A stretch of DNA of 64,000 bases from NCBI GenBank assembly GCA_010356995.1, contig ML996704.1:604404-668403 (forward strand). The letters run 5' to 3'. A program made the position numbers and the translations under genes. This document shows, in pieces, positions 1 through 64,000 of this stretch. Each line of letters starts with the position of its first letter. Position 1 is the first letter of the stretch. Under the pieces are notes generated by a model. That model saw only the letters and a list, made by a program, of their open reading frames with translations. It had not been told where the DNA came from and did not search any database. The stretch is from Trichodelitschia bisporula (taxonomy: Eukaryota; Ascomycota; Dothideomycetes; Phaeotrichales; Phaeotrichaceae).

Positions 1-193
1 CTAACCGAAACGGGCACATCAAAAAAAGATGTTGAGTCCGATTACCTAGGTAGTCAGTCTTGTTTGAACGCACGTCTCCCTTGAAGACCTAACTCATCCG
101 GTGCTCTCCATATGTCGGCGCTCTGAATCCTCATCGCAAGAACACTTCCGAATACGCTAGTTCTAGACCCGGCCTGAATAATGCATCCCAACC

Positions 194-631
194 TTAATCC
201 CACTCCACCCCGTCGTAAGTCGGCTTCGAAGTGCTATTCACGCTCCAGGGCGTCTTCCCATCCCAGTTCTCCGGCTCATCACCCGACTCATCATCCTCTG
301 ATCCCGCCTTTGAATCCCGCTTCCCCACTTCTTCCGCCAGTGATCTCCTCTTGTTCCCATCCTCCTCCTGCGCCCCGAACTTTGCCTGCTCAGCCTCCTC
401 TCCAGCCTGCCGCTCCATATGTGATCTACGCCGCAGCGCGAACTGTCCTTCAATTCCCTGTCGACAGCGCGTGCAAATGCGCTCCCCGCGGGGCCAGCGC
501 AGTAGGTGTTCGCGCTCGATGCCGACTTCGGTGGGGATGTGATTGGTCGTATTCGCGAGGGGGCAGAGGGAGGTGAGGATTGGGTAGCGTTGGTCGCAGG
601 TGAAGCAGATGAGGGATATGGTTGTGCACAT
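194..631 (-). CDS. Small Cys-rich fungal protein, hypothetical
   Basis: Single-exon gene of 145 residues. The N-terminal third holds Cys pairs suggesting a small zinc-binding knuckle: C9-x2-C12, C23 and C53-x2-C56 (ICFTC and CTRC contexts), with the Trp-Pro-Arg-Gly-Glu-Arg segment just before the last pair. The C-terminal half is acidic and charged and probably disordered. The layout resembles a widespread fungal family of unknown function that starts with MCTT and has a CTRCRQG motif; that family assignment is from memory of the pattern. No signal peptide or membrane segment is visible. The start is the first Met and lies directly before the conserved Cys region. Real gene likely; function unknown. 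Confidence 0.7.
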   Translation of the reverse strand: MCTTISLICFTCDQRYPILTSLCPLANTTNHIPTEVGIEREHLLRWPRGERICTRCRQGIEGQFALRRRSHMERQAGEEAEQAKFGAQEEDGNKRRSLAEEVGKRDSKAGSEDDESGDEPENWDGKTPWSVNSTSKPTYDGVEWD

Positions 632-1341
632 GGTTGGATTGGTTTTGGGGGAGGGAGGAGGGAGGGAGGTTGTCGGGAGTGTAGATCGGTGTTAGGGAAT
701 TGGAGGATGGTGTTGTCGGTGGGATTTGTTTGCGGACTGGCGAGGGAATGGAGGGAGGGGCTGAAGGCTGTGGTAGTGTTGGCGATGACGTTGTGGTGCG
801 AGGGTTGGCTTTGCTTTGGTAGTTGTGGTTCGGTGTCTGGGCTTTGTGAAAGATGGGGGTGGTACAGCGAGTTGTGCGGAGAATAAAGATGGTGCCGATA
901 AGAGGGCGGTTGAAAGAGAGATAAGGCGCGGAAAGTGATAGCGGGGGACAGTTCTGCTGAGTTTGGAGACCGAAAAGTGGTTGAGACATGAAGAACGATT
1001 GTGAAAGATGGGTCTATGTGAAGTAAGCTGAGGGAAGCTGAACAAGTGGAAGGCGTTCTCGTGGACTACAAGGTGCATCGTATGAAGGGTAGTAGCACTC
1101 CAGCACGCGACTGCATTCCATCTCGTGGAACCCTGCCACCTGCCTGGAATGGTAATTGGAAACTCAATGCCCTATCAAACTTCAACGGAGGCGACGGCAA
1201 ACAACTATTGGAACACTGGTCGGAGACATCACAAGTAGTGTAATATTGGTAGCAGGAGTATAGAGCGAGAACTTAGGAGTTTGTCTACACCATCTGGACA
1301 CTTAAATAGAATCCTACGCCCAAACGCCTCGCCTCAATTAT
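632..1341. other. Intergenic, 710 bases, no gene recognised
   Basis: Upstream side of the Cys-rich gene (read leftward) and downstream side of the F-box gene. Open frames here overlap each other on both strands, lack introns or recognisable domains, and look like chance frames in a G-rich stretch (640-780 is very G-rich on the + strand). Confidence 0.6.
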
Positions 1342-1794
1342 TCAAGCAGCACGGTGCAGAAAATCGGCCGCATTAAGACCCATGTTTTGGAAATCCTCAT
1401 CCAGACGCAACTGCCACAACGCCCTGATTCCGATGTCGTCCAGAGTAGGGATAAGCCGAGGTTGGCGAAAGGCCAGTGTGCGATATAGCCCCAGCGCCAT
1501 GCCCATCCAGGACTCCCGAGGAACATCGGTGAGGATGTCTAGGATCACTTCATTGGGAGCGCCATGGAAAGGGTCGGACGCCGCCGGAGTAGACGCCATG
1601 ATCTCGGTGATTAGATGCCACGAGGGCGTGGGAAAGTAGCCCGGAATCCGACGTGAGAATTCGAGGTAGTAGGCGAATCCTAGGCTCACGTAGTCCCACC
1701 ATTCCAGTCGTTCCATGATATCGAGGAGGATTTCGTTTGGGAGGATCCAGAGAATCTCAGCTCCGAGTCTGGTGGTTGTGTAGTTGCTTGACAT
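1342..1794 (-). CDS. F-box-like protein with duplicated F-box unit
   Basis: Single-exon gene, 150 residues. An F-box-like motif (LPNEILLDIMERLEWWD) starts at residue 18 and a second related unit (APNEVILDIL) at residue 79. The two units can be aligned over about 40 residues, including a shared tail (LGF...FPT against LGL...IPT), so almost the whole protein is two copies of one module. F-box proteins normally join SCF ubiquitin ligases through Skp1 and carry a separate substrate-binding domain, which is missing here. A role in ubiquitin ligase assembly is therefore inference. It lies 95 bases downstream of the Pga1-like gene on the same strand. Confidence 0.65.
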   Translation of the reverse strand: MSSNYTTTRLGAEILWILPNEILLDIMERLEWWDYVSLGFAYYLEFSRRIPGYFPTPSWHLITEIMASTPAASDPFHGAPNEVILDILTDVPRESWMGMALGLYRTLAFRQPRLIPTLDDIGIRALWQLRLDEDFQNMGLNAADFLHRAA

Positions 1795-1889
1795 GATTGC
1801 GCTTCTGGTCCTTTGCTGGGTTGACGAAGAGGGAGAAGCAGATTATGCACACTATGCCGAATACCTACAAAGAGGTTTATTCGACGCGC

Positions 1890-2746
1890 CTACTCGGCAT
1901 GTACTTTGGCGAGTCGTGATTGCTGCGGATCACTAGCTCCAATACTTGACAGTCGGGTCCAGACGACACTTGCCAAGACCCAACTCCCAATGCCTACCAC
2001 GGTGATGAAGCCGGCAGTTGGGAGTAACGAGCTTGGAAAAATGTTGAGCAGGTAGGGGTCAAGAACTAGACAGGTTAGAATAAAGTCAGTGCGACAGAGA
2101 GGTTCAGCTTACTGAGATCAACGCCGACGAGTGGGGTATTGTTCATTAACGTTCGATTATTAGTAAAGAAGTCTGCTGAAGATTGTACTTGTAGGAAAAG
2201 TACTGCGCCGTCTTTGTTCTTGGTCCGCGTAATAGGATTTTCTGGGCATGAAGGGCTCAGTCGGCTTTCAGAGTAAGCAACAACGGTTGAAAGCAGTTCG
2301 GGCGTATCGAGAATATCATCAAGGGTAAAGGTGCGCAGGTAAAACTCCGTTGGTTGCTGGTCAAACGATTAGAGCAATCACGATGGTCGTTTACGGTAAT
2401 ATCAAACTGGGGACAGGGGGTGAACGGGCTGTAGCCCGTGATTACGTACAGTGGCAACCCAGCAGACTCGGAGTTCGTAGCGCTGGCCAGACCGAAGAGC
2501 ATCTAACAAATACCACGAGGAGGCCCCGCGCGGCTGTGAGGACGTCGGAAATGCAACGGACAATGCCGTGTGCAGCGTAGACGCTTGAGGGGAAATGGCA
2601 GGCAGACACAAATCATCGATATCACGAGGTGACACGGGATTGGGGTAGATTTGGGGAGCGAGAAATATGGTCTTCTCAGTGTTGGCTGCTACGAGCAATG
2701 CCAGAGCCAAGAAAGAAAGAAGTAGAGGACCAAATCGACTAGTCAT
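1890..2746 (-). CDS. PGA1: GPI-mannosyltransferase II subunit, Pga1-like
   Basis: Three exons (2746-2450, 2356-2113, 2065-1890) join in frame to 238 residues. There is a cleavable-looking signal peptide (residues 1-22, LLLSFLALALLVAA), a lumenal domain with the family hallmarks SSWYLLDAL and LRVCWVATQPTEF, and a C-terminal membrane segment after LDPYLLNIFPSSL (TAGFITVVGIGSWVLASVVW). In yeast Pga1 is the partner of Gpi18 in adding the second mannose to GPI anchors in the ER. The assignment rests on these motifs and on topology. Introns are 93 and 47 bases; the first ends CTAAT...CAG, the second CTAAC...TAG. Transcribed divergently from alpha-tubulin. Confidence 0.8.
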
Positions 2747-3489
2747 GTTGTGATTCGCTGACGTATGCGAGAGGAGAGAAGAGTTGGGTCAAGCACGAGA
2801 CATGCCTCGTCGTGAGGAGTGGTGGTGGTGGCCAGCAAGTGAAAGGTGGCGGGGGTTCGGAGGCGGAGGGTTAGAGGGGGGAATTCTATGGTGGCGCTAA
2901 GGTGGAAAGACAGAAGAGTTGGGGAATTGAAGCTTTTGTCCCATGTACGGTATCCTGCGACAAAGATGCAATGCGATTGAGACGACAATAAACAAAAGAT
3001 GCGTGGTGTTGAAGTTGCTGCCTGCAAGACAAGATGGGGCAGTTTACTATAGTAAAGAGTGGAGTGGAGTGGAGTGGAGTGGAGTGGAGCGGAATGGAAT
3101 GGACTCTCCGCTCCGCCTGTCAGGCGACAAGGGAAGGAAGACCAGGCAGCAATCGATTGGGAATGGCCCGTGCGGCAAGTTCGCTCACGCGCCAGCGGTT
3201 GCGGTTGGTGCATTTGGTGCTTGGGCGGCAGGGGTTGAGTGAGGAAACGCACCAACCACCGCCAGCAGACGCCCACTGGTTCCGCGCACTGCACGGGCCC
3301 TCTCCTTCCCTCACCGACAACAAAACATTGGCTTCTCGAAAGGAGACTCGGCAGAATCAACTCAACTTCCTCCATCCACCTCCAACCAGTTGTGTTCTCC
3401 ACCTTGCTGTTCAACTCTCCACAATCCGCAAACCCCAGACTTTGATCAAGGACATCCTCAACCCCGCTTTTACTCCATCATCAGCAACT
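2747..3489. promoter_or_regulatory. Divergent promoter, PGA1-like / alpha-tubulin
   Basis: 743 bases between two divergent start codons. It carries a GGAGT-repeat tract at 3058-3090 degrading into GGAAT units, and a pyrimidine-rich leader before the tubulin start (about 3300-3480). No TATA box is evident. Frames crossing it in several phases look like by-products of the repeat. Confidence 0.5.
3058..3091 (+). repeat. GGAGT pentanucleotide microsatellite
   Basis: About five perfect GGAGT units followed by degenerate GGAGC and GGAAT units, in the tubulin/PGA1 intergenic region roughly 400 bases upstream of the tubulin ATG. GA-rich tracts like this are common nucleosome-poor promoter elements; that role is inference. 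Confidence 0.8.
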
Positions 3490-5189
3490 ATGAGAGAAGT
3501 CATCAGTCTCAACGGTACGTTTAGCCCTTAACGCCACCGAAACGCGCTTCAACCGCCCATGGTGGGGATGGCGAAATATGTGTACAATGGCTAATATCGG
3601 TCTCTACAGTCGGCCAGGCTGGTTGCCAGATTGCCAACTCTTGCTGGGAGGTACGTTGACAGTGATTTTCATCACCGCTGCTGCGAACGAGTCTCTTCTC
3701 GCCGCCGGGGTTGGAGAAATGTGCTGCCTAGAACACATGCTAACACTCACCTTAGCTCTACTGCCTCGAGCACGGTATTCAGGTATGCTACAAACTATCT
3801 GGTATTGGAATCACCAGCTAATAGAGTTTAGCCCGATGGTTACCTGACCGAGGAGCGCAAGGCCCAGGATGACGACCATGGCTTCAGCACCTTCTTCTCG
3901 GAGACCGGCAAGTCAAGCCACTTCAACGAATGTAAAGCATAACTAACAATATTCAGGCCAGGGCAAGTATGTGCCTCGTACCATCTACTGCGATCTCGAG
4001 CCGAACGTTGTCGATGAGGTCCGCACCGGTCCCTACCGTGGTCTCTTCCACCCCGAGCAGATGATCACTGGCAAGGAAGATGCGTCGAACAACTATGCCC
4101 GTGGCCACTACACCGTTGGCAAGGAGCTCATTGACCAGGTACTGGACAAGGTTCGCCGTGTTGCGGACAACTGCTCTGGTCTGCAGGGCTTCCTCGTCTT
4201 CCACTCCTTCGGTGGTGGTACCGGCTCTGGCTTCGGTGCTCTGCTGATGGAGCGTCTGTCCGTTGACTACGGCAAGAAGTGCAAGCTCGAGTTTTGCGTC
4301 TACCCTGCTCCGCAGGTCGCCACATCAGTGGTTGAGCCGTACAACTCCATCCTGACCACGCACACCACGCTGGAGCACTCCGACTGCAGCTTCATGGTCG
4401 ACAATGAGGCCATATATGATATCTGCCGTCGCAACCTGGGCATCGAGCGTCCCAACTACGAGAACCTGAACCGCCTGATCGCTCAAGGTACGACTTCACT
4501 CTTCAATTATTAACTTTGTTTTCTAACATTCTGCAGTGGTATCCTCCATCACTGCGTCGCTGCGCTTCGACGGGTCCCTGAACGTGGATCTCAATGAGTT
4601 CCAGACCAACCTCGTTCCGTATCCGCGTATCCACTTCCCGCTCGTGGCCTACGCTCCCGTCGTCTCAGCGGCCAAGGCTGCGCACGAAGCCAACTCGGTG
4701 CAGGAGATTTCCATGTCCTGCTTCGAGCCTAACAACCAGATGGTCAAGTGCGACCCGCGCAACGGCAAGTACATGGCTACGTGCCTGCTGTACCGTGGCG
4801 ACGTGGTCCCCAAGGATGTGCACGCCGCCGTGGCCACCCTGAAGACCAAGCGCACGATCCAGTTCGTCGACTGGTGCCCGACCGGCTTCAAGATCGGCAT
4901 CTGCTTCCAGCCTCCCCAGATGGTGCCGAACGGCGATCTGGCCAAGGTCAACCGCGCCGTCTGCATGCTGTCGAACACGACTGCAATCGCTGAGGCCTGG
5001 TCGGCGCTGTCCCACAAGTTCGATCTCATGTACTCGAAACGTGCCTTTGTTCACTGGTACGTCGGCGAGGGCATGGAGGAGGGCGAGTTCTCCGAGGCGC
5101 GTGAGGATCTGGCTGCGCTCGAGCGTGACTACGAGGAGGTTGCCGCCGACTCGATCGAGGGCGACGAGGGTGCTGAAGCCGAGTACTAG
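3490..5189 (+). CDS. TUB1: Alpha-tubulin (tba-1 type)
   Basis: Six exons (3490-3514, 3610-3650, 3756-3782, 3832-3907, 3957-4487, 4537-5189) give 450 residues, the normal length. Starts [15 protein letters not shown], has the GTP-binding tubulin signature GGGTGSG, the MREC-equivalent and helix regions of alpha-tubulin, and ends in an acidic tail with terminal Tyr (EGAEAEY). Forms the alpha/beta heterodimer of microtubules. The first four exons are very short, as usual in ascomycete tubulin genes. The fourth intron (3908-3956) begins GCAAGT, not GT, and ends CAG after an AACTAAC branch site: a GC-AG intron, required by the protein frame. No Lys is seen at the usual acetylated loop position. Confidence 0.98.
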
Positions 5190-5794
5190 ATGCTCGCATC
5201 GTTAATACTAGGTTGAATGCTCTCTGCTGCCTTTTTATAGCGTTGCCTGGAGACTGGTGTCAGTTTTGAGTGGGGTTGTTTGTTGGTGGAGGTTGTTAGG
5301 CTGTTATTGAAATCATAATATCCCAATCTCTACCCAGCTATTTCTGGGGGTTCTTTGCTTTTGGAGTGGTTATGATGATGTCTACCTCCGCTCAGCTGTT
5401 CTCGGAACCGGAGGTGCTGGCGGTGACGGATGACTACGAGTAGAGGCTTGTCCTGTTTGTATTGTTGTCGTGTCCTTGCCCCCGGAAGTTCAGCCACATA
5501 TATTAGCACAGCCACCTGTGCCACATAATTGCCCCGCGCGGCTAAACCGAATTCGGTGAGTGGATGGCGTAGCACAGCCCCGCCCGTGACGAGTTTGACT
5601 CGTCCCAGCTTTTGAACTGAAAGATCCGTTCCCAGCTCTCTTTTGTTAAAACATCTTCGCTCCTCCAGTATTTCACTACGACCCTTCCTCGATATTTGCC
5701 TGACTCCTTCTGACATCAACAATACGAAACCCCTCTTTCCTCCTTGCGCCCTCTCTCCCCCACCCCAGACTGGCCTGTTGCTCGCCAAAATATA
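5190..5794. other. Tubulin 3' flank and WW-gene promoter
   Basis: 605 bases. The left part is the alpha-tubulin 3' region with T-rich tracts. The right part (about 5640-5790) is pyrimidine-rich leader leading to the WW-protein start. No gene recognised on either strand. Confidence 0.6.
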
Positions 5795-7453
5795 ATGGCG
5801 TCTTCCGACGGCCCAAACGGTCCCGTGCCCAAGCTCCCTGCCGGGTGGATTGCTCAGTGGGACGACAGGTGAGAGATTTCCACAACATAAAGCCTACTTT
5901 GCCACCCATTCCCCACCTTCCACCTTTTCCCTTGCCGTACTTGGACCAAGTCTTCTTGCTTCAACACGAAACAAACACACCCGCAACCCCGCACTTGAGA
6001 AATCCAGCCCCGCTTACGCTTCCTTCTACAGCTGCAACAAGTATTACTTCGTGCAAATCAGCACCGGCAACTCGACGTGGGATAAGCCTACGACAGCTGC
6101 CCCTGGAGCACCTACATCATCCTCTAGCACACCAGCACATCCTTCCGGTCCCTACCCCAATCCACCGACCAGTGCAATGGGTAACCAAGACTTTGATGCC
6201 AAGGAGGGGACCCGTGGAGTCGGCGGAGAGCAGCATGGCGAAAGCCAAGATCGTGCTGGCGGACTGGGCGTATGTGCTCATCCTCCTGATGGGGTTTGAA
6301 AATGGAAGCTAACTCTGTTCGACAGGGCTTCGCAGTGAACGCTCTCCTCGGCAACCAAGGCAAGCAATCCCATGGCAGCGGCGCAGGCGGCATTGCTGGC
6401 CAGCTTGTGTCCAGTCTGCTGGGTGGGGGCAAGCAGTCTTCCAGCAGCGGTCACAGCAGCGGTGGCGGTGGTATTGCTGGACAACTTGCATCAAGCCTTC
6501 TCGGTGGCGGCAAGCCCCAGAAGCAGTCCGGCAGCTCTACGTCTCCCTCCGGCTCATCTGGCTCCCACGGCGCCGCCGGTGGTCTTGGCGGGCTCGTGGG
6601 TGGCTTCCTCGGTGGCCATCACGGTCAGCAGCAGTCGGGCCAGAATTACGGCTATTCCTCAAGCGGGTCTTCTGGCACGTATACAGGCACTGCCCCTCCA
6701 GCACAATACCAGCCCTCTGGACAACAGAGCTCAGGCCAGCATAGTTCTTCGGGGCCGGGTTACAGCAGCACGGCCTCTCACGGCTCTTCGGGATCGGGCT
6801 ACGGTGGTACGCCTTCTCAGAGCCAGTACGGCTCCCAGCCGCCTCACCAGCAGGGCTCTACCCAGAGCCACGCTCCCAGCTCGAACCCTCCCTACTCCTC
6901 AGGCCAGTACTCGCAAGGCAGTCCGGCGCCGTATAACCCGCAAGGCCAGCAAAATTACGGACAGCAGTCCAACTCTCCTTACCCTGGCCAGCATTCGCAG
7001 CCGCAGTCATACGGCGGTGCTCCTCCCTCGCCATATGGCTCCCAGGGACCTCATGGCAGCCACGACCAGCACGGCGGTCCCGGTGGCTACGGCCAGCAGA
7101 GCGGCCACCAGGGCGGCTACGGTGGCCAGCAGGACCCTGGATCATACGGACCTCCACCCGGGCAGGGGACGCCTGGTGGCTACGGTGGTCATCAAGGCGG
7201 GCCTCCCTCCCACGGCGGCCCGGGCGGCTATGGTGGCCAGCCGCCACACTCTAGTGGGGGCTACTCTGGCTCGGGTTACCCGACTAGCGGCGGGTCGGCG
7301 TCATATCCCCCGCCCCCTGCTGGTGGACCCTTCGGACCGCAGGGCGGTGGGCCCGGCGGGTATGGTCAGGGCCAGGGCCAGGGTCAAGGCGGACAGAGTG
7401 GCTATGGTCAGGGCGGATACGGTGGCCAGCCGTCGTCGCAGCCTGGGTGGTGA
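5795..7453 (+). CDS. WW-domain protein with Gly/Gln/Tyr-rich tail
   Basis: Three exons (5795-5868, 6032-6269, 6326-7453) give 479 residues. An N-terminal WW domain spans residues 14-44: LPAGW...W22...YYFVQ...TW41DKP, with both signature Trp, the aromatic pair and the final Pro. WW domains bind Pro-rich ligands. After a Ser/Pro/Thr linker come two near-identical glycine-zipper-like units (GGIAGQL(V/A)SSLLGGGK) and a third weaker GGLVGGFLGG unit. About 300 residues of Gly, Gln, Ser, Tyr and Pro with repeated YGGQ/GGYG motifs follow, resembling prion-like low-complexity domains. Fungal proteins of this plan are common but uncharacterised; condensate formation or membrane association is inference. 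The 3' end faces the ATPase gene. Confidence 0.85.
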
Positions 7454-7796
7454 TTTGTGTAAACGCGCAATGTTTAGCGGGCGTGTACATCGGCTGGGGA
7501 GCGGGGTTTGCTTGATGACGGCTGATGGATTTGATACCTGGGATGGGATTTGTGGATGATTGATTCCAAGGATGGGAGTGCGATTAGATTTCATGAATGC
7601 AGACGTGATGAGCAATCGATTGCAGACTGTATTCGATTTCTTATTATCCTCTGAAGTACGGTGGAGTGGAAAGATGGATGCATTGTTCGCCCCGCTGCCT
7701 CGATGCAAAAAAGAAAACACACTACCAAACCGTCTACACGTAGTTGCCTCTACGGCAATTCTCCGCTACAGCACACAGCCCGTACATGCCCTAGGT
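7454..7796. other. Convergent 3' intergenic, 343 bases
   Basis: Lies between the tail-to-tail ends of the WW-domain gene and the sacsin-like gene. Nothing beyond expected 3' untranslated sequence is visible. Confidence 0.6.
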
Positions 7797-10700
7797 CTAC
7801 TGCTTCACTCCTCCCATAGCCGCCATCAGCTTCGGGAAATTCTGCGCCGCAAAGCTCTCGGAGTAGAAGCTATGCGCCGCCGAATGCGCCTCGACCAGAT
7901 TATGCGCCAACTCATGGCACAGCGTAACGTACCAGTAAGCTAGTGCATCGACCCGCGCCTCGCCACGTTCCCAAGACGCAGCATGTAGTGAATCCCAAAA
8001 GGCAAAGTTGAAGAATAAAGCACCGCCCTTGTTGAATGCGATGGTCGTTGCGCCCGGGTCGTGGAATATGTGCACTACGGAGCTGTTCACGTTCATCATC
8101 CGCGCGAGTGAGAGGATTACGTCTGCGAAGGCGCGCAAGCGAGTGCTGTGTGCCGCCAACCATGCCGCGCGGTCGCGCCCCCCCTCGCCGACGTACACGC
8201 GCACGCCCTGCGCCGTGTTGCCGGCCAGGTGGATATGTGCCGCGGGACTGGCGTCGCAATACCCGCCCTTGACCACCTCTGGCACTTCCGGGTCCTTCAT
8301 CGGCGCTGAATTGAGCGTCGCCGTGCTGTGCGGCTTGCACGCGGAAACGGCGCGCGAGAACGAGGCGGAGATGTCGGTGGTGGAGGTGGGGGGCGCGGGG
8401 GTGGAAGGCCGGCTGGTGGAAGGGGGCCGGTTAAAGAGGTTAGTTACGGTGTCGGACCAACCTGACAGCATCTTTGAGGACGGTTTGCGCTTGCTCGGCT
8501 CGCGGGGCGGGGAGTCGAAGCTGCCGGGCATGTGGGCCACGGTGTCGCCGGGTGAGTCCGGGCTCTCGGGCTGGGGCTTTTCGGGGCGCGAGGGAGTGGG
8601 AGGGAGGGATTTGTTGGGCTGGGTGGGGGTTCCGACGGGTGTTCGGCTGGGTTCTTGCTCGGCGGCGCGGCGGCGGGATTCGTCGGCGGCTTGTAGTTTG
8701 GCCCGTTCTTCGTGGGCGATGCGCGTCTCGATGGCCTTGAGCCGGAGGATGCGGTCGACGTTGTACCCTTTGTTGCGGAGGCGGAGGAGATCAGTGGCAA
8801 GCACCGTTTCGAGGGCCAGGGTATCGTGCTGCTTCGGACGCTTGAGGAGCAGGCTAGAAATGCATTGGCTGATTTGGTAGAGATCGTAATCGGGGATTAC
8901 GCAGAGAGTGTGCGAGCTCTTCGTTGTCTTGACCATGGTTGCGGAGCGGCGCTCGCGCATCGGACGCACGGGATAGCCGCGCAGGGAGTAGCTGATGTTG
9001 ACGGAGGAAACCATGGTTATGACGAGGAACTTGTCCAGCCATTTGGGGTCAACGCGCTGGTCGCGCGGGTATTCGTGCAGGAAGACGCGGGCACGTTCAG
9101 CGATGAGCTTGTACAGCTTCGGCGCTTCGCTCTGGTCGCGCAGTTCGTGGCCGAGGCGGCGGTCTTCCATGACGAGGGACGACAGCTTAGGAACGCCGAG
9201 GTCGGCGTAGAACCGCTCGAGTATGTCATTTTGCGGTGCGACGTGGAGGTACTCGCGGAACATCATATATGCCCGAATTTCGTCCTCGATAACGACCTCA
9301 GTGGCCTTTCTCAGCGAGTACTGTCGGACGACGTCATCCTCCTCCACCTCTAGCTCCTCACTGTCATACTCTTCACTCTGCTTCCTCGATGACGATGTCA
9401 GTTCCTGGTAGCTCAAGAGACAGGGCGAAGAACGGAGAGCATTCCATAAGGTTTTGTCTTTGGAAAGGATATCGGAGTTTTCAGCAATCTTTTTGAGCAG
9501 CTCCAGATACCGGTCTTCTTGAATCATGTTGAGAATCCTAGAGGGATTTTCCGCGACCATGCGAGCTAGCTCGCTGCTGTTCGGCTCAAATTTGCCCCCG
9601 ATCTTAAGGAGGAACGCATTGGCCGAGTCACCGAAATTGACAAAGTCGAAAATGTCCCCGTACTGACGCGAGTCACCTAAGAAGCACATCTTCGGTGAGA
9701 TCATGCGCGTCCCAGAGCCGTCCTTCTGGCTTGTTTTTGGCACAATAAAAGCTGAACCGAGAGCCTCAACAAGCTTATTGTCAAGTTCACTTAAGCGCGT
9801 TGCAAAGTATTTGAACTTTGCTTGAGCCTCTTGAAAGCTGGTTGGAGGATCGAACATAAGTTTTTTGGCGCAAAGGTCGATTGGAGGATGGGGTGCAACA
9901 CCAAACTTGAGGGCGTGTGGTGTAAGAGCAGGGTCTATTAGCGGAAACCCCATGACAGCGGCACTGCGCTCAGAGTAGCATTCGCTCGGTGTCATGGCCA
10001 CGGGAAAGGCCTTGCCTTCGACAGGCAAAATCGGCGAACTTCGGATGATCTTGATGTCGAACGCGCCATACCCATGTTCGTGGTGCATATCGATGTAATA
10101 CCCGAGGGCCATGTTGTACCTCCAAGAATCTCCCTCTTTTATGGCTTGCAGCATGATCTGAACGAGCTCTGGTACGGTTGGAAACGGCTTGAGTCCGAGG
10201 GACCTCAGAAACTTTCCTTCTGGGCTGTTCGAACGATAAAATCCTGGCCAGCGGAGTACGGGAAGTTTGAGGGTACGCAGAACGTCTACAGGCTCAAAGA
10301 GTTCTGAGACTTTGTAAAGCTTATCGGGTGTGGAAACTGAAGCGGCTCCGATATCTGCTGGACAGAAGGCTGTGTTCTTCAATCGCACCATATCCGAAGC
10401 TGGGATATCATCCCGCACGGAGACGAGGTAATGCATCAGGTCTGAGAAACTCCATTTTCGAGGCGACACGTTGCTAGAGTCTGGTCTTGATCCCATCAGC
10501 CTCTCAAACACAACCGTGATCTCTAGCGTTTTCCGAACACCCAAGGCGGAGAGAACATTGTCTTTCACGCCGCGGGGAAGTCCCGTTACCACAGGCAAAT
10601 CATCGAAAAGCTTCACGGTTGGGAAGTACGCATCTGCCGGCCGACGCATGCCAATCTTCGTCGGCATGATTGTATGTAGCGCCAGCGTCTGCTCTGAGAG

Positions 10701-13046
10701 GATGGTCCGAGTCGTCTGGTTCATGTGGTCCCAGCATTTCGAGAGAACAAGGAGTGCTTGGCCAGCAAATTCCGCAGATTTCGTGATGTTGTGCTCGAGA
10801 GGCAACGTTGATTTCTGCGCACCAGCGATCAGGAAAGAAAACCAGGTGGCCACACTGAGCTCCTCCCAACCGAGCGCCTGGAGTTTCGCGTGCGGGATAT
10901 TCCGCGTGAACATGAAGGGAATCGTTGAGGGTGGCAGAGGCATGTTAGGAGGGACTCTCGACCCACTCAAGTATTCTTTGATGTCTCGTAGGACCACAAG
11001 CCTCTGCTCTCCCGGTGCTGTAGAACCTGCCTTTGACGCTTCCTGATTGCTACTGATTGATGCGACAGCTGAGCCGAGCAGATCCTTGACGACGGAGCTA
11101 CTGAGAGCATCCGGGGCAGCTTGATCACATGCCCATTTCAGGAAGTCTTGCAGTTGTGCTTCATTGAGCGGCGTCGATTCGAGCACCTCCTTAATGTCCG
11201 GCACCGTGATTTCGCCTATCAAGCGCCGCTGATAAAGTTTGGTGATGAATCCGGCACCCTCGCTATTCATCAGAGTTGGTGGAATGACTGCGATTTCCTT
11301 CAAAAAGCTCAGAGGAAGATCCACAACCCGAGTTTTCTTGCTTGAGCGTACGCCTTTGGTGGACAAGACATCAATTGTGTTTGTGACTGAGCAATCCCAG
11401 AACGCTTCTTCAATAAGCTTTCCGACTATGGATGAGGGGGTCGATTCCTTGGAAAAGAATTGTCGACATATGTGCGAAGCTTGATCCAGAATCTCCTTGT
11501 CTTCATCCGTAATTACATCACGCTTGGTGGTGGCGAATGACGCCCGGACGCGTTTGTTCAGGGCACTCATCTCTCCAGCATACGCAATACGGCATGCTAT
11601 GCCGGCCACACGAAGCATCTCCGTATTCCAAGTTTTGACGTAGCGAGCATTCAGGTCAATACTCTCCCGTTCGACTGTAGGAATGACAGAGGGAGCTGAG
11701 ATGTGACAGAGTAGGCCAGTGGTCTGAGCTGTGGGGAACCCAATAAAGATTCGTCCGTTTTTGCTCGGCAGCACGGAGTGGAAGAGCTCGGAAGCTTTGG
11801 ACGCTGTGAGTCCAGAGAGCGTCGAGAGCGAGGCGGACGTTTCATCGTGCGACGCTGTCAATATCACGATGCGTGTGCTCTTTGGGGGAGGCTTCTTCGT
11901 GGCGCGCTCGAGCTCATGTGCGAAGGTTGAAGACACAGCCGCAAGTACGTTTACGGTGCTGATCCTCAGAAATACAGTGCCTCGTGATGTGGCTGACAGA
12001 GCATCATAGACCTCTTGCTCCTGCTTCCGCTCCGCCTCCTTTGCGGCCTTTTTTGCAGGGGTGGGGGCCGCTGCAAAAGCCTTCAAGCGTGAAAATACGG
12101 CTTTTATACCGGGAGTTGAGCTCTCATATTCTTCTGATGGCTGGCTTTGCGCAGCATTCTTTTGCAGGGACCAGCCGACCACATTCATCCACTCGGCATC
12201 GATTTGAGTGCTCTGTTGAGTGACTTCTGATATCTTCATCATTGCCTCCTTAGTCGACAGCTTGATGTCTCTCGGGAGTGGGATATTGACACCAGGCGCG
12301 CTCTTCTTAGAAAGTGACATGATCTTCCAGTCGTCGATGTGCAGGTCGATATTCTCCAGAGAGACGAACGTCAAGCTGGTGCACAGAAATTGGCACAGTG
12401 AGGCGAGGTCAGGGACAGGCGAAGTAAGGCTGCGGTAGTTGAGCACGAAGCAGGTTTCCTGTCGCGCGTGCTGTGCTGGAAGAATGCCCGATTTCGTGAA
12501 TAAGCTGTTGCCCTTCCATACAAAGGCCATAGTCTTGTCGCCGGAAATGACAAAAGGCTCCTCGCAATCAGCGAAGACACTGTAGAAACCGACGCCGAAA
12601 GCTCCGATTTTGGTCTCGTCGGGATTGCCCTCAGCAATACGCTTGAGACGCGTCCAGTCGCAGTCGTTGAAGACTTGGCCATCGTTGGAAACGGTTAGCC
12701 GGAATGTGGTGTGGTTGGTGAGCGTGTGCTGCAGGACATCGGACGGGTTTCCCGATGATGGTACTGGAATCGCTTTTGAAGGCAGTGTCTCAAATCTGAT
12801 GACAACCTTTTTCGCCGCAGCGTCGGCTGCATTTTGAATGAGTTCCCGAAGAGTGGTCCAGTCGCTGGAGTACCGGGCCAGCACCTTGTCTATGAGGGCA
12901 CGACTAGGATCTACGGTTAGACGGAGGAAGGGTTGACGCCGGTTTTGAGGTATTGCGACTCACGTGTTGACCGTCACGGCTTCCTCTTCCCCACTTGCAC
13001 CTATGGCCTGATCGCGCAGTCGCGCGAGATCCGACCAACTCGACAT
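7797..13046 (-). CDS. Giant sacsin-like GHKL ATPase, DUF3684 family
   Basis: Two exons (13046-12964, 12903-7797) give 1729 residues; the small first exon supplies MSSWSDLARLRDQ and is needed for a proper N terminus. Residues 47-140 hold the Hsp90/sacsin-type ATP fold: RELIQNAADA (E48, N52, D55), NDGQ at 101-104 and the glycine box IGAFGVGF at 127-134. A long conserved fungal middle (DUF3684) follows, then a Pro/Ser-rich disordered linker. The C-terminal domain ends in HELAHNLVEAHSAAH (from residue 1691), which fits an HEXXH zinc-metallopeptidase pattern with two more His. Sacsin-type proteins act as chaperone or scaffold ATPases; peptidase activity here is untested inference. Physiological role unknown. 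Confidence 0.9.
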
Positions 13047-14355
13047 GGTGGGTGAAGTTGATCGACAGTCGTTAGACGGCGCGGGGTCCCAAAGAATAAG
13101 GCTGGGTAGTAAATAGCGGGTGGTGATAGCGGTAGTGGTAACCCCGCGAACCCAGGAGACTTCTCCGTCCGGATTCAGTTACAAAGCCCACAGTATGGCT
13201 TGATGTGGCCTCGGTTCCACGGTGATCTATGTTTGGTGTGTTTTCATGCGATCCAGCGCTATGCAGAAATGGTGGCGGAGAAATGAACAGAACGATGACA
13301 AGGAGGAGCTCGAAGTGACCAGAGGGAGCTATTCACCGGCAGAACGCGGCGGCTTCTTTATAAGAGATTAGGGAGGCGAAATGCTACGGAAGCTGAAGCG
13401 GAGTTAAGACCTGAAGGCAAGAGTCGAGGAAGGTGAGAGAGTATGGTAGGCACGCGTACCTGAGAGTGTGGCGAAGCACATCATTTGTAGGATGGGGCCA
13501 AGGCTATGAGTGTTTTGCGTCGTATATGGCCGGCGACGGGCCAACTAAGGCTTGTCCGGGCTTTGGCTGTACAGTAGGCTGCAGTGGGTTGTGTTGTAAA
13601 GGTTGCATGAACATGTATGTTGCGGACCTATGATCGCGGCCAGTGGACCGAGCTCCACACCGAAAGGTGACGTTGATCGGGACGGCCGCCACCTTCCCGC
13701 CCCGGTCTGTGGCGCTCTCACCGTTTCCAGCTGTGGCGTCCCGTCGTCGGCAAGACTGTGAACGCCGACTTCACCGACCACGGTCAAAGAGGCTTTTAAA
13801 GCGATCGCTACATCCGTACTGTTGTTCGATTCAACGTGCGGATATTGGTTAAGTAAGACTCCTTTCACACCCACTCCGAAGAAAGCATACATGTACATCG
13901 CGTAACTTAAGTCTCATCAGGTAAGGCTGCAGGAAAACCTCGAGATTCGGGATCCGCTTGCAAGAACTCTTTTGTTCCGTCAGGCGGAATTTCCTACATC
14001 CCCAGATTCTGACAAAGGCTGGCGCTGAAGTACTGTGCAGCGCTAAGACTCTATTAAAGTTAGACGCGCGCTAAGCCTAAATGCCAGAGCCAAGCGCGCT
14101 TCACCCACACCCCTTGACCTCTGTGTCCTGCTGGTCGCCGAACATCAGTGTTAGGAGCCGACTTTGTGCTCCAAATCCCAATGCCATCAAAATCCCAGTC
14201 CGTTCCCGTTTTGCTTCGTGTGTCACACCACCTTCTCCTCCATCCATCATGGCTAACGGGCAAGCAGATAGTTTTGCGCGAGAGCTTGCAAAGGCGCAGG
14301 GCGCTGGTTGTGCGGTTCTCCACGCCGTCTATCCCCCCATGTTCACTTTCACAAC
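13047..14355. promoter_or_regulatory. Divergent promoter region, DUF3684 / TRS120
   Basis: 1309 bases between divergent genes, so it must hold both promoters. No open frame shows domain content or plausible splice signals. No tRNA or repeat was recognised. Confidence 0.5.
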
Positions 14356-17300
14356 ATGACTCACTCGCCTTTATCGCCATCACGTGTCAAGGTTGTAGCG
14401 CTTCCTGTCGGGAAGATCAGACGCTCCCGATTTACCACTTTTTTTGATGCCTTAACACGCGTCAATGAAGTACGGCTCGGCGACGTGAGCCCGGATCCAC
14501 GCCCGAATCGAAGTACGCTCGGCGTTGCCTGCGGTAGACGCCCGCTAACTACTGCAGACTTGTTTTCTCCTCAGGCATTTCCGGATGGCACTGTCTTTTA
14601 CGAGTTTGCTACGGCGGTGCCACCCCAATCTCACCTTCAGCTGTCTCCATTTGAGATCTTTCGTGAACCTCTCGTCATCATCGGTATTGGAGATGCAGCG
14701 GAGTATCGCGATGAGAGCTCGTCAACAGGTGTAGATGCTCCAGAAGAAGGCGCATCCAGCTATTTGGGCGAATTCGAGGCTGCGATAGCCAGTCTCAAGG
14801 AAGAGTATGCTCGTGTGCCTTTGCATAAGGTGATCCTCTTCGACTTCAAGCCATCTGTTCCGGTCACACCGCTCCCGGAGGATGTTATGTCTGTTCCACC
14901 ACAGCAGCAATGGAAAACGACTACGATAAAGACCTTGATGTGCGACGTCACGTCTGCATTGCTCGGCGAAATGACAACTCTTGCCCAGTCTATAAAAGGC
15001 CTGCCCACAGTAGCTTCGCCCTCCGCACCACAGTACAATGGCCCTGGATTTAGGCTACACGAGGATCTTGCACCTTTGAGCCGCAGCAATTCTGGAGGTG
15101 GCATCAGCCGCTCGGGCTCACCTGCAGACGGGTTCCAGGCGCATCGCATGTCCATGCCGGTGTTGCCTTCGTCAAATTTCGCATCTGGAGGCGACTCACC
15201 GACACCTGAAAGTGGATATCACACTCCGCCAGCGAAGACCTTTGATGAGATTGCCAGCAACGAGCAGGGACTTGCAGGACTCAAAGGCTCGAGAGCCCTT
15301 CCGGCGAACCAGTCACGGGACCCGAGTCGGGATCGAGTATCGGTGCACGGGTTCGGTCCAGGGAGTATCAACGAGCGGAATCGTAACAAGGGAAAATGCC
15401 GAGTAGGAATCGTCATTGGGTCGCTGTACCTCCAGGCGGGGAGGTGGCATGACGCGTTTCGGGACCTCGCCGACGGGGCTGTGAAGGCTCGATCGTATAG
15501 CGATCATTTGTGGCAGGCGAAGTCGCTGGAGAATCTCATGAGTTGCATGCTTTTGCTTGCGTGGTCTGGAGCCACCTTCGAGGTTTGTCTTCCCTACTCT
15601 TGTCTTTTGCTATACTGACAGTTCTAGATCCCACCAGTGTGCTATCCCGTTCCAGAAAGACCATCAAGCTCAAAATCGGGGTCATCTGTGCCCCAAAGTC
15701 CCCCGCCTGACCCAGCACTTGCCTCCAGGCCACATACCGATCTCCTCCGAGAATTGCGGAATCTCCTCCCCGACATGATAAATATGATCATCAGCATCTA
15801 CGCGCGTTCCGGCAACTTCTCGGGCGAACCTGTTCCTCAGCTTGTGTTCTCCGAGTTCGTCATCCGCTCCGCCAAAATTCTGACTGCAATCAATCTTGCA
15901 GGGGGTGTTCTGAGCAAAGATGTTCTCCAGCATGTTGTTAGGGATACCCCTTTAGAGGCATACGTACCCGACCTCTCCATCACTAGGGCAAGCATCCACC
16001 CATCAAGATCATCGATAGCCGACCTTCTTCTTCGGGCTATTCCGGAATCGTCTGAGCAATCGGGAATAACGCCACTGGACCAAGTCCTTGTTCTGGCTGG
16101 CATAGCATCTGCGTTTTCCACACTCGGATTCCAGCGCAAGAAGGCAATGCTGATGAAGGAATACCTTTCAGCGCTAACACAGGCGCTAGTACAGGCGAAA
16201 AAGCAGAGCGCCGCGGAAGCTGGAATCCACCCCTCTGCTAATCTGACAGCTGCTGCTACCGCACTAGCTGGAGAAGCCGAAAGTGGCATCGAGGAAGTCC
16301 TCAATCTATTATGCCAGGTCTATGGTATCCCGGAGTCGAAATGGTCCCGCTCCATCGGCTCAGATGCCTTGCTGCAAGATCCATCCGAACCTTCCGGTAG
16401 GCAAGAAGCTACAATCCATAAGCCCGCCCCGCTACCGGAGCAGCTTGTCGGCAACTTCGTCCTACGCTTCTTCGGCAGCATAAATGTGAAGACCGATGTG
16501 TTGAAGACATGCATTGAGCTTTGTGAGGCCCTACCCGATTTTCACGGCATCTTGCACTACACGTCGGCACTGCTGCGCACTGCCGGACCGGGGATTGCGC
16601 CGAGCACGGATACGAGTGACGTTCTCGTCACACTATCTAAGGAGGAACAGATTCTGCTCGCGAACAGAATCACAAAGACCGTTGCCGATGGCAGAGCTCT
16701 GGGTTTGCGCGTCGAAGCTGAATACTGGGACGAGTTCCTTGTCCGAGGAATCTACCTTGTCAGGCCGGAACAACCGCTCGTCTTGCATCCTCACCGGAGA
16801 TCAGACGCCGAGATCCAGAAGAAGGCCGAGAAGCGTGGTCCCTTCATCCACAACCCCTTTCTGGAGAAGAGAGAAGCCAAGGCTGAAAATCTGCTGGTCG
16901 CTGGGGATACAAGCGAGTTCGTAGTCTTGCTCCAAAACCCTTACGATTTCGACGTCGACATAGAGCACATCAAGCTCATCGCCGAAGATGAGTGTTTTGC
17001 ATCCGCTCAGAACCTAGCTTTGAAGCCGTACCGCACGCAGAGCTTCTCGGTATCGGGTATCGTATCGAAGACAGGAGAGTTATTCATCGATAGCTGTACC
17101 GTCAAGGTTAAGGGATGCCGTGAGCGGAGCTTTCCCATCTTCAGCGAACCGTGGGCACCGCAGAGCGATATTAAGCTGAAAAGCGTCGGCCTCCTCAAAG
17201 CCCAGCATCCTCCCGCTTCTCGCCCAACCTCTGACGCATCCATTTTTGGGCGTCAGACTCCTGCACGCTCATTCCCAATCCCCTCTACTGTCTCGCTGGC

Positions 17301-18705
17301 CGTCATACCAGCGCAGCCCTCCGTCACCGTCTCTAAGATTTCGCTTCCCCAATCAGCTCTTATGCTGCTCGAAGGCGAACAACAAACATTCGCCGTCTCA
17401 TTCCAAAATACATCGACGACCCCTGCCGACTTCATATACATCTCATTCCGCGATTCGGTCTCAACCGCAATCCAAGAAGCGCTCACGAACAAAACCCTGT
17501 CACCCGCCGAACTCTACGAGCTCGAATACCAACTCACAAAGAACCCAGCCATCCGCCTCCGCGATAACGCACCCGAATCTATCGCACCGGGCGCGACAGA
17601 GACGTTTACCTTTGAAGTCGTAGGCAAGCCGGGCCTCATCACAGCAGAAATCCAGCTCGATTACGCGCACCTAAGCACGCCTCACACGAAAAACCGAGGC
17701 AATTTCTTCTCGCGAAGCGTCTCTGTCCCAATCGCCATAACCGTCAACGCAGCCATCCAACTCCACCGGCTCGAAATCGTGCCCGTCGCCAGCGAATTCT
17801 CCTGGAAGGGGCTGGAGGGGATACACCCCTTTTACCGCTCACCGGTGGAAGAAAGCTGCCTCCTCCTCGTCGATCTGCGCAATTCCTGGCCGGAGCCCCT
17901 GGATGTGTGTCTCCACATCCGCTCTGGCGTCGCCGTCGATAACGAGCGCTCCTCCAGTGCAGAAATCATTGCACCAGGCCACACGGTGCGCTTCGCTCTG
18001 CAGCTTCCCAAAATCCACCTCGCCAATCCCTACGCGCGGATCAATTCGCTCAACGAGCGGCAATTCGTCGTCAGCAGCACTGGCCTCAGCCTCACAGCGG
18101 AGCGCTCCCACCGGGAGGTCTTCTGGTTCCGCGAAGAGCTGCTGCGGATGCTAAGCGGGGACTACATGGTTGAAGGGGAAGCAGGCGCGCCCATCCGGTC
18201 CGGAGAAATCGACTTCCGCAGCGTAGTAAGGCTCAATCCGCGCATGGTGGATGTGCTCCGCCTGCCGGATGTCGCGGTGAAAATGAGCGTGTCTGGCGAT
18301 GGAGTCAGGGAGAAGGGCGGCGCGTGGAGCGTCCCGGTCGATGGGTTCGTAACCCTGAGAGTTGAGCTGCGGAATCGGGCAAATGAGGCGATTCATCCGC
18401 TGCTGAGGCTGAGGCCTGCCGTTGCGCATCAGCCGCCTGAGGTGGCGCTGGAGCTGGGGAAGAGGTTTGCTTGGAGTGGGGTTTTGCAAAGTGTTTTGCC
18501 GCCTGTGGAGCCTGGGGGGGTGGAGGTGGTTGAGCTGGGGATTTGTGCGCTTGCTGCTGGGGAGTATGAGATCGGCGCTGTGGTGGAGGAGGTTGTGGCT
18601 AGGGCGGTGGAGCAGGGTGATGATGTGGATCCTGTTGCCCTGTCGGCGGGGAGGGGGAAGTGGGTTTTCGGGAGGGCGTGCCGAATCGTTGCGATAGAGG
18701 GCTAG
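14356..18705 (+). CDS. TRS120: TRAPPII complex subunit Trs120 (TRAPPC9, HypA)
   Basis: Three exons (14356-14512, 14558-15582, 15628-18705) give 1419 residues, the usual length. The N terminus reads RVKVVALPVGKIRRSRF, then RPNRNLFSPQAFPDG across the first intron, both typical of Trs120/HypA. The central part has an alpha-solenoid-like stretch with RWHDAFRDL and LPDMINMI. The C-terminal half is beta-sandwich-like (Ig-like TRAPPC9 region). TRAPPII is the exchange factor for Ypt31/Rab11 at the late Golgi; in Aspergillus the orthologue HypA is needed for normal hyphal growth. The first intron is 45 bases, a multiple of three without a stop, so a naive frame reads straight through it; family alignment shows it must be removed. 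Start at ATG 14356 fits the family. Confidence 0.93.
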
Positions 18706-19111
18706 GGGTGTTTCCTCGGGTTGGATGGGGGTAAACTTCATGATGCAGGGTATTCCAGAGACTTTGCGGACAGCAAATTCGTGTCCATATGTACATCGGC
18801 TACTGGCTGTTAGCTTGTTGCGAGCGCTGATAGCCAGCTTGACGCATTGCGGGAGCCTCTATGGGCTCGAATCATGTAAAGCAACGAGATTCAACGATCT
18901 GCTACAGTCCAAAGAAGTAAACCAGTTCCGTAGAGTTCCAAAATCCAAATCCAATGAGTATCTCTCGTTCCAGAAATAATCCCGTCACCACGATCCATAT
19001 GTGGCGCACCCCCATCGCACCGCCACACCAAATCTCCGCGCCACATCCGCGCCAAACCTCACCTCCAACTTATCACCACCATCACAACCTCCCCCCTCAA
19101 TACCCATCACA
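18706..19111. other. Intergenic, 406 bases (EMC7 promoter)
   Basis: Between TRS120 and EMC7 on the same strand. A pyrimidine- and A/C-rich leader (about 19020-19110) precedes the EMC7 ATG. No additional gene recognised. Confidence 0.55.
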
Positions 19112-19900
19112 ATGCGTCTATCCACCCTCCTCCTCGCCCCCGCGGCCCTCGCCGCCCACCTAACCATCCAACCCACCCCGCTCCCCGCCACCGTCCCCCC
19201 CTCCACGCACGCCACCCTCCTCGGGCCTTCGTCCTACACCGCGCCGCTCACGCGCACCGGATTCTTCGTTTTCGCCAACGTGTCCTCCGGCTCATATCTG
19301 CTCACGCTGCACTCGCGCGCCTTCACCGCCGAAACAATCCGCATCGACGTCGGTCCGCCGAGCGCAGATGCGCGCGGCCTGCAACGCGTGGAGGCGTGGG
19401 CTGTGGGCCTGGGCAGGGAGTGGGAGGCTAAGGGGGCGGGACGGGGGGCGGGTGACGGGTATGCGCGGGTGGAAGTCAAGACGGGTGGGCCGAGGGTGGT
19501 GTTTGCTGAGAGGCAGAGCTGTGAGTTGATTGTTGTGGGGTTGGGGAAGGGAGGCTAATGAGAGGGCAGTTTCGGTGTTGAGTCTGTTTAAGAATCCGAT
19601 GATTATTATGGCGGTTGTGAGTTTGGGACTTGTGGTGGGGACGCCGTATTTGCTTGAGAATAGTGAGTAGCTTGGGTTGGGGGTACAATGGCTACTGATG
19701 GTGTTATAGTGGACCCTGAGTCTCGCGCTGAGTTCGAGGAGATGCAGCGGAAGAGTCCGCTTGCTGCGGCGACGAATCCCTCCGCGTTACAGAACTTTGA
19801 TCTTGCCTCTTGGATGGCGGGGAAGACGGATGAGCCCGCGGCTGCGGCTCCGGCGCCGAAGCAGATTGGGGGAGGGAAGCAAGGGAAGAAGAGGGCTTGA
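19112..19900 (+). CDS. EMC7: ER membrane protein complex subunit 7
   Basis: Three exons (19112-19520, 19570-19662, 19710-19900) give 230 residues. Signal peptide (residues 1-15, LSTLLLAPAALAAH), a lumenal beta-sandwich of the EMC7/DUF2012 type with GFFVFANVSSGSYLL and a following HSRAF strand, a single membrane segment after LFKNPM (IIMAVVSLGLVVGTPYLLEN), and a cytosolic tail starting MDPESRAEFEEMQ that ends in Lys/Arg. EMC inserts tail-anchored and multi-pass membrane proteins into the ER; EMC7 is a lumenal/peripheral subunit (Sop4 in yeast). Introns are 49 and 47 bases. Two of the three exons are short and the tail is easily missed by gene finders. Confidence 0.92.
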
Positions 19901-20120
19901 GGTTAGATTCATTGGGGGCAGGATGAGTTCATGTGTGAGTATGTTGACTGGCGCGTTTACGTAGAAGAATAGTGAATAGTACAAATCTCCGCGCCTGCTT
20001 GCCTGCGCATCATGTCTATCTTGCCCCCCGTGGCCCCCGTGGCCTGTTGCCATCAACTCGTGCTGCGTCCCATACGCCGTGAACGCCGCCTAAAAGACCA
20101 GACGCCTTGTGGTGTGCTTC

Positions 20121-22011
20121 TTACTCCAGCTTTCGCCCAATCTCATACGCCAGCCAACCCCCATCCGAATACTCCATAATAACCCGCCATCTCCTCGGAC
20201 TCCTTCCATCCCACTCTTCCTGCAAGCTCCCCTGCAATGGCCCAACCGCCATACCAACCATCCACGCCTCGGGCCTCTGCCCGGCCTCTTCCTGGGACTT
20301 GAGCGGGAGAATCCAGTCCAGCCGCTTGAAGAAAGTGCCATCTTCCGCCTTCCCCAGCGCCCACAGACCGACGCGCCCACTCGGGTTGCCCACGAGGAGA
20401 ATACCGAGCTCAGAGATGCAGGCTTGGAAAGGCAGACGCTGCATGTGCGCGTTTAGCGTGGGTTCGCCATCCGGGTAGTCGTCATCGGGAGGCAGATACT
20501 CGACCTGCGCCAGGGGGTTGTGGTATTGGACAATCGGTGAGGTATTTGCCCGGAGTTGCGACGGAGATTGGAGGAGGAACGTATCGCCGTCACTGGATAC
20601 GAAAATGGGCACGCGCGGCGGCTGGGTTGGGTGGCTCCCTATGGGCCTGACGCAACCTACGTGCAGTTTTTTATGACTAGGGCAAGTCAGCGCAGACCAT
20701 GCGCAGTCATGCCGTAGTTAGAATGAGAAGGATTAGGTCAGCGTTACACGTACGTCACGAACTCCCTACTATGCTCCCAGAGGTGCGACGCGCTGAACGT
20801 GAACGGATTCCGGCTTGACCCGCGCCATTCGGAGTACTCCTTCACTTGGTCCGGGTTCAACGAGTAGCGGTTGGTTCCTGGGTAGAGCCCGTGAGACGAC
20901 TTTGTGATCTTATGAGAGGTTGAAGAGTCGGGCACGAAATGCCGAAAGACCGATGCGTTCCAGTCAACACCGCGCGGCGGATGAAAACCCGGCGTGGGGA
21001 TGAAGGCTCTAGGGTCGAGAAACGCAATGCTCCAGACTGAATGCGACAAAACTGGACAGTCGCAGACCTGATCGGGGCAGAACCATACGTATTTGTGATC
21101 AACTGGTGTCCCAGAACCCGAATGCAAGTCCCACATGAAGAAGCGTCCCAGGATGTCACCTGCCATCAGGTATTGCCCATATGGGTCGTCAGGGGTGTTG
21201 CAGAAGGCGATTGCGGGTATGTTGTCGCCGACGCGGCCGAGCCGAACGATTTCATCCCGAGGACGGTCCACCAATAGGAGCTTGAAGTCTGAGGGCGAAT
21301 GTTCTTTTAAGGAGAGGCCGAGGGAGAAAACTGTCACATGGGTAGTGTTTGAGCTGACGGCAATTTTCCGCGCTCGGGTATGAACTGCAATCCCCCACGC
21401 GCTCATGCCGACGTTACGACAGAAGAACGGCTTGAGCCAGGCCGACCTGTTACGGCGCGACATATCCCGGACCATTTCATGCTGGATGCAATGAGTGTAT
21501 AAGGCCATGACGTCGCCATTGTCACAAGTGACAATGAGAACCTCTATGTTGCCCAGGAAGGTCACGACCAAGTGGTTGATGAAGTCGCGACCGTCATCGT
21601 ACTGCAAAAGCCAATCCGGGGATTTTGGCAGAAGGATACGCAGCAGCGGAACCTTGGGAAGTGTCTGCTCCGGATAGTTGGGTTGGTAAACGAGTATCAA
21701 GTGACCTTCTGCTAGAAAGTAAAGGTTGTAGACATGGGACAGGGCAGTCTGGTAGACGTTAGCGGCACAATCCGCGCATAGGGAGACACGACGTTCGAGA
21801 TTCAACCGCCAAGGTTTATATAACGGCTTAAATGAGCGATCTCCGGCTTTTAGAGGACGAGGAAACTGAATGGTATCAGCTGCTGATGCGAATACCAGGC
21901 CTCTTTGATACTCACCCGCTCAGAGCCCTTTTGCGCACCCACGGGCTTCACCCACACCTCCTTGCAGCGTAAAGCCTCCTGGTCCAAATTCCGGGGAGTT
22001 GCCTTTGGCAT
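20121..22011 (-). CDS. CRT10: CRT10-family protein
   Basis: Three exons (22011-21916, 21865-20754, 20646-20121) give 577 residues. Recognised by family motifs LSHVYNLYFLAEGHLILVY, the Asp-Asn-Gly-Asp-Val strand after LIVTC, NVGMSAWGIAVH and the late ISELGILLVGNPSGRVG. The repeated short hydrophobic strands suggest a WD40-like propeller. In yeast Crt10 influences transcription of ribonucleotide reductase genes; in filamentous fungi the role is untested. An in-frame TAG lies three codons before the chosen ATG. The last intron (20753-20647, 107 bases) ends GTCAG; an AG slightly upstream would break the frame. Downstream of CENP-I on the same strand. Confidence 0.85.
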
Positions 22012-22364
22012 GTCGAATTCTACGCCCTTAAAGTCATTAAAAGAATTGCTGAGTAGATACGTTGTAGGAAGAAAGATGAGCGCCCGGTGGGCTTGAGATG
22101 TTAGTGGTCACTGTCACGTGATACCTATGCTCCCTCCCACGATGGTTGATGAACTTGGGTTGAGGTTTGGCAAGAAACGGGAAAGGCAAGGGAGAAGGCA
22201 GTTTTGATGAGGAAAGCTTCATTGCACCAGCGGTAATGACCTAATTAAGAGGTGGACCATAATTGCCCACTTTCCCCATGTTCCACAGCGCATGGAGCAC
22301 AAAAAAAAAAAGACCTGTCGCATTCAAACGTATACGAGCGACAAACTCCTGACTAACCAAGGGG
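22012..22364. other. Intergenic, 353 bases, with A-run
   Basis: Between the 3' end of the CENP-I gene and the 5' end of the CRT10 gene. It holds an 11-A run near 22301. No gene recognised. Confidence 0.55.
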
Positions 22365-24802
22365 CTACTTCATCAAATCCTTCATCGTCGCATACATCAG
22401 GTCTCGTATGCCTCCCGCTCCATGCTCAGCCAACCAGTCCAGCATCATCACTCGATACTCCCGCCAACCCACTTTGATCCCCTCCCTCTCTAGTCCCACC
22501 AGCGCCCTCCTAGTTACCGGCCCAGTCAACTTTCCCCTTTCAATGTCTCGGAAAGCACGAGCGCAGAGGCCCGCAAGCACGGGATTAGATCCAAAGCTCC
22601 ACGTCGTCGGCACGCTATACTCAGTATCTAGCCGCACGAGATAGGCCTGTAGCGCTGCTACCACAGCGGGATGAACAAGACACCCCATGGCGTTTGCATC
22701 CGTTGTGACTAGTGCACGCGACCGCCAGAGCAGGTTGCACGCATCCATGAGGTACCCGTTAAAGGTGCCTGTGTCGACTGGGCTGCGCACGCGGGAATCG
22801 CGCAGTTGCGCTTCGAAGCCAGCTTTGCATCTTGCAAGGATGGCTGAAGTTCGTGAGAGAGCGGCTAGAGAAGACGAAAGGAGAAGGAGGTAGGCGGTTG
22901 GCGGAGGTGGGATGATGATCGGGAAGAGGTGAGGGTTAGCGGGTAGGGCAGCGGCGAGAATGGCAGTGGTACGGTCGTAGAAGGTGAGAACGGCAGAGGC
23001 GGATGACGGGACTTGGAGGAGGGCAGAGAGTGCGAGAGTGGAGATATGGTTTAGAAGGGCGGTTAGGCATGATGCGGTTTGGGTCGGGGAGGTCGGTGTG
23101 ATGGCGCCATACCAGCGGGTCACGAGGGCAGCATAGAAGTCGAAGAGCGTCTGAAAGGGAGAATGGGCACCGCTAAGGATGGCGCGTTCGAGAGGTGAAA
23201 GGAGCTTCAAGTAGATTTCTGGTATGTGAGCGGGGCATTGATGTAGGATAGAACTGGGACGTACGTGAGAAGTCTTGCGGCGGGACGTAGCTCAGGAGAT
23301 CAAGAATCGAGCCCAAGTTCGATGATCCATCCCAATGAGGGATATATTGGATCAAAAAAGCTTGCACGAGCGGACAGAGAATCTAGGCGCGTGAGTGTAG
23401 CTCGAAAACCGACGTCAAGCCATACCTTTGTAGCTTCAGTATAGCTAATAAGTCCGGAAAGCAAGCTGGGAAGGGATGTTGAAAGACCGAAGCCCTCTTT
23501 AATACTCTGCAACTCCTCATCGAAGTATTGAAGTAGCCAAAACCGTAACCTGTCCGGGACGTCCGAAGACAAACCTAACATCAAGTACTTTTGGAGCAGT
23601 GGATCTGTGAGTCCGGCGACGATCTGAGACGGCGGATCTATTCGCTCGAGGTTCTCGACGAAGTGCTCCGCGCTATCGATCTCCTCGAGAGTGACAGATG
23701 TCTAGCTGGTTAGCCTCCGGGAAATCTGAGCCGCCAAATGTGCATATATACCTCATTTGCGTGAAACGTGTGGACTTCAGGAATGACAGAGTTTTTACTC
23801 CTCTTTGTCAAGTCCCTAGCGACACGGAACCCACCTCGCGGTCCACTTCCGAGCTGACCCCAAGATGTGGCATCCTGAATCGCAATAAGCCTCCTCCGCC
23901 ACTCTGGATCCGGTTGCTGTTCAAGTCAACTTTGTCAAAAAATATCAAGAGAGCACGAACCGAAAGCGCCGACGCCCGTCCGCTGACGGTGCTTCCGACG
24001 ATGATCTCGGGGTAGTAGTTCTGGTAGACACGCAACAGGCCGATCAACGCAGGCTCATTACCGACCCACCGACAGAGTTCGAGACTGGTTTGTGAGTGAC
24101 GTCAAAGATGGCAAGGAGTGACTTACAGGCGATGGATGCGAAATGGTCGGACATGTTTCCGCCTAGCGATGAGTGAGAGTAAATGGCACAACGGCGTCCT
24201 AAGTCATCAGTGATGCCCGATTCTCAAGGAGCGTGCCACTTACCGCAGCGTGAACATGTCGAGCAGGTTGAAGAGCACGCCATACAACCTGCCCAAGCAG
24301 GCTTCATCCTCAAACACATCGTGCGTAGCAATCAGCCACTTCACGAGCGCAGTTTGGGTGGTAGGCGAAGGATTGCGCTTCCCGTTGCCAAGGGCACCTA
24401 CAACGGAGTAGACGATGTCGGACGGAACCTTTTCGGAGGGGAAGAGGTTCTTGATCAAGGCAGTGATGCTCGCCTGATCGAGTTCATTCCGTACGCTAAC
24501 AGCAGCGATGACCCGGGCCAGCTCATCTTTCTTTAAGCCCTGCACATTGGCGTGATCGATGATTTCGTTGACGGTCACACCGAGCTTGGTGTCGCGGAGC
24601 TTTGAAGGTGTTTTCGCGGCTATCAATATTAGAAAGAACTGGAGATAGAGTGTCTCGAAGCATAGAAAAGCTACTGACCCGTTTCCAAGGTGCTGAGGGC
24701 GTCTGCCAGCTCGTCCTGCATGGCATCTGCCCGCATTAGCGTTACGCGTATCTTTGGAAGATCTCATGTTTGCATGGTACCGTCATCGAGGTCGTACGCC
24801 AT
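22365..24802 (-). CDS. MIS6: Kinetochore protein Mis6 / CENP-I
   Basis: Nine exons (24802-24781, 24726-24679, 24619-24244, 24198-24127, 24084-23961, 23916-23752, 23701-23426, 23382-23265, 23218-22365) give 684 residues with every junction in frame. Family landmarks run in order: LSTLETAAKTPSKLRDTKL, LDQASITALIKNLFP, GRLYGVLFNLLDM, RRKHVRPFRI, NEPALIGLLRVYQNYYPE, DPEWRRRLIAIQ, then LSPLERAIL and a helical C-terminal repeat region. CENP-I/Mis6 sits in the inner kinetochore (CCAN/Sim4 complex) and supports loading of the centromeric histone CENP-A. The two first exons are tiny and the start Met (MAYDLDD) is the least certain point, since an open frame extends upstream without an ATG. Confidence 0.9.
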
Positions 24803-26835
24803 TTCCTCGTACAAGCGGCGACGCGCTGTAGTTGGCGAGAATGCTCCGAACGGCTCTTTTCCGCGTGGTGTGGCGTGGTTGTGGTGATGATCACTTTTCT
24901 TGGCCGTCAATAACCACCGTTCTCCGACTTCCTGTTTGCTCCCGCGATATCTTCACGTTCGAATCGCAACCTTGTGCATTGAAGATTTTATTTCCCCTTT
25001 CGTAAGTCTTCCGGGTAGCGTGTTGTATCACAAGGCTCACAAGCAACTGCAGATGCAATGCTTCAGCGCGTCGTAAACAACCCCCCTTCAAATCCGACGC
25101 GTCATTGGCCCCTCCCCCAGGAAGAGCTGATCACGAAACACGTTTCTTGCACCTCATTTCATTGATCAACGACCTACAGCTCCGGACTATTCCATGCACC
25201 ATGTGTCAATTGAAGAAGAAAAATAAACGGCGACGTCGCACAGCTTGAGCCATAAGCATAGGCAAGTCAGCACTGTTCTGGCCAACACTGGACATCAACC
25301 AGGCAGTCTATCGCAGCACGCCTCCTCATCATCGACCGGTATTGTCAGCCCTCATGGCCGCCTTATGGAAAATTACGAGCCAATTCATGCAGCTCATGCT
25401 AATACAGAGGACGAGTCTTGGTGGACACGAACTGTCTTACTCTGTTACGAGTAATTCCACGCCATCTACTACATGAACTCATCGTCGACTGCGAGATACC
25501 CGGCCCATGGCTTCACCTCCTCCCCTCGAGGCATTTCAATCAGCCCACTCGTGCGACGAACACCATGCTCACTCACCATGCCTCCGCTGATCCTCGCAAG
25601 CATCAGCACCCTCGACCTGGCGGTCCCCGTACCCGTGCATCCGGGGAGCCAGGCTCCAATCCCATTCCCTACCGGCCTCATGCAGACAGCCACTCGCGAA
25701 CCACGGCTCGAGAACCACCTCTCGCAACCCCTACCAACCTCGCGAGGATCCCATGCGCCGAGAAAACACCAAACTCCATCAGTAGTACGCCCTCCAATAC
25801 TGCTTAGCCCGCCACGACTCTTCAGCATGCCTTCACCTTCACCTGCATATATATCTCTCCCCTCCGCGCCGCGGCACCCGCTCGTGTAACGCTAACCGCC
25901 ACGACGATGCACCATGCCGGTCTTCGGCAGCAGCAAATGCACCAGCACCACCAGCCTTGCGGACGCCCTCTCCGCATATCGGCTCTTGGCGTCGAACATC
26001 GCATATTGGCGCGCACAAGACGCACCCTCTGGGCACTCGCTCGCGATGAATATCCATCCACTAGCAGTAGAAGCGGATTTGATTCCGCCCTTTCCACCTA
26101 TAAGTTGTTTCAGATCGCGCGCCTTGTTGATGTTACGCACGACATTGCGTATCTTCAACTTATTTGCATCTCGGATGCTCAACCGCACGCGCGTCTCATG
26201 CTTCCCGTCCCTTCTTTGTCCCCCTAGCGTACCTAACCGGCCAAAGCAGTTTTCACTTTGCCCGACGCTATTGGGCCGCATCTGGTTCTTGTTTTTCGCC
26301 CTGTCCCGGATCCATTCTTTCCCCTGATCAAACTATCATAGCGCCCAAATTTCAGGAAGGATTCCCGCTGCAAAACGTCCTTACGCAGCATTATAATTGG
26401 CCCCTCTCCACCGAATTTCCTCACCACGCGACCAAATCGGTAAGGCTGCTTGGCTCACTCGCTAGGCATGCCTGCCGCATACATCGCAGCGCCACAATAC
26501 GCTATTTAGCCAACTCTCTCTGCCCACGCGAGCGGCGCGGTCCTAAGCTTCCCGCCGTAGTATGAAGCCCCCCACACAAAGTCCTTGCCGCCCTCCGGCG
26601 CTAACATAGTACAGCTCAAAATCTACTCTAAGTATACAGGAAACCCATGCCAGGCATGGCGCGGCCACGCCGGTTGTCGGCGCGCCACCTCGCTCTCAAA
26701 CCCATAACCAGTGACCCGCCCACGGCCGCGCTCTGCAGGAGACCACGTCTTTCCCCGCCGACACCCACGTTACACAACAGCAGCTCTACCAGCACACCGG
26801 CAACGACGACTCTGCCACCCGTCCTCCTGTACACC
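24803..26835. other. 2.0 kb without a confident gene
   Basis: Overlapping frames on both strands. The best candidate is a + strand frame from 25914 whose first 60 or so codons have coding-like third positions (starts MPVFGSSK, includes SLADALSAYRLLAS); it shows no domain and decays downstream, so it is not called as a gene. A second frame at 25473-25889 is Pro/Ser-rich and lacks support. No RNA gene recognised. Confidence 0.45.
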
Positions 26836-27273
26836 ATGCCCAGCGCCTTCGACGCCCTCCCCGCAAACAGCTACATCCTCCTCCTCACCCCCGTGCTGCC
26901 CCCCTCAACGCACGCGGCCTCCCAAGTCGACCCCTACGAACCCTTCGGCGTCTCGCTGAACACGCGGCGCCGAAACCTGCGCCACGCGCCGTATGTGCCC
27001 ACGCGTGGGCTCACGCAACTGCACACTACGTTCCTCGCGGACCCGTTGTGCGGCGGCGTGGTCGCTGTGCTGGCATGTACGGGCATGCAAGGCGAGCAGG
27101 AAAGGGCTTTGCTTGAGGTTGGGCGCTGGCTGAATGGAAGACCCGGGTGTTTGGTTGTCGTGACGGAGGAGAGTGGGGGTGTTGGCGAGGGATTGGGTTG
27201 GAGGGTTGTCAAAACTAGGGGCCTTGGGGGGTTGGAGGTGGGGGCAGTGGTGAGAGGTGTTTTTGGGGATTAA
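26836..27273 (+). CDS. Conserved fungal hypothetical protein
   Basis: Single exon, 145 residues from the ATG at 26836 (context ACACCATGCC). The open frame extends upstream to 26647, but that part is low-complexity. The body reads as a conserved fungal family of unknown function: DPYEPFGVSLNTRRRNLRHAP, then a VPTRGLTQLHTTFL segment, a hydrophobic strand (GGVVAVLACT) and a second alternating region (GCLVVVTEE) ending in VGAVVRGVFGD. The strand-helix alternation suggests a small alpha/beta fold. I cannot name a function. Codon third positions are strongly C/G. Confidence 0.6.
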   Translation: MPSAFDALPANSYILLLTPVLPPSTHAASQVDPYEPFGVSLNTRRRNLRHAPYVPTRGLTQLHTTFLADPLCGGVVAVLACTGMQGEQERALLEVGRWLNGRPGCLVVVTEESGGVGEGLGWRVVKTRGLGGLEVGAVVRGVFGD

Positions 27274-28161
27274 AAAAATGGCTCGGAGTCTGGTTGGTGG
27301 AACATTCGGCGAATGAGCTGCTGAATGGTGATGCTGCGGCCGGGACAGAGGATGGAGCGACCAGGGTGAGGGATCAACCGGCTAGCTTGAAGGATTCACA
27401 GGCGCCCGGAATAGGGGCCAGAGGGGCGGGTAGGGCGAAGAGGAAGGTGCATAGAGGCCAAGGCTGTATACTAGCGGAGATAGAAATCAGATTTGCGAGA
27501 TAGTTAGACGTATCTGCGTGCACATTCGCATGCCTTGATGTGGGAGCTTTGGAACTTGCTTCTTCGCAGTAGTCCAGATGTCGTTGTATATGCACTGAGT
27601 GCGACTGCGCCTCACTTTGTTGTACGTAAATCTCGCAACCGATGTCGGCCGGACCACACGTACAGCTTCAGTCCTGATTGAGCGATGCTCTACGCGGGGT
27701 ATGCGTGGGGTCGTAGGTGCCAAGATTCTGTACTATGTGCACAAGGAAGAGGAAAAGGAACGCGACAGGAGAGCAGGTACATCTCCTGCAGCTCCTGACC
27801 ACAGATCTCCACTTGTTGTCCAGCATGTATGCAGCGATAACCTCGAGATGGCCGAAAACCCATGCCAAGGCGCAGTGAGATGACGATGTTGACAGGCACA
27901 GATCACACCATTTCACCCGGAATTCGAGCCCGGCAAGACGCTACGCACCGAGAGATCTCGGAGTCACCGCTCCGCAAACTTGCAATTGGAACGCGCTCAG
28001 GTGATCCGATCTGCTTCGTCAATCAAGTGCGTCAGGCCGCACACTGGGTCGCAATGCATCTGCGGGCGGGGTACTAGCGTAGCGGTTACGTGCCTTATAA
28101 GAAGGCGCATGAAACAGGGTATATGAGCAACATACTGCTGAGGAAGTTATATGTACCCTGC
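27274..28161. other. Intergenic, 888 bases, no gene recognised
   Basis: 3'-to-3' region between the conserved hypothetical and the mitochondrial rescue factor. Frames here are short, overlapping and without recognisable content. Confidence 0.5.
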
Positions 28162-28804
28162 TCACTCTACGCCCGGTCCCGTGGGAGCGGCGGCGGCGGG
28201 GCGAACCGCGTTGTCGGCAGATGCGGGATGGAGTACGTGGTCATTGTGCTCCGCAGCAGCCGGCGGATCCACTTCCCCGGTGCCAGCCTCATCACCGCCA
28301 TCAAGTTTGGCGGCATCGAGGGCACGATACTTCCGACGGGACTTCTTTGCGCGGCTGGCCTTCTTCCGGGCTTTTGTTGCGGCTTTGATAGCCGAACGGG
28401 ACTCCGGGCCGCGCTCAATGTCTTCTAATTTCTCGGCCAGGACACGACGGGCTGTCTTACGGTTCTGATCCCGCGATCGCGTGGCTTGGCATTTGATCAC
28501 TATGCCTGTGGGGAGGTGCTTGAGTTGGACGGCTGAGTTTGTTTTGTTCTGCGGAGGTCAGACGGGAGACGAGATTGGAGGAAATGCGACGGGGGCGTAC
28601 TATTTTCTGACCTCCAGGGCCGCTACCCTTGAGAAAGTTCTCCTCCAGGTCTGACTCCGGGATCACAATGCGCGGTGGGAGGTGCTTCTCACCCTGGGCG
28701 GCAGAGAGGGCAAAGGAACGGATGAACGAGAGGGGAAACGCGGGAGAGTACGGGAGGCACCATGGGCGCGCGGTGAGGCGGTGCAGGGCCAGACTGAAGG
28801 CCAT
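28162..28804 (-). CDS. Mitochondrial RF-1-domain ribosome rescue factor
   Basis: Two exons (28804-28601, 28548-28162) give 196 residues. The GGQ loop is complete across the intron: GSGPGGQKI (residues 60-68) then [30 protein letters not shown]. This is the catalytic domain of class-I release factors without the codon-recognition domains, followed by a Lys/Arg-rich tail ([15 protein letters not shown]) that in relatives contacts the ribosome. The N terminus is Arg-rich and looks like a mitochondrial presequence. The layout matches human MTRFR/C12orf65 and fission yeast Rso55, which release stalled peptidyl-tRNA. An upstream in-frame Met at 28990 exists, but the segment before 28804 is not conserved-looking. 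Divergent from the SPT subunit gene. Confidence 0.88.
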
Positions 28805-29213
28805 TGCATGGGAAAATCTGATTGGGGCTGCGGCAGTCGTCGTGGGAGAAAAGCTAACGTCGCCGGGAAGATATGCGAGAGATATGTGCGAGTCTTGGGA
28901 GAGGTCGGAAGATTGAGTAGACCTGCACCTGATGTGAATCCTTCGAGGCAACAAGGCTGCCATGCTTCTAACCCTTGTCCTGATCTGCAAAGTAGTGCCG
29001 GAAAACCGCCGGCTTGGCTTTATGTGCTATTTCGGCTCGTGTTTGATCCGATCCGATCCTCGCCGCGGCGCCCCTTTGAGACACGACCGTCACGACAAAC
29101 ATCAACTCCTCGGTGTGCATTCTGTACATAATCACGACTGCTGATCCCCTGACTTGATTTGATATCGTCAACCTTCTACGAAACTCCCTATAGTCCCATC
29201 CTCGTCCTCAGAC
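28805..29213. promoter_or_regulatory. Divergent promoter, rescue factor / SPT small subunit
   Basis: 409 bases between divergent start codons; both promoters must lie here. No TATA box or known operator recognised. Confidence 0.5.
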
Positions 29214-29587
29214 ATGTCCAACACGGTCGTCTCCGTCGCGCTGACGGGTCTTGCGCTCCTCGGCGCACTCACTCTCTTCGTCTACTTCTCTCCCTCAAGC
29301 GATCTCCTCCGATGGCTGCAGCGCAAGCGCTACCAGTACGAGGTCACCTTTTCGCTGTACATGTTGACACCGACGGAGAAGTTCATCTTCAGTACGTTTT
29401 GACTAATTCCGCTTCATCCGAAGTTCGCTACTAACTATTGGTAGACTCGTTCGTCTTTCTCTTCAGTTCTATGATCGTCATTGCCGCCTCGCTTTATCTT
29501 CCTGAACACCTATCAATTGTTCTCAACCGAGCGTTTTACTACATAGCCGGGGAAGAAAGCGGCAGGGCGCGACCCCTTGCCATGTAA
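29214..29587 (+). CDS. Serine palmitoyltransferase small subunit-like
   Basis: Two exons (29214-29391, 29445-29587) give 106 residues. The N-terminal membrane helix (VVSVALTGLALLGALTLFVYF) precedes the family core YQYEVTFSLYMLTPTEKFIF, then NSFVFLFSSMIVIAASLY in a second helix and the LPEHL turn. This matches the SPTSSA/ssSPT core seen in animals (YYQYLLVTALYMLEPWE). Small subunits activate serine palmitoyltransferase, the first step of sphingolipid synthesis, in the ER membrane; yeast Tsc3 is the functional counterpart. The 53-base intron splits the conserved F-N-S codon run, so the gene is easily missed. Family call is by motif only. Confidence 0.82.
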
Positions 29588-32051
29588 GAGATAAGGAAGT
29601 CAGCACGACGTTTGTTCACATAGAGCTGTCTTTGCGGTCATGGGATGGCATAATTGTACTACTAGAGCAGTTGTTTATGGCGTTGGGCGCATGTGTCCTG
29701 AAGGTGCCGGTTGTATCTGCGACAAGTTCCGGGCACGCATTTGGAGACATGCGGGCTCGGGCGTTGGGCAACTGACATCGCTGACTCGAATGCGCCGGAG
29801 GATGATCATATTTCGGCAGACGGCAATGAATGAAACTAGAGTTCGGCGTACGGAAAGGGGAATCGGTGGAGCGGGGTTTACCTATGGCATTTGCGGCACA
29901 TCCCTGAGATCTTAAGTCATGTTAATGTTTAAGTTGTTACTGAAACTGACTTTCTTTTTCAAGAAGCTAATGCCAATCGTCGGAGCTCGAAGTTCAGAAA
30001 AGTCCCCTATTTCGCGCTTCACCAATAGGGGCTGAATCATCCTGTTTGCCGCCGAATACGACGGAGACAAAGAGTGGCGGAGGCAGAGCGAATGCGTTGA
30101 GCCTGCATGCGCGAAGTGCCGACCTCTCCAGTTAAGCGCCCACGTCTGCCTTGTGGCCTTGTCCTCCGCACGCAGCGCTCACCAAACCCGCGTCATATGT
30201 CCAGAATGCATGAGAATGCTTTGGTAGATGGTTGCCATGCGCTATCGTTAGTCAGGTCATGGTTGCAGGTTATCCAGCGTTGGCCACTGACATTCTCATT
30301 ATATTCCCCGTTGCTCGTCATAGTTATAATGAGGGCGAACCCTGGGCCAACGTGGTCCAGTGGGACAAACTACAAACTTGGTCACTAGGCAATCCCACAG
30401 GGCCACACAAACTGGACAGGTCCCGGGTTCGACCCTCGATATACACAATAGAAAACCCCTATCCTTCAGCTGGCCCCTGAAGAAAGGGGGTTTCGTAGCC
30501 CATAATGGGTAAGCTTTTTGCTTCCTTATGACCTTTTTTGATGGATGTAACTTGGTTCATTTGGTTATGTCCCAACTTGCTGTGGTGCTTGACGAAGAAG
30601 TCGTTGTTATCTCATCTTTTTGATGTGGCGGTTGGGACAAACACCGCCGCCAATGCTACGCAGGCCTTGCTCCACTGCACACAACTGAACTTCATACATG
30701 AAGCATACGCAGGTCTTGCTATTCTGCTTTCCTACATTACCGGGTCTGTTCTCCTATCCTGAGCTGTGTGCTGGTTTTTGGCCATGATGGCTCCCCTGAC
30801 GGCTCCCGAAAAGGGGTTAGTCACTTCGATGGCGATGTTTCGCTGCCGCCTAACACCTTTGGTTTAACATCGTCCCAAGATCAAGTTCGCCGTGGACGTG
30901 ATTCTTTTCCAGGCTTCCCTACCCTTTTGTCAGGAGCAACCTATCTAGCGAAGCCTCAATGAAGCGAGGGATTGATTTTACCCGTTGAGCGCAATCACCC
31001 CGAGCAGGACCTGCAAAGCGATTTCATCTACGATGGTTGCCGACTATACATGTGGGCAAACTGTGGAATCGGAATTTCCACGCCGATCCTCCTCGCCGGA
31101 TTACCGCGAGGACAGGCCTCGCTCCATTACCACGTTTGGAGGCCTCCCGAGCCGGACTCCATGTAATATATGTGCCTTATGCCTGATGCTTTTCTCGATT
31201 TGGTGCACTCAAAAGAATATCTCAGATTTAAGCGATATCTAACTTTGGACTTTATACATGTTCCCAGTATGACCATGAAGGAGGGGAACGAAAGCATCTT
31301 AACTCGCTTGGGTCAATCCCTTTTTCTTTTGCATTGATCGCAACTTCCCATCTGTCAGTACTTGCCTACTGTCCATGGATGACGCAACGCAGATGTGGGC
31401 AGACGATGTGGGGGACCACAAAATTCTTTTCATCTCGCTCTGTTAATCAAGCATCGCTTTTCTTTTGAGTCTTTCATCATAGTTACTCGGTCAAGTTACG
31501 AAGACATATTCGTGAAAATGCATTTGTGGTAGCATCGTAGGAGTGTTCGGCCAAAAAGGAACTAGGCTAGCCGTAGCAACCATTATTGGCCAGGCTATAA
31601 TGGAGCATACGGTACTTTAAACTGATCCTTGCATTTAACGCCTGTTAGAGCACCTACCAAATGCCACAATGATGTGAGGGAAGGTCCAGCTAAATGAGCT
31701 CCGAATGTTATCCACCGCACGATGTCAATGCCTCTGTATCCGAGAGAGTCCTGGAGTTAAGGACACCAGTTGCTCCACCATACGGGTAAAGGCACGCGTT
31801 GGCGGGTAAGCCTTCAACCCCCAAACCCCAAACGCGGATAAGGATTTCAACGAGGAAGCGTAAGATATTCAAAGATACAACCAGAAAGAATGGGTACCGG
31901 ATGGATTAGAAAAGCAATTACAGTAAGCATCATGTATTAGCAGTCGCGCGCCTTCACGCAGGTTCCCAGCAAAGTCGTTGGTATCAGAAATAGTTATACA
32001 TAGTCCGAGACGCCGCAGAATCGTGCCCATGCTGCTTAAACGGTGGAAAAG
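29588..32051. other. 2.46-kb gene-poor stretch
   Basis: No frame has recognisable content. Base composition is more AT-rich and irregular than in the flanking genes, consistent with old, decayed sequence. It holds the tRNA-like/SINE-like segment described separately (30345-30500). Frames at 30538-31242 lack coding bias and any domain. Confidence 0.5.
30345..30500 (+). repeat. tRNA-like segment, possible SINE head
   Basis: An A-box-like element (TGGTCCAGTGG, 30353-30363) is followed 62 bases later by a B-box-like element (GGTTCGACCCT, 30426-30436). Around the B box a T-arm-like stem pairs at four of five positions, but no acceptor stem closes it: the base runs at the two ends are not complementary, so this is not a functional tRNA. 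A CCCC/GGGG hairpin lies just downstream (30474-30490). A tRNA-derived SINE or tRNA relic fits best; no target duplication could be defined. Confidence 0.3.
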
Positions 32052-32885
32052 CTAGAAAAAACGCCACCAGATGAAGACAATCATGATGAACGCCAGTCCA
32101 GCTACCGGGCCGTACTATAAAACGTCAGCGCCATTCCTACAGATTTGTACATCCACGAACCTGTTTCAGCAGCAGTTCCCAGTTGATCCGTACAGCTGCT
32201 TTTCTGTACTTGCGGCTGTCCTCTCGCAGCCGACCGCTCATCTCGCCCATACGCTCTAGACTGTCGCCACGATACAGTAAATCTTCGATGTTCTTGGTCA
32301 TAACCTTCGTCACGTCCTTGAGCTCATCGTTGATCTTGTCCAGATTCTGCGTCGCCCGGCTGTCCTGATACGTCTTCTTGGTCTTCTGGATGAAGCTGTC
32401 GAACTCGACGAAGGCGTACGGCCGACATGACGCCGCGAGATACTGCTGCGAGGGGTAGATGCTGGTAAACTCCTGGGCCAGGTCCGACAGGTAGGTGAAG
32501 GCGAGTTTGCGCGGGTATGAGTAGTCGCAGATGCACAAGAAAACCACTGAGTCTTGGATCAGGTAGCTGCGCTTGTAAGCGGAGTTCGCTGGCACGCCAG
32601 CCTCAACTCACTGGATGTTGGACTGTCCACTCTCGATGCTGGCTTGCGGCTCTGAGTTGCGGTTGATGCGTCGCATAAGCTGCTTGACCTGGATCTTGAT
32701 CTCTGCGAGCTCGGAATCGGCCTGCGCGGGTCAAAAGGGGGCATTCAAAAGTGGGAGACGATAATACCGGATCGTCGTCAACCGTCGCTGCGAGAATCAA
32801 GCCTGAGACTGTCAGTGCACGCCCCTGGGGCAGAATACGGGGAAGACGCGCCATCTAAGCGGGCGATCTGAGTCCACTTAATCAT
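32052..32885 (-). CDS. SEC22: R-SNARE Sec22
   Basis: Five exons (32885-32852, 32802-32768, 32721-32612, 32566-32161, 32114-32052) give 215 residues, the family length. N-terminal longin domain (QIARLDGLILAATVDDDP, then NRNSEPQASIESG, YPRKLAFTYLSDLA), R-SNARE motif VTKVMTKNIEDLLYRGDSLE with the central zero-layer Arg, and a C-terminal anchor ending FIWWRFF. Sec22 drives fusion in ER-Golgi traffic. Only a start at 32885 plus removal of a 49-base intron that begins GCGCGT and ends TCAG reproduces the conserved N terminus; a plain open frame starting at 32854 would replace it with unrelated sequence. This is a second GC-AG intron in the window. Confidence 0.95.
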
Positions 32886-33617
32886 GACGAGGTTGTGTGC
32901 GAGATGTTGAGGGATGTGGGGGTTGCAAGCATATCAAACTATACTGCGCCCGTGGTGAAGGCCTTTGGAGAGCTACGTGTCTCAATGGCGGGTAAAAACA
33001 AGGTAGGCGGCGGAAGAGAGTTGAGGTCGGAGATGCGCATGTGGCTTTCTTGGGAAACGACAAGGGGAGTTGGGCTGTGGCTTTGCTGGCCGGCGGAGTG
33101 CACGGTGCAAGGCGTTGCCTTTGCCTGTGGCGCAAGTGTGTGGGGCGGGCGGGCCGGGGTTTGGACGTCACCTCTCGGCGGAAGTGTGAATAGCTTCATC
33201 TTCTCGTCTCAAGTCCCCTCCGCCTCCCCACCCTGCTTTCCATCTCAGCCCACCGCCATCCACTTTCAGGTCTGTTTGCTCAGACAAGATGGAGGATACC
33301 TACGCACAGGACAATTCCCCTATATCGGGCTAAACATTTTCCATAACCACCCGGAAAATCTGTTTGCTCTTTGCCTTGCGCTGCGGCCAAGACCGCATGG
33401 CAGAGCTTCCAGTGCATAGGCCTTGCTCCCTAGCTCTATTTACTCCGCTTCTTCTTCCTCCTCCACCAACTCTTTACAACACCGTTCCAGCTGCTTGAGT
33501 TTTCCCCACAGTGATTTTCATTTTTCATGACACGAAATCTCCAGAACCCAATAACTTCCTCGCTCTCCGAACCCCCCCATCTCCCCTTTTTCACTCTCTT
33601 CTCCTGTTCGTTTTGAA
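32886..33617. promoter_or_regulatory. Divergent promoter, SEC22 / ASXH protein
   Basis: 732 bases between divergent genes. Pyrimidine-rich leader at about 33420-33600 before the ASXH start. A 174-codon + strand frame at 32895-33419 has no coding character. Confidence 0.5.
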
Positions 33618-35794
33618 ATGGCTCCTAAACGCCCCGTTTCGAGTGACACTGCGGTCGCGCCCGTGAAAAGGCGCAAGAACAACGCGGGAGAGCCTGTCGC
33701 CCCGACCCGGATCATGCCTGCTCGAGCTGCGAAGACAGCGGCCGCTGCGAAGACTGTGCTGAAAGCTGTTGTCAAAAAGGTCACTGGCAAGAGCAAGAAG
33801 AAGCCGGCGATGCCTGCCGCACAAGAGGGTATGTTTGCTATTCTGACTCAGATTCGACAGCTAATTTCAATAAGCTCGTGAAGAGACCACGGGCGAGGCC
33901 GAAGCCCCCGTTGCTCCAGAGACCCTTGCCACTGTTCCAGTCGAAGCTGCTGCAGTCCCGACAAATACGAACAGTGTGTCCTCTTATTCCAACTCTGATG
34001 CATGCGCTAATCCAACAAGCTGCCAAAGAGGCCGAGTGTGCGCCTGAGCAGAAATCCTCGCCATCGACGGATGTCCCCGATGCCGCTCAGGTCCAGTCGC
34101 AGGAGCGTGCTACTGTCGGCGGAATTTGCGGAAAGCGTGGCCTCGGTGCCGACGCCGAGGAAACGGTTGCGAAGCGCCCTTGTCTGGAGGCTGCCGAGAA
34201 CGCTCCACCTTCGAATGCCGAATCCATCAAAAAGCCGGATGCGTATGTGCCATCCGCGCTGCCTGATCCGCAACCAATGTCTCGCCCGAGTGCGTTCTTT
34301 ACACCTAAACGCCCGAGTCTGCTCCGGCAGGCCGTTGTTAACACGGGAGGAGCGAGCCCGGCCGTATTTACACCCACGCGTACCTACACGGAGTCAGGGA
34401 TCGATGAGGCTAGCACCGTCAGCTCGTTCGTTGGCACTCCGGTGCAGTCCGAGCCGGTCCTGGCAGGGGACGCCCCGGTTCTGCAGGAAGAGCTTATACT
34501 GAAGGATGACATCATCCTTCCCTCGTCCTTGAAGATTCCAGCGGTGATGCTCCTGCCAATGCGATCGGTGCTTTTGAAAAATATGATCCTAAAGGCTGGC
34601 ACCGTTATCCCGAAGGGGACGGTCATGGGTGAATTTGCGGTCTACACTCCAGGCCTGGTCCAGTATTCTCAAGTGAATACGGATAAGGTGTTCACGCCCG
34701 CTGCGGGGATGCCTACGGATAATGCGGTGTTCGCCATTTACGGCACATCCGTGTTTCACTTCAAGGCTGGCGATTTTGCGGGCGGGGCGTCCACTCCTTA
34801 TGCAGAAACGACGGGCACAGCTGACGGAGCCGACTTTGGTACCCCGGTCCCAGACGGCTCAGGCGCGGCCTTCCCTTCTTTCGAAGCAACACCAGGAACG
34901 GCTTACGGTCAAAATCTTGCCACGCCAACCTCCAACGGAGCTGTTAAGCCCGATGATGGCGATGAGACGAACGACTTTGAGGGGTCAATGCTTGGGAGCG
35001 CCGACTCCTCCATAATCAGCAGCATCAATATGTCGACTCCAGCATTCATTGCTCGAGACGAAGAGTCTCACATGTTCGCGTTCTCGCCCATCGACCGCCA
35101 AACACCTTCGAAGGCGCCGGGCCGTCGCGAGTCGCGCCCACTTGCCTCTCGCAACTACCACACAGCAATGCGCCCTGACAACAGTGAGACCGCCGAGGGC
35201 AACTCCGTTGATGAAACTGATACCAACGCGAATCACACCTTTGAAGAGAATCGTCAAGCCGACGCCGCTGGGACCAACGAGCCCGCCGAGCGTGTCGACG
35301 CGCACAAACCTACCAAGTCCGGGGACTCTCCGTCTCCAAAAGTTTCCACTGCCCATCCCAAGCTTCGCACTCGCCCGATCCCAAAATCCTTTCTCCCAGA
35401 AGCGGTCGTGAGCAATTCCCGCTCTGCCCTCACCAAGGTCGACCTCAATGTAAGTTCCCAGCATCTTTTTGTAGTGTTGACGCTAACATTTTAGGCTTTA
35501 TTGAGTGATCCTATTGCCTGGGGTGCTCTTACCAAAGAGCAAAAGGAAACGACCCTGTCCAACCTTCCCAAGCATATGCTGGAGTCGTTGCTCAGCGACA
35601 CTCCGGACGAGCTCCCTCACCCGATGACAACCGATTTGCGCTATTCTACGGCATTTCGATCAGACTTGCGCGAGTTCCAAGAGCACTTGCGTGGTGGATA
35701 TTTGGAGCGCGAATACATGGAGGAGGCTATGGAAGCTTCGGAGCTGAGGAAGGAGGGCGGGAAGCCGTTCGATGATGTGGACATGGAAGCCTAA
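33618..35794 (+). CDS. ASX-homology (DEUBAD-like) domain protein
   Basis: Four exons (33618-33828, 33875-33973, 34020-35449, 35495-35794) give 679 residues. The N terminus is Lys/Arg/Ala-rich (MAPKRP..., KKVTGKSKKKPAMP), likely a nuclear localisation region, followed by about 480 disordered Ser/Pro/Thr residues. The C terminus is a fungal ASX-homology domain: LNALLSDPIAWGALTKEQK, LSNLPKHMLESLL, then FRSDLREFQEHLRGGYLE. ASXH/DEUBAD domains bind and activate UCH-type deubiquitinases (BAP1, UCH37), as in Polycomb PR-DUB. That suggests a chromatin-linked deubiquitinase cofactor here; the partner is inferred. The acceptor of intron 1 was placed at 33874 because the earlier AG would leave a 32-base intron. 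Confidence 0.82.
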
Positions 35795-36308
35795 GCTTCC
35801 CTCCATGGCCGCATCCACTTCTGCCACTCGGCGGAAGAAAATTATTTGGGAGACGTGGTATAAGACCTCTTATGCCACCGAATGTCTAATGTATGGTACA
35901 GTTGTGTCTTTTTCAAGCCGGGAGCGGGGAGTTGTAACGGGTATGGGGCGGGGGGGCACCAACCTCTGATCTGGTCCTTTGGGACAACCCTTGTTTTTTT
36001 CGGCAGTGTGGAACTAGGAAACGGAAGTTTGAGTACGCTCTGACATTAGATTTGTGTACCATAGTAGTGGTGGGAGCGAGCTGCCCAGCCAAGTTCATGT
36101 GTAATGTGATAATGTGATAAGATGTAGTGCCAAGACCTGGTGATGTTCATGACTGGCCCTGGCCAAACGGCCCAAACTTTTGCTCCAACAGCACTCCCAT
36201 TACCTACCTTCAACGCGATCAAGTCATCAAGCCATTCACTTACGTCGGAAGTAGATTATACCAGCGGACTTGCATACTGCGTGAATATCAAAGCATACAG
36301 TGGCCGAA
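35795..36308. other. Intergenic, 514 bases (ELP5 promoter)
   Basis: 3' flank of the ASXH gene and promoter of ELP5. No gene recognised. An immediate GATAATGTG direct repeat lies near 36106-36122. Confidence 0.5.
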
Positions 36309-37389
36309 ATGGCGGCGTCGCAAATGCAACACCGCCGTACACACAACTTACTCCTCATCTCCAAGATTCTGAGCTGTCGTGATAATGCCTCACCGTTTAC
36401 GCTGGTAATCGACTCGCTGGAGCAGTCGGCTAGGCCACTAGTTCATGAAATGATCAAGCGGGCGCACGTATGTTAAGCGTTTTAATCCTGAGTCCACCTA
36501 ACTCACCTGCAGGCATCAAAAGTGGGCATCATTTTTGTGTCCTTCGAGACAGTGGTAAAGCCAAAGGACGTTGATCATTTTATCGACGCTTCAGCAATAC
36601 CCCCGCAGCATCTCAGCTACCAGATCAAAGTCGAGATCGAGACTTATCTCAAGGACACACCAAGTACGTTGCACGTTCAGATCGAACTCCAAGCTAACCA
36701 ATAGAGGATCGCTGATAATTTTTGATTCCTTCAATCCTATCTACAACGACAGCCGTGGGTCTATTGCGCAAATCCTCTCCGGACTCATCACGCCGCCGGC
36801 CTCCCTCCTCGCCGTCTACCACTCCGACGTCCCACCCCTAACCATCGCACCCTACCAACCAGCTCCACTTACTCTCCTCAAGTACTTGGTCACAGCAATA
36901 CTCGAGCTCTCCTCCATTGCACACGTGCTTGCACGTAAATCCGCCCGCGACCGCAGTCTCGCCGAGCCCGTCTTTGGTCTAGCTGAGGAGACGGAAGGCG
37001 TGCTCGTCGGCCTCGGCAGCAACGAACCTTCCGGGCTAGTGATCGAGATGGAGTACCGGCGCAAGACGGGGCGGAGTATCAAGGAGAGCTTCTTTTATTC
37101 ACGGGTGGCAGCGGCGTCGGGGAAGGGCGGCCAGAAGGCGATTAAGGCGGACGGAATTATTCTGCTTGAAGATCATCCGAGTTTTGCGCCTCCTGTGAAG
37201 GCGGTGGATGAGCAGGAGATGGTGGATACGACGTTTAATTTGGGCTTGACGGAGAGGCAGCGGAGGGAGAGGGATGGGGTTGTTTTGCCGTACTTTGATG
37301 CGCAGAGGGAGGGTGGAGGGGAGGGAGGGCGTATATTGTATGATATGGGCGAGGAGGATGATTTTGACGAGGAAGAGGATGAAATATAG
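36309..37389 (+). CDS. ELP5: Elongator complex subunit Elp5
   Basis: Three exons (36309-36467, 36513-36663, 36707-37389) give 330 residues. N-terminal MQHRRTHNLLLISKIL and FTLVIDSLEQSARPLV, a RecA-like strand (VGIIFVSFETV), LIIFDSFNPI, and the diagnostic acidic tail: TFNLGLTERQRRERDGVVLP, then GGRILYDMGEEDDFDEEED. Elp4-Elp5-Elp6 form the hexameric RecA-like ring of Elongator, which modifies wobble uridines of tRNAs. The second intron appears to end TAGAG: using the TAG acceptor two bases earlier would put a stop in frame. Strong call from the C terminus. Confidence 0.93.
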
Positions 37390-37691
37390 CTCCATCTCGA
37401 AGTATGAGAGTTCTGAATCTCGAACTTGATATTGATGCCTCATGCACACCCGATAAAACAGGCATCAAAAACGCGCTCTGCCACCAAACCTTGGCACTTC
37501 CGAAGCCAAATCCGCAACCCAGCTCCCTTCACTAACACGTCCATCACGCTCATCCACCTCCCCATCTCCCAACCCGCTCATTACGAACCATACGTCACAC
37601 CGGAGACTACTACCTTCTCTTATTGCTCGACGCCCCAACTCGTCCTGCCTCGCCTCCCCCAGGCCCCAACTCTCTCAAATTATCTCCAACC

Positions 37692-38455
37692 ATGGCTGAA
37701 CCCCCGCCCAAACGTCCCCGCCGCACCGACAGCGCAGCAATGTGGGACCAACCCCGGGACTCGCGTCCAGACCGACGAGACCGCGACCGCGGCGATACGC
37801 GCGACCGGCTCTATCGCGAGCGGCCACGATCGAGGGAGCACGACCGCGAGCCGCGCGACGGCCGGGATACACGCGACACGAAGGATGGACGCGAGAGGCG
37901 ACGGAGTCGGAGTCGGGAGCGGGGAGGACGGAGAGCGAGAGGAGGTATGTACTCGTCAGAGTGTTGTGTTGGACGGTGCTAATGGGGACAGGACGGGAGA
38001 GGTCGCGCTCGCCTGGGGACAGGAGGACGCCTGTGCGCCAGCGGTCGCCGATGAGGACGCGGAGCCCGGGGAAGGGACGCTCGCCTGTTAGGCAGAGGAG
38101 TCCTGGCCGGGCGAGATCGCCTGCTAGAGCGAGGTCGCCGCCGCGGGGGCCGCGGCCGGATAGAGGAGGGAAGGATAAACCTGCGCCGAAGGTTGTGCCG
38201 CTGAAGGGGAAGGCGGGTGGGGAGCTTAAGAAGGAGGAGGATAAGATGGAGGTGGATCTGCCCGAGGGACTGGAGTTGACGCCTGAAGAGCTGACGATGA
38301 TGAAGACGATGGGGTTCTTGAACTTCAAGACGACGAAGAATACGAAGGTTCCTGGGAATGATCGGAACTATGGCGTTAGGAAGGAGAAGAAGGCGGAATA
38401 CAGGCAGTACATGAACCGGACGGGTGGTTTCAACAGACCGCTTAGTCCAGGTTAA
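37692..38455 (+). CDS. SNRNP27: U4/U6.U5 tri-snRNP 27-kDa protein homologue
   Basis: Two exons (37692-37944, 37992-38455) give 238 residues. The N-terminal two thirds is an RS/RD domain (DRRDRDRGD, then many RSP repeats), the C-terminal 60 residues the conserved SNRNP27 box: LTMMKTMGFLNFKTTKNTKV and KKAEYRQYMNRTGGFNRPL. The human protein is part of the spliceosomal tri-snRNP and affects 5' splice-site choice. The strand-asymmetric, Arg-rich composition creates long overlapping frames in other phases, which are artefacts. A single 47-base intron interrupts the RS domain. Confidence 0.92.
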
Positions 38456-38844
38456 CGGTTTTCGAGATCTGCGCGGCTGTACATTAGTTCTAGAATGGCG
38501 TGGTGGGCAAGGCTGTTGGACTGCAAATCGGGCATTTCTGGTGTATTAGATAGCGCGGTGCAAAATACGGCGATTGATATGCTCGTGTCTAACTATAAGC
38601 TTTCTACGCGACTAATATTCACTGCAAATAACGCTGAAGCTATTCTTTCGTTGCTTGTGCTGGCCCCCAACGCCGGAGGGGAGCTCTGTGAGCTCCAACG
38701 CCAACGTGTCTCGAACTCCGCATCCCAGCTCCGCACCAACCTCGACCCTCCGCGCCGCACCCACCGCGCCGCCCACGAACAATTCCACCGCCCAATGCGG
38801 CCCCTCATACACATATCATGATAACTCGAAAGTGCAAAGGCACA
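38456..38844. other. Intergenic, 389 bases (glucosidase promoter)
   Basis: Between SNRNP27 and glucosidase I, same strand. A tRNA-Cys-like D-arm/anticodon stretch at 38495-38535 lacks a B box and is not called. An in-frame ATG at 38818 would lengthen the glucosidase by nine residues. Confidence 0.5.
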
Positions 38845-41511
38845 ATGCTGTCCCTCCTTCTCGCGGCGCTTCTGCCCACGCTATCCACCGCCGCAACCAC
38901 AGACTCCGCTCTCACTGAAATCGAGCGCGCTTCCAACCAGTCCCTCCTCTGGGGGCCCTACCGCCCGAATCTATACTTTGGCGTGCGTCCGCGTATACCA
39001 GATAGCTTGTCAATGGGCTTGTTATGGGCGCGCGTCGAGGACTACCAGAGTGTGCAGCACAGTAGGTGGATCGCGCGCGGCGAAGGGTAGACGCTGATGA
39101 GGGCAGATTTCAGGCACACTTGCGAGCAACATGAGGGTATGGCTGGGTATGGCTGGGACAGATACGACCCGCGGCACGGCGGGACGCAGACGATTCACGA
39201 TGCGGGCAATCAGCTCGACCTCACGACGGAGTTTGTCAAGGTTCCGGGCGAGAACGGGGGGAAGTGGGGCGTGAGGATTAAGGGCACGCCCAGGGACGGT
39301 GTCAACGACTTGAAGACGACGGTGGTGTTTTATGTTGCGAAGGAGAAGGCGAGCTTGGGTCCGCTTGCGGTGGTGGGTGGGGAGGAGGAGTTGAAGGGCG
39401 GGTTTGAGGGCGATGTCAAGATTGAGGGGGATGCGCTCGGGTTGGGTAGCTTTGGGGTTACGATTAAGAGGGGGAAGGGGACGCACCCTACGCATGGGCA
39501 CCCGAGTGGCCTGGATAGGTCGCTGGATAAGACCTTCGTGCACAGTTTGCAGCTGCCTGAGACAGCCTTGTGGCAGACAAAGGGTGAGTCCTGCTCTCAG
39601 TGGAGGTGTATGGTGCTGACTTTACTAGCTGTGCTCTTCTCCCTCTTGAAGGAGTCGATCGATGAGTACATCAAGGAGTTTACGGAGGAAAATGTTCCGC
39701 CGCCATTCCAACTTTACACCGTCAAGCCGCAGGCCGGACCGGGGAATATGCAGATTGTGCAGAAGGTCTTTGAGGGGAAGTTTGAGGTACGATCCTCCCA
39801 ATTGCAGGGGCAAGCTGATGATGCAGTTTGACATCTTGTTTTCGCCCAAGACGGAGGATGGGCAGGAGATGTTATGTACGTTTGTCTCAACTTTCATGAC
39901 TCTGCTGACTATCCTAGCGGCTGAACTCACCAACGGTATTGAGCGAGCAACGGAGCTCTTCGACAAGCGCTATGACCAGGTCCTCAAGCCCCAAGCTCCG
40001 TTCATGGCGCCCAAGTACCTCGAGTTCTCAAAGTCTCTCTTCTCCAACCTGCTCGGCGGTATCGGCTACTTCCACGGTGACTGGAAGGTCGACCGCTCCT
40101 ACGCCTCCGAATATGAGGAGGAAAACGAAGGGTTCTGGACCGAAGCGGCTGAGGCTCGCGCCCGAGCTGAAGTCAAGCTCGAGGGCCCCTCTGAGCTCTT
40201 CACCAGCATCCCATCTCGGCCCTTCTTTCCACGCGGCTTCTTGTGGGATGAGGGCTTCCATCTGTTGCCCGTGATCAACTGGGACTTGGATCTCACGTAA
40301 GTTCCCTTTGTCCTCATGAATCGTCCGCTAAATCGGTAGTCTCCAAATCATCAAAAGCTGGTTCAACCTCATCGACGCCGACGGCTGGATTGCCCGCGAA
40401 CAAATCCTCGGCGCCGAAGCACGCAGCAAAGTCCCCGACGAATTCCAAGTCCAATACCCGCACTACGCGAACCCGCCCACCCTCTTCCTAATCATCGAAA
40501 ACTTTATGAAGACACTTAGCACTCCGCCTGAGAATCCAGATCCCATCTATGCGCCCCAACTCCGCAACATCGCTGCCGGCAAAAAATACCTCCAGGACCT
40601 GTACCCACTGCTCAAGCGCCACTACGCCTGGTTTCGCCGAACTCAGGCTGGTGATGTGGCTGGCTATGACCGGAACGCTTTCTCGGCCCGCGAGGCGTAC
40701 CGCTGGCGTGGCCGGACGCCGACGCACTGCCTCCCTTCTGGGCTTGATGATTACCCGCGCCCGCAGCCTCCGCATCCGGGCGAGCTGCACGTCGATGCTC
40801 TGAGCTGGGTCGGGCTGATGGCGAAGTCACTCCAGTCCATCGCCGAGTTTCTAGACGAGGCAGACGATGCCGCTACGTTCGGGAAGCAGGTTCAGGCCAT
40901 CAAGCGCAATGCCGTAGACTTGCATTGGGATGAGGCCAAGGGTGTATTCTGCGATGCGGGTGTCGACGAGTTTGAGGAAAGTGTGCGCGCGTGCCATGTC
41001 GGTTATATCTCGCTGTTTCCGTTCTTGCTCGGGTTGGTCGAGAATGATGATTCCAAGGTCGGGCGGCTGCTTGATGTTATTGCCGACCCGGAGGAGTTGT
41101 GGAGCAATCATGGTATTCGCAGCTTGAGCAAGGCGGATGAGAACTTTGGCACGGCGGAGAATTACTGGCGGGGGCCGGTGTGGATTAATATTAACTACTT
41201 GGTTGTGGCACGGTTACTCGTTTGTCCCCCCTCTTCGGCACACTTAGGTTACAGACAGCTAACTCGACCAGGACGTCGCGCAATCAAAGGGCCCGCACCA
41301 AGCTCGCGCAGCGGAGCTGTACACGAAGTTGAGGAATAATCTTGTGGACACGGTGTTTGAGAGTTGGAAGGAGACGGGCTTCGCGTGGGAGCAGTATGAT
41401 CCTGAGACGGGGGCTGGACGGCGCACACAGCACTTTACGGGGTGGACTAGTCTTGTGGTTCAGATTATGGGGATGCCGGATTTGGGGGGGAGGGTGAGGG
41501 ATGAGTTGTAG
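38845..41511 (+). CDS. CWH41: ER mannosyl-oligosaccharide glucosidase I (GH63)
   Basis: Seven exons (38845-39061, 39107-39583, 39629-39786, 39827-39875, 39918-40296, 40340-41219, 41272-41511) give 799 residues. Signal peptide/anchor (LSLLLAALLPTLSTA), GH63 N domain from LLWGPYRPNLYFGVRPR, and the catalytic (alpha/alpha)6 barrel: FFPRGFLWDEGFHLLPV, SWFNLIDADGWIAREQ, PSGLDDYPRP, ENFGTAENYWRGPVWIN, ending HFTGWTSLVVQIM. It removes the outermost glucose from N-glycans in the ER, the first trimming step, and affects cell-wall beta-1,6-glucan. The ATG at 38845 has the better context (CACAATG) than the upstream in-frame 38818. One exon is only 49 bases. Confidence 0.95.
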
Positions 41512-42463
41512 AGTTTGGTGGGTGAGTGTTCAATATTGGGTGCAGTTGGGACTGTGGTAGGTATCTTGCCGCAGGTCTTTCGGCCTACACCTGTTTCCCT
41601 CCGTCATCACCATGTAAATCGCCGTCAAAAGGCGCATAATTCCATTCTCAGACTTGGAGGAGCCTTTGGAATGGGATCTTGTCCGAAAACAAATTCTGCC
41701 TCAGGCATCAACGCACGGACCAGTTCGGGCCGAATCCGTCAACCTCACTCTGTGCTGGAATTCATGATGGGCTTTCCGCTTTCGCGCTATCACTGGAGAA
41801 GGGGCATTATTTGCCTCGAGCTTTTTCAATGGACAATATGACGTTTTACAGATGAGGGGACTGGATTATCGGCGTTGTCGGGAGAAGTCGGGCGTTAAAT
41901 TAGGCTGGTAAACAGGCCTACCAACGATGAAAACAAGCACCTCACAACCTCACATACACTTCATCGGACTCTCGAGGAAGTACATCAACTTCGTTGCGAA
42001 TGCTGAACAACGGAATGCACGTCGAAAGACTCGTTCCCATCCCATCCCCTTCCGGTTTTGGACAAGGCTGACATGCCAAGCATCTCCAGCCGAAAACGGA
42101 CCTCATCAAAACATCGCCCATCAATATGAATCGTCCTGTCAAAGAATGCCGCCGTCCACAACTCTAACCACCGCAAGCGGTTCTTCCACGTAGCAGCGGT
42201 AGAATGGGTCCACAGCTTTGCCGTCTCGTTGCGTGTATCTCAGCAATGGACCCAGATCCAGCGCAACGAGCCCCGGATGCGGCCGAACAAAGGCCAGTGC
42301 GAAAGGGACCGTTATATGTAGCGCATCCACCGTCCATCGCCCTTCAACAATCCCAAAGTCCTTCAACCGTACCGCGCACATCGCCATCTCATTCGAATCG
42401 CACATATCGCCATCATCACGTCACATCACCCATCCATCAACAACCGTCATCACCACCGCAACA
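41512..42463. other. Intergenic, 952 bases
   Basis: Between glucosidase I and the kinase gene. A minus-strand frame of 88 codons at 42139-42405 (contains VDALHITVPFALAFV) could be a small gene fragment, but no splice model joins it to a domain and it would leave only 58 bases to the divergent kinase start. Pyrimidine/ACC-rich leader before 42464. Confidence 0.45.
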
Positions 42464-44459
42464 ATGCCGCCCAAAAGGTCTCCCTCCCCCCGCCTCAAGC
42501 ACCCTCCATTGCCCCACCTCAGAGACCACACCCCGTTCTCTTCAGTCTCCTTGCCCCGCTCCCCCCCCCACTCCTCCCCCAGCCCCAGCCGCCCCGGAAT
42601 CCCCATCGAATTCAGCAGCTCCCCCCCCCGCACCGCCCCACCACCCTCCCGTTACGGCCCCCTCCCCCCCCGCCTCCCCACCATGGTCTCCATCCCAGAC
42701 TGCTCCCCAGACCGCGCCCCAAAGCGCCCCTACACCGGCACGGACCCGCCGCCCAAGCGCGCCAGAGGCGAGTCAGGCCGCCCAGTTCGCCCCCCAGAGC
42801 GCCTCTTCCCCAAAGCCGGCAAATTTGGGCCCAAGCTGCCGCCGGTCCCGACACAGCCGCTCACGTTTGGGCCGAGTTTGGATCTAAGGTGCAGGCCTAC
42901 GGCGCTGATACCGGAGGGGTGGGGGGCTGAGATGGCGCATGGGCGGACGCCTGGGCACCCCGTGCGGGTTAGGGGGTCGAGGGTTGCGCGGCGGGGACGT
43001 GCGTGGGGGAGTAGGACTGATCCGTTTGTGCCGGATTGGGAGAATATACCGCAGCCGGGGGATGCGGCGGCGTTGGCGGCGTGGAGGCCGTATGCGGATG
43101 ATGTTGCGAAGGGGGAGAGGGTGTTGAGGATTCTGCCGCATGGGGATGATGCGGATAAGTTCTGGTGGCGGCCGGTGAGGTTTCTTGGGACGTCGGATGG
43201 GACGGGAGTTTTGTGGGTTTGGGTTAAGTATCTTGCTGGGAGGCATGATTGGATTCAGGATGTGAGTTTTGGGGTGCGAGTTTTGTGGTGGGATGGGTAC
43301 TGACGGATGCTAGCGCATGGCGGTTAAGGATTCAAGACCGCAACCTTGGAACGACCCGACGGCGTGGATGACGAATACTATGGACGTCCCCATGGAAGCC
43401 AGTATCTTGAAATCGCTCAACCTTTCCGGGCCTTGTGGCAAGTACTTCCCGCAGCTGCGCGGGTTCCGCATCATGCGACACGCGCGATGTGTCCGGACGA
43501 GCATGGAGTACGCGGCGTACGGGAACCTCCACAACTTCAGAAGATACTTCGTGAACGGGATAGTGCGGGATTACCGATACATGTCTCCCGCGCCGCCGGA
43601 TGGCGGCGATTTGTTCCCGACACAGTTCGTATTCCACTTTTTCATGGAACTGAGCCGCGCGTGCATCGCCATGAATAATCTCGGCATCATCCATCGCGAC
43701 ATCAACCCGTTCAACGTGTACCTCATGGAGGATGCGGAATCGAAGTACGGGTTCCGGGCGGTGCTTGGGGACTTTGGTGCGGCGGTCATCGAGGATGACC
43801 CTCGTTTCGCCAATCCCCAGCACTTTGTGGGTGTGTATGCCGTCGGATTCCATGCCCCAGAGCAAGCTACCACCGTTCCGCCCCGCGCACCTTGGCGGTT
43901 AACGGACCGGACAAATGTGTGGGGCATAGCGATAACGGTTTACGACATGATCTCTTGCGATACCCGAACCCCACCTCAGGGGCACTGGGGTGGATTGCCC
44001 GAAGGACATCTCGCCCACCAGGTCACTTGTGAAAGAGTACTTGAGCCAGCCGGCCTGTGGTCCAACAGTGCCCAGGCACATCATTACCGACACGTTGCCA
44101 TCGCTCTCGTTACGTGCTTGAACGAGTACCCAGGGAACCGGCCCACAAGTACAAAACTTCACCAGGTCCTCCATGACTGGGTGTTGAATCCCAGGACCAA
44201 TGAGCCGGACGACATGGAGACAGAGGGCACCGCTATCAAGCTCCTCAGGTACCACGAACTGTGGCGGATGGGAGAAAGTCTTCAATTGGAGGAGACCCGG
44301 GCAAAAGAGATGGAGCTCTACCGCAGAAGGGTTATACTCTACGTTCAGGAACAGAGGATGAGAGCGGACCACGGGGAACCCCCGTTGGACGAGCCGCTTC
44401 CAGAACCGCCCGCCTCCACTCACAGTGATAATAGTCCGAGGTCATCTCAGGGGTCGTAG
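42464..44459 (+). CDS. Divergent serine/threonine protein kinase
   Basis: Two exons (42464-43261, 43314-44459) give 647 residues. Residues 1-130 are Pro/Ser/Arg-rich. A conserved pre-kinase part follows (WRPVRFLGTSDGTGVLWVW), then RMAVKDS with a candidate VAIK-type Lys near 271, MEYAAYGNL (hinge), IIHRDINPFNVYL (catalytic loop, Asp 395, Asn 400), GDFGAA (metal Asp 419) and GFHAPEQ (APE). The active-site residues are all present, so it may be active, but the glycine-rich loop is poor. The plan matches a large ascomycete family of uncharacterised kinases with a fungus-specific N-lobe. Substrate unknown. The gene borders the tandem repeat array on its 3' side. Confidence 0.82.
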
Positions 44460-44813
44460 TCCTCTGGGGACGGGGAGCCCAGTCCATATCCCTCTTGATA
44501 GGCAGGATATCTGGTCGCTCTCACGGTCCTTTCGTGTCTTGTCCGTCCGCTTGGCCACACGAGTTCTCTGATGGGATGCCGCTTCTTCTCGCCTCTCTCC
44601 CGCACTGAACCTCCGGGAGATCTTCTGCTGTCGCTCTCATTGGAACCAATGGGATGTAGGGAGCAATCTCCCACAATTTCAAGTTGTTTGGTCCTGTACT
44701 CTCGGTGGACTTAGGCGTGGCTTGTTTGGAGTATCTTGCTTTGGCGTTTTGGCGTTTTGGCGTAGGCCGTGTAGTTGCAATCAATGGAATAGACATTCGG
44801 GCACGAAATCTTT
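44460..44813. other. Spacer before the repeat array
   Basis: 354 bases between the kinase stop and the first clear repeat unit. It contains three direct GGCGTTTT units at about 44737-44763. No gene recognised. Confidence 0.5.
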
Positions 44814-44904
44814 GGATGCAGTTGACGGTTCTTGGTGTAAGAGGAATGGGTGGTTCCATAAATGCCGTTATGCTGACCGCAGGCCAAAGGTCTGGCAGAG
44901 GTGT

Positions 44905-45150
44905 GTCCCATGGCGCACTGGAAGGAGGCTGTCAGTCGCATTTGTCTTGACATAAGCGCTCTATGACAATGATAGGATGGCGGGTACCACTCCGAAAAGC
45001 TATGGATGCTAGGAGGCCTAGCAGGAAAGTTCGAGTCTCAGAGGCAGAAGGCGACTCGAGGATGGGCAAATGCGGCTGACAGTGGTATCTCTGACCAGCT
45101 GTAGCCTGGGATTCATCTCCCCCCTCCCGCGGCCGGGGAGGGTTTTTTTT
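44905..45150 (+). ncRNA. Candidate structured RNA, unit 1
   Basis: A-box-like TGGCGCACTGG at 44911-44921 and B-box-like AGTTCGAGTCTC at 45028-45039. Helix P1: CTGTCAGTCGCATTTG (44929-44944) pairs with CAAATGCGGCTGACAG (45067-45082), 16 pairs with one G-U. Inner hairpin P2: TCGAGTC (45031-45037) with GACTCGA (45053-45059). End hairpin CCCTCCC/GGGAGGG (45122-45128, 45136-45142) followed at once by eight T (45143-45150), a strong RNA polymerase III stop. Ends of the transcript are guesses. It does not match 5S, U6, SRP or RNase P RNA as I know them. The A-to-B spacing of about 106 bases is longer than in tRNA genes. Confidence 0.4.
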
Positions 45151-45374
45151 GCTTTTTGGCTTCACTCTTTTGAGGGTGATATATGCGGACGATGTGAAGA
45201 GTCGGGTGGGTTGTGGTGGCTCGTAGTTTCTCACTGTGGTGGATGTCAGCCTGCGCGCTTTCCTTGCCTAGCAGCTTCGTCGTTGAATGCAGTTGAAATT
45301 ATTGATATAGCACTGATAGTGATTCCAGAAGTACCTTTATGTTGACCGCTGGACTGAAATCTGGCAGAGATGTG

Positions 45375-45615
45375 TCCCATGGCGCACTAGGAGGAGGCTG
45401 TCAGTCGCATTTAACCTTGACAAAGGCGCACTATGTCAATGATAGGAGGGAACAAGCCCGTCCGAAATACAAGAATGCTAGATGACATGCCTAGAGAGAA
45501 GTTCGAGTCTCAGAAGCAGAAGGCGACTCGAGGACGGGCAAATGCGGCTGACAGTAGCTCAGGCCGACTGCGACATGGGATTCATCTCTCCCCTCCTGAG
45601 GGAAGGGATTTTTTT
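45375..45615 (+). ncRNA. Candidate structured RNA, unit 2
   Basis: A-box-like TGGCGCACTAG (45380-45390), B-box-like AGTTCGAGTCTC (45500-45511). P1 strands at 45398-45413 and 45539-45554; the last pair is lost because the 5' strand ends in A. P2 is intact (TCGAGTC with GACTCGA). The end hairpin is weaker (CCCCTCC with GGAAGGG, one bulged A) and is followed by seven T at 45609-45615. Confidence 0.4.
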
Positions 45616-45864
45616 GCTCTCTGGCTTCACTCTTTTTGGGATGACATATGCGGACAAGATGAGGAGAGTGAGATGTGTGGTGGTGTATTGCGGCTTCCTG
45701 ATGTGTTGGGTCGCGGCTTTCAACTGTGGTAGGTGGCGCCCTGTATGCCGTCCCAACCAGGCAGTCCCGTTGTTGAACTTAGTTGACGTTATCTGGTGTA
45801 AAGAAAGGGTGACTGAATAAATGCCCTTATGTTGAATGTTGGCCAAAAGTCTGGTAGAGATGTG

Positions 45865-46097
45865 TCTTATGGTGCACTGGGAGGCGGCTGTCAGTCGCAT
45901 TTGACCAAGACAAAAGCATACTATGACAATGAACAGGATGGTCAGGCCAATCCGATGAGAATGCTACCATGCTAGCAAACAAAGTTCGAGTCTCAGAAGC
46001 AGAACTGTGACTCGAGGAGCGGCGAATGCGGCTGGCGGTCTCTGACCGGCTGCATCGTGGGATTCATCTCTCCCCTCCTTCGGGAGGGGGCTTTTTT
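45865..46097 (+). ncRNA. Candidate structured RNA, unit 3
   Basis: A-box-like TGGTGCACTGG (45870-45880), B-box-like AGTTCGAGTCTC (45983-45994). P1 strands at 45888-45903 and 46023-46038: several bases of the 3' strand differ from units 1 and 2 (GGCGG for GACAG and others), yet all 16 positions still pair through G-U wobbles. P2 intact. The end hairpin is CCCCTCC-TTCG-GGAGGGG (46072-46089), a UUCG tetraloop, followed by GC and six T (46092-46097). Confidence 0.4.
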
Positions 46098-46235
46098 GCT
46101 TTTACTTCACTTTTTGGTGGACGACGTCGCGGGCGAGATGAGGGGACGCTGGTGGGTGGGTGGTGGGTCGCGACTTCCTGCCGTGGTGGTGGTGGGGGGT
46201 GGTACTCTGCGTGCCTGCCTTGTCTAACAGCCTCG

Positions 46236-46322
46236 CACAAGGGTCAAACGAAAAAGTTATGTCCCCCCATGCCAGCAAAAGCTTGGGAGAGGGGTAACAT
46301 CACTTTTTTAATCGACCCTTGG
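46236..46322. mobile_element. 87-bp MITE-like insertion
   Basis: Absent from the same place in units 1 and 2, so it is a clean insertion into unit 3. Imperfect terminal inverted repeats of about 23 bases (CAAGGGTCAAACGAAAAAGT at the left against the reverse of the right end, roughly 18 of 23 matching), flanked by a 3-bp direct repeat TCG (46233-46235 and 46323-46325). Size, inverted ends and 3-bp duplication fit a non-autonomous DNA transposon; the family cannot be named from one copy. Confidence 0.6.
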
Positions 46323-46424
46323 TCGTTGAATGCAGTTGAAGTGATCTGGTGCAACAGCATAGGCCATTCCATAAGTGCTGTTATGTTGACCCCTGGCCAA
46401 AATGTCCGGCAGAGCTGTCTTCCG

Positions 46425-46787
46425 TAGCGCACTGGGAGGAGGCTGTCAGTTGGATTTGACCCTGTCAAATCTGACTCGGACTCAAATGGATGGATGGCGC
46501 GGTCAGTGCCAGGTTGTCATCAGACAACCCGCCCATCGAGGCGAGGATACCAAGTTTTCATCAGACAACCGCCCAGCGCGGCGAGGATACAAAGTTGTCT
46601 TCAGACAAACCGCCCAGCTAGGTGAGGATACAGAGTTGTCATCAGACAACCAACCCAGCGAGGCGAGGATACCAAGTTCAAACCGCCGAATGAAAGGCGC
46701 AAGAAACTTACGCAGATAAGGCGGGCAGTGCTCTGACCGGTTGCACCTTGGGATCCATCTCCCCCCTCTTCGGAGGGGGGCTTTTTT
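46425..46787 (+). repeat. Diverged unit 4 with hairpin and minisatellite
   Basis: A-box-like TAGCGCACTGG (46425-46435) is kept, but the P1 5' strand has drifted and a new perfect hairpin GATTTGAC/GTCAAATC (46453-46471) replaces it; the B-box/P2 segment is gone and a 41-bp minisatellite sits in its place. The terminal hairpin is the best in the array: CCCCCCTC-TTCG-GAGGGGGG (46761-46780), then C and six T (46782-46787). Confidence 0.6.
46513..46675 (+). repeat. 41-bp minisatellite with hairpin in each unit
   Basis: Four tandem units starting at 46513, 46554, 46594 and 46635 plus a fragment at 46676. Each unit begins with a small palindrome GTTGTC-ATCA-GACAAC (imperfect in units 2 and 3), followed by a CCGCCCAGCGAGGCGAGGAT-like block and an A-rich end. 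The unit is not a multiple of three, so it is not coding. Confidence 0.85.
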
Positions 46788-47258
46788 GTTCTTTGCTTCA
46801 CTCTTTTTTGGAGGATACTTCGCGGGTATGGGGACCGGGGTGGACGTGTGGTGGATCGCGGCTTCCTGCGGCCGTTGGTGTGACGTTGCGTGGCAGTCTT
46901 GTCGGGTGCGGTTTTCCGCACCTGCACCCTTGCACTGGGCTCGAGCCTCAGCGGTGGCAATGGTTTCCGTGAATTGTGAAACGTAGTCGCGTTGCCACAG
47001 ATAGTCTCTTTTTACATGCTTCGTGGTGCGGAGATCATGAGCTTGAGCGGGAATTGATAATGGCGGTGTTGATACGAATCTGGGGCGGGAGATGAATTCG
47101 CGCTGAGGTGACAGTGCGGTGTGATATCATGCGGCGAAGCTCAACCGCGAACCACGCTCAGAGAGCGCAAGCAAATGCAAGAGAAACTCACTATACTCCT
47201 ATCCAAATAGTGTAACCCAAAATTGGCCGGTTCAACATTTCCCTCTGCGCCACATCCG

Positions 47259-49002
47259 CTACGAACTCCGCGACCCATACGGCTCAAACGGAAACACAGC
47301 CGCCACAATCGCCATGACAATGTACAGCGCAGCGCAGATATAAATCGGCACTGGCGTCGAAGTCTGCACGCGTTAGCTCGCTCCGAGAGCCGGGGATGAC
47401 ATACGTTAGCATAAGTCGCAATGACAGCGCTCATAATCCCCATGACGCGATTTAACCCAATCGCAATACCATTCCCCGTCCCCCGATGCGCCGACGGCAG
47501 GACCTCAGGCGTATACGCATACAGCGTGGCGTAGTAAATATTCTGTCCCGATCAGCCTCGTCCCCACCTCAGATGCAGCAGCAACTCACCAGGCAAAAGC
47601 TAATCGCGCACGTAAACCCCAAATTCTGCGCCGCAGTCCGCACCTGCGTATAACAGAAAAAGAACACCATGGTAATCAACGCACCAATCACCATCGTCCC
47701 CCTTCTCCCCCAGAAGTATTTGGAAGCACACATGTACCCCGCAAGCACGGGCCCGAAGATACCGCACGCGTTGACGATGGCGTAGTTGCGCCACGTCGTG
47801 AATTGGCTTCCGTCGCCGAAGTCCGTCCCGCGGGTTTTGAGGTACGTGGGGAGGAAGACGTTGTACAAAGGGTAGGCGAGCCCGATCAGCAGCCATGAGA
47901 ACCAGATTAGGGATGTGGAGATTCCGACTCTTCGTGTTTCAAAGAGGCCTTTGAGGTGGATTAGGATTTCGGCGAAGGAGATCCGCGTGCGTGCGTGGAC
48001 GTTGTGGACGCGCCCTGTTGCTTCGCCCGTAACGCCGCAGGCGGTCAGGCGCGCGAGGGTCAGGCTACATGGCCGGTTGTATTTCGTGGCGATGCCGGTG
48101 AGGACGTCGACGACGGCTTCGTCCCGCCCCTCGGTTACTAGGAACTTGGGCGTTTCTTTGAGACGCACGACGGTGACGCGCAGGATGCTCATTACGAAGA
48201 CGAGGGCGCCGTTTGCGTACCACACGTACCGCCAGCCTTGGTTGTTGGCGCGGGTGCAGGGCCCGGCCTCGGGACAGCTGAAGTTCGGCAGGAAGGCCCA
48301 GGCGAAGAGGCCGGCGATGAGTTGGCCGAGACCTGGTGGGTTAGATATTGGGGGATTTGGGGAGGGGAGGGGGACGCACCCCACCACATGGCCATGAGCG
48401 TGAGGAGCCATTGCTTCTTGCTCGGCAGGTACTCGAGGAAGACGGCTGTGTCGAGGACGAGGTTGCCGCCTGAGCCGAAGGCGCTGAGGCAGACGAATAG
48501 GCCGAGGACGACCCAGTTTGGTGACGCGCCGGCTACGATGGCGAAGATGGAACTGATGAGCAGCGAGTAATTAAACGCCGTGCGGCGCCCGATTATATCG
48601 GCTGTTGTGCCCCAGAACAGCGCGCCGACGAGCATGCCCACGTACGCGGCGATGGTGAGGCCATTGTGGAAGCTGGGCTTGAATTCCAGGGCCGCTTGGC
48701 TGGCGATGATGGACTGGACGAGGAGGAGGAGGGAGTCGGTTGCGTAGCTGGCTTGTTAGCTGGGTTCGATACATGCAAGGGACGCACCCGAAGCCGTTGA
48801 GGCAGAAGAGCTTCGCGTGATAGGGCGTGAAGCCGATTTCATCGATTGCGTCGTTGATCAGGTGGATCTTGGCGTTGAGGACTGGGTCGAGTGATTCGCG
48901 AGAGAGGAGGTCGGCGCCGGAGCTGACGCTGGTCAGCTCGGCGCGGTGCTCTTCTGCGTCTTTCTCGTCTTCGCGTTGGGAGTCGGCGGGGAAGTCTGCC
49001 AT
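47259..49002 (-). CDS. MFS transporter, sugar-transporter/SV2-like
   Basis: Five exons (49002-48788, 48747-48380, 48332-47590, 47541-47407, 47363-47259) give 521 residues. Acidic cytosolic N terminus, then GFTPYHAKLFCLNGFGYATD, TM2-3 with the MFS motif GTTADIIGRRTAFN, FGSGGNLVLDTAVFLEYLP, a central loop, LIWFSWLLIGLAYPLYNVF, and the family motif YTPEVLPSAHRGTGNGI near TM10-11. About 12 membrane segments. This motif set belongs to the fungal SVOP-like/sugar-porter branch; substrate unknown. Its first intron is only 40 bases. The gene converges on the repeat array. Confidence 0.88.
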
Positions 49003-50325
49003 TGTCGTGATTGCGGGAGGGGTTAGTATGGCGGGCAAGCTTCGTATGGAACCTGGATTTAGGTGATGGTCCAGCCCCGGGTAAGGATACCCCGAGTTAA
49101 GGCTGAGGTTACAATCTCTTATCTGTTGACCAGCAAGAGGAAAAGTACGAGGTTTCTTCTCAGAACCAGGAAAAAGAGGGCGTCCGCACATGGCACTCCC
49201 CCACCTCCGTACATGCCAGGATGGCTTGCGCAATCGCTGCAGTGATATCCTCGAACATGTTACTGGTACGCGGAGCTGTGACCGACATGGGATAGACGGG
49301 GAAAATACGAGCGGACCAGAAAAGTAATACCTCTTTCTTACATGGTGACAGAGACTGGTAGGACGCAGCAACTTCCTGTGCCTTCTGCCGATCAGCGTGG
49401 GATGAATCCACCGTTGCGGGACGGACGCGGGATGCGGGGAGTTGCGAGATGGCCGGTGGGGTAATATCTTAGTGAAAAGCTTGTTCGTCTACCTCGCACG
49501 GGACAGCTATTGGCTTATTATTCCATATAATAGCTAAAGTGGCTTTGTCTGCAGCCGTGAATGTACGGCCTTGCCGCCGCTGGTGAAGTGCTGCGAGAGG
49601 CGCGGGGTTGGATGCTGCAGTATGACAGCAGAGGCGTGGGCATTGCTGCGATGCGCGGGGCTAAACTCCTCCGGGGTTGCCCTGCCGCAACAACGGCGTT
49701 CGGTCAGCTTGCTCGGATCGACACTTCATGGCTACGAGGCGTAGATTTGTTCCGCTGCTTGTCTACCGTAATTGTTCTACCGTAGGAGCCTTTTCAACCA
49801 GCAGATCCAAGTGAGTGTACCGTATTGAGCCCTAATCCCACCTATCCTTTTCCGCTTGGAAAGGGACGATATCGATCGCTTTAAGAATTTCGCAGGTATG
49901 AGATGACAGTCCGAAAAGCGTAGTCCATTGTGTGTGCCTCATATCAAGCCCGTTTCACATGAGAAATGTATGAGGGGATCGATGTGCTAGTGTTAAATCG
50001 ACTCGAAGTGTGCGGTGGAGCTTCCCATCCTGGCAGCCCCGCCATGCTAAAAATCCCTCGTCCGTACTCCATACTCGTGGCTGCTTTAGGGCGAGCATGC
50101 AAATTGAAGCACTGAGCACAGCTTCTGATCATGGAAAAACAATGAACACGCCAAACGTAAGAATTGAGAGGAGATGTCGTCGCAACTTTCCGACGCCAAC
50201 GATCCGTCCCGTCTTGGCTCGTACCTGATGCCTGAGGCCGCAGCTTGAATAGCCAACATCACCACAAGCTCAACATCTACGAAATTGCGACTTTTCGAGC
50301 CGTACACCAGCTGCAGCCCCTCAAA
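49003..50325. promoter_or_regulatory. Divergent intergenic, transporter / COG1
   Basis: 1323 bases carrying both promoters. Frames within are short and lack domains. No RNA gene or repeat recognised. Confidence 0.5.
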
Positions 50326-53089
50326 ATGGCCACCGAAGTCCCCGACCCTCACTCCCTCGAGTCCTGGGAGGACGCCTTCCAATACCCTATCCCCGTTGTG
50401 CGCAAATTGGGCCAACAGCTGCGCAGCCATGTTGAGGAGAACCGGCAGAAGCTCCGCAACTCGGTCGGGTGCGTTAGTTGTAATTGATGTGGGGATTGCA
50501 GCTAATGGGAGCAGTGTCAGCTACCGCGACTTGCTGGGGACCGCGGAGCGCATCGTCGAGATGGACGAGCAGATGGAGCAGGTCGAAGCTATACTCGGGA
50601 AGGCGGGGCAGAAGTGCAACTCCGGCGCCGTGCAACGTATCTTCAACAATTATTCACGGTTTCAGACGGAGCTTTATGCTAGAGGTGCGGTGCAAAGAGT
50701 TTATATGGTCACTGGCTGATGGGTAGACTCGGAACAAAATGCGCTCGCGTCGCATCTCGCCATCCTGCAGAGCTGTCCGACGATCATATCGCGCCTTCTG
50801 AAGGGAGGGAACTCGTCGCTACTGGCGGCCAAAATCCTCGTCTTCTCTCGCTTGACGCACAAAACACTGGCTCAGACCCCGGATCCGCCGCCTTTGCTCG
50901 ATGCCTCGCGCCAGCGGCTTGCTTCCTTGCGGCGGAAGTTGTTGAGATCCATTGACCGGAGTCTTCAGAGCGTGGACAAGGAGACGGACGACTTGGTGGA
51001 AGACATGTGCGCATTCTCCCTAGCGACAAGCTCAACGCCGACGGATGTACTGCGCCACTTCCACCATGTGAGGCTCGAGGCAATCGGCTGGCATTTCGAG
51101 CAAGAAGACGACGGCAACGCTCATGTGCTCGCCGCTATGCGGCTCCTCATCCAGACGCTGCAGGACTCGCAACAGATCTTCCCCAAACGGCTGGCAGCCG
51201 CTCTAGCGAAGCTCAAAGAACACCCGCTACTTCAGCAAAAGGACGTCCGCTCTGTATCGCAGCTCAGCCTCGACATCCACGGGAGGTGGATCGCAGATGA
51301 GCTGCGGAATTACACACCGTGGCCGCGCCATGACGAGCTGCAAAAGGCCGAGGCCGACAAGCAGCTGAAGGCCTGGTCCAAACAGGCGCTGGCCCGTTTC
51401 CTCGCAGGCCTGAAGTCTGTACTGGTCAAGAATCGCGAGTTCCGAGACGTCATGCGGCTGCGCAAGGACGTGTTGGAGGCGTGGCCATGGTCAACCCGTC
51501 GCCTTCCCGGCATCGAGCCGTCGGACGTGCTTGAAGAACTGCGCGAGCTGTTCAATGGACGGCTTGGGGCGATTATCCGGGATCGTGCACGCGAGGTGGA
51601 GCAGATCCCAAAGGCGATTTTGCAGGAACTGGACTCGCCCCAGACTCCACAAACTTCATACTTGTGGGACCAAGATGTGATCGCCATGGACTACAGCAAC
51701 GGGGCCACCGCCTTCAAGCAAGCAGTCCTCGACAAGTATCAGGGTACCAACCCCTCAATTGCGCATATCGCAGCTCTCTACGATGCCTGGCTCGGCAACA
51801 TCACCTCGACACAAGCTCTACTCAAGGAAATGCGGGACACGCACTGGGATGACGAGCTGGACGACTCAGACTCGGACCTTGAATTCGACTCGCTACAAAT
51901 TCAGCTAAGCCAGGACGATCCGCGCCTGCTCGATCAAGCCCTAGCTACCACCCTCGAAGCCGCCTCGACATCCCTTCACTCCAGTCTAAGCAACCTAATT
52001 ACCCCTCTCACAGCCGCGCCGCCAAACCCCAACACCGCAGCTTTCTTACTCCGTGTCCTACGCGCCCTATCCCAGCGCGCCCCTCCAGATCCCAAAGCCA
52101 GCCCCAGCGCCCCCCTCTCCACCCTCGCCACACCATTGCACCACGCCCTCGCCACAGCCGTCACCACCCCCGCCCTCAACGCATTCAGCACCTCCCTCCA
52201 CCGCATGCTCACCGCCCGCACCTTCCCCGCCGTCGTCCTCTGGGAAGGTAACCCGCCCCTCCCAACCCAGCCCTCGCGGCCCACAATCCTCTTCCTCAAA
52301 ACCCTAACCCAGGCCATGAGCGCCAGCGGCCCGGACCTTTGGGCCGCCGGCGCGCTCACCGCTCTCCGCACTATATGCCTCGAGTGGATAGCAGAAGAGC
52401 TAGATCCTAGGGCCAGTCGAGCCCCGGCGTTGACATCGGCGACGGAAGACGCTCCCAGTAGCCCCGCACTATGTATTGAGAACTCTCGTGCAGGCGCGGT
52501 GGCACCCAACGGGCGTCTGGGTGGGGAGGGGGGGGGATGTCCACCAGGGCGCGGAGAGCTAGAGCGGTTTGCTGGGAGTCCGTCTCGTGGCCCGGGAGGT
52601 GGCGGAGGGCGGGGTGGATTAGGGAGTCTAGGTGGGTTGGGGGGGAGGGGTGAGGGGGGTGCGGAGGGGGAGGAGCGTCTGAGTGGGGAAGGTCCTGCGG
52701 GGGATAGTGCGGGCGAGAAGGGGAGCGAGGAGGGACAGGAGGTGATTCCGGATCAACGTCCGAGTGATGAGAGACGGGGGGTGATTGAGGATCAACGTCC
52801 GAGTGATGAGGGACGGGGGGTGATTGAGGATCAACGTCCGAGTGATGAGGGACGGGAGGCGAATCGGGATGCACAGGCGGTGAATCTGGATGCTCAGGTG
52901 CAGCTTCTATTTGACGCTGCGTTTCTGCGGTATGTGATGCACGGGAGCCCAGGTCCAGCGGCGGAAGCGACGGGACTGCCGCTAGAAGCGGGGCAGTGGG
53001 AGAGGATGGCCCGGATGGCGGGGGAGTACTGGCGGCGGACGGGGCTGTTGTATGGGTTGTTGGGCGGGTTTGAGGAGGGCCGGATTTAG
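50326..53089 (+). CDS. COG1: Conserved oligomeric Golgi complex subunit 1
   Basis: Three exons (50326-50468, 50521-50684, 50727-53089) give 889 residues. N-terminal hallmark ESWEDAFQYPIPVVRKLGQQ, then NSVGYRDLLGTAERIVEM across intron 1 and helical repeats throughout; the C terminus ends with VQLLFDAAFLRYVM and GEYWRRTGLLYGLLGG, typical of Cog1. The COG tether handles retrograde vesicles at the Golgi. Residues about 670-825 (52430-52890) are a Gly/Glu/Arg-rich insert not expected in Cog1, with three tandem 13-residue repeats (VIEDQRPSDEGRG). The frame stays open and the conserved C terminus resumes, so it is tolerated. A long antisense frame overlaps this part. Confidence 0.9.
52742..52858 (+). 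repeat. Three in-frame 39-bp tandem repeats in COG1
   Basis: Units at 52742-52780, 52781-52819 and 52820-52858 encode VIPDQRPSDERRG and two VIEDQRPSDEGR(G/E) copies. 39 bases keep the reading frame. Units 2 and 3 are nearly identical, suggesting recent expansion by slippage. Confidence 0.9.
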
Positions 53090-53189
53090 CTTTGGTGAGG
53101 GTGCGGCGGGGGCGCTTGGAGTCGCGTGGGGTTTTGCGGAGGAGGAGGGTGAGGAGGGAGGTTAGGGTTTTGAAGGTGCCCATTGTGAG

Positions 53190-53244
53190 NNNNNNNNNNN
53201 NNNNNNNNNNNNNNNNNNNNNNNNNNNNNNNNNNNNNNNNNNNN
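53190..53244. other. Assembly gap (55 N)
   Basis: A run of unknown bases 100 bases downstream of the COG1 stop, inside a G-rich stretch that is hard to sequence. Any small feature here, including the 5' end of the antisense frame at 52407-53183, is unknowable from this window. Confidence 1.
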
Positions 53245-55534
53245 GAGGAGTGGACTGAGCTGTTGTGGTACTGCTGGGGATTTATACGTAGTCAGTTCGC
53301 AGCGTACAATGAGATTCGCGGCCGGTGGTAGGGCTGTAGGGCTGATCGGGGTACGGTCTCTGGCCTTCGGCCTATCGTGACGGACTGTAGAGATATGGGC
53401 CTACGACATCTTGCTTGGGGACTAGAACTAGAACCAGCCAGCTCGGCCGCCGTTGACCGAATTGCACGTGTATGTCAAGCAGATGTACTTAAAGCGATTA
53501 CAGTGAAGCTCTATCGAAGTTTACAATTGCTTCCCCGTCTCCGGGTGTCCCGTGACGTGATATCCGTCGTCATTCTTCTGATATTGAGACTGGATTGTCG
53601 CGATGCCATTGTGGCATGAGGGATGGGACTTCATCGCGCGGACACTATCACAAGCTGAAGTTTTATCTTTGGTACCTGGCAGCGGTAAACCGTGTTAATA
53701 CGTAGTCGAGTCTTCGTCTCAGACCGCATCGAGTGGCAATCCTGCCTGAGGCCGCGATGCTGACGAACTCATAAAGGCATGGTAAATCCAAGATCTGGGT
53801 TTTGGGTTCCAGACCCTACAGAGACTGCCCACTTATTTAGGCTACAGTCTTCCATCCTCATAAGTAAAAGCCGGCCCGACCTCAGGACGTCAAAGTACGG
53901 TGGACGTGTATACGGCAGCTATCAGACGTCTCGTGGCGTCCCTCCCAGCAGAAAAATCACCGCCGCACGCCGCACCAAATCCCGCCCACCAGCGAGCAAC
54001 GACTTCCACCAAAACCGGAGGCTAGGTAAACCATCCACACCGCCAATCGCCCGCCAGCGCGGCCCGCACCAAAGACGACAGGTGACGTGCCACCGTCGCC
54101 CACGCGGCGCCCACGCCGTGATACTACGTACGCAGTGCGACGAACACTAGAACTAGAACTAGCGGAGCCCTTCTTCCTGTTCCCAAACATCTAAGAAAAG
54201 CCCGCGTCGTGCTTCCTCATCGGAAGCTAGCCCAGCCGTGCACTGAAACCCGCCTCGAGATCACGCCGACGCGCGCCATTATTCAGGCAGCCAGACCGGC
54301 TCAGCGATGCGCGCTGTGAAACAATGCACAAGTCACGGTATGAATGACACGGAATTACTGCGGTCAAGGCCTGTGGTCAAGGACGGCGGTCAAGGAACTG
54401 AAGTCAAGGGCTAGGAAACACTGGGCGGATCTGACGCAAGCAGGCGGCCGGACGGGCGGACGGGCGCTTGGAGATAACGTTAAAGAGTTTCTTTGTCGGC
54501 TTTCCTGTTCACCGGCAAGGATAGGTCGGTGTCGGGATGCCCTTTTCTTTGAGAGGCCGAGTGTGCCGCTGGAATGTCGTGGCCGAGTGCGTGTGACGAT
54601 ATTATGGTTCCTTTGAGAGGTGCGCAGTCAGCCAGTCGCGCGGCTGTGCAGAAGGTGCAGCGGCCCCTTGCAGATGAGGAGCGGCAGAGGAAGGCGCCGC
54701 CGTCACCAGTAGTGGGGAAGTTGCCAGTTAGGACGCGGACGGAGCGCCCCAAACAAGCCAAACGGTGGGCCGTTCGACCAGGTACCAACTGCTCGCCATT
54801 GGTTGGAGGGAGATGGCACGGCGGTGCGGCGTCGGTTCTGTCGTGTCATTCGACAATAGTAGGGCCAAGACCGCTATGGACCGGGGTGCGCTCCCCAGCG
54901 TCTGGCTAGCACGGATTGGCTGGTGCGCCCGTTGCCGAGATTGATTGCGTGCATGCGCGTGCTGATTGGTTGGTGAGGGCGTCTTTGAGGATCCAACTCC
55001 TTTCTGTTGGTTGTCTCTTTGCCCGGGCCTTCTCCTCCTCATTCTCTTCATTCTTCCTCTCTTCCGCCTCTCCCTAACAACACCTCCTCTATCTCTCCTA
55101 TCTACTAACCTTCAACTACATCTTCCTCTGTACATAGGAAACTACCGCCGATGTAAAAAGCGTGCGCCTTCAGTCATTCCTTCGGTTCGCACCTTCCGCT
55201 CTCTCTAGCAGTCTCGTACTGCCTTCCGCTCTTTAGCACCTCGCCAGTCACTCCCTCTCGCACGCTTTCTCCCTTCTCCGGATCAACACTCGTTACCACG
55301 AACCCATCAACCAATTCTCGCACTCTTTAGCTGCCACGGTGCTGCTGCATACTTTCAACACTGCTACGTGCATTTACACCATCTGTTAGTCGAACAGTAC
55401 CCACGCAGCGCCAGGACGCGTCGCCCTCGATTCTAGCAGCACAGCAACACCAGAAACACTACACTGAGCAAGTCTCAGTTCTCTTCAGCAGCACTTTTTA
55501 CCGAAATCACTTTGCACCAGTAACATCCGGAACA
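53245..55534. promoter_or_regulatory. 2.3-kb intergenic and long 5' leader
   Basis: No gene recognised in 53245-54300. Four GGTCAAGG-type sites lie at 54362, 54375, 54388 and 54402. ATTGG (CCAAT) boxes occur at about 54915, 54963 and 54967. From about 55010 to 55534 the + strand is pyrimidine-rich with almost no ATG and reads as the 5' leader of the membrane protein at 55535; its one ATG is followed directly by a stop (55151-55156). Confidence 0.5.
55151..55156 (+). promoter_or_regulatory. Start-stop minimal uORF (ATGTAA)
   Basis: The only ATG seen between about 55010 and the CDS start at 55535 is ATG immediately followed by TAA. Start-stop elements stall ribosomes and lower or tune downstream translation in known cases. 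It counts only if the leader is transcribed this far upstream and is not spliced out. Confidence 0.35.
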
Positions 55535-56026
55535 ATGCCAGCCATTCAGCTCCACCGCCGCGACGACGCCTCGTCCTCCCTCACACCCACGGTGTTCAAC
55601 CTCCTCATCGCCCTCGTGGTGCTCTTCGCCGTTGCCGCCTGCAGCGTAGCCGGCCTGTTCACCCTCCGCTTAATGCGTAAAAAGCGCGCCATGGCCGCCG
55701 AGCAACTCCCGGTCTACTCGGAAAAGCCCTCGAACCCCCGCGGCCTCAGCATCCAAACGCCCTCGTACGCAAACGCTGAGAAACAGGCCCTCATGGACGA
55801 AGGCAGCCCGCCCACCTCCCCCGTCCCAGAGATCCGCATCACCTTCCCCGAGGAAATCGACGCGAGCGGCAAGCGCCAATCGGGCCGCGTGGTCGTCGTG
55901 CGCGTCGGCGAACACTCCGTCGGCCTTGAGCCCGTGAACGACGGTCTCCCGCCGTATGCGAAGGAGGATGGTCGGTTTCAGAGCTTGGATTTGGATCGCA
56001 TGGGCGGGTTGAAGGAAAGGCAGTAG
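55535..56026 (+). CDS. Single-pass membrane protein, conserved, unknown
   Basis: Single exon, 163 residues. Short N-terminal part (MPAIQLHRRDDASSS), one membrane helix at about 20-47 (VFNLLIALVVLFAVAACSVA...), then a basic stop-transfer RLMRKKRAM, giving an inside C terminus. The cytosolic tail has the conserved-looking core SPVPEIRITFPEEIDASGK, then RVVVVRVGEHSVGLEPV and LPPYAKEDGRFQSLDLDR. It resembles short single-pass proteins of unknown role in other filamentous ascomycetes. The start lies in a good context (ACAATGCC) after a long pyrimidine-rich leader. Function not assigned. Confidence 0.75.
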   Translation: MPAIQLHRRDDASSSLTPTVFNLLIALVVLFAVAACSVAGLFTLRLMRKKRAMAAEQLPVYSEKPSNPRGLSIQTPSYANAEKQALMDEGSPPTSPVPEIRITFPEEIDASGKRQSGRVVVVRVGEHSVGLEPVNDGLPPYAKEDGRFQSLDLDRMGGLKERQ

Positions 56027-58215
56027 GCTGGCTGTTCTGGGGATCACCGCGTGCTTGGCCGACACTTTTCCGACCTGGACGCTATGCGTTCGTCTCTTAC
56101 ACTCGCTTTTGTCGGCACCGCGGCTTCATGTGAGGACTGAGAGCCTGATGGGCGCTAGTCCGCTACGAACTTTTGTGTTACACCTTTTGCTATTTTTCGC
56201 GCAAGGCCGGGCCCGTGCTGCGTGCAGGCCTTTTGGCGAACGGGAGGGGGAGGGGTGCGATACTACCTTTGCAAATGGGGAGAGGAGGGAGATGGTGGGG
56301 CGCGATACCCGGGGTTACTACTTCTGGCGCCTGCTGTTTCTTGTTTCTGAATTGAATTGCTGGGGGAAGGGGGAAGGGGGAAGATGCGAAGGGCTTCTAT
56401 TAAAAGACATGGGATCGGAGGTCTTGTTATCCCCTGTGGGCTCTTAGCTGGGGGGTTTTCGTTTAGCCGATGGGAGTGGGATTGGTATCCATGGCTACTA
56501 CTGTAGAGATAAAACCGTGCGGTTGGGTGGGCAGACTGGGTACCGTAGTTGGTAATGTATGATAGAGGCTTCTGAGGCTGTGGTGGTGAATTGCACGCTC
56601 TTCTGTGCGCTGGTTTCTGACTTGGATGCTGGACTTGAGGTGAGATGTCTTGACGTGTGGCTGTGGCAGATGCAGACGGGTAAGTGACTGCTGCATATTG
56701 TGGGGATATTAAGGTTGGTGTGTGGCGCGGCGTTGCCATGTTTCATGCCCTGCGTGATGGGGGGGGATGCGAGGACGGGAGGCGGGCTTGGCGAAGTGGC
56801 TGGCTGGAGTTTTTACAGTTCGATGACGACCACGGGCTTTGACAAGAGGGCGGAGAGGATCCTGGTCAAAGAGAGATGAAGAGAGACAACAAGAATGAAC
56901 ACACGAGGCAGAGGCAGAGCCGGAAGCAGAAGTGAGGGCGAAATCGGAGCCGCTGAGCTTCGGAGCTTGGATATGCAGCTGTGCGGAGGGGAGTGGCCCG
57001 GGCGCCGACGAGGTATACACGGTTGGCTCCGGGATGGATTGGGAAGGTGTGGACCGAGGGGGATCGACGGATGGGGAGGACGGAGAATTTAGTCAGGCTG
57101 CGGACGGGATATGGAGACTAGTCAGTTGGCAGTTCGAGGCTTTTGGTCTGGGGATGGGTTGCTTTCTGGTGATGGGACTCAGGGCTGGGAGTAGGACTTG
57201 GAGGTTCGGAGAATTTAGTCAGGTGCTGTGACTGGGGTGGGATAGCCGGGTGGGCTGGAGGGTGTTTCCTTCGGATGGGGAGGGGTAGAGGGGGAAGTGC
57301 TTGGTGGAGTGTCGGTGTTGTTGAGAGGAGGTAGTTCTAGAATGTGGATGGAGATTGAGAGGGGAGATGGCTGCCGGTTGATATAAGATTGGCGTTGGAA
57401 GGTCTACAGCATTGCGCGGCCTCGACGAGCGTACACTCTGCTTCCATTTCTCGAAGCTCTTCGAAGGTCGAGTACTCGGCCAACGGCTATAGCACCCCCC
57501 GGCCCGAACACCGGCCGGCATCGACCCCGCTGCAGCTTCCAACCTTCGTCCGCAGCTTGTAGACCTGGTTCAGCTAGTCAGTGGCCGGACATTGGGCTGG
57601 GATGGATGGGTGGTCCAGGTCGTTCTGGGGTGCAGACGGTCCGCGGTGCTCGAGTTGGGAGGTGTGAGCAGATTGCGAGATGGAGAGATAGATTGACGAC
57701 GTGGAGAGGGAGCATAGTTGGGTTGAGATTGAGATTGATCGGTTACCACCGGCGATTGATTGATATCGCTTGGCGATGGCGGGGACGAGGGCGATATATA
57801 CACCATCTCCAACGCACCAGCGGTACGTACGTCCAAAGTCCAATGTCCAACTCTTCGTCCATCAGACTCGGCTAACACTGCCAGCCCGCACGCCCCCCGG
57901 CTTCAACATGCATGTCGCTCGTCAACCTTACCCCTCCACCCTCCTCCCTCATCGACCAAGCTACACCGTCGTTCAAGCCCTACTTCGCTCCGGTACCGCT
58001 CCCGTCAGCCACCGCTCCTGTCAGCTCAAGCGTCTTCAATGCAGAGCGGCTCGGTCCGCGGCGCCATTGGCGTGGCTCGTTTCGCCGTTGGCGCTGCCAT
58101 GTCCGTATCCGGCGTGTCGTGGCCATGGAGTCGAGCGCCCGTTCCGCCCCCGAATGCGCCCGCGTTTTGATCGGCCCCAGGGTTCAAGAGGAGATTTTGG
58201 CGTTCGTGTGTTTTT

Positions 58216-58446
58216 AGGGTTCCCGGCTGTGCTGCGGCTGGACGAGTGCACCTGGATCGGGGGCGGAATGCGGAGGCTACAGAGGATATGCTGGAGGCGA
58301 TCAGGCCAGCAACTGCGGGAAGAAGTTTTCTCTCTTAGGGTTCTCGGCTGAACGTTGGGTCTGCGGCTGCACTAACACATACGGGAAGGGGCGGAATGTG
58401 GAGGCTACAGAGGGTATGCTGGAGGTGATCACGCCGGTGGATGCGG
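58216..58446 (+). repeat. Tandem duplication of ~120 bp
   Basis: Copy A (58216-58318) and copy B (58337-58446) share AGGGTTC(C/T)CGGCTG at the start and GCGGAATG(C/T)GGAGGCTACAG, GATATGCTGGAGG-like blocks and a C(G/A)-rich end, offset by 121-128 bases. Several differences are C/T transitions. It sits in the tyrosinase promoter. Confidence 0.75.
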
Positions 58447-58616
58447 GGTGGAACCGGTTCTGGCTTCGCGATGCAGTACGGATCGGCAGGAAAAGACGGC
58501 GAGGCTGCGCGATGTATTGAGGCCCGCAGCGGAGGGAGCCGTACCGTTCCTCGTGAGCGCGGGACGGACGGGATCATGGTCACAGCATGGACATAATCAT
58601 GGATACGGAGTGGACG

Positions 58617-58626
58617 GGATATAAGA
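58617..58626 (+). promoter_or_regulatory. TATA-like box of the tyrosinase gene
   Basis: GGGATATAAG lies 41-50 bases before the tyrosinase ATG at 58667. A close-set TATA box suits an inducible gene; the leader would be very short. Confidence 0.45.
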
Positions 58627-58666
58627 CGGCGAACGGCACGGCATCGTCTTCACATCGCCAGCAACA

Positions 58667-59939
58667 ATGCATATCCTCCCCCTCCTCACCCTAACCTCCC
58701 TCGCCGCCAGCGCCGCCCTCCCGCAGACGGATGGCGGCGCGGGATATCCGCCTGCGTGCGCCAACCCGCGCGTGCGCAAGTCCTGGTGTGTGATGAGCCC
58801 CGTTCATCCGTTCCGACTGACTGACCGGCTAGGCACAACCTGACCAACCCCGAGCGGACAGAGTACCTCCGCGCAGTGAAGTGTCTCTTCGCGCTGCCAG
58901 CACAGGGCACGGCATACTTCCCCGCGGCGAAGAACCGGCATGATGATTTTGCGACGCTGCATATCAATCAGACGAGTGCGCCGGATCCGACGCGGAATCC
59001 AGCTAGTGCGTCCGAACTCCCCCTGTCCCGACCTCGGCTAACGGGTGTAGATCGCGGTGTGGTCGGCCCGGGGATTCACTTCAACGGCGTATTTCTCCCC
59101 TGGCACCGCTATGCGGTGTGGAACTACGAGACAGCGTTGATAAACGAGTGTGGTTATACGGGCGCGCAGCCGTACTGGGACTGGACGATGGATACGCCGG
59201 AGCATGGAGCGCGGTTTAATGAATCGCCCGTCTTCGACCCCGTGTTCGGATTCGGCGGGAACGGGAATAATCCCTCTGTTCTCCCCACCGTCCCGCCGGT
59301 TAACGGCTCGGCGCCGAATGCGAGCGCCCCGTTGGTGGGCGGGTGTGTGACGGACGGCCCGTTTGCGGATCAGACATTTAGCCTAGGCCCTGGGTATCAG
59401 TTTGGAGGGCAGGAGGGGGAGCATTGTTTGGTAAGGAATATACAGTCTGCGTTGGCGGAGAATACGTTGCAGTGGGGGGCGGATGTGCTCCCGCTGGTTA
59501 GGTTGACGGAGTATTGGAATGTGAGTCTCGGGATGAGTGTTGCGCCGACGGGGAAGGTGAGGGGGATTCATGGGGGGGGGCATTCGGGGGTTAATGGGGA
59601 GGTGAGTTTGCTGAATCCTGTTGTGTATGGGGGGGTGCTAATGGGCGGCAGATGCAAAATGTGTGGAGTTCGATCAACGATCCGCTGTTCTTTATGCACC
59701 ACGCTATGATCGACTACGTCTGGTGGTATTGGCAGCATCTGGCGCCGCAGAATTTGTGGGCGATTGGGGGGCCCGTGTGGCCGAATGGGACGGGGTTGAC
59801 GACGCTTGATAGCCCGGTTTATATGACACCGTTTGTGGCGCCGGATGTGCCGATTCGGAGTGTGATGGACGTCTTGAATGAGGATGGGAGTGGGGTGCTT
59901 TGTTATACTTATGAGGATGCGGGGCATCCGGCCCCGTGA
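58667..59939 (+). CDS. Secreted tyrosinase (type-3 copper oxidase)
   Basis: Four exons (58667-58785, 58833-59005, 59051-59601, 59652-59939) give 376 residues. Signal peptide (LPLLTLTSLAASAALP). CuA site: the first His in NRHDDFATLH, then GIHFNGVFLPWHRYAVW. CuB site: GIHGGGHSGVNGE, then NDPLFFMHHAMIDYVWWYW. Cys residues and N-glycosylation sites fit a secreted short tyrosinase that lacks the long C-terminal shielding domain of classical fungal enzymes. It oxidises phenols to quinones (pigment, defence or wall cross-linking). The 45-base second intron has no stop and a naive frame reads through it; removing it joins NP-A to NRGVVGPGIHF. Confidence 0.9.
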
Positions 59940-60357
59940 GGATGGGAGGCAAAAGTTGAAGTAATAATTGAACTGCTTTCTCTCTTTCAACTTCAATCAT
60001 CGCCAGAAATGTCCATCATGACCATAAATCTCGAACTTGCTAATCCGAGACCTACCACCCTATGCCATTTCCAACTCGCAACCCTTAATCCTCTCTCCCA
60101 GCTTCAATCGTTGCAAAAATGCTCATCACGACCATTTATATCGCCCTTCCCAATTGGGCAGCCACATATCATATTCCACGCCATTCCCAAAGCAGCCCAG
60201 ACCTGCCAAGCCAACCAGGGGGACCCAGAGCATCTCAACTCCGCTCACCTCCGAGCTTCGCACCAAACATTTCGCTCACACCAACACTCACGCATTCACG
60301 CGTTCGTTCGTTTCCTTATCACCCTCCTTATCATGCCCGTGCCGTAGTATAGCAGCC
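59940..60357. promoter_or_regulatory. Intergenic, 418 bases (GPI13 promoter)
   Basis: Contains a diverged direct repeat (CTTCAATC...CATCA(T/C)GACCAT) at about 59990-60030 and 60102-60142. Pyrimidine-rich before the GPI13 start. No gene recognised. Confidence 0.5.
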
Positions 60358-63300
60358 ATGAAGCCGACCAAGCCCACCGCGGGCCCCTCCCCTCCTTCCC
60401 TCACCGCGAACCCCGTCCCCGACTCCGAGTACCAGCGCATAGCTGCCGAATACGCCGCTGCGAAAGCTGCGTACGACCGTGGAGCCGATGTGCGCCAGCG
60501 AGCGAAGGATATTGTATATAAGAGGCACGTGGGGAGGTTCAATCGCGCGCAGAGCTGGTTGTTGGGCGTGTTTGGGCTGGTGATGTGAGTCTGCTCCGTG
60601 CTGCGCGGTGCCCCTGGGACACAGAGCTAATGGACAGATTGCTGCATGCCGCCGGGCTATACCTTTTCACAAGCGGGTTTCTATTGACGCGGTTGGTGCT
60701 TGAAGAAAAGTCGAATTGTACAACTCCGCCGGGGGTAGTGCGGTTCGAGAGCGGGGAAGGGACACCTGGGACCGTGGAGGGGGGCTGCTGGTATCCGCGC
60801 AAATTCAACCGGGCGGTGGTGCTCGTTGTGGATGCGCTGCGGTACGATTTCACCGTGCCTTTCCGGGAAATGAACGGCGAAAAGACACCGAGCCAATTCC
60901 ACGATGCGCTCACCTTCCTCTACGAGGCTGCGGCGGAGAAGCCGCAGAACGCCCTCCTGCTCCCGTTCATTGCTGATCCGCCGACGACAACGCTCCAGCG
61001 CCTCAAGGCGTTGATGACGGGCACGCTGCCAACGTTTGTGGACGCTGGGTCCAACTTCGCGGGCACGGCGATCGAGGAGGATAATCTGATTGCGCAGTTG
61101 CGTGACGCGGGGAAGCGTGTTGTTCAGCTGGGGGATGATACATGGCACGCGCTCTTCCCGGGCGCTTTTGATCCGGTCCTCAGTCGGCCGTACGACTCGT
61201 TCAATGTTTGGGATCTACACACTGTCGACACCGGCGTCGCGACGCATCTCCTCCCGCTCTTGCATCCGGACAACGGCACGCAGTGGGACGTGCTAATCGG
61301 GCACTTCCTGGGCGTCGACCACGCGGGCCACCGCTTCGGGCCAAACCACCCGGCCATGAAATCTAAACTGAAGCAAATGGACACCCTGTTCCGCGACGTT
61401 GTCCGCAGCATTGATGACGACACCCTACTCATTGTCCTTGGTGATCACGGCATGGACGCCAAGGGCGACCACGGCGGCGAATCAGACGACGAGGTACAGG
61501 CTGCGCTGTGGATGTATGCATCCCAGCCGCTCTTCGGTCGCCGTCCGGGGCAGGCGCTGCTTCCCCCGCCGGATGCGAAGCAAGGCGGCGTCGCGCAGAT
61601 CGATCTTGTGCCTACGCTGGCTCTCCTGCTTGGTCTGCCTGTTCCGTTTAATAACCTCGGGAAGCCGATCGCTGAGGCGTTTGTCGGGCCCGATGGACTA
61701 GGGACGGAGGCTCTCGCGCGCGCGGCGCGCATTACGGCGGCGCAGGTACGGCGCTACGTCGGCGCGTACGAGAAGATGCAGAAACTGGAAGGTCAAATGG
61801 CGGGCGAGTTGGACCGGCTCTGGGAAGGTGCGGCTGGAGCGTGGAACGCCAGCTTTGGCCCACAGGGGAAGGGGGGTGTGCGGCTTGGGGAAGCGAATTG
61901 GAAGGCGCTGTTTGATGCATTCGATGCGTATCAGACGGAGACGGTGGACGTGTGCCGCGCACTTTGGGCACGATTCGATGTCGGACGGATGGTGAGCGGG
62001 ATTTCGGTGCTCGTTGCGTCGATTGGCCTGCTTGCGGTTTATGCGCGGGGAGTTACGGATCATCGGATTGGGCTGTCGCCGTTGATTGTCAAGAGGGGGG
62101 CGGCGGGGCTGGGTGCCGGTGTGGCGGCGGGCGCGGCTCTCGCGGCTATACTGCCCATCTCGCTCACGCACATCGCGCCGCTCCTCGGGTCCGCGGGCAT
62201 AATCGCTGGCTTCACATCCGCCCTATACACTGCGCGCAGCATCCTCGCGCTGCCCCTCCCGCGCTCACTTACCGGCCTGGCCTCGCTCCTCCTCCCCCTC
62301 CTCCTCGCTCTCAGCCTAGCGTCGAACTCCTACACCGTGTGGGAAGACCGCACCACGCTCTTCCTCTCCTCCACCACAGGCGCGCTGCTCCTCATCTCCG
62401 GTCTCCGGTCCGCAACACCCCTGTCCCGCGCCCGTGGCGTCGCGAATGCGATCCTATTCACCGCCCTGGGCCGGCTGTCCAGCCTCTCCCGCCTCTGCAG
62501 AGAGGAACAACTCCCCCTCTGCCGCTCAACATATTACTCAGCTGGGTCCTCCGCCCCCGCAGCCTGGCACCTCGCCCTCCCCCTCCTCACCGCCATCCTC
62601 CTCCCCAGCGCCCTCTCCGCAGCCCTCAGGCGCACAGATTCCCTCCACCACGCTGCGCGCTGGTATTTCGCCATCGCCCTCCGCACCGCCCTCCTCCTCT
62701 CCGCCTTCGCAACCTACCTCGAAGCCCTCGACGGCGCGCTAGCAAGCGACTCCCCCCTCGCATCCCGCTTCGCCCCCCACGCCGATGCGATCAAAGCCTT
62801 GCGCGTTACGGCCGCGCAGCTAGCGCTCGGTATTGCGCTGTGCGTCGGCGGTGCGGTGTCTGCGTTTAGCGCACCGTTTATGGATAGGGGCAGCGAGCGC
62901 GTGGATCTGCCGGATGCGAAGGGGAAGATGGCGGGGTATATGAAAGCGATCGTGAGAGGGGAGGGGAATAGTCTCGGGGCACGGTATTTGCCGCTTGTGA
63001 GTGCTGTTGGGGTCGCGGTGGGGGTGACGCAGAAGCCGCTTGGGGTGGCGGCGGTGGGGGTGTTGATGGTGCAGATTTTGGCGTTGGGGGAGGGGCTTGA
63101 TGCGGGTGGGCTGAGGAATAGTGCGGTTGGGCCGGTGGGGTTGGGTCTTCTGGGGGGAGTGTACTTTTTTGCGACGGGGCATCAGAATGCGCTTGCGGCC
63201 GTGCAGTGGGATGCGGCGTTTGTGGCGCTACGGGGGGTGAGGCAGCCGTGGAGTGGGTTGTTGCTTGTTGGGAATACGTGGGGGGGGGGTGTGGTTGCGG

Positions 63301-63674
63301 CACTCGCTGTGCCCCTCGTCGCGTTATGGGGTGCGGGGGGGAAGAGTGTGGATGCGGACGAAGGTGCGGGTAAGGGGGGGGTCGGGAAGCGCCTCGCGAA
63401 GTTCCCGCAGTTGGCGGGCGTGGCTCAAGCGGTGGCTACGTTTATGCTAAGCCAGTCGGTTGTGGTTACGGGCGCGGCGGCGTGGGCGGGCTGGCTGAGG
63501 AGACATCTTATGGTGTATCGGGTTTTTGGACCGAGGTTTATGTTTGGGGCTGCTGGGATGCTGGTTATGGATATTGTGGCCTTGCTGGCGCTACTGGTGG
63601 TTAGGTGGGCGTTTTTGAGTGTGGGGGAGGTTTATAGGAGTGTGGCGACGCAGGTGAGGGGGTGTAGGGAGTAA
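60358..63674 (+). CDS. GPI13: GPI ethanolamine phosphate transferase 3 (Gpi13/PIG-O)
   Basis: Two exons (60358-60584, 60638-63674) give 1087 residues. First membrane helix around LLHAAGLYLFTSGFLLTRLV, then the alkaline-phosphatase-fold lumenal domain: VVLVVDALRYDF (metal Asp), TTTLQRLKALMTGTLPTFVD (catalytic Thr region), YDSFNVWDLHTVD, HFLGVDHAGHRFGPNHP and VLGDHGMDAKGDHGG (metal ligands). The C-terminal half holds ten or more membrane segments. It adds ethanolamine phosphate to the third mannose, the link later joined to protein. Complete catalytic residues. The 3' half is strongly GC-rich and shows chance long frames on the other strand. Confidence 0.95.
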
Positions 63675-63754
63675 GCACATATCATGATGGAAAGTCATTA
63701 TCAGACTAAGTAAAAACGCTAGAACTAACACCGGCCGTCGCTAAAACATAATGC

Positions 63755-64000
63755 TCAACCCAGCAACCCACCGCCGCCCCCGAGCAACCCACCACCACCA
63801 CCGCCCCTCCGCTGCTGCTGCTGCTGCCCTCCCCCGAGTATACCCCCAAGCAGTCCGCCAACGCCCTGCGTCACACCGCCCACGGTGCTGCCCACACCAC
63901 CGATCACATCACCACGGCCCAGACGCTCCACTCCATCCCCGAGACCGCCCGTAACACCACCGACCAAATCCCCGGCGCCTTGCCCTACCCCGCCGACGAC
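63755..64000 (-). CDS. Gly-rich protein, 3' end only
   Basis: Open to the window edge; the last 81 codons are seen. Gly/Val-rich with repeated GGVTGGLGDGV and GVGGLLGGILGG units, a Gln run, then GGGGGGLLGGGGGLLG and stop at 63757-63755. Glycine-zipper-like repeats like these occur in secreted or surface Gly-rich fungal proteins, but without the N terminus no function can be given. Converges on GPI13 with 80 bases between them. Confidence 0.55.
   Translation of the reverse strand, partial: VVGGVGQGAGDLVGGVTGGLGDGVERLGRGDVIGGVGSTVGGVTQGVGGLLGGILGGGQQQQQRRGGGGGGLLGGGGGLLG

What the first reader, a model, noticed from the sequence alone, without database searches (positions are those of the whole stretch)
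44814..46905. Tandem family of structured, possibly Pol III-transcribed RNAs
Four diverged units of about 470 bp all keep an A-box-like element and a GC-rich hairpin directly followed by a run of 6-8 T. Units 1-3 also keep a B-box-like element, a 16-bp long-range helix and an inner 7-bp hairpin. Coding frames are not conserved between units. I know of no RNA family with this layout. Alternatives: an old tRNA-derived SINE amplified in tandem, or a MITE whose inverted ends form the helix.
Basis: partly seen in the sequence, partly recalled or inferred. Interest (0 to 1): 0.8.

Follow-up and report, generated by a model that had tools for sequence, protein, structure and literature searches.

The report
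Tandem Pol III-type hairpin RNA genes
A fungal chromosome stretch carries four old tandem copies of what looks like a small non-coding RNA gene read by RNA polymerase III, folding into a long rod; it matches no catalogued RNA family, but nothing yet shows that the RNA is made or what it does.

Summary
Four diverged head-to-tail units (44800-46905, +) lie between genes of a filamentous-ascomycete-like genome. All four have, in order, an A box (exact in 3, one mismatch in the 4th), a B-box core, and a GC-rich hairpin followed by 6-8 T. This A-B-T6 module, defined after seeing the units, occurs 5 times in 64 kb: these four plus a tRNA-like element at 30353-30540; shuffled windows average 0.025. 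In units 1-3 the '16-bp helix' is the inner part of a 45-pair interrupted rod joining the RNA's two ends around a variable loop that carries the B-box hairpin. Arms and B box are more conserved than flanks and loop; folding beats shuffles. Compensatory change is NOT demonstrated: pairing tests are null. Unit 4 does not fold into the rod.

No Rfam match; no homologue in the collections scanned, which hold no fungal genomes. Best reading: four paralogous Pol III type-2 non-coding RNA genes, most likely (moderate confidence) small-RNA hairpin precursors like Neurospora milRs, otherwise rod-shaped RNP RNAs. SINE and MITE origins are disfavoured.

The parts
44800..45270 (+). Unit 1 (A box 44893-44903, B box 45028-45038, T8 45143-45150)
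45271..45760 (+). Unit 2 (A box 45362-45372, B box 45500-45510, T7 45609-45615)
45761..46225 (+). Unit 3 (A box 45852-45862, B box 45983-45993, T6 46092-46097)
46318..46905 (+). Unit 4, most diverged (A box with one mismatch 46407-46417, relaxed B box 46675-46685, T6 46782-46787); rod not the minimum-energy fold
44898..44947 (+). Unit 1 rod, 5' arm; pairs with 45064-45119 (longest unbroken helix 20 pairs, G-U included, 44928-44947 with 45064-45083)
45064..45119 (+). Unit 1 rod, 3' arm
45366..45412 (+). Unit 2 rod, 5' arm; pairs with 45540-45589 (longest unbroken helix 16 pairs)
45540..45589 (+). Unit 2 rod, 3' arm
45856..45903 (+). Unit 3 rod, 5' arm; pairs with 46023-46071 (unbroken helices of 18 and 13 pairs)
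46023..46071 (+). Unit 3 rod, 3' arm
45030..45060 (+). Unit 1 B-box hairpin (8 pairs); homologues 45503-45531 and 45985-46016; mostly lost in unit 4
45122..45142 (+). Unit 1 terminator hairpin before T8
45590..45607 (+). Unit 2 terminator hairpin before T7
   Evidence: sequence
46072..46089 (+). Unit 3 terminator hairpin before T6
46761..46780 (+). Unit 4 terminator hairpin before T6
44853..44883 (+). Conserved block upstream of the unit 1 A box with a TATA-like ATAAAT (homologues 45322-45352, 45812-45842, 46366-46396; ATAAAT itself only in units 1 and 3); possible upstream promoter element
   Evidence: (family D6); role inferred
46513..46678 (+). 4.1 x 41-bp minisatellite expanded inside the loop of unit 4
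46237..46320 (.). Foldback (MITE-like) insert of about 80 bp between units 3 and 4 (borders by eye), not part of the RNA gene

Best explanation
Four paralogous non-coding RNA genes made by tandem duplication, each with an internal (type 2) Pol III promoter. Inferred steps: TFIIIC binds the A box, which overlaps the start of the rod's 5' arm, and the B box 131-138 bases downstream (268 in unit 4). Pol III starts about 10-20 bases before the A box and stops in the T run behind the terminator hairpin, giving a + strand RNA of about 250-275 nt (about 390 nt in unit 4). In units 1-3 the two ends pair into an interrupted rod of about 45 pairs that closes a fast-evolving loop carrying the B-box hairpin. 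Most likely downstream role (about 0.35 on its own): the rod's 16-20-pair inner duplex is cut by Dicer-type enzymes into small RNAs, as for Pol III-made milRNA precursors of Neurospora. Next most likely (about 0.3): the rod itself works as a protein-binding RNA. Shown here: sequence, motifs, conservation, fold energy. Inferred: transcription, polymerase, processing, function. The confidence given is for 'Pol III non-coding RNA genes', not for the downstream role.
For: The A-B-T6 module occurs in 4 of 4 units and once elsewhere on either strand of 64 kb; 200 dinucleotide-shuffled windows average 0.025, 5 of 200 hold one and none holds more. The module's limits were set after seeing the units, and the first A-box letter was relaxed to T or C so as to include unit 4. 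Columns invariant in units 1-3: arms 88 of 116, B-box hairpin 31 of 35, against 138 of 271 upstream, loop and downstream columns (Fisher 6e-6 and 2e-5; class borders drawn by me from the fold). Unit 4 keeps the B core although its identity to the other units in that stretch is only 0.50-0.56. Fold z -3.77, -4.58, -6.69, -3.58. Alignment fold of units 1-3 z -7.55 on the + strand and -4.94 on the - strand, 0 of 300 column shuffles as good on either. Terminator-like rows in 44500-47200: 8, some overlapping, against 2.6 in shuffles; 6 of the 8 rows lie at the four unit terminators. Compatible but not discriminating: no run of 4 or more T between the assumed start and the terminator in units 1-3, one run of 4 in unit 4; shuffles of units 1-3 mostly lack such runs too.
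Against: No expression data. Given the substitutions, rod pairing is not kept better than chance: leave-one-out p 0.28 (unit 4), 0.47 (unit 1), 0.73 (unit 2), 0.07 (unit 3), and the terminator stem gives p 0.50-1.0; 227 of 500 shuffles reach the observed covariation score. Excess of G-U over A-C changes in units 1-3 is 13 to 3 over all pairs (p 0.011) and 9 to 3 in the rod alone (p 0.07) on a structure chosen on the + strand; on the - strand structure the counts are 10 and 10, so the strand signal is modest. The - strand of unit 1 also folds better than shuffles (z -3.08). Unit 4's minimum-energy fold lacks the rod. The A-box pattern is loose (49 matches on the + strand of the window). No homologue outside the locus was found, and none could properly be sought.
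Confidence: 0.68

Rival explanations
1. Rod-shaped RNP RNA (a sub-case of the same Pol III gene reading): the ~260-nt RNA acts uncut, binding proteins through the rod and its internal loops (as vault, Y, VA or 7SL RNAs do), not as a Dicer substrate.
For: Terminal rod with recurrent internal loops in units 1-3; both arms equally conserved, 48 of 63 and 40 of 53 columns invariant; a compact terminator hairpin directly behind the rod.
Against: No match to any Rfam family. The loop and unit 4 evolve fast, unusual for a core RNP RNA (recalled).
Confidence: 0.3
2. tRNA-derived SINE amplified in tandem, now decaying.
For: Internal A and B boxes and a T run. A tRNA-like element with textbook A and B boxes does exist at 30353-30540, so this genome may hold SINEs. 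Local alignment of that element (30340-30545) to unit 3 is reached by only 6 of 200 shuffles.
Against: The repeated unit includes about 80 bp before and about 120 bp after the putative transcript, which retroposition of the RNA would not copy. No other copy in the window. A-B spacing 131-138 in units 1-3 and 268 in unit 4; no tRNA called. For units 1, 2 and 4 the same local alignment is reached by 36, 156 and 65 of 200 shuffles, and the profile search did not list that element at E up to 10.
Confidence: 0.1
3. MITE or other foldback DNA element whose inverted arms make the helix.
For: Inverted repeats form the rod; a foldback insert sits next door (about 46237-46320).
Against: The arms lie inside the unit, not at its ends; similarity between units runs past the arms' outer borders on both sides. 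The MITE idea does not predict the conserved B box and terminator. Target duplications were not tested.
Confidence: 0.05
4. Not transcribed: an old tandem duplication of a regulatory or structural DNA segment; boxes and T runs kept for another reason (e.g. a TFIIIC-only site) or by chance.
For: No expression data; pairing-preservation tests are null.
Against: The full module with terminator is far above chance, and arms are conserved above flanks. A TFIIIC-only site would not need the hairpin and T run.
Confidence: 0.17

Closest known systems
Neurospora crassa milR-1 to milR-4 (Pol III-transcribed milRNA precursors; PMC3547838, passages and section 9 read)
   Same: Stem-loop precursor RNAs of a filamentous ascomycete with a T run immediately downstream of the milRNA sequence; TATA-like elements and putative A and B boxes are marked in its Figure 2 (legend read).
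   Different: milR-1 itself has no predicted A or B box and depends on TATA-like elements. Here A and B boxes are in all four units (one A box with a mismatch), the array is tandem, the loop is about 80 nt up to the B-box hairpin, and there is a separate terminator hairpin. No small-RNA data here.
Fungal mi/milRNA loci re-analysed in PMC9757828 (passages read)
   Same: Intergenic hairpin loci; for its most conserved locus, milR22 of Cordyceps militaris, the paper reads the pattern as selection for the duplex region.
   Different: Those rest on small-RNA reads; none were available here.
7SL/SRP, Y and vault RNAs (recalled)
   Same: Pol III RNAs whose ends pair; vault and Y genes are clustered.
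   Different: No Rfam match to any family.
tRNA-derived SINEs (recalled; e.g. Mg-SINE of about 0.47 kb)
   Same: A and B boxes, similar unit length.
   Different: Tandem with flanks, no dispersed copy in the window; no tRNA-like head found.

Membership tests
Pol III type-2 (internal promoter) RNA gene | A box then B box downstream of the start | tested here: met
   Order and spacing in 4 of 4 units; A box with one mismatch and B core relaxed in unit 4. Consensus patterns are recalled; the start is inferred.
Pol III type-2 (internal promoter) RNA gene | T-run terminator and no earlier T run of that length | tested here: met
   T8, T7, T6, T6; longest earlier run 3, 3, 3, 4
Pol III type-2 (internal promoter) RNA gene | Transcribed by Pol III with TFIIIC occupancy | not testable with these tools
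   No expression or ChIP data at hand
milRNA precursor (Neurospora type) | Stem-loop precursor with long duplex | tested here: met
   Unbroken helices of 20, 16 and 18 pairs in units 1-3; not in unit 4
milRNA precursor (Neurospora type) | Mostly Dicer-dependent small RNAs, mainly from one arm | not testable with these tools
   No small-RNA data
milRNA precursor (Neurospora type) | Targets complementary to the arm | tested here: inconclusive
   Best exact match of the arms of units 1-2 outside the array in this 64 kb is 13 nt (sense) and 12 nt (antisense); whole genome not held
Any Rfam 15 family (4227 models) | Match to the covariance model | tested here: not met
   0 matches at gathering score in 64 kb; best inside the array at relaxed threshold is rnk_pseudo, 26.6 bits against a gathering score of 55
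tRNA-derived SINE | tRNA-like head with tRNA-like A-B spacing | tested here: not met
   A-B 131-138 and 268; no tRNA called
tRNA-derived SINE | Dispersed copies with target-site duplications | tested here: inconclusive
   No other copy in 64 kb; genome not held
MITE | Inverted repeats at the ends of the unit | tested here: not met
   Arms are internal; similarity extends beyond them in all units
MITE | Target-site duplications | not tested
   No empty site or related strain at hand
Structured RNA under selection for pairing | Compensatory or pair-keeping changes above chance | tested here: inconclusive
   Null with 3-4 paralogues

The most novel reading that the evidence does not exclude
An undescribed family of Pol III-made rod RNAs in filamentous ascomycetes, kept as a tandem array of diverged paralogues with an unusual gene plan: A box in the rod's 5' arm, B box displayed as a hairpin in a variable loop, and a dedicated terminator hairpin. 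It would be either a promoter-defined class of milRNA genes or a new RNP RNA of fungi.
Probability: 0.45. Interest if true: 0.7.

Novelty: new member of a known kind. Interest (0 to 1): 0.52.

Why it matters
As far as I recall, few Pol III RNAs beyond the universal set are described in filamentous fungi. A tandem family with both internal boxes and a long duplex would give a directly testable set of four genes, both for how Pol III hairpin precursors arise and diversify by duplication and for the milRNA-versus-RNP question. The fast-changing loop and unit 4 (minisatellite in the loop, B-box hairpin mostly lost, B core and terminator kept) offer a natural test of which parts matter.

Tried and rejected
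Known RNA family: Rfam on 43500-48000 at relaxed threshold (6 weak matches, all below gathering score) and on the whole window at gathering score (0), nothing credible. Chlorobi-RRM (E 0.003, 29.5 bits against a gathering score of 45) lies outside the array in MFS-coding sequence; the two SNORD38 matches lie in the minisatellite on the - strand.

Protein coding: ORFs listed; the recurring short frames (MRLT.., GFISPL..) switch frame between units, so rejected (by eye, no dN/dS).

tRNA: none by ARAGORN or with introns allowed (two runs). A third run with a very low score threshold gave 291 calls, too many to mean anything; only about the first 48 were printed, so I did not check whether one falls on the array or at 30353.

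Homologues: exact-pattern scans (20-27 letters) of viral contigs and genome contigs, and blastn of one stretch of unit 2 against plasmids, all 0. These collections are viral, bacterial/archaeal and plasmid, so the absence means little. The metagenome collection was capped at 0 and not asked.

Covariation: column shuffles are strongly positive, but they only show that an inverted repeat is conserved; the tests of pair-keeping are null. Strand asymmetry by G-U against A-C changes: positive on the + structure, not on the - structure (10 to 10 for units 1-3, 14 to 11 for all four); kept as weak.

Unit 4 with the minisatellite left out still does not fold into the rod (z -2.42).

Literature: eight searches. 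The search for six stretches of the arms and B-box hairpin found 0 papers. Listings were partial for three: 25 of 86 papers shown, 15 of 16, 10 of 45. No paper describing such an array was seen in what was listed; only PMC3547838 and PMC9757828 were opened (passages; section 9 of the first). Most subscription journals are not in the library.

Sense or antisense partners of the arms inside the window: none longer than 13 nt (arms of units 1 and 2 only, best 12 rows printed).

Full report
Setting. The window is eukaryotic and fungal: Trs120 (E 1e-261), GH63 glucosidase, DUF3684, MFS and a GPI ethanolamine phosphate transferase are encoded (10 of the 58 ORFs listed were scanned, 6 of the 10 matched Pfam), and the best of three solved relatives of the GH63 fragment is from Chaetomium. 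No whole genome is held. That it is a filamentous ascomycete is my inference. The array lies in an intergenic stretch between a protein-kinase-like ORF (43317-44459, +) and an MFS gene on the - strand (47569-48411).

The array. Direct-repeat search, MAFFT and nhmmer agree on four head-to-tail units of about 465-590 bp and no fifth copy in the window. Units 1-3 differ from each other at about 30-38% of flank positions and 14-21% of arm positions. Unit 4 has a 41-bp minisatellite in its loop and is preceded by a foldback insert of about 80 bp.

Pol III signals. Each unit has an A box (unit 4 with one mismatch), a B box core and a T run of at least six in that order: A-B distances 135, 138, 131 and 268, B-T distances 115, 109, 109 and 107. 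The near-constant B-T distance, despite the expanded loop of unit 4, fits one kept 3' block of B box, 3' arm and terminator. In the whole window this module (A box first letter T or C; RGTTCRANYC 20-300 bases on; T6 within 10-150) occurs five times on + and never on -; 200 shuffled windows average 0.025, with at most one each. I set these limits after seeing the units, and whole-window shuffling does not keep local composition. The fifth occurrence (A 30353, B 30426, T 30534) has textbook tRNA-type boxes and is probably a tRNA-derived element (judged from recalled consensus, no tool called it), which suggests that the scan picks out plausible Pol III promoters. Its local alignment to the units is unremarkable for units 1, 2 and 4 (36, 156 and 65 of 200 shuffles as good) and marginal for unit 3 (6 of 200). 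The B core is rare: 10 GTTCRANYC on +, 1 on -, four of the 10 here. Unit 4 differs at several bases there yet still fits the relaxed consensus.

Structure. Individually all four RNAs fold better than shuffles (z -3.77, -4.58, -6.69, -3.58); the - strand of unit 1 does too (z -3.08; other units not tried). In units 1-3 the fold is one rod: the 5' end, from inside the A box, pairs with the bases just before the terminator hairpin, through inner helices of 20, 16 and 18 unbroken pairs. The RNAalifold consensus of units 1-3 has 72 pairs, 45 of them in the rod (helices 1 and 2, 91.4% and 98.1% of cells paired). Against 300 column-shuffled alignments the energy z is -7.55 on + and -4.94 on -, and with unit 4 included -7.40 and -3.38; no shuffle was as good on either strand. 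Sliding the partner by 1-3 columns drops pairing from 94.9% to 39-44%. These show a real, conserved inverted repeat that folds better as the + strand.

What is not shown. Selection for pairing as such. When the structure is taken from the other units and the substitutions of the left-out unit are simulated, rod pairing is not kept more than expected: 31 of 38 pairs (p 0.28, unit 4), 44 of 49 (0.47, unit 1), 38 of 42 (0.73, unit 2), 35 of 37 (0.07, unit 3); the terminator stem (5-7 pairs) gives p 0.50-1.0 (only pairs standard in all training units and ungapped in the tested unit were counted). In one search, 227 of 500 shuffles reach the observed covariation. G-U against A-C changes in units 1-3 are 13 to 3 over all pairs and 9 to 3 in the rod on the + structure but 10 to 10 on the - structure. 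Unit 4 at minimum energy folds otherwise. Three or four paralogues are too few for a strong test.

Conservation. Invariant columns in units 1-3: A box with 5' arm 48 of 63, 3' arm 40 of 53, B-box hairpin 31 of 35, terminator 20 of 28, against upstream 39 of 81, loop 36 of 74, downstream 63 of 116. Arms against background p 6e-6, B box against background p 2e-5. Conserved duplex and boxes with a drifting loop are what a hairpin RNA gene with an internal promoter should show. The class borders were drawn by me from the fold.

What it is and does. Tandem duplication of a Pol III type-2 RNA gene explains the features: duplicated flanks, internal boxes, T-run terminator, conserved rod. SINE retroposition does not explain the duplicated flanks, and a MITE does not explain boxes, terminator and internal arms. 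For function I prefer hairpin precursor of small RNAs because Pol III hairpin transcripts with T runs are established in a filamentous ascomycete (Neurospora milRs, PMC3547838, passages and section 9 read) and because the inner duplex is, with the B-box hairpin, among the best-kept stretches. In that paper milR-1 lacks predicted A and B boxes and uses TATA-like elements; units 1 and 3 here also carry a TATA-like ATAAAT about 35 bases before the A box. Fungal hairpin loci conserved between species have been described (PMC9757828, passages read). A rod-shaped RNP RNA is nearly as likely. Neither is tested.

Novelty. No Rfam 15 family matches, and eight literature searches (three of the listings partial) showed no such array. 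Fungal genomes could not be searched, so 'new' means not in Rfam and not in those listings. As a kind, Pol III non-coding RNA genes are known; I file this as a probable new family of that kind.

On re-reading the calls I corrected wording and some counts (flank lengths, RNA length range, partial listings, the unit 3 alignment to the 30340 element, the post hoc limits of the module scan, the - strand controls).

Noticed in passing
window 30340-30540 (+): tRNA-like element with textbook A box (30353) and B box (30426), then T5 and T6 runs (T6 at 30534); no tRNA called and no Rfam match at E up to 3. Looks like a tRNA-derived SINE or tRNA relic; single copy in the window.
   Followed up: partly
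window 46237-46320 (borders by eye): Foldback insert of about 80 bp with imperfect terminal inverted repeats AAGGGTC...GACCCTT (fold -34.7 kcal/mol), MITE-like, single copy in the window.
   Followed up: partly
window 46513-46678: 41-bp minisatellite, 4.1 copies, built round a GTTGTC-ATCA-GACAAC hairpin that is imperfect in some copies, expanded inside the loop of unit 4.
   Followed up: partly
window 52723-52856: 39-bp tandem repeat, 3.4 copies at 91% match.
   Followed up: no
window 43317-44459 (+): ORF upstream of the array with a protein-kinase match over residues 102-283 of 380 (Pfam Pkinase E 5e-7, 29.7 bits, just below its cut-off of 31.7; PK_Tyr_Ser-Thr 24.5 bits, above its cut-off of 23.1).
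   Followed up: no
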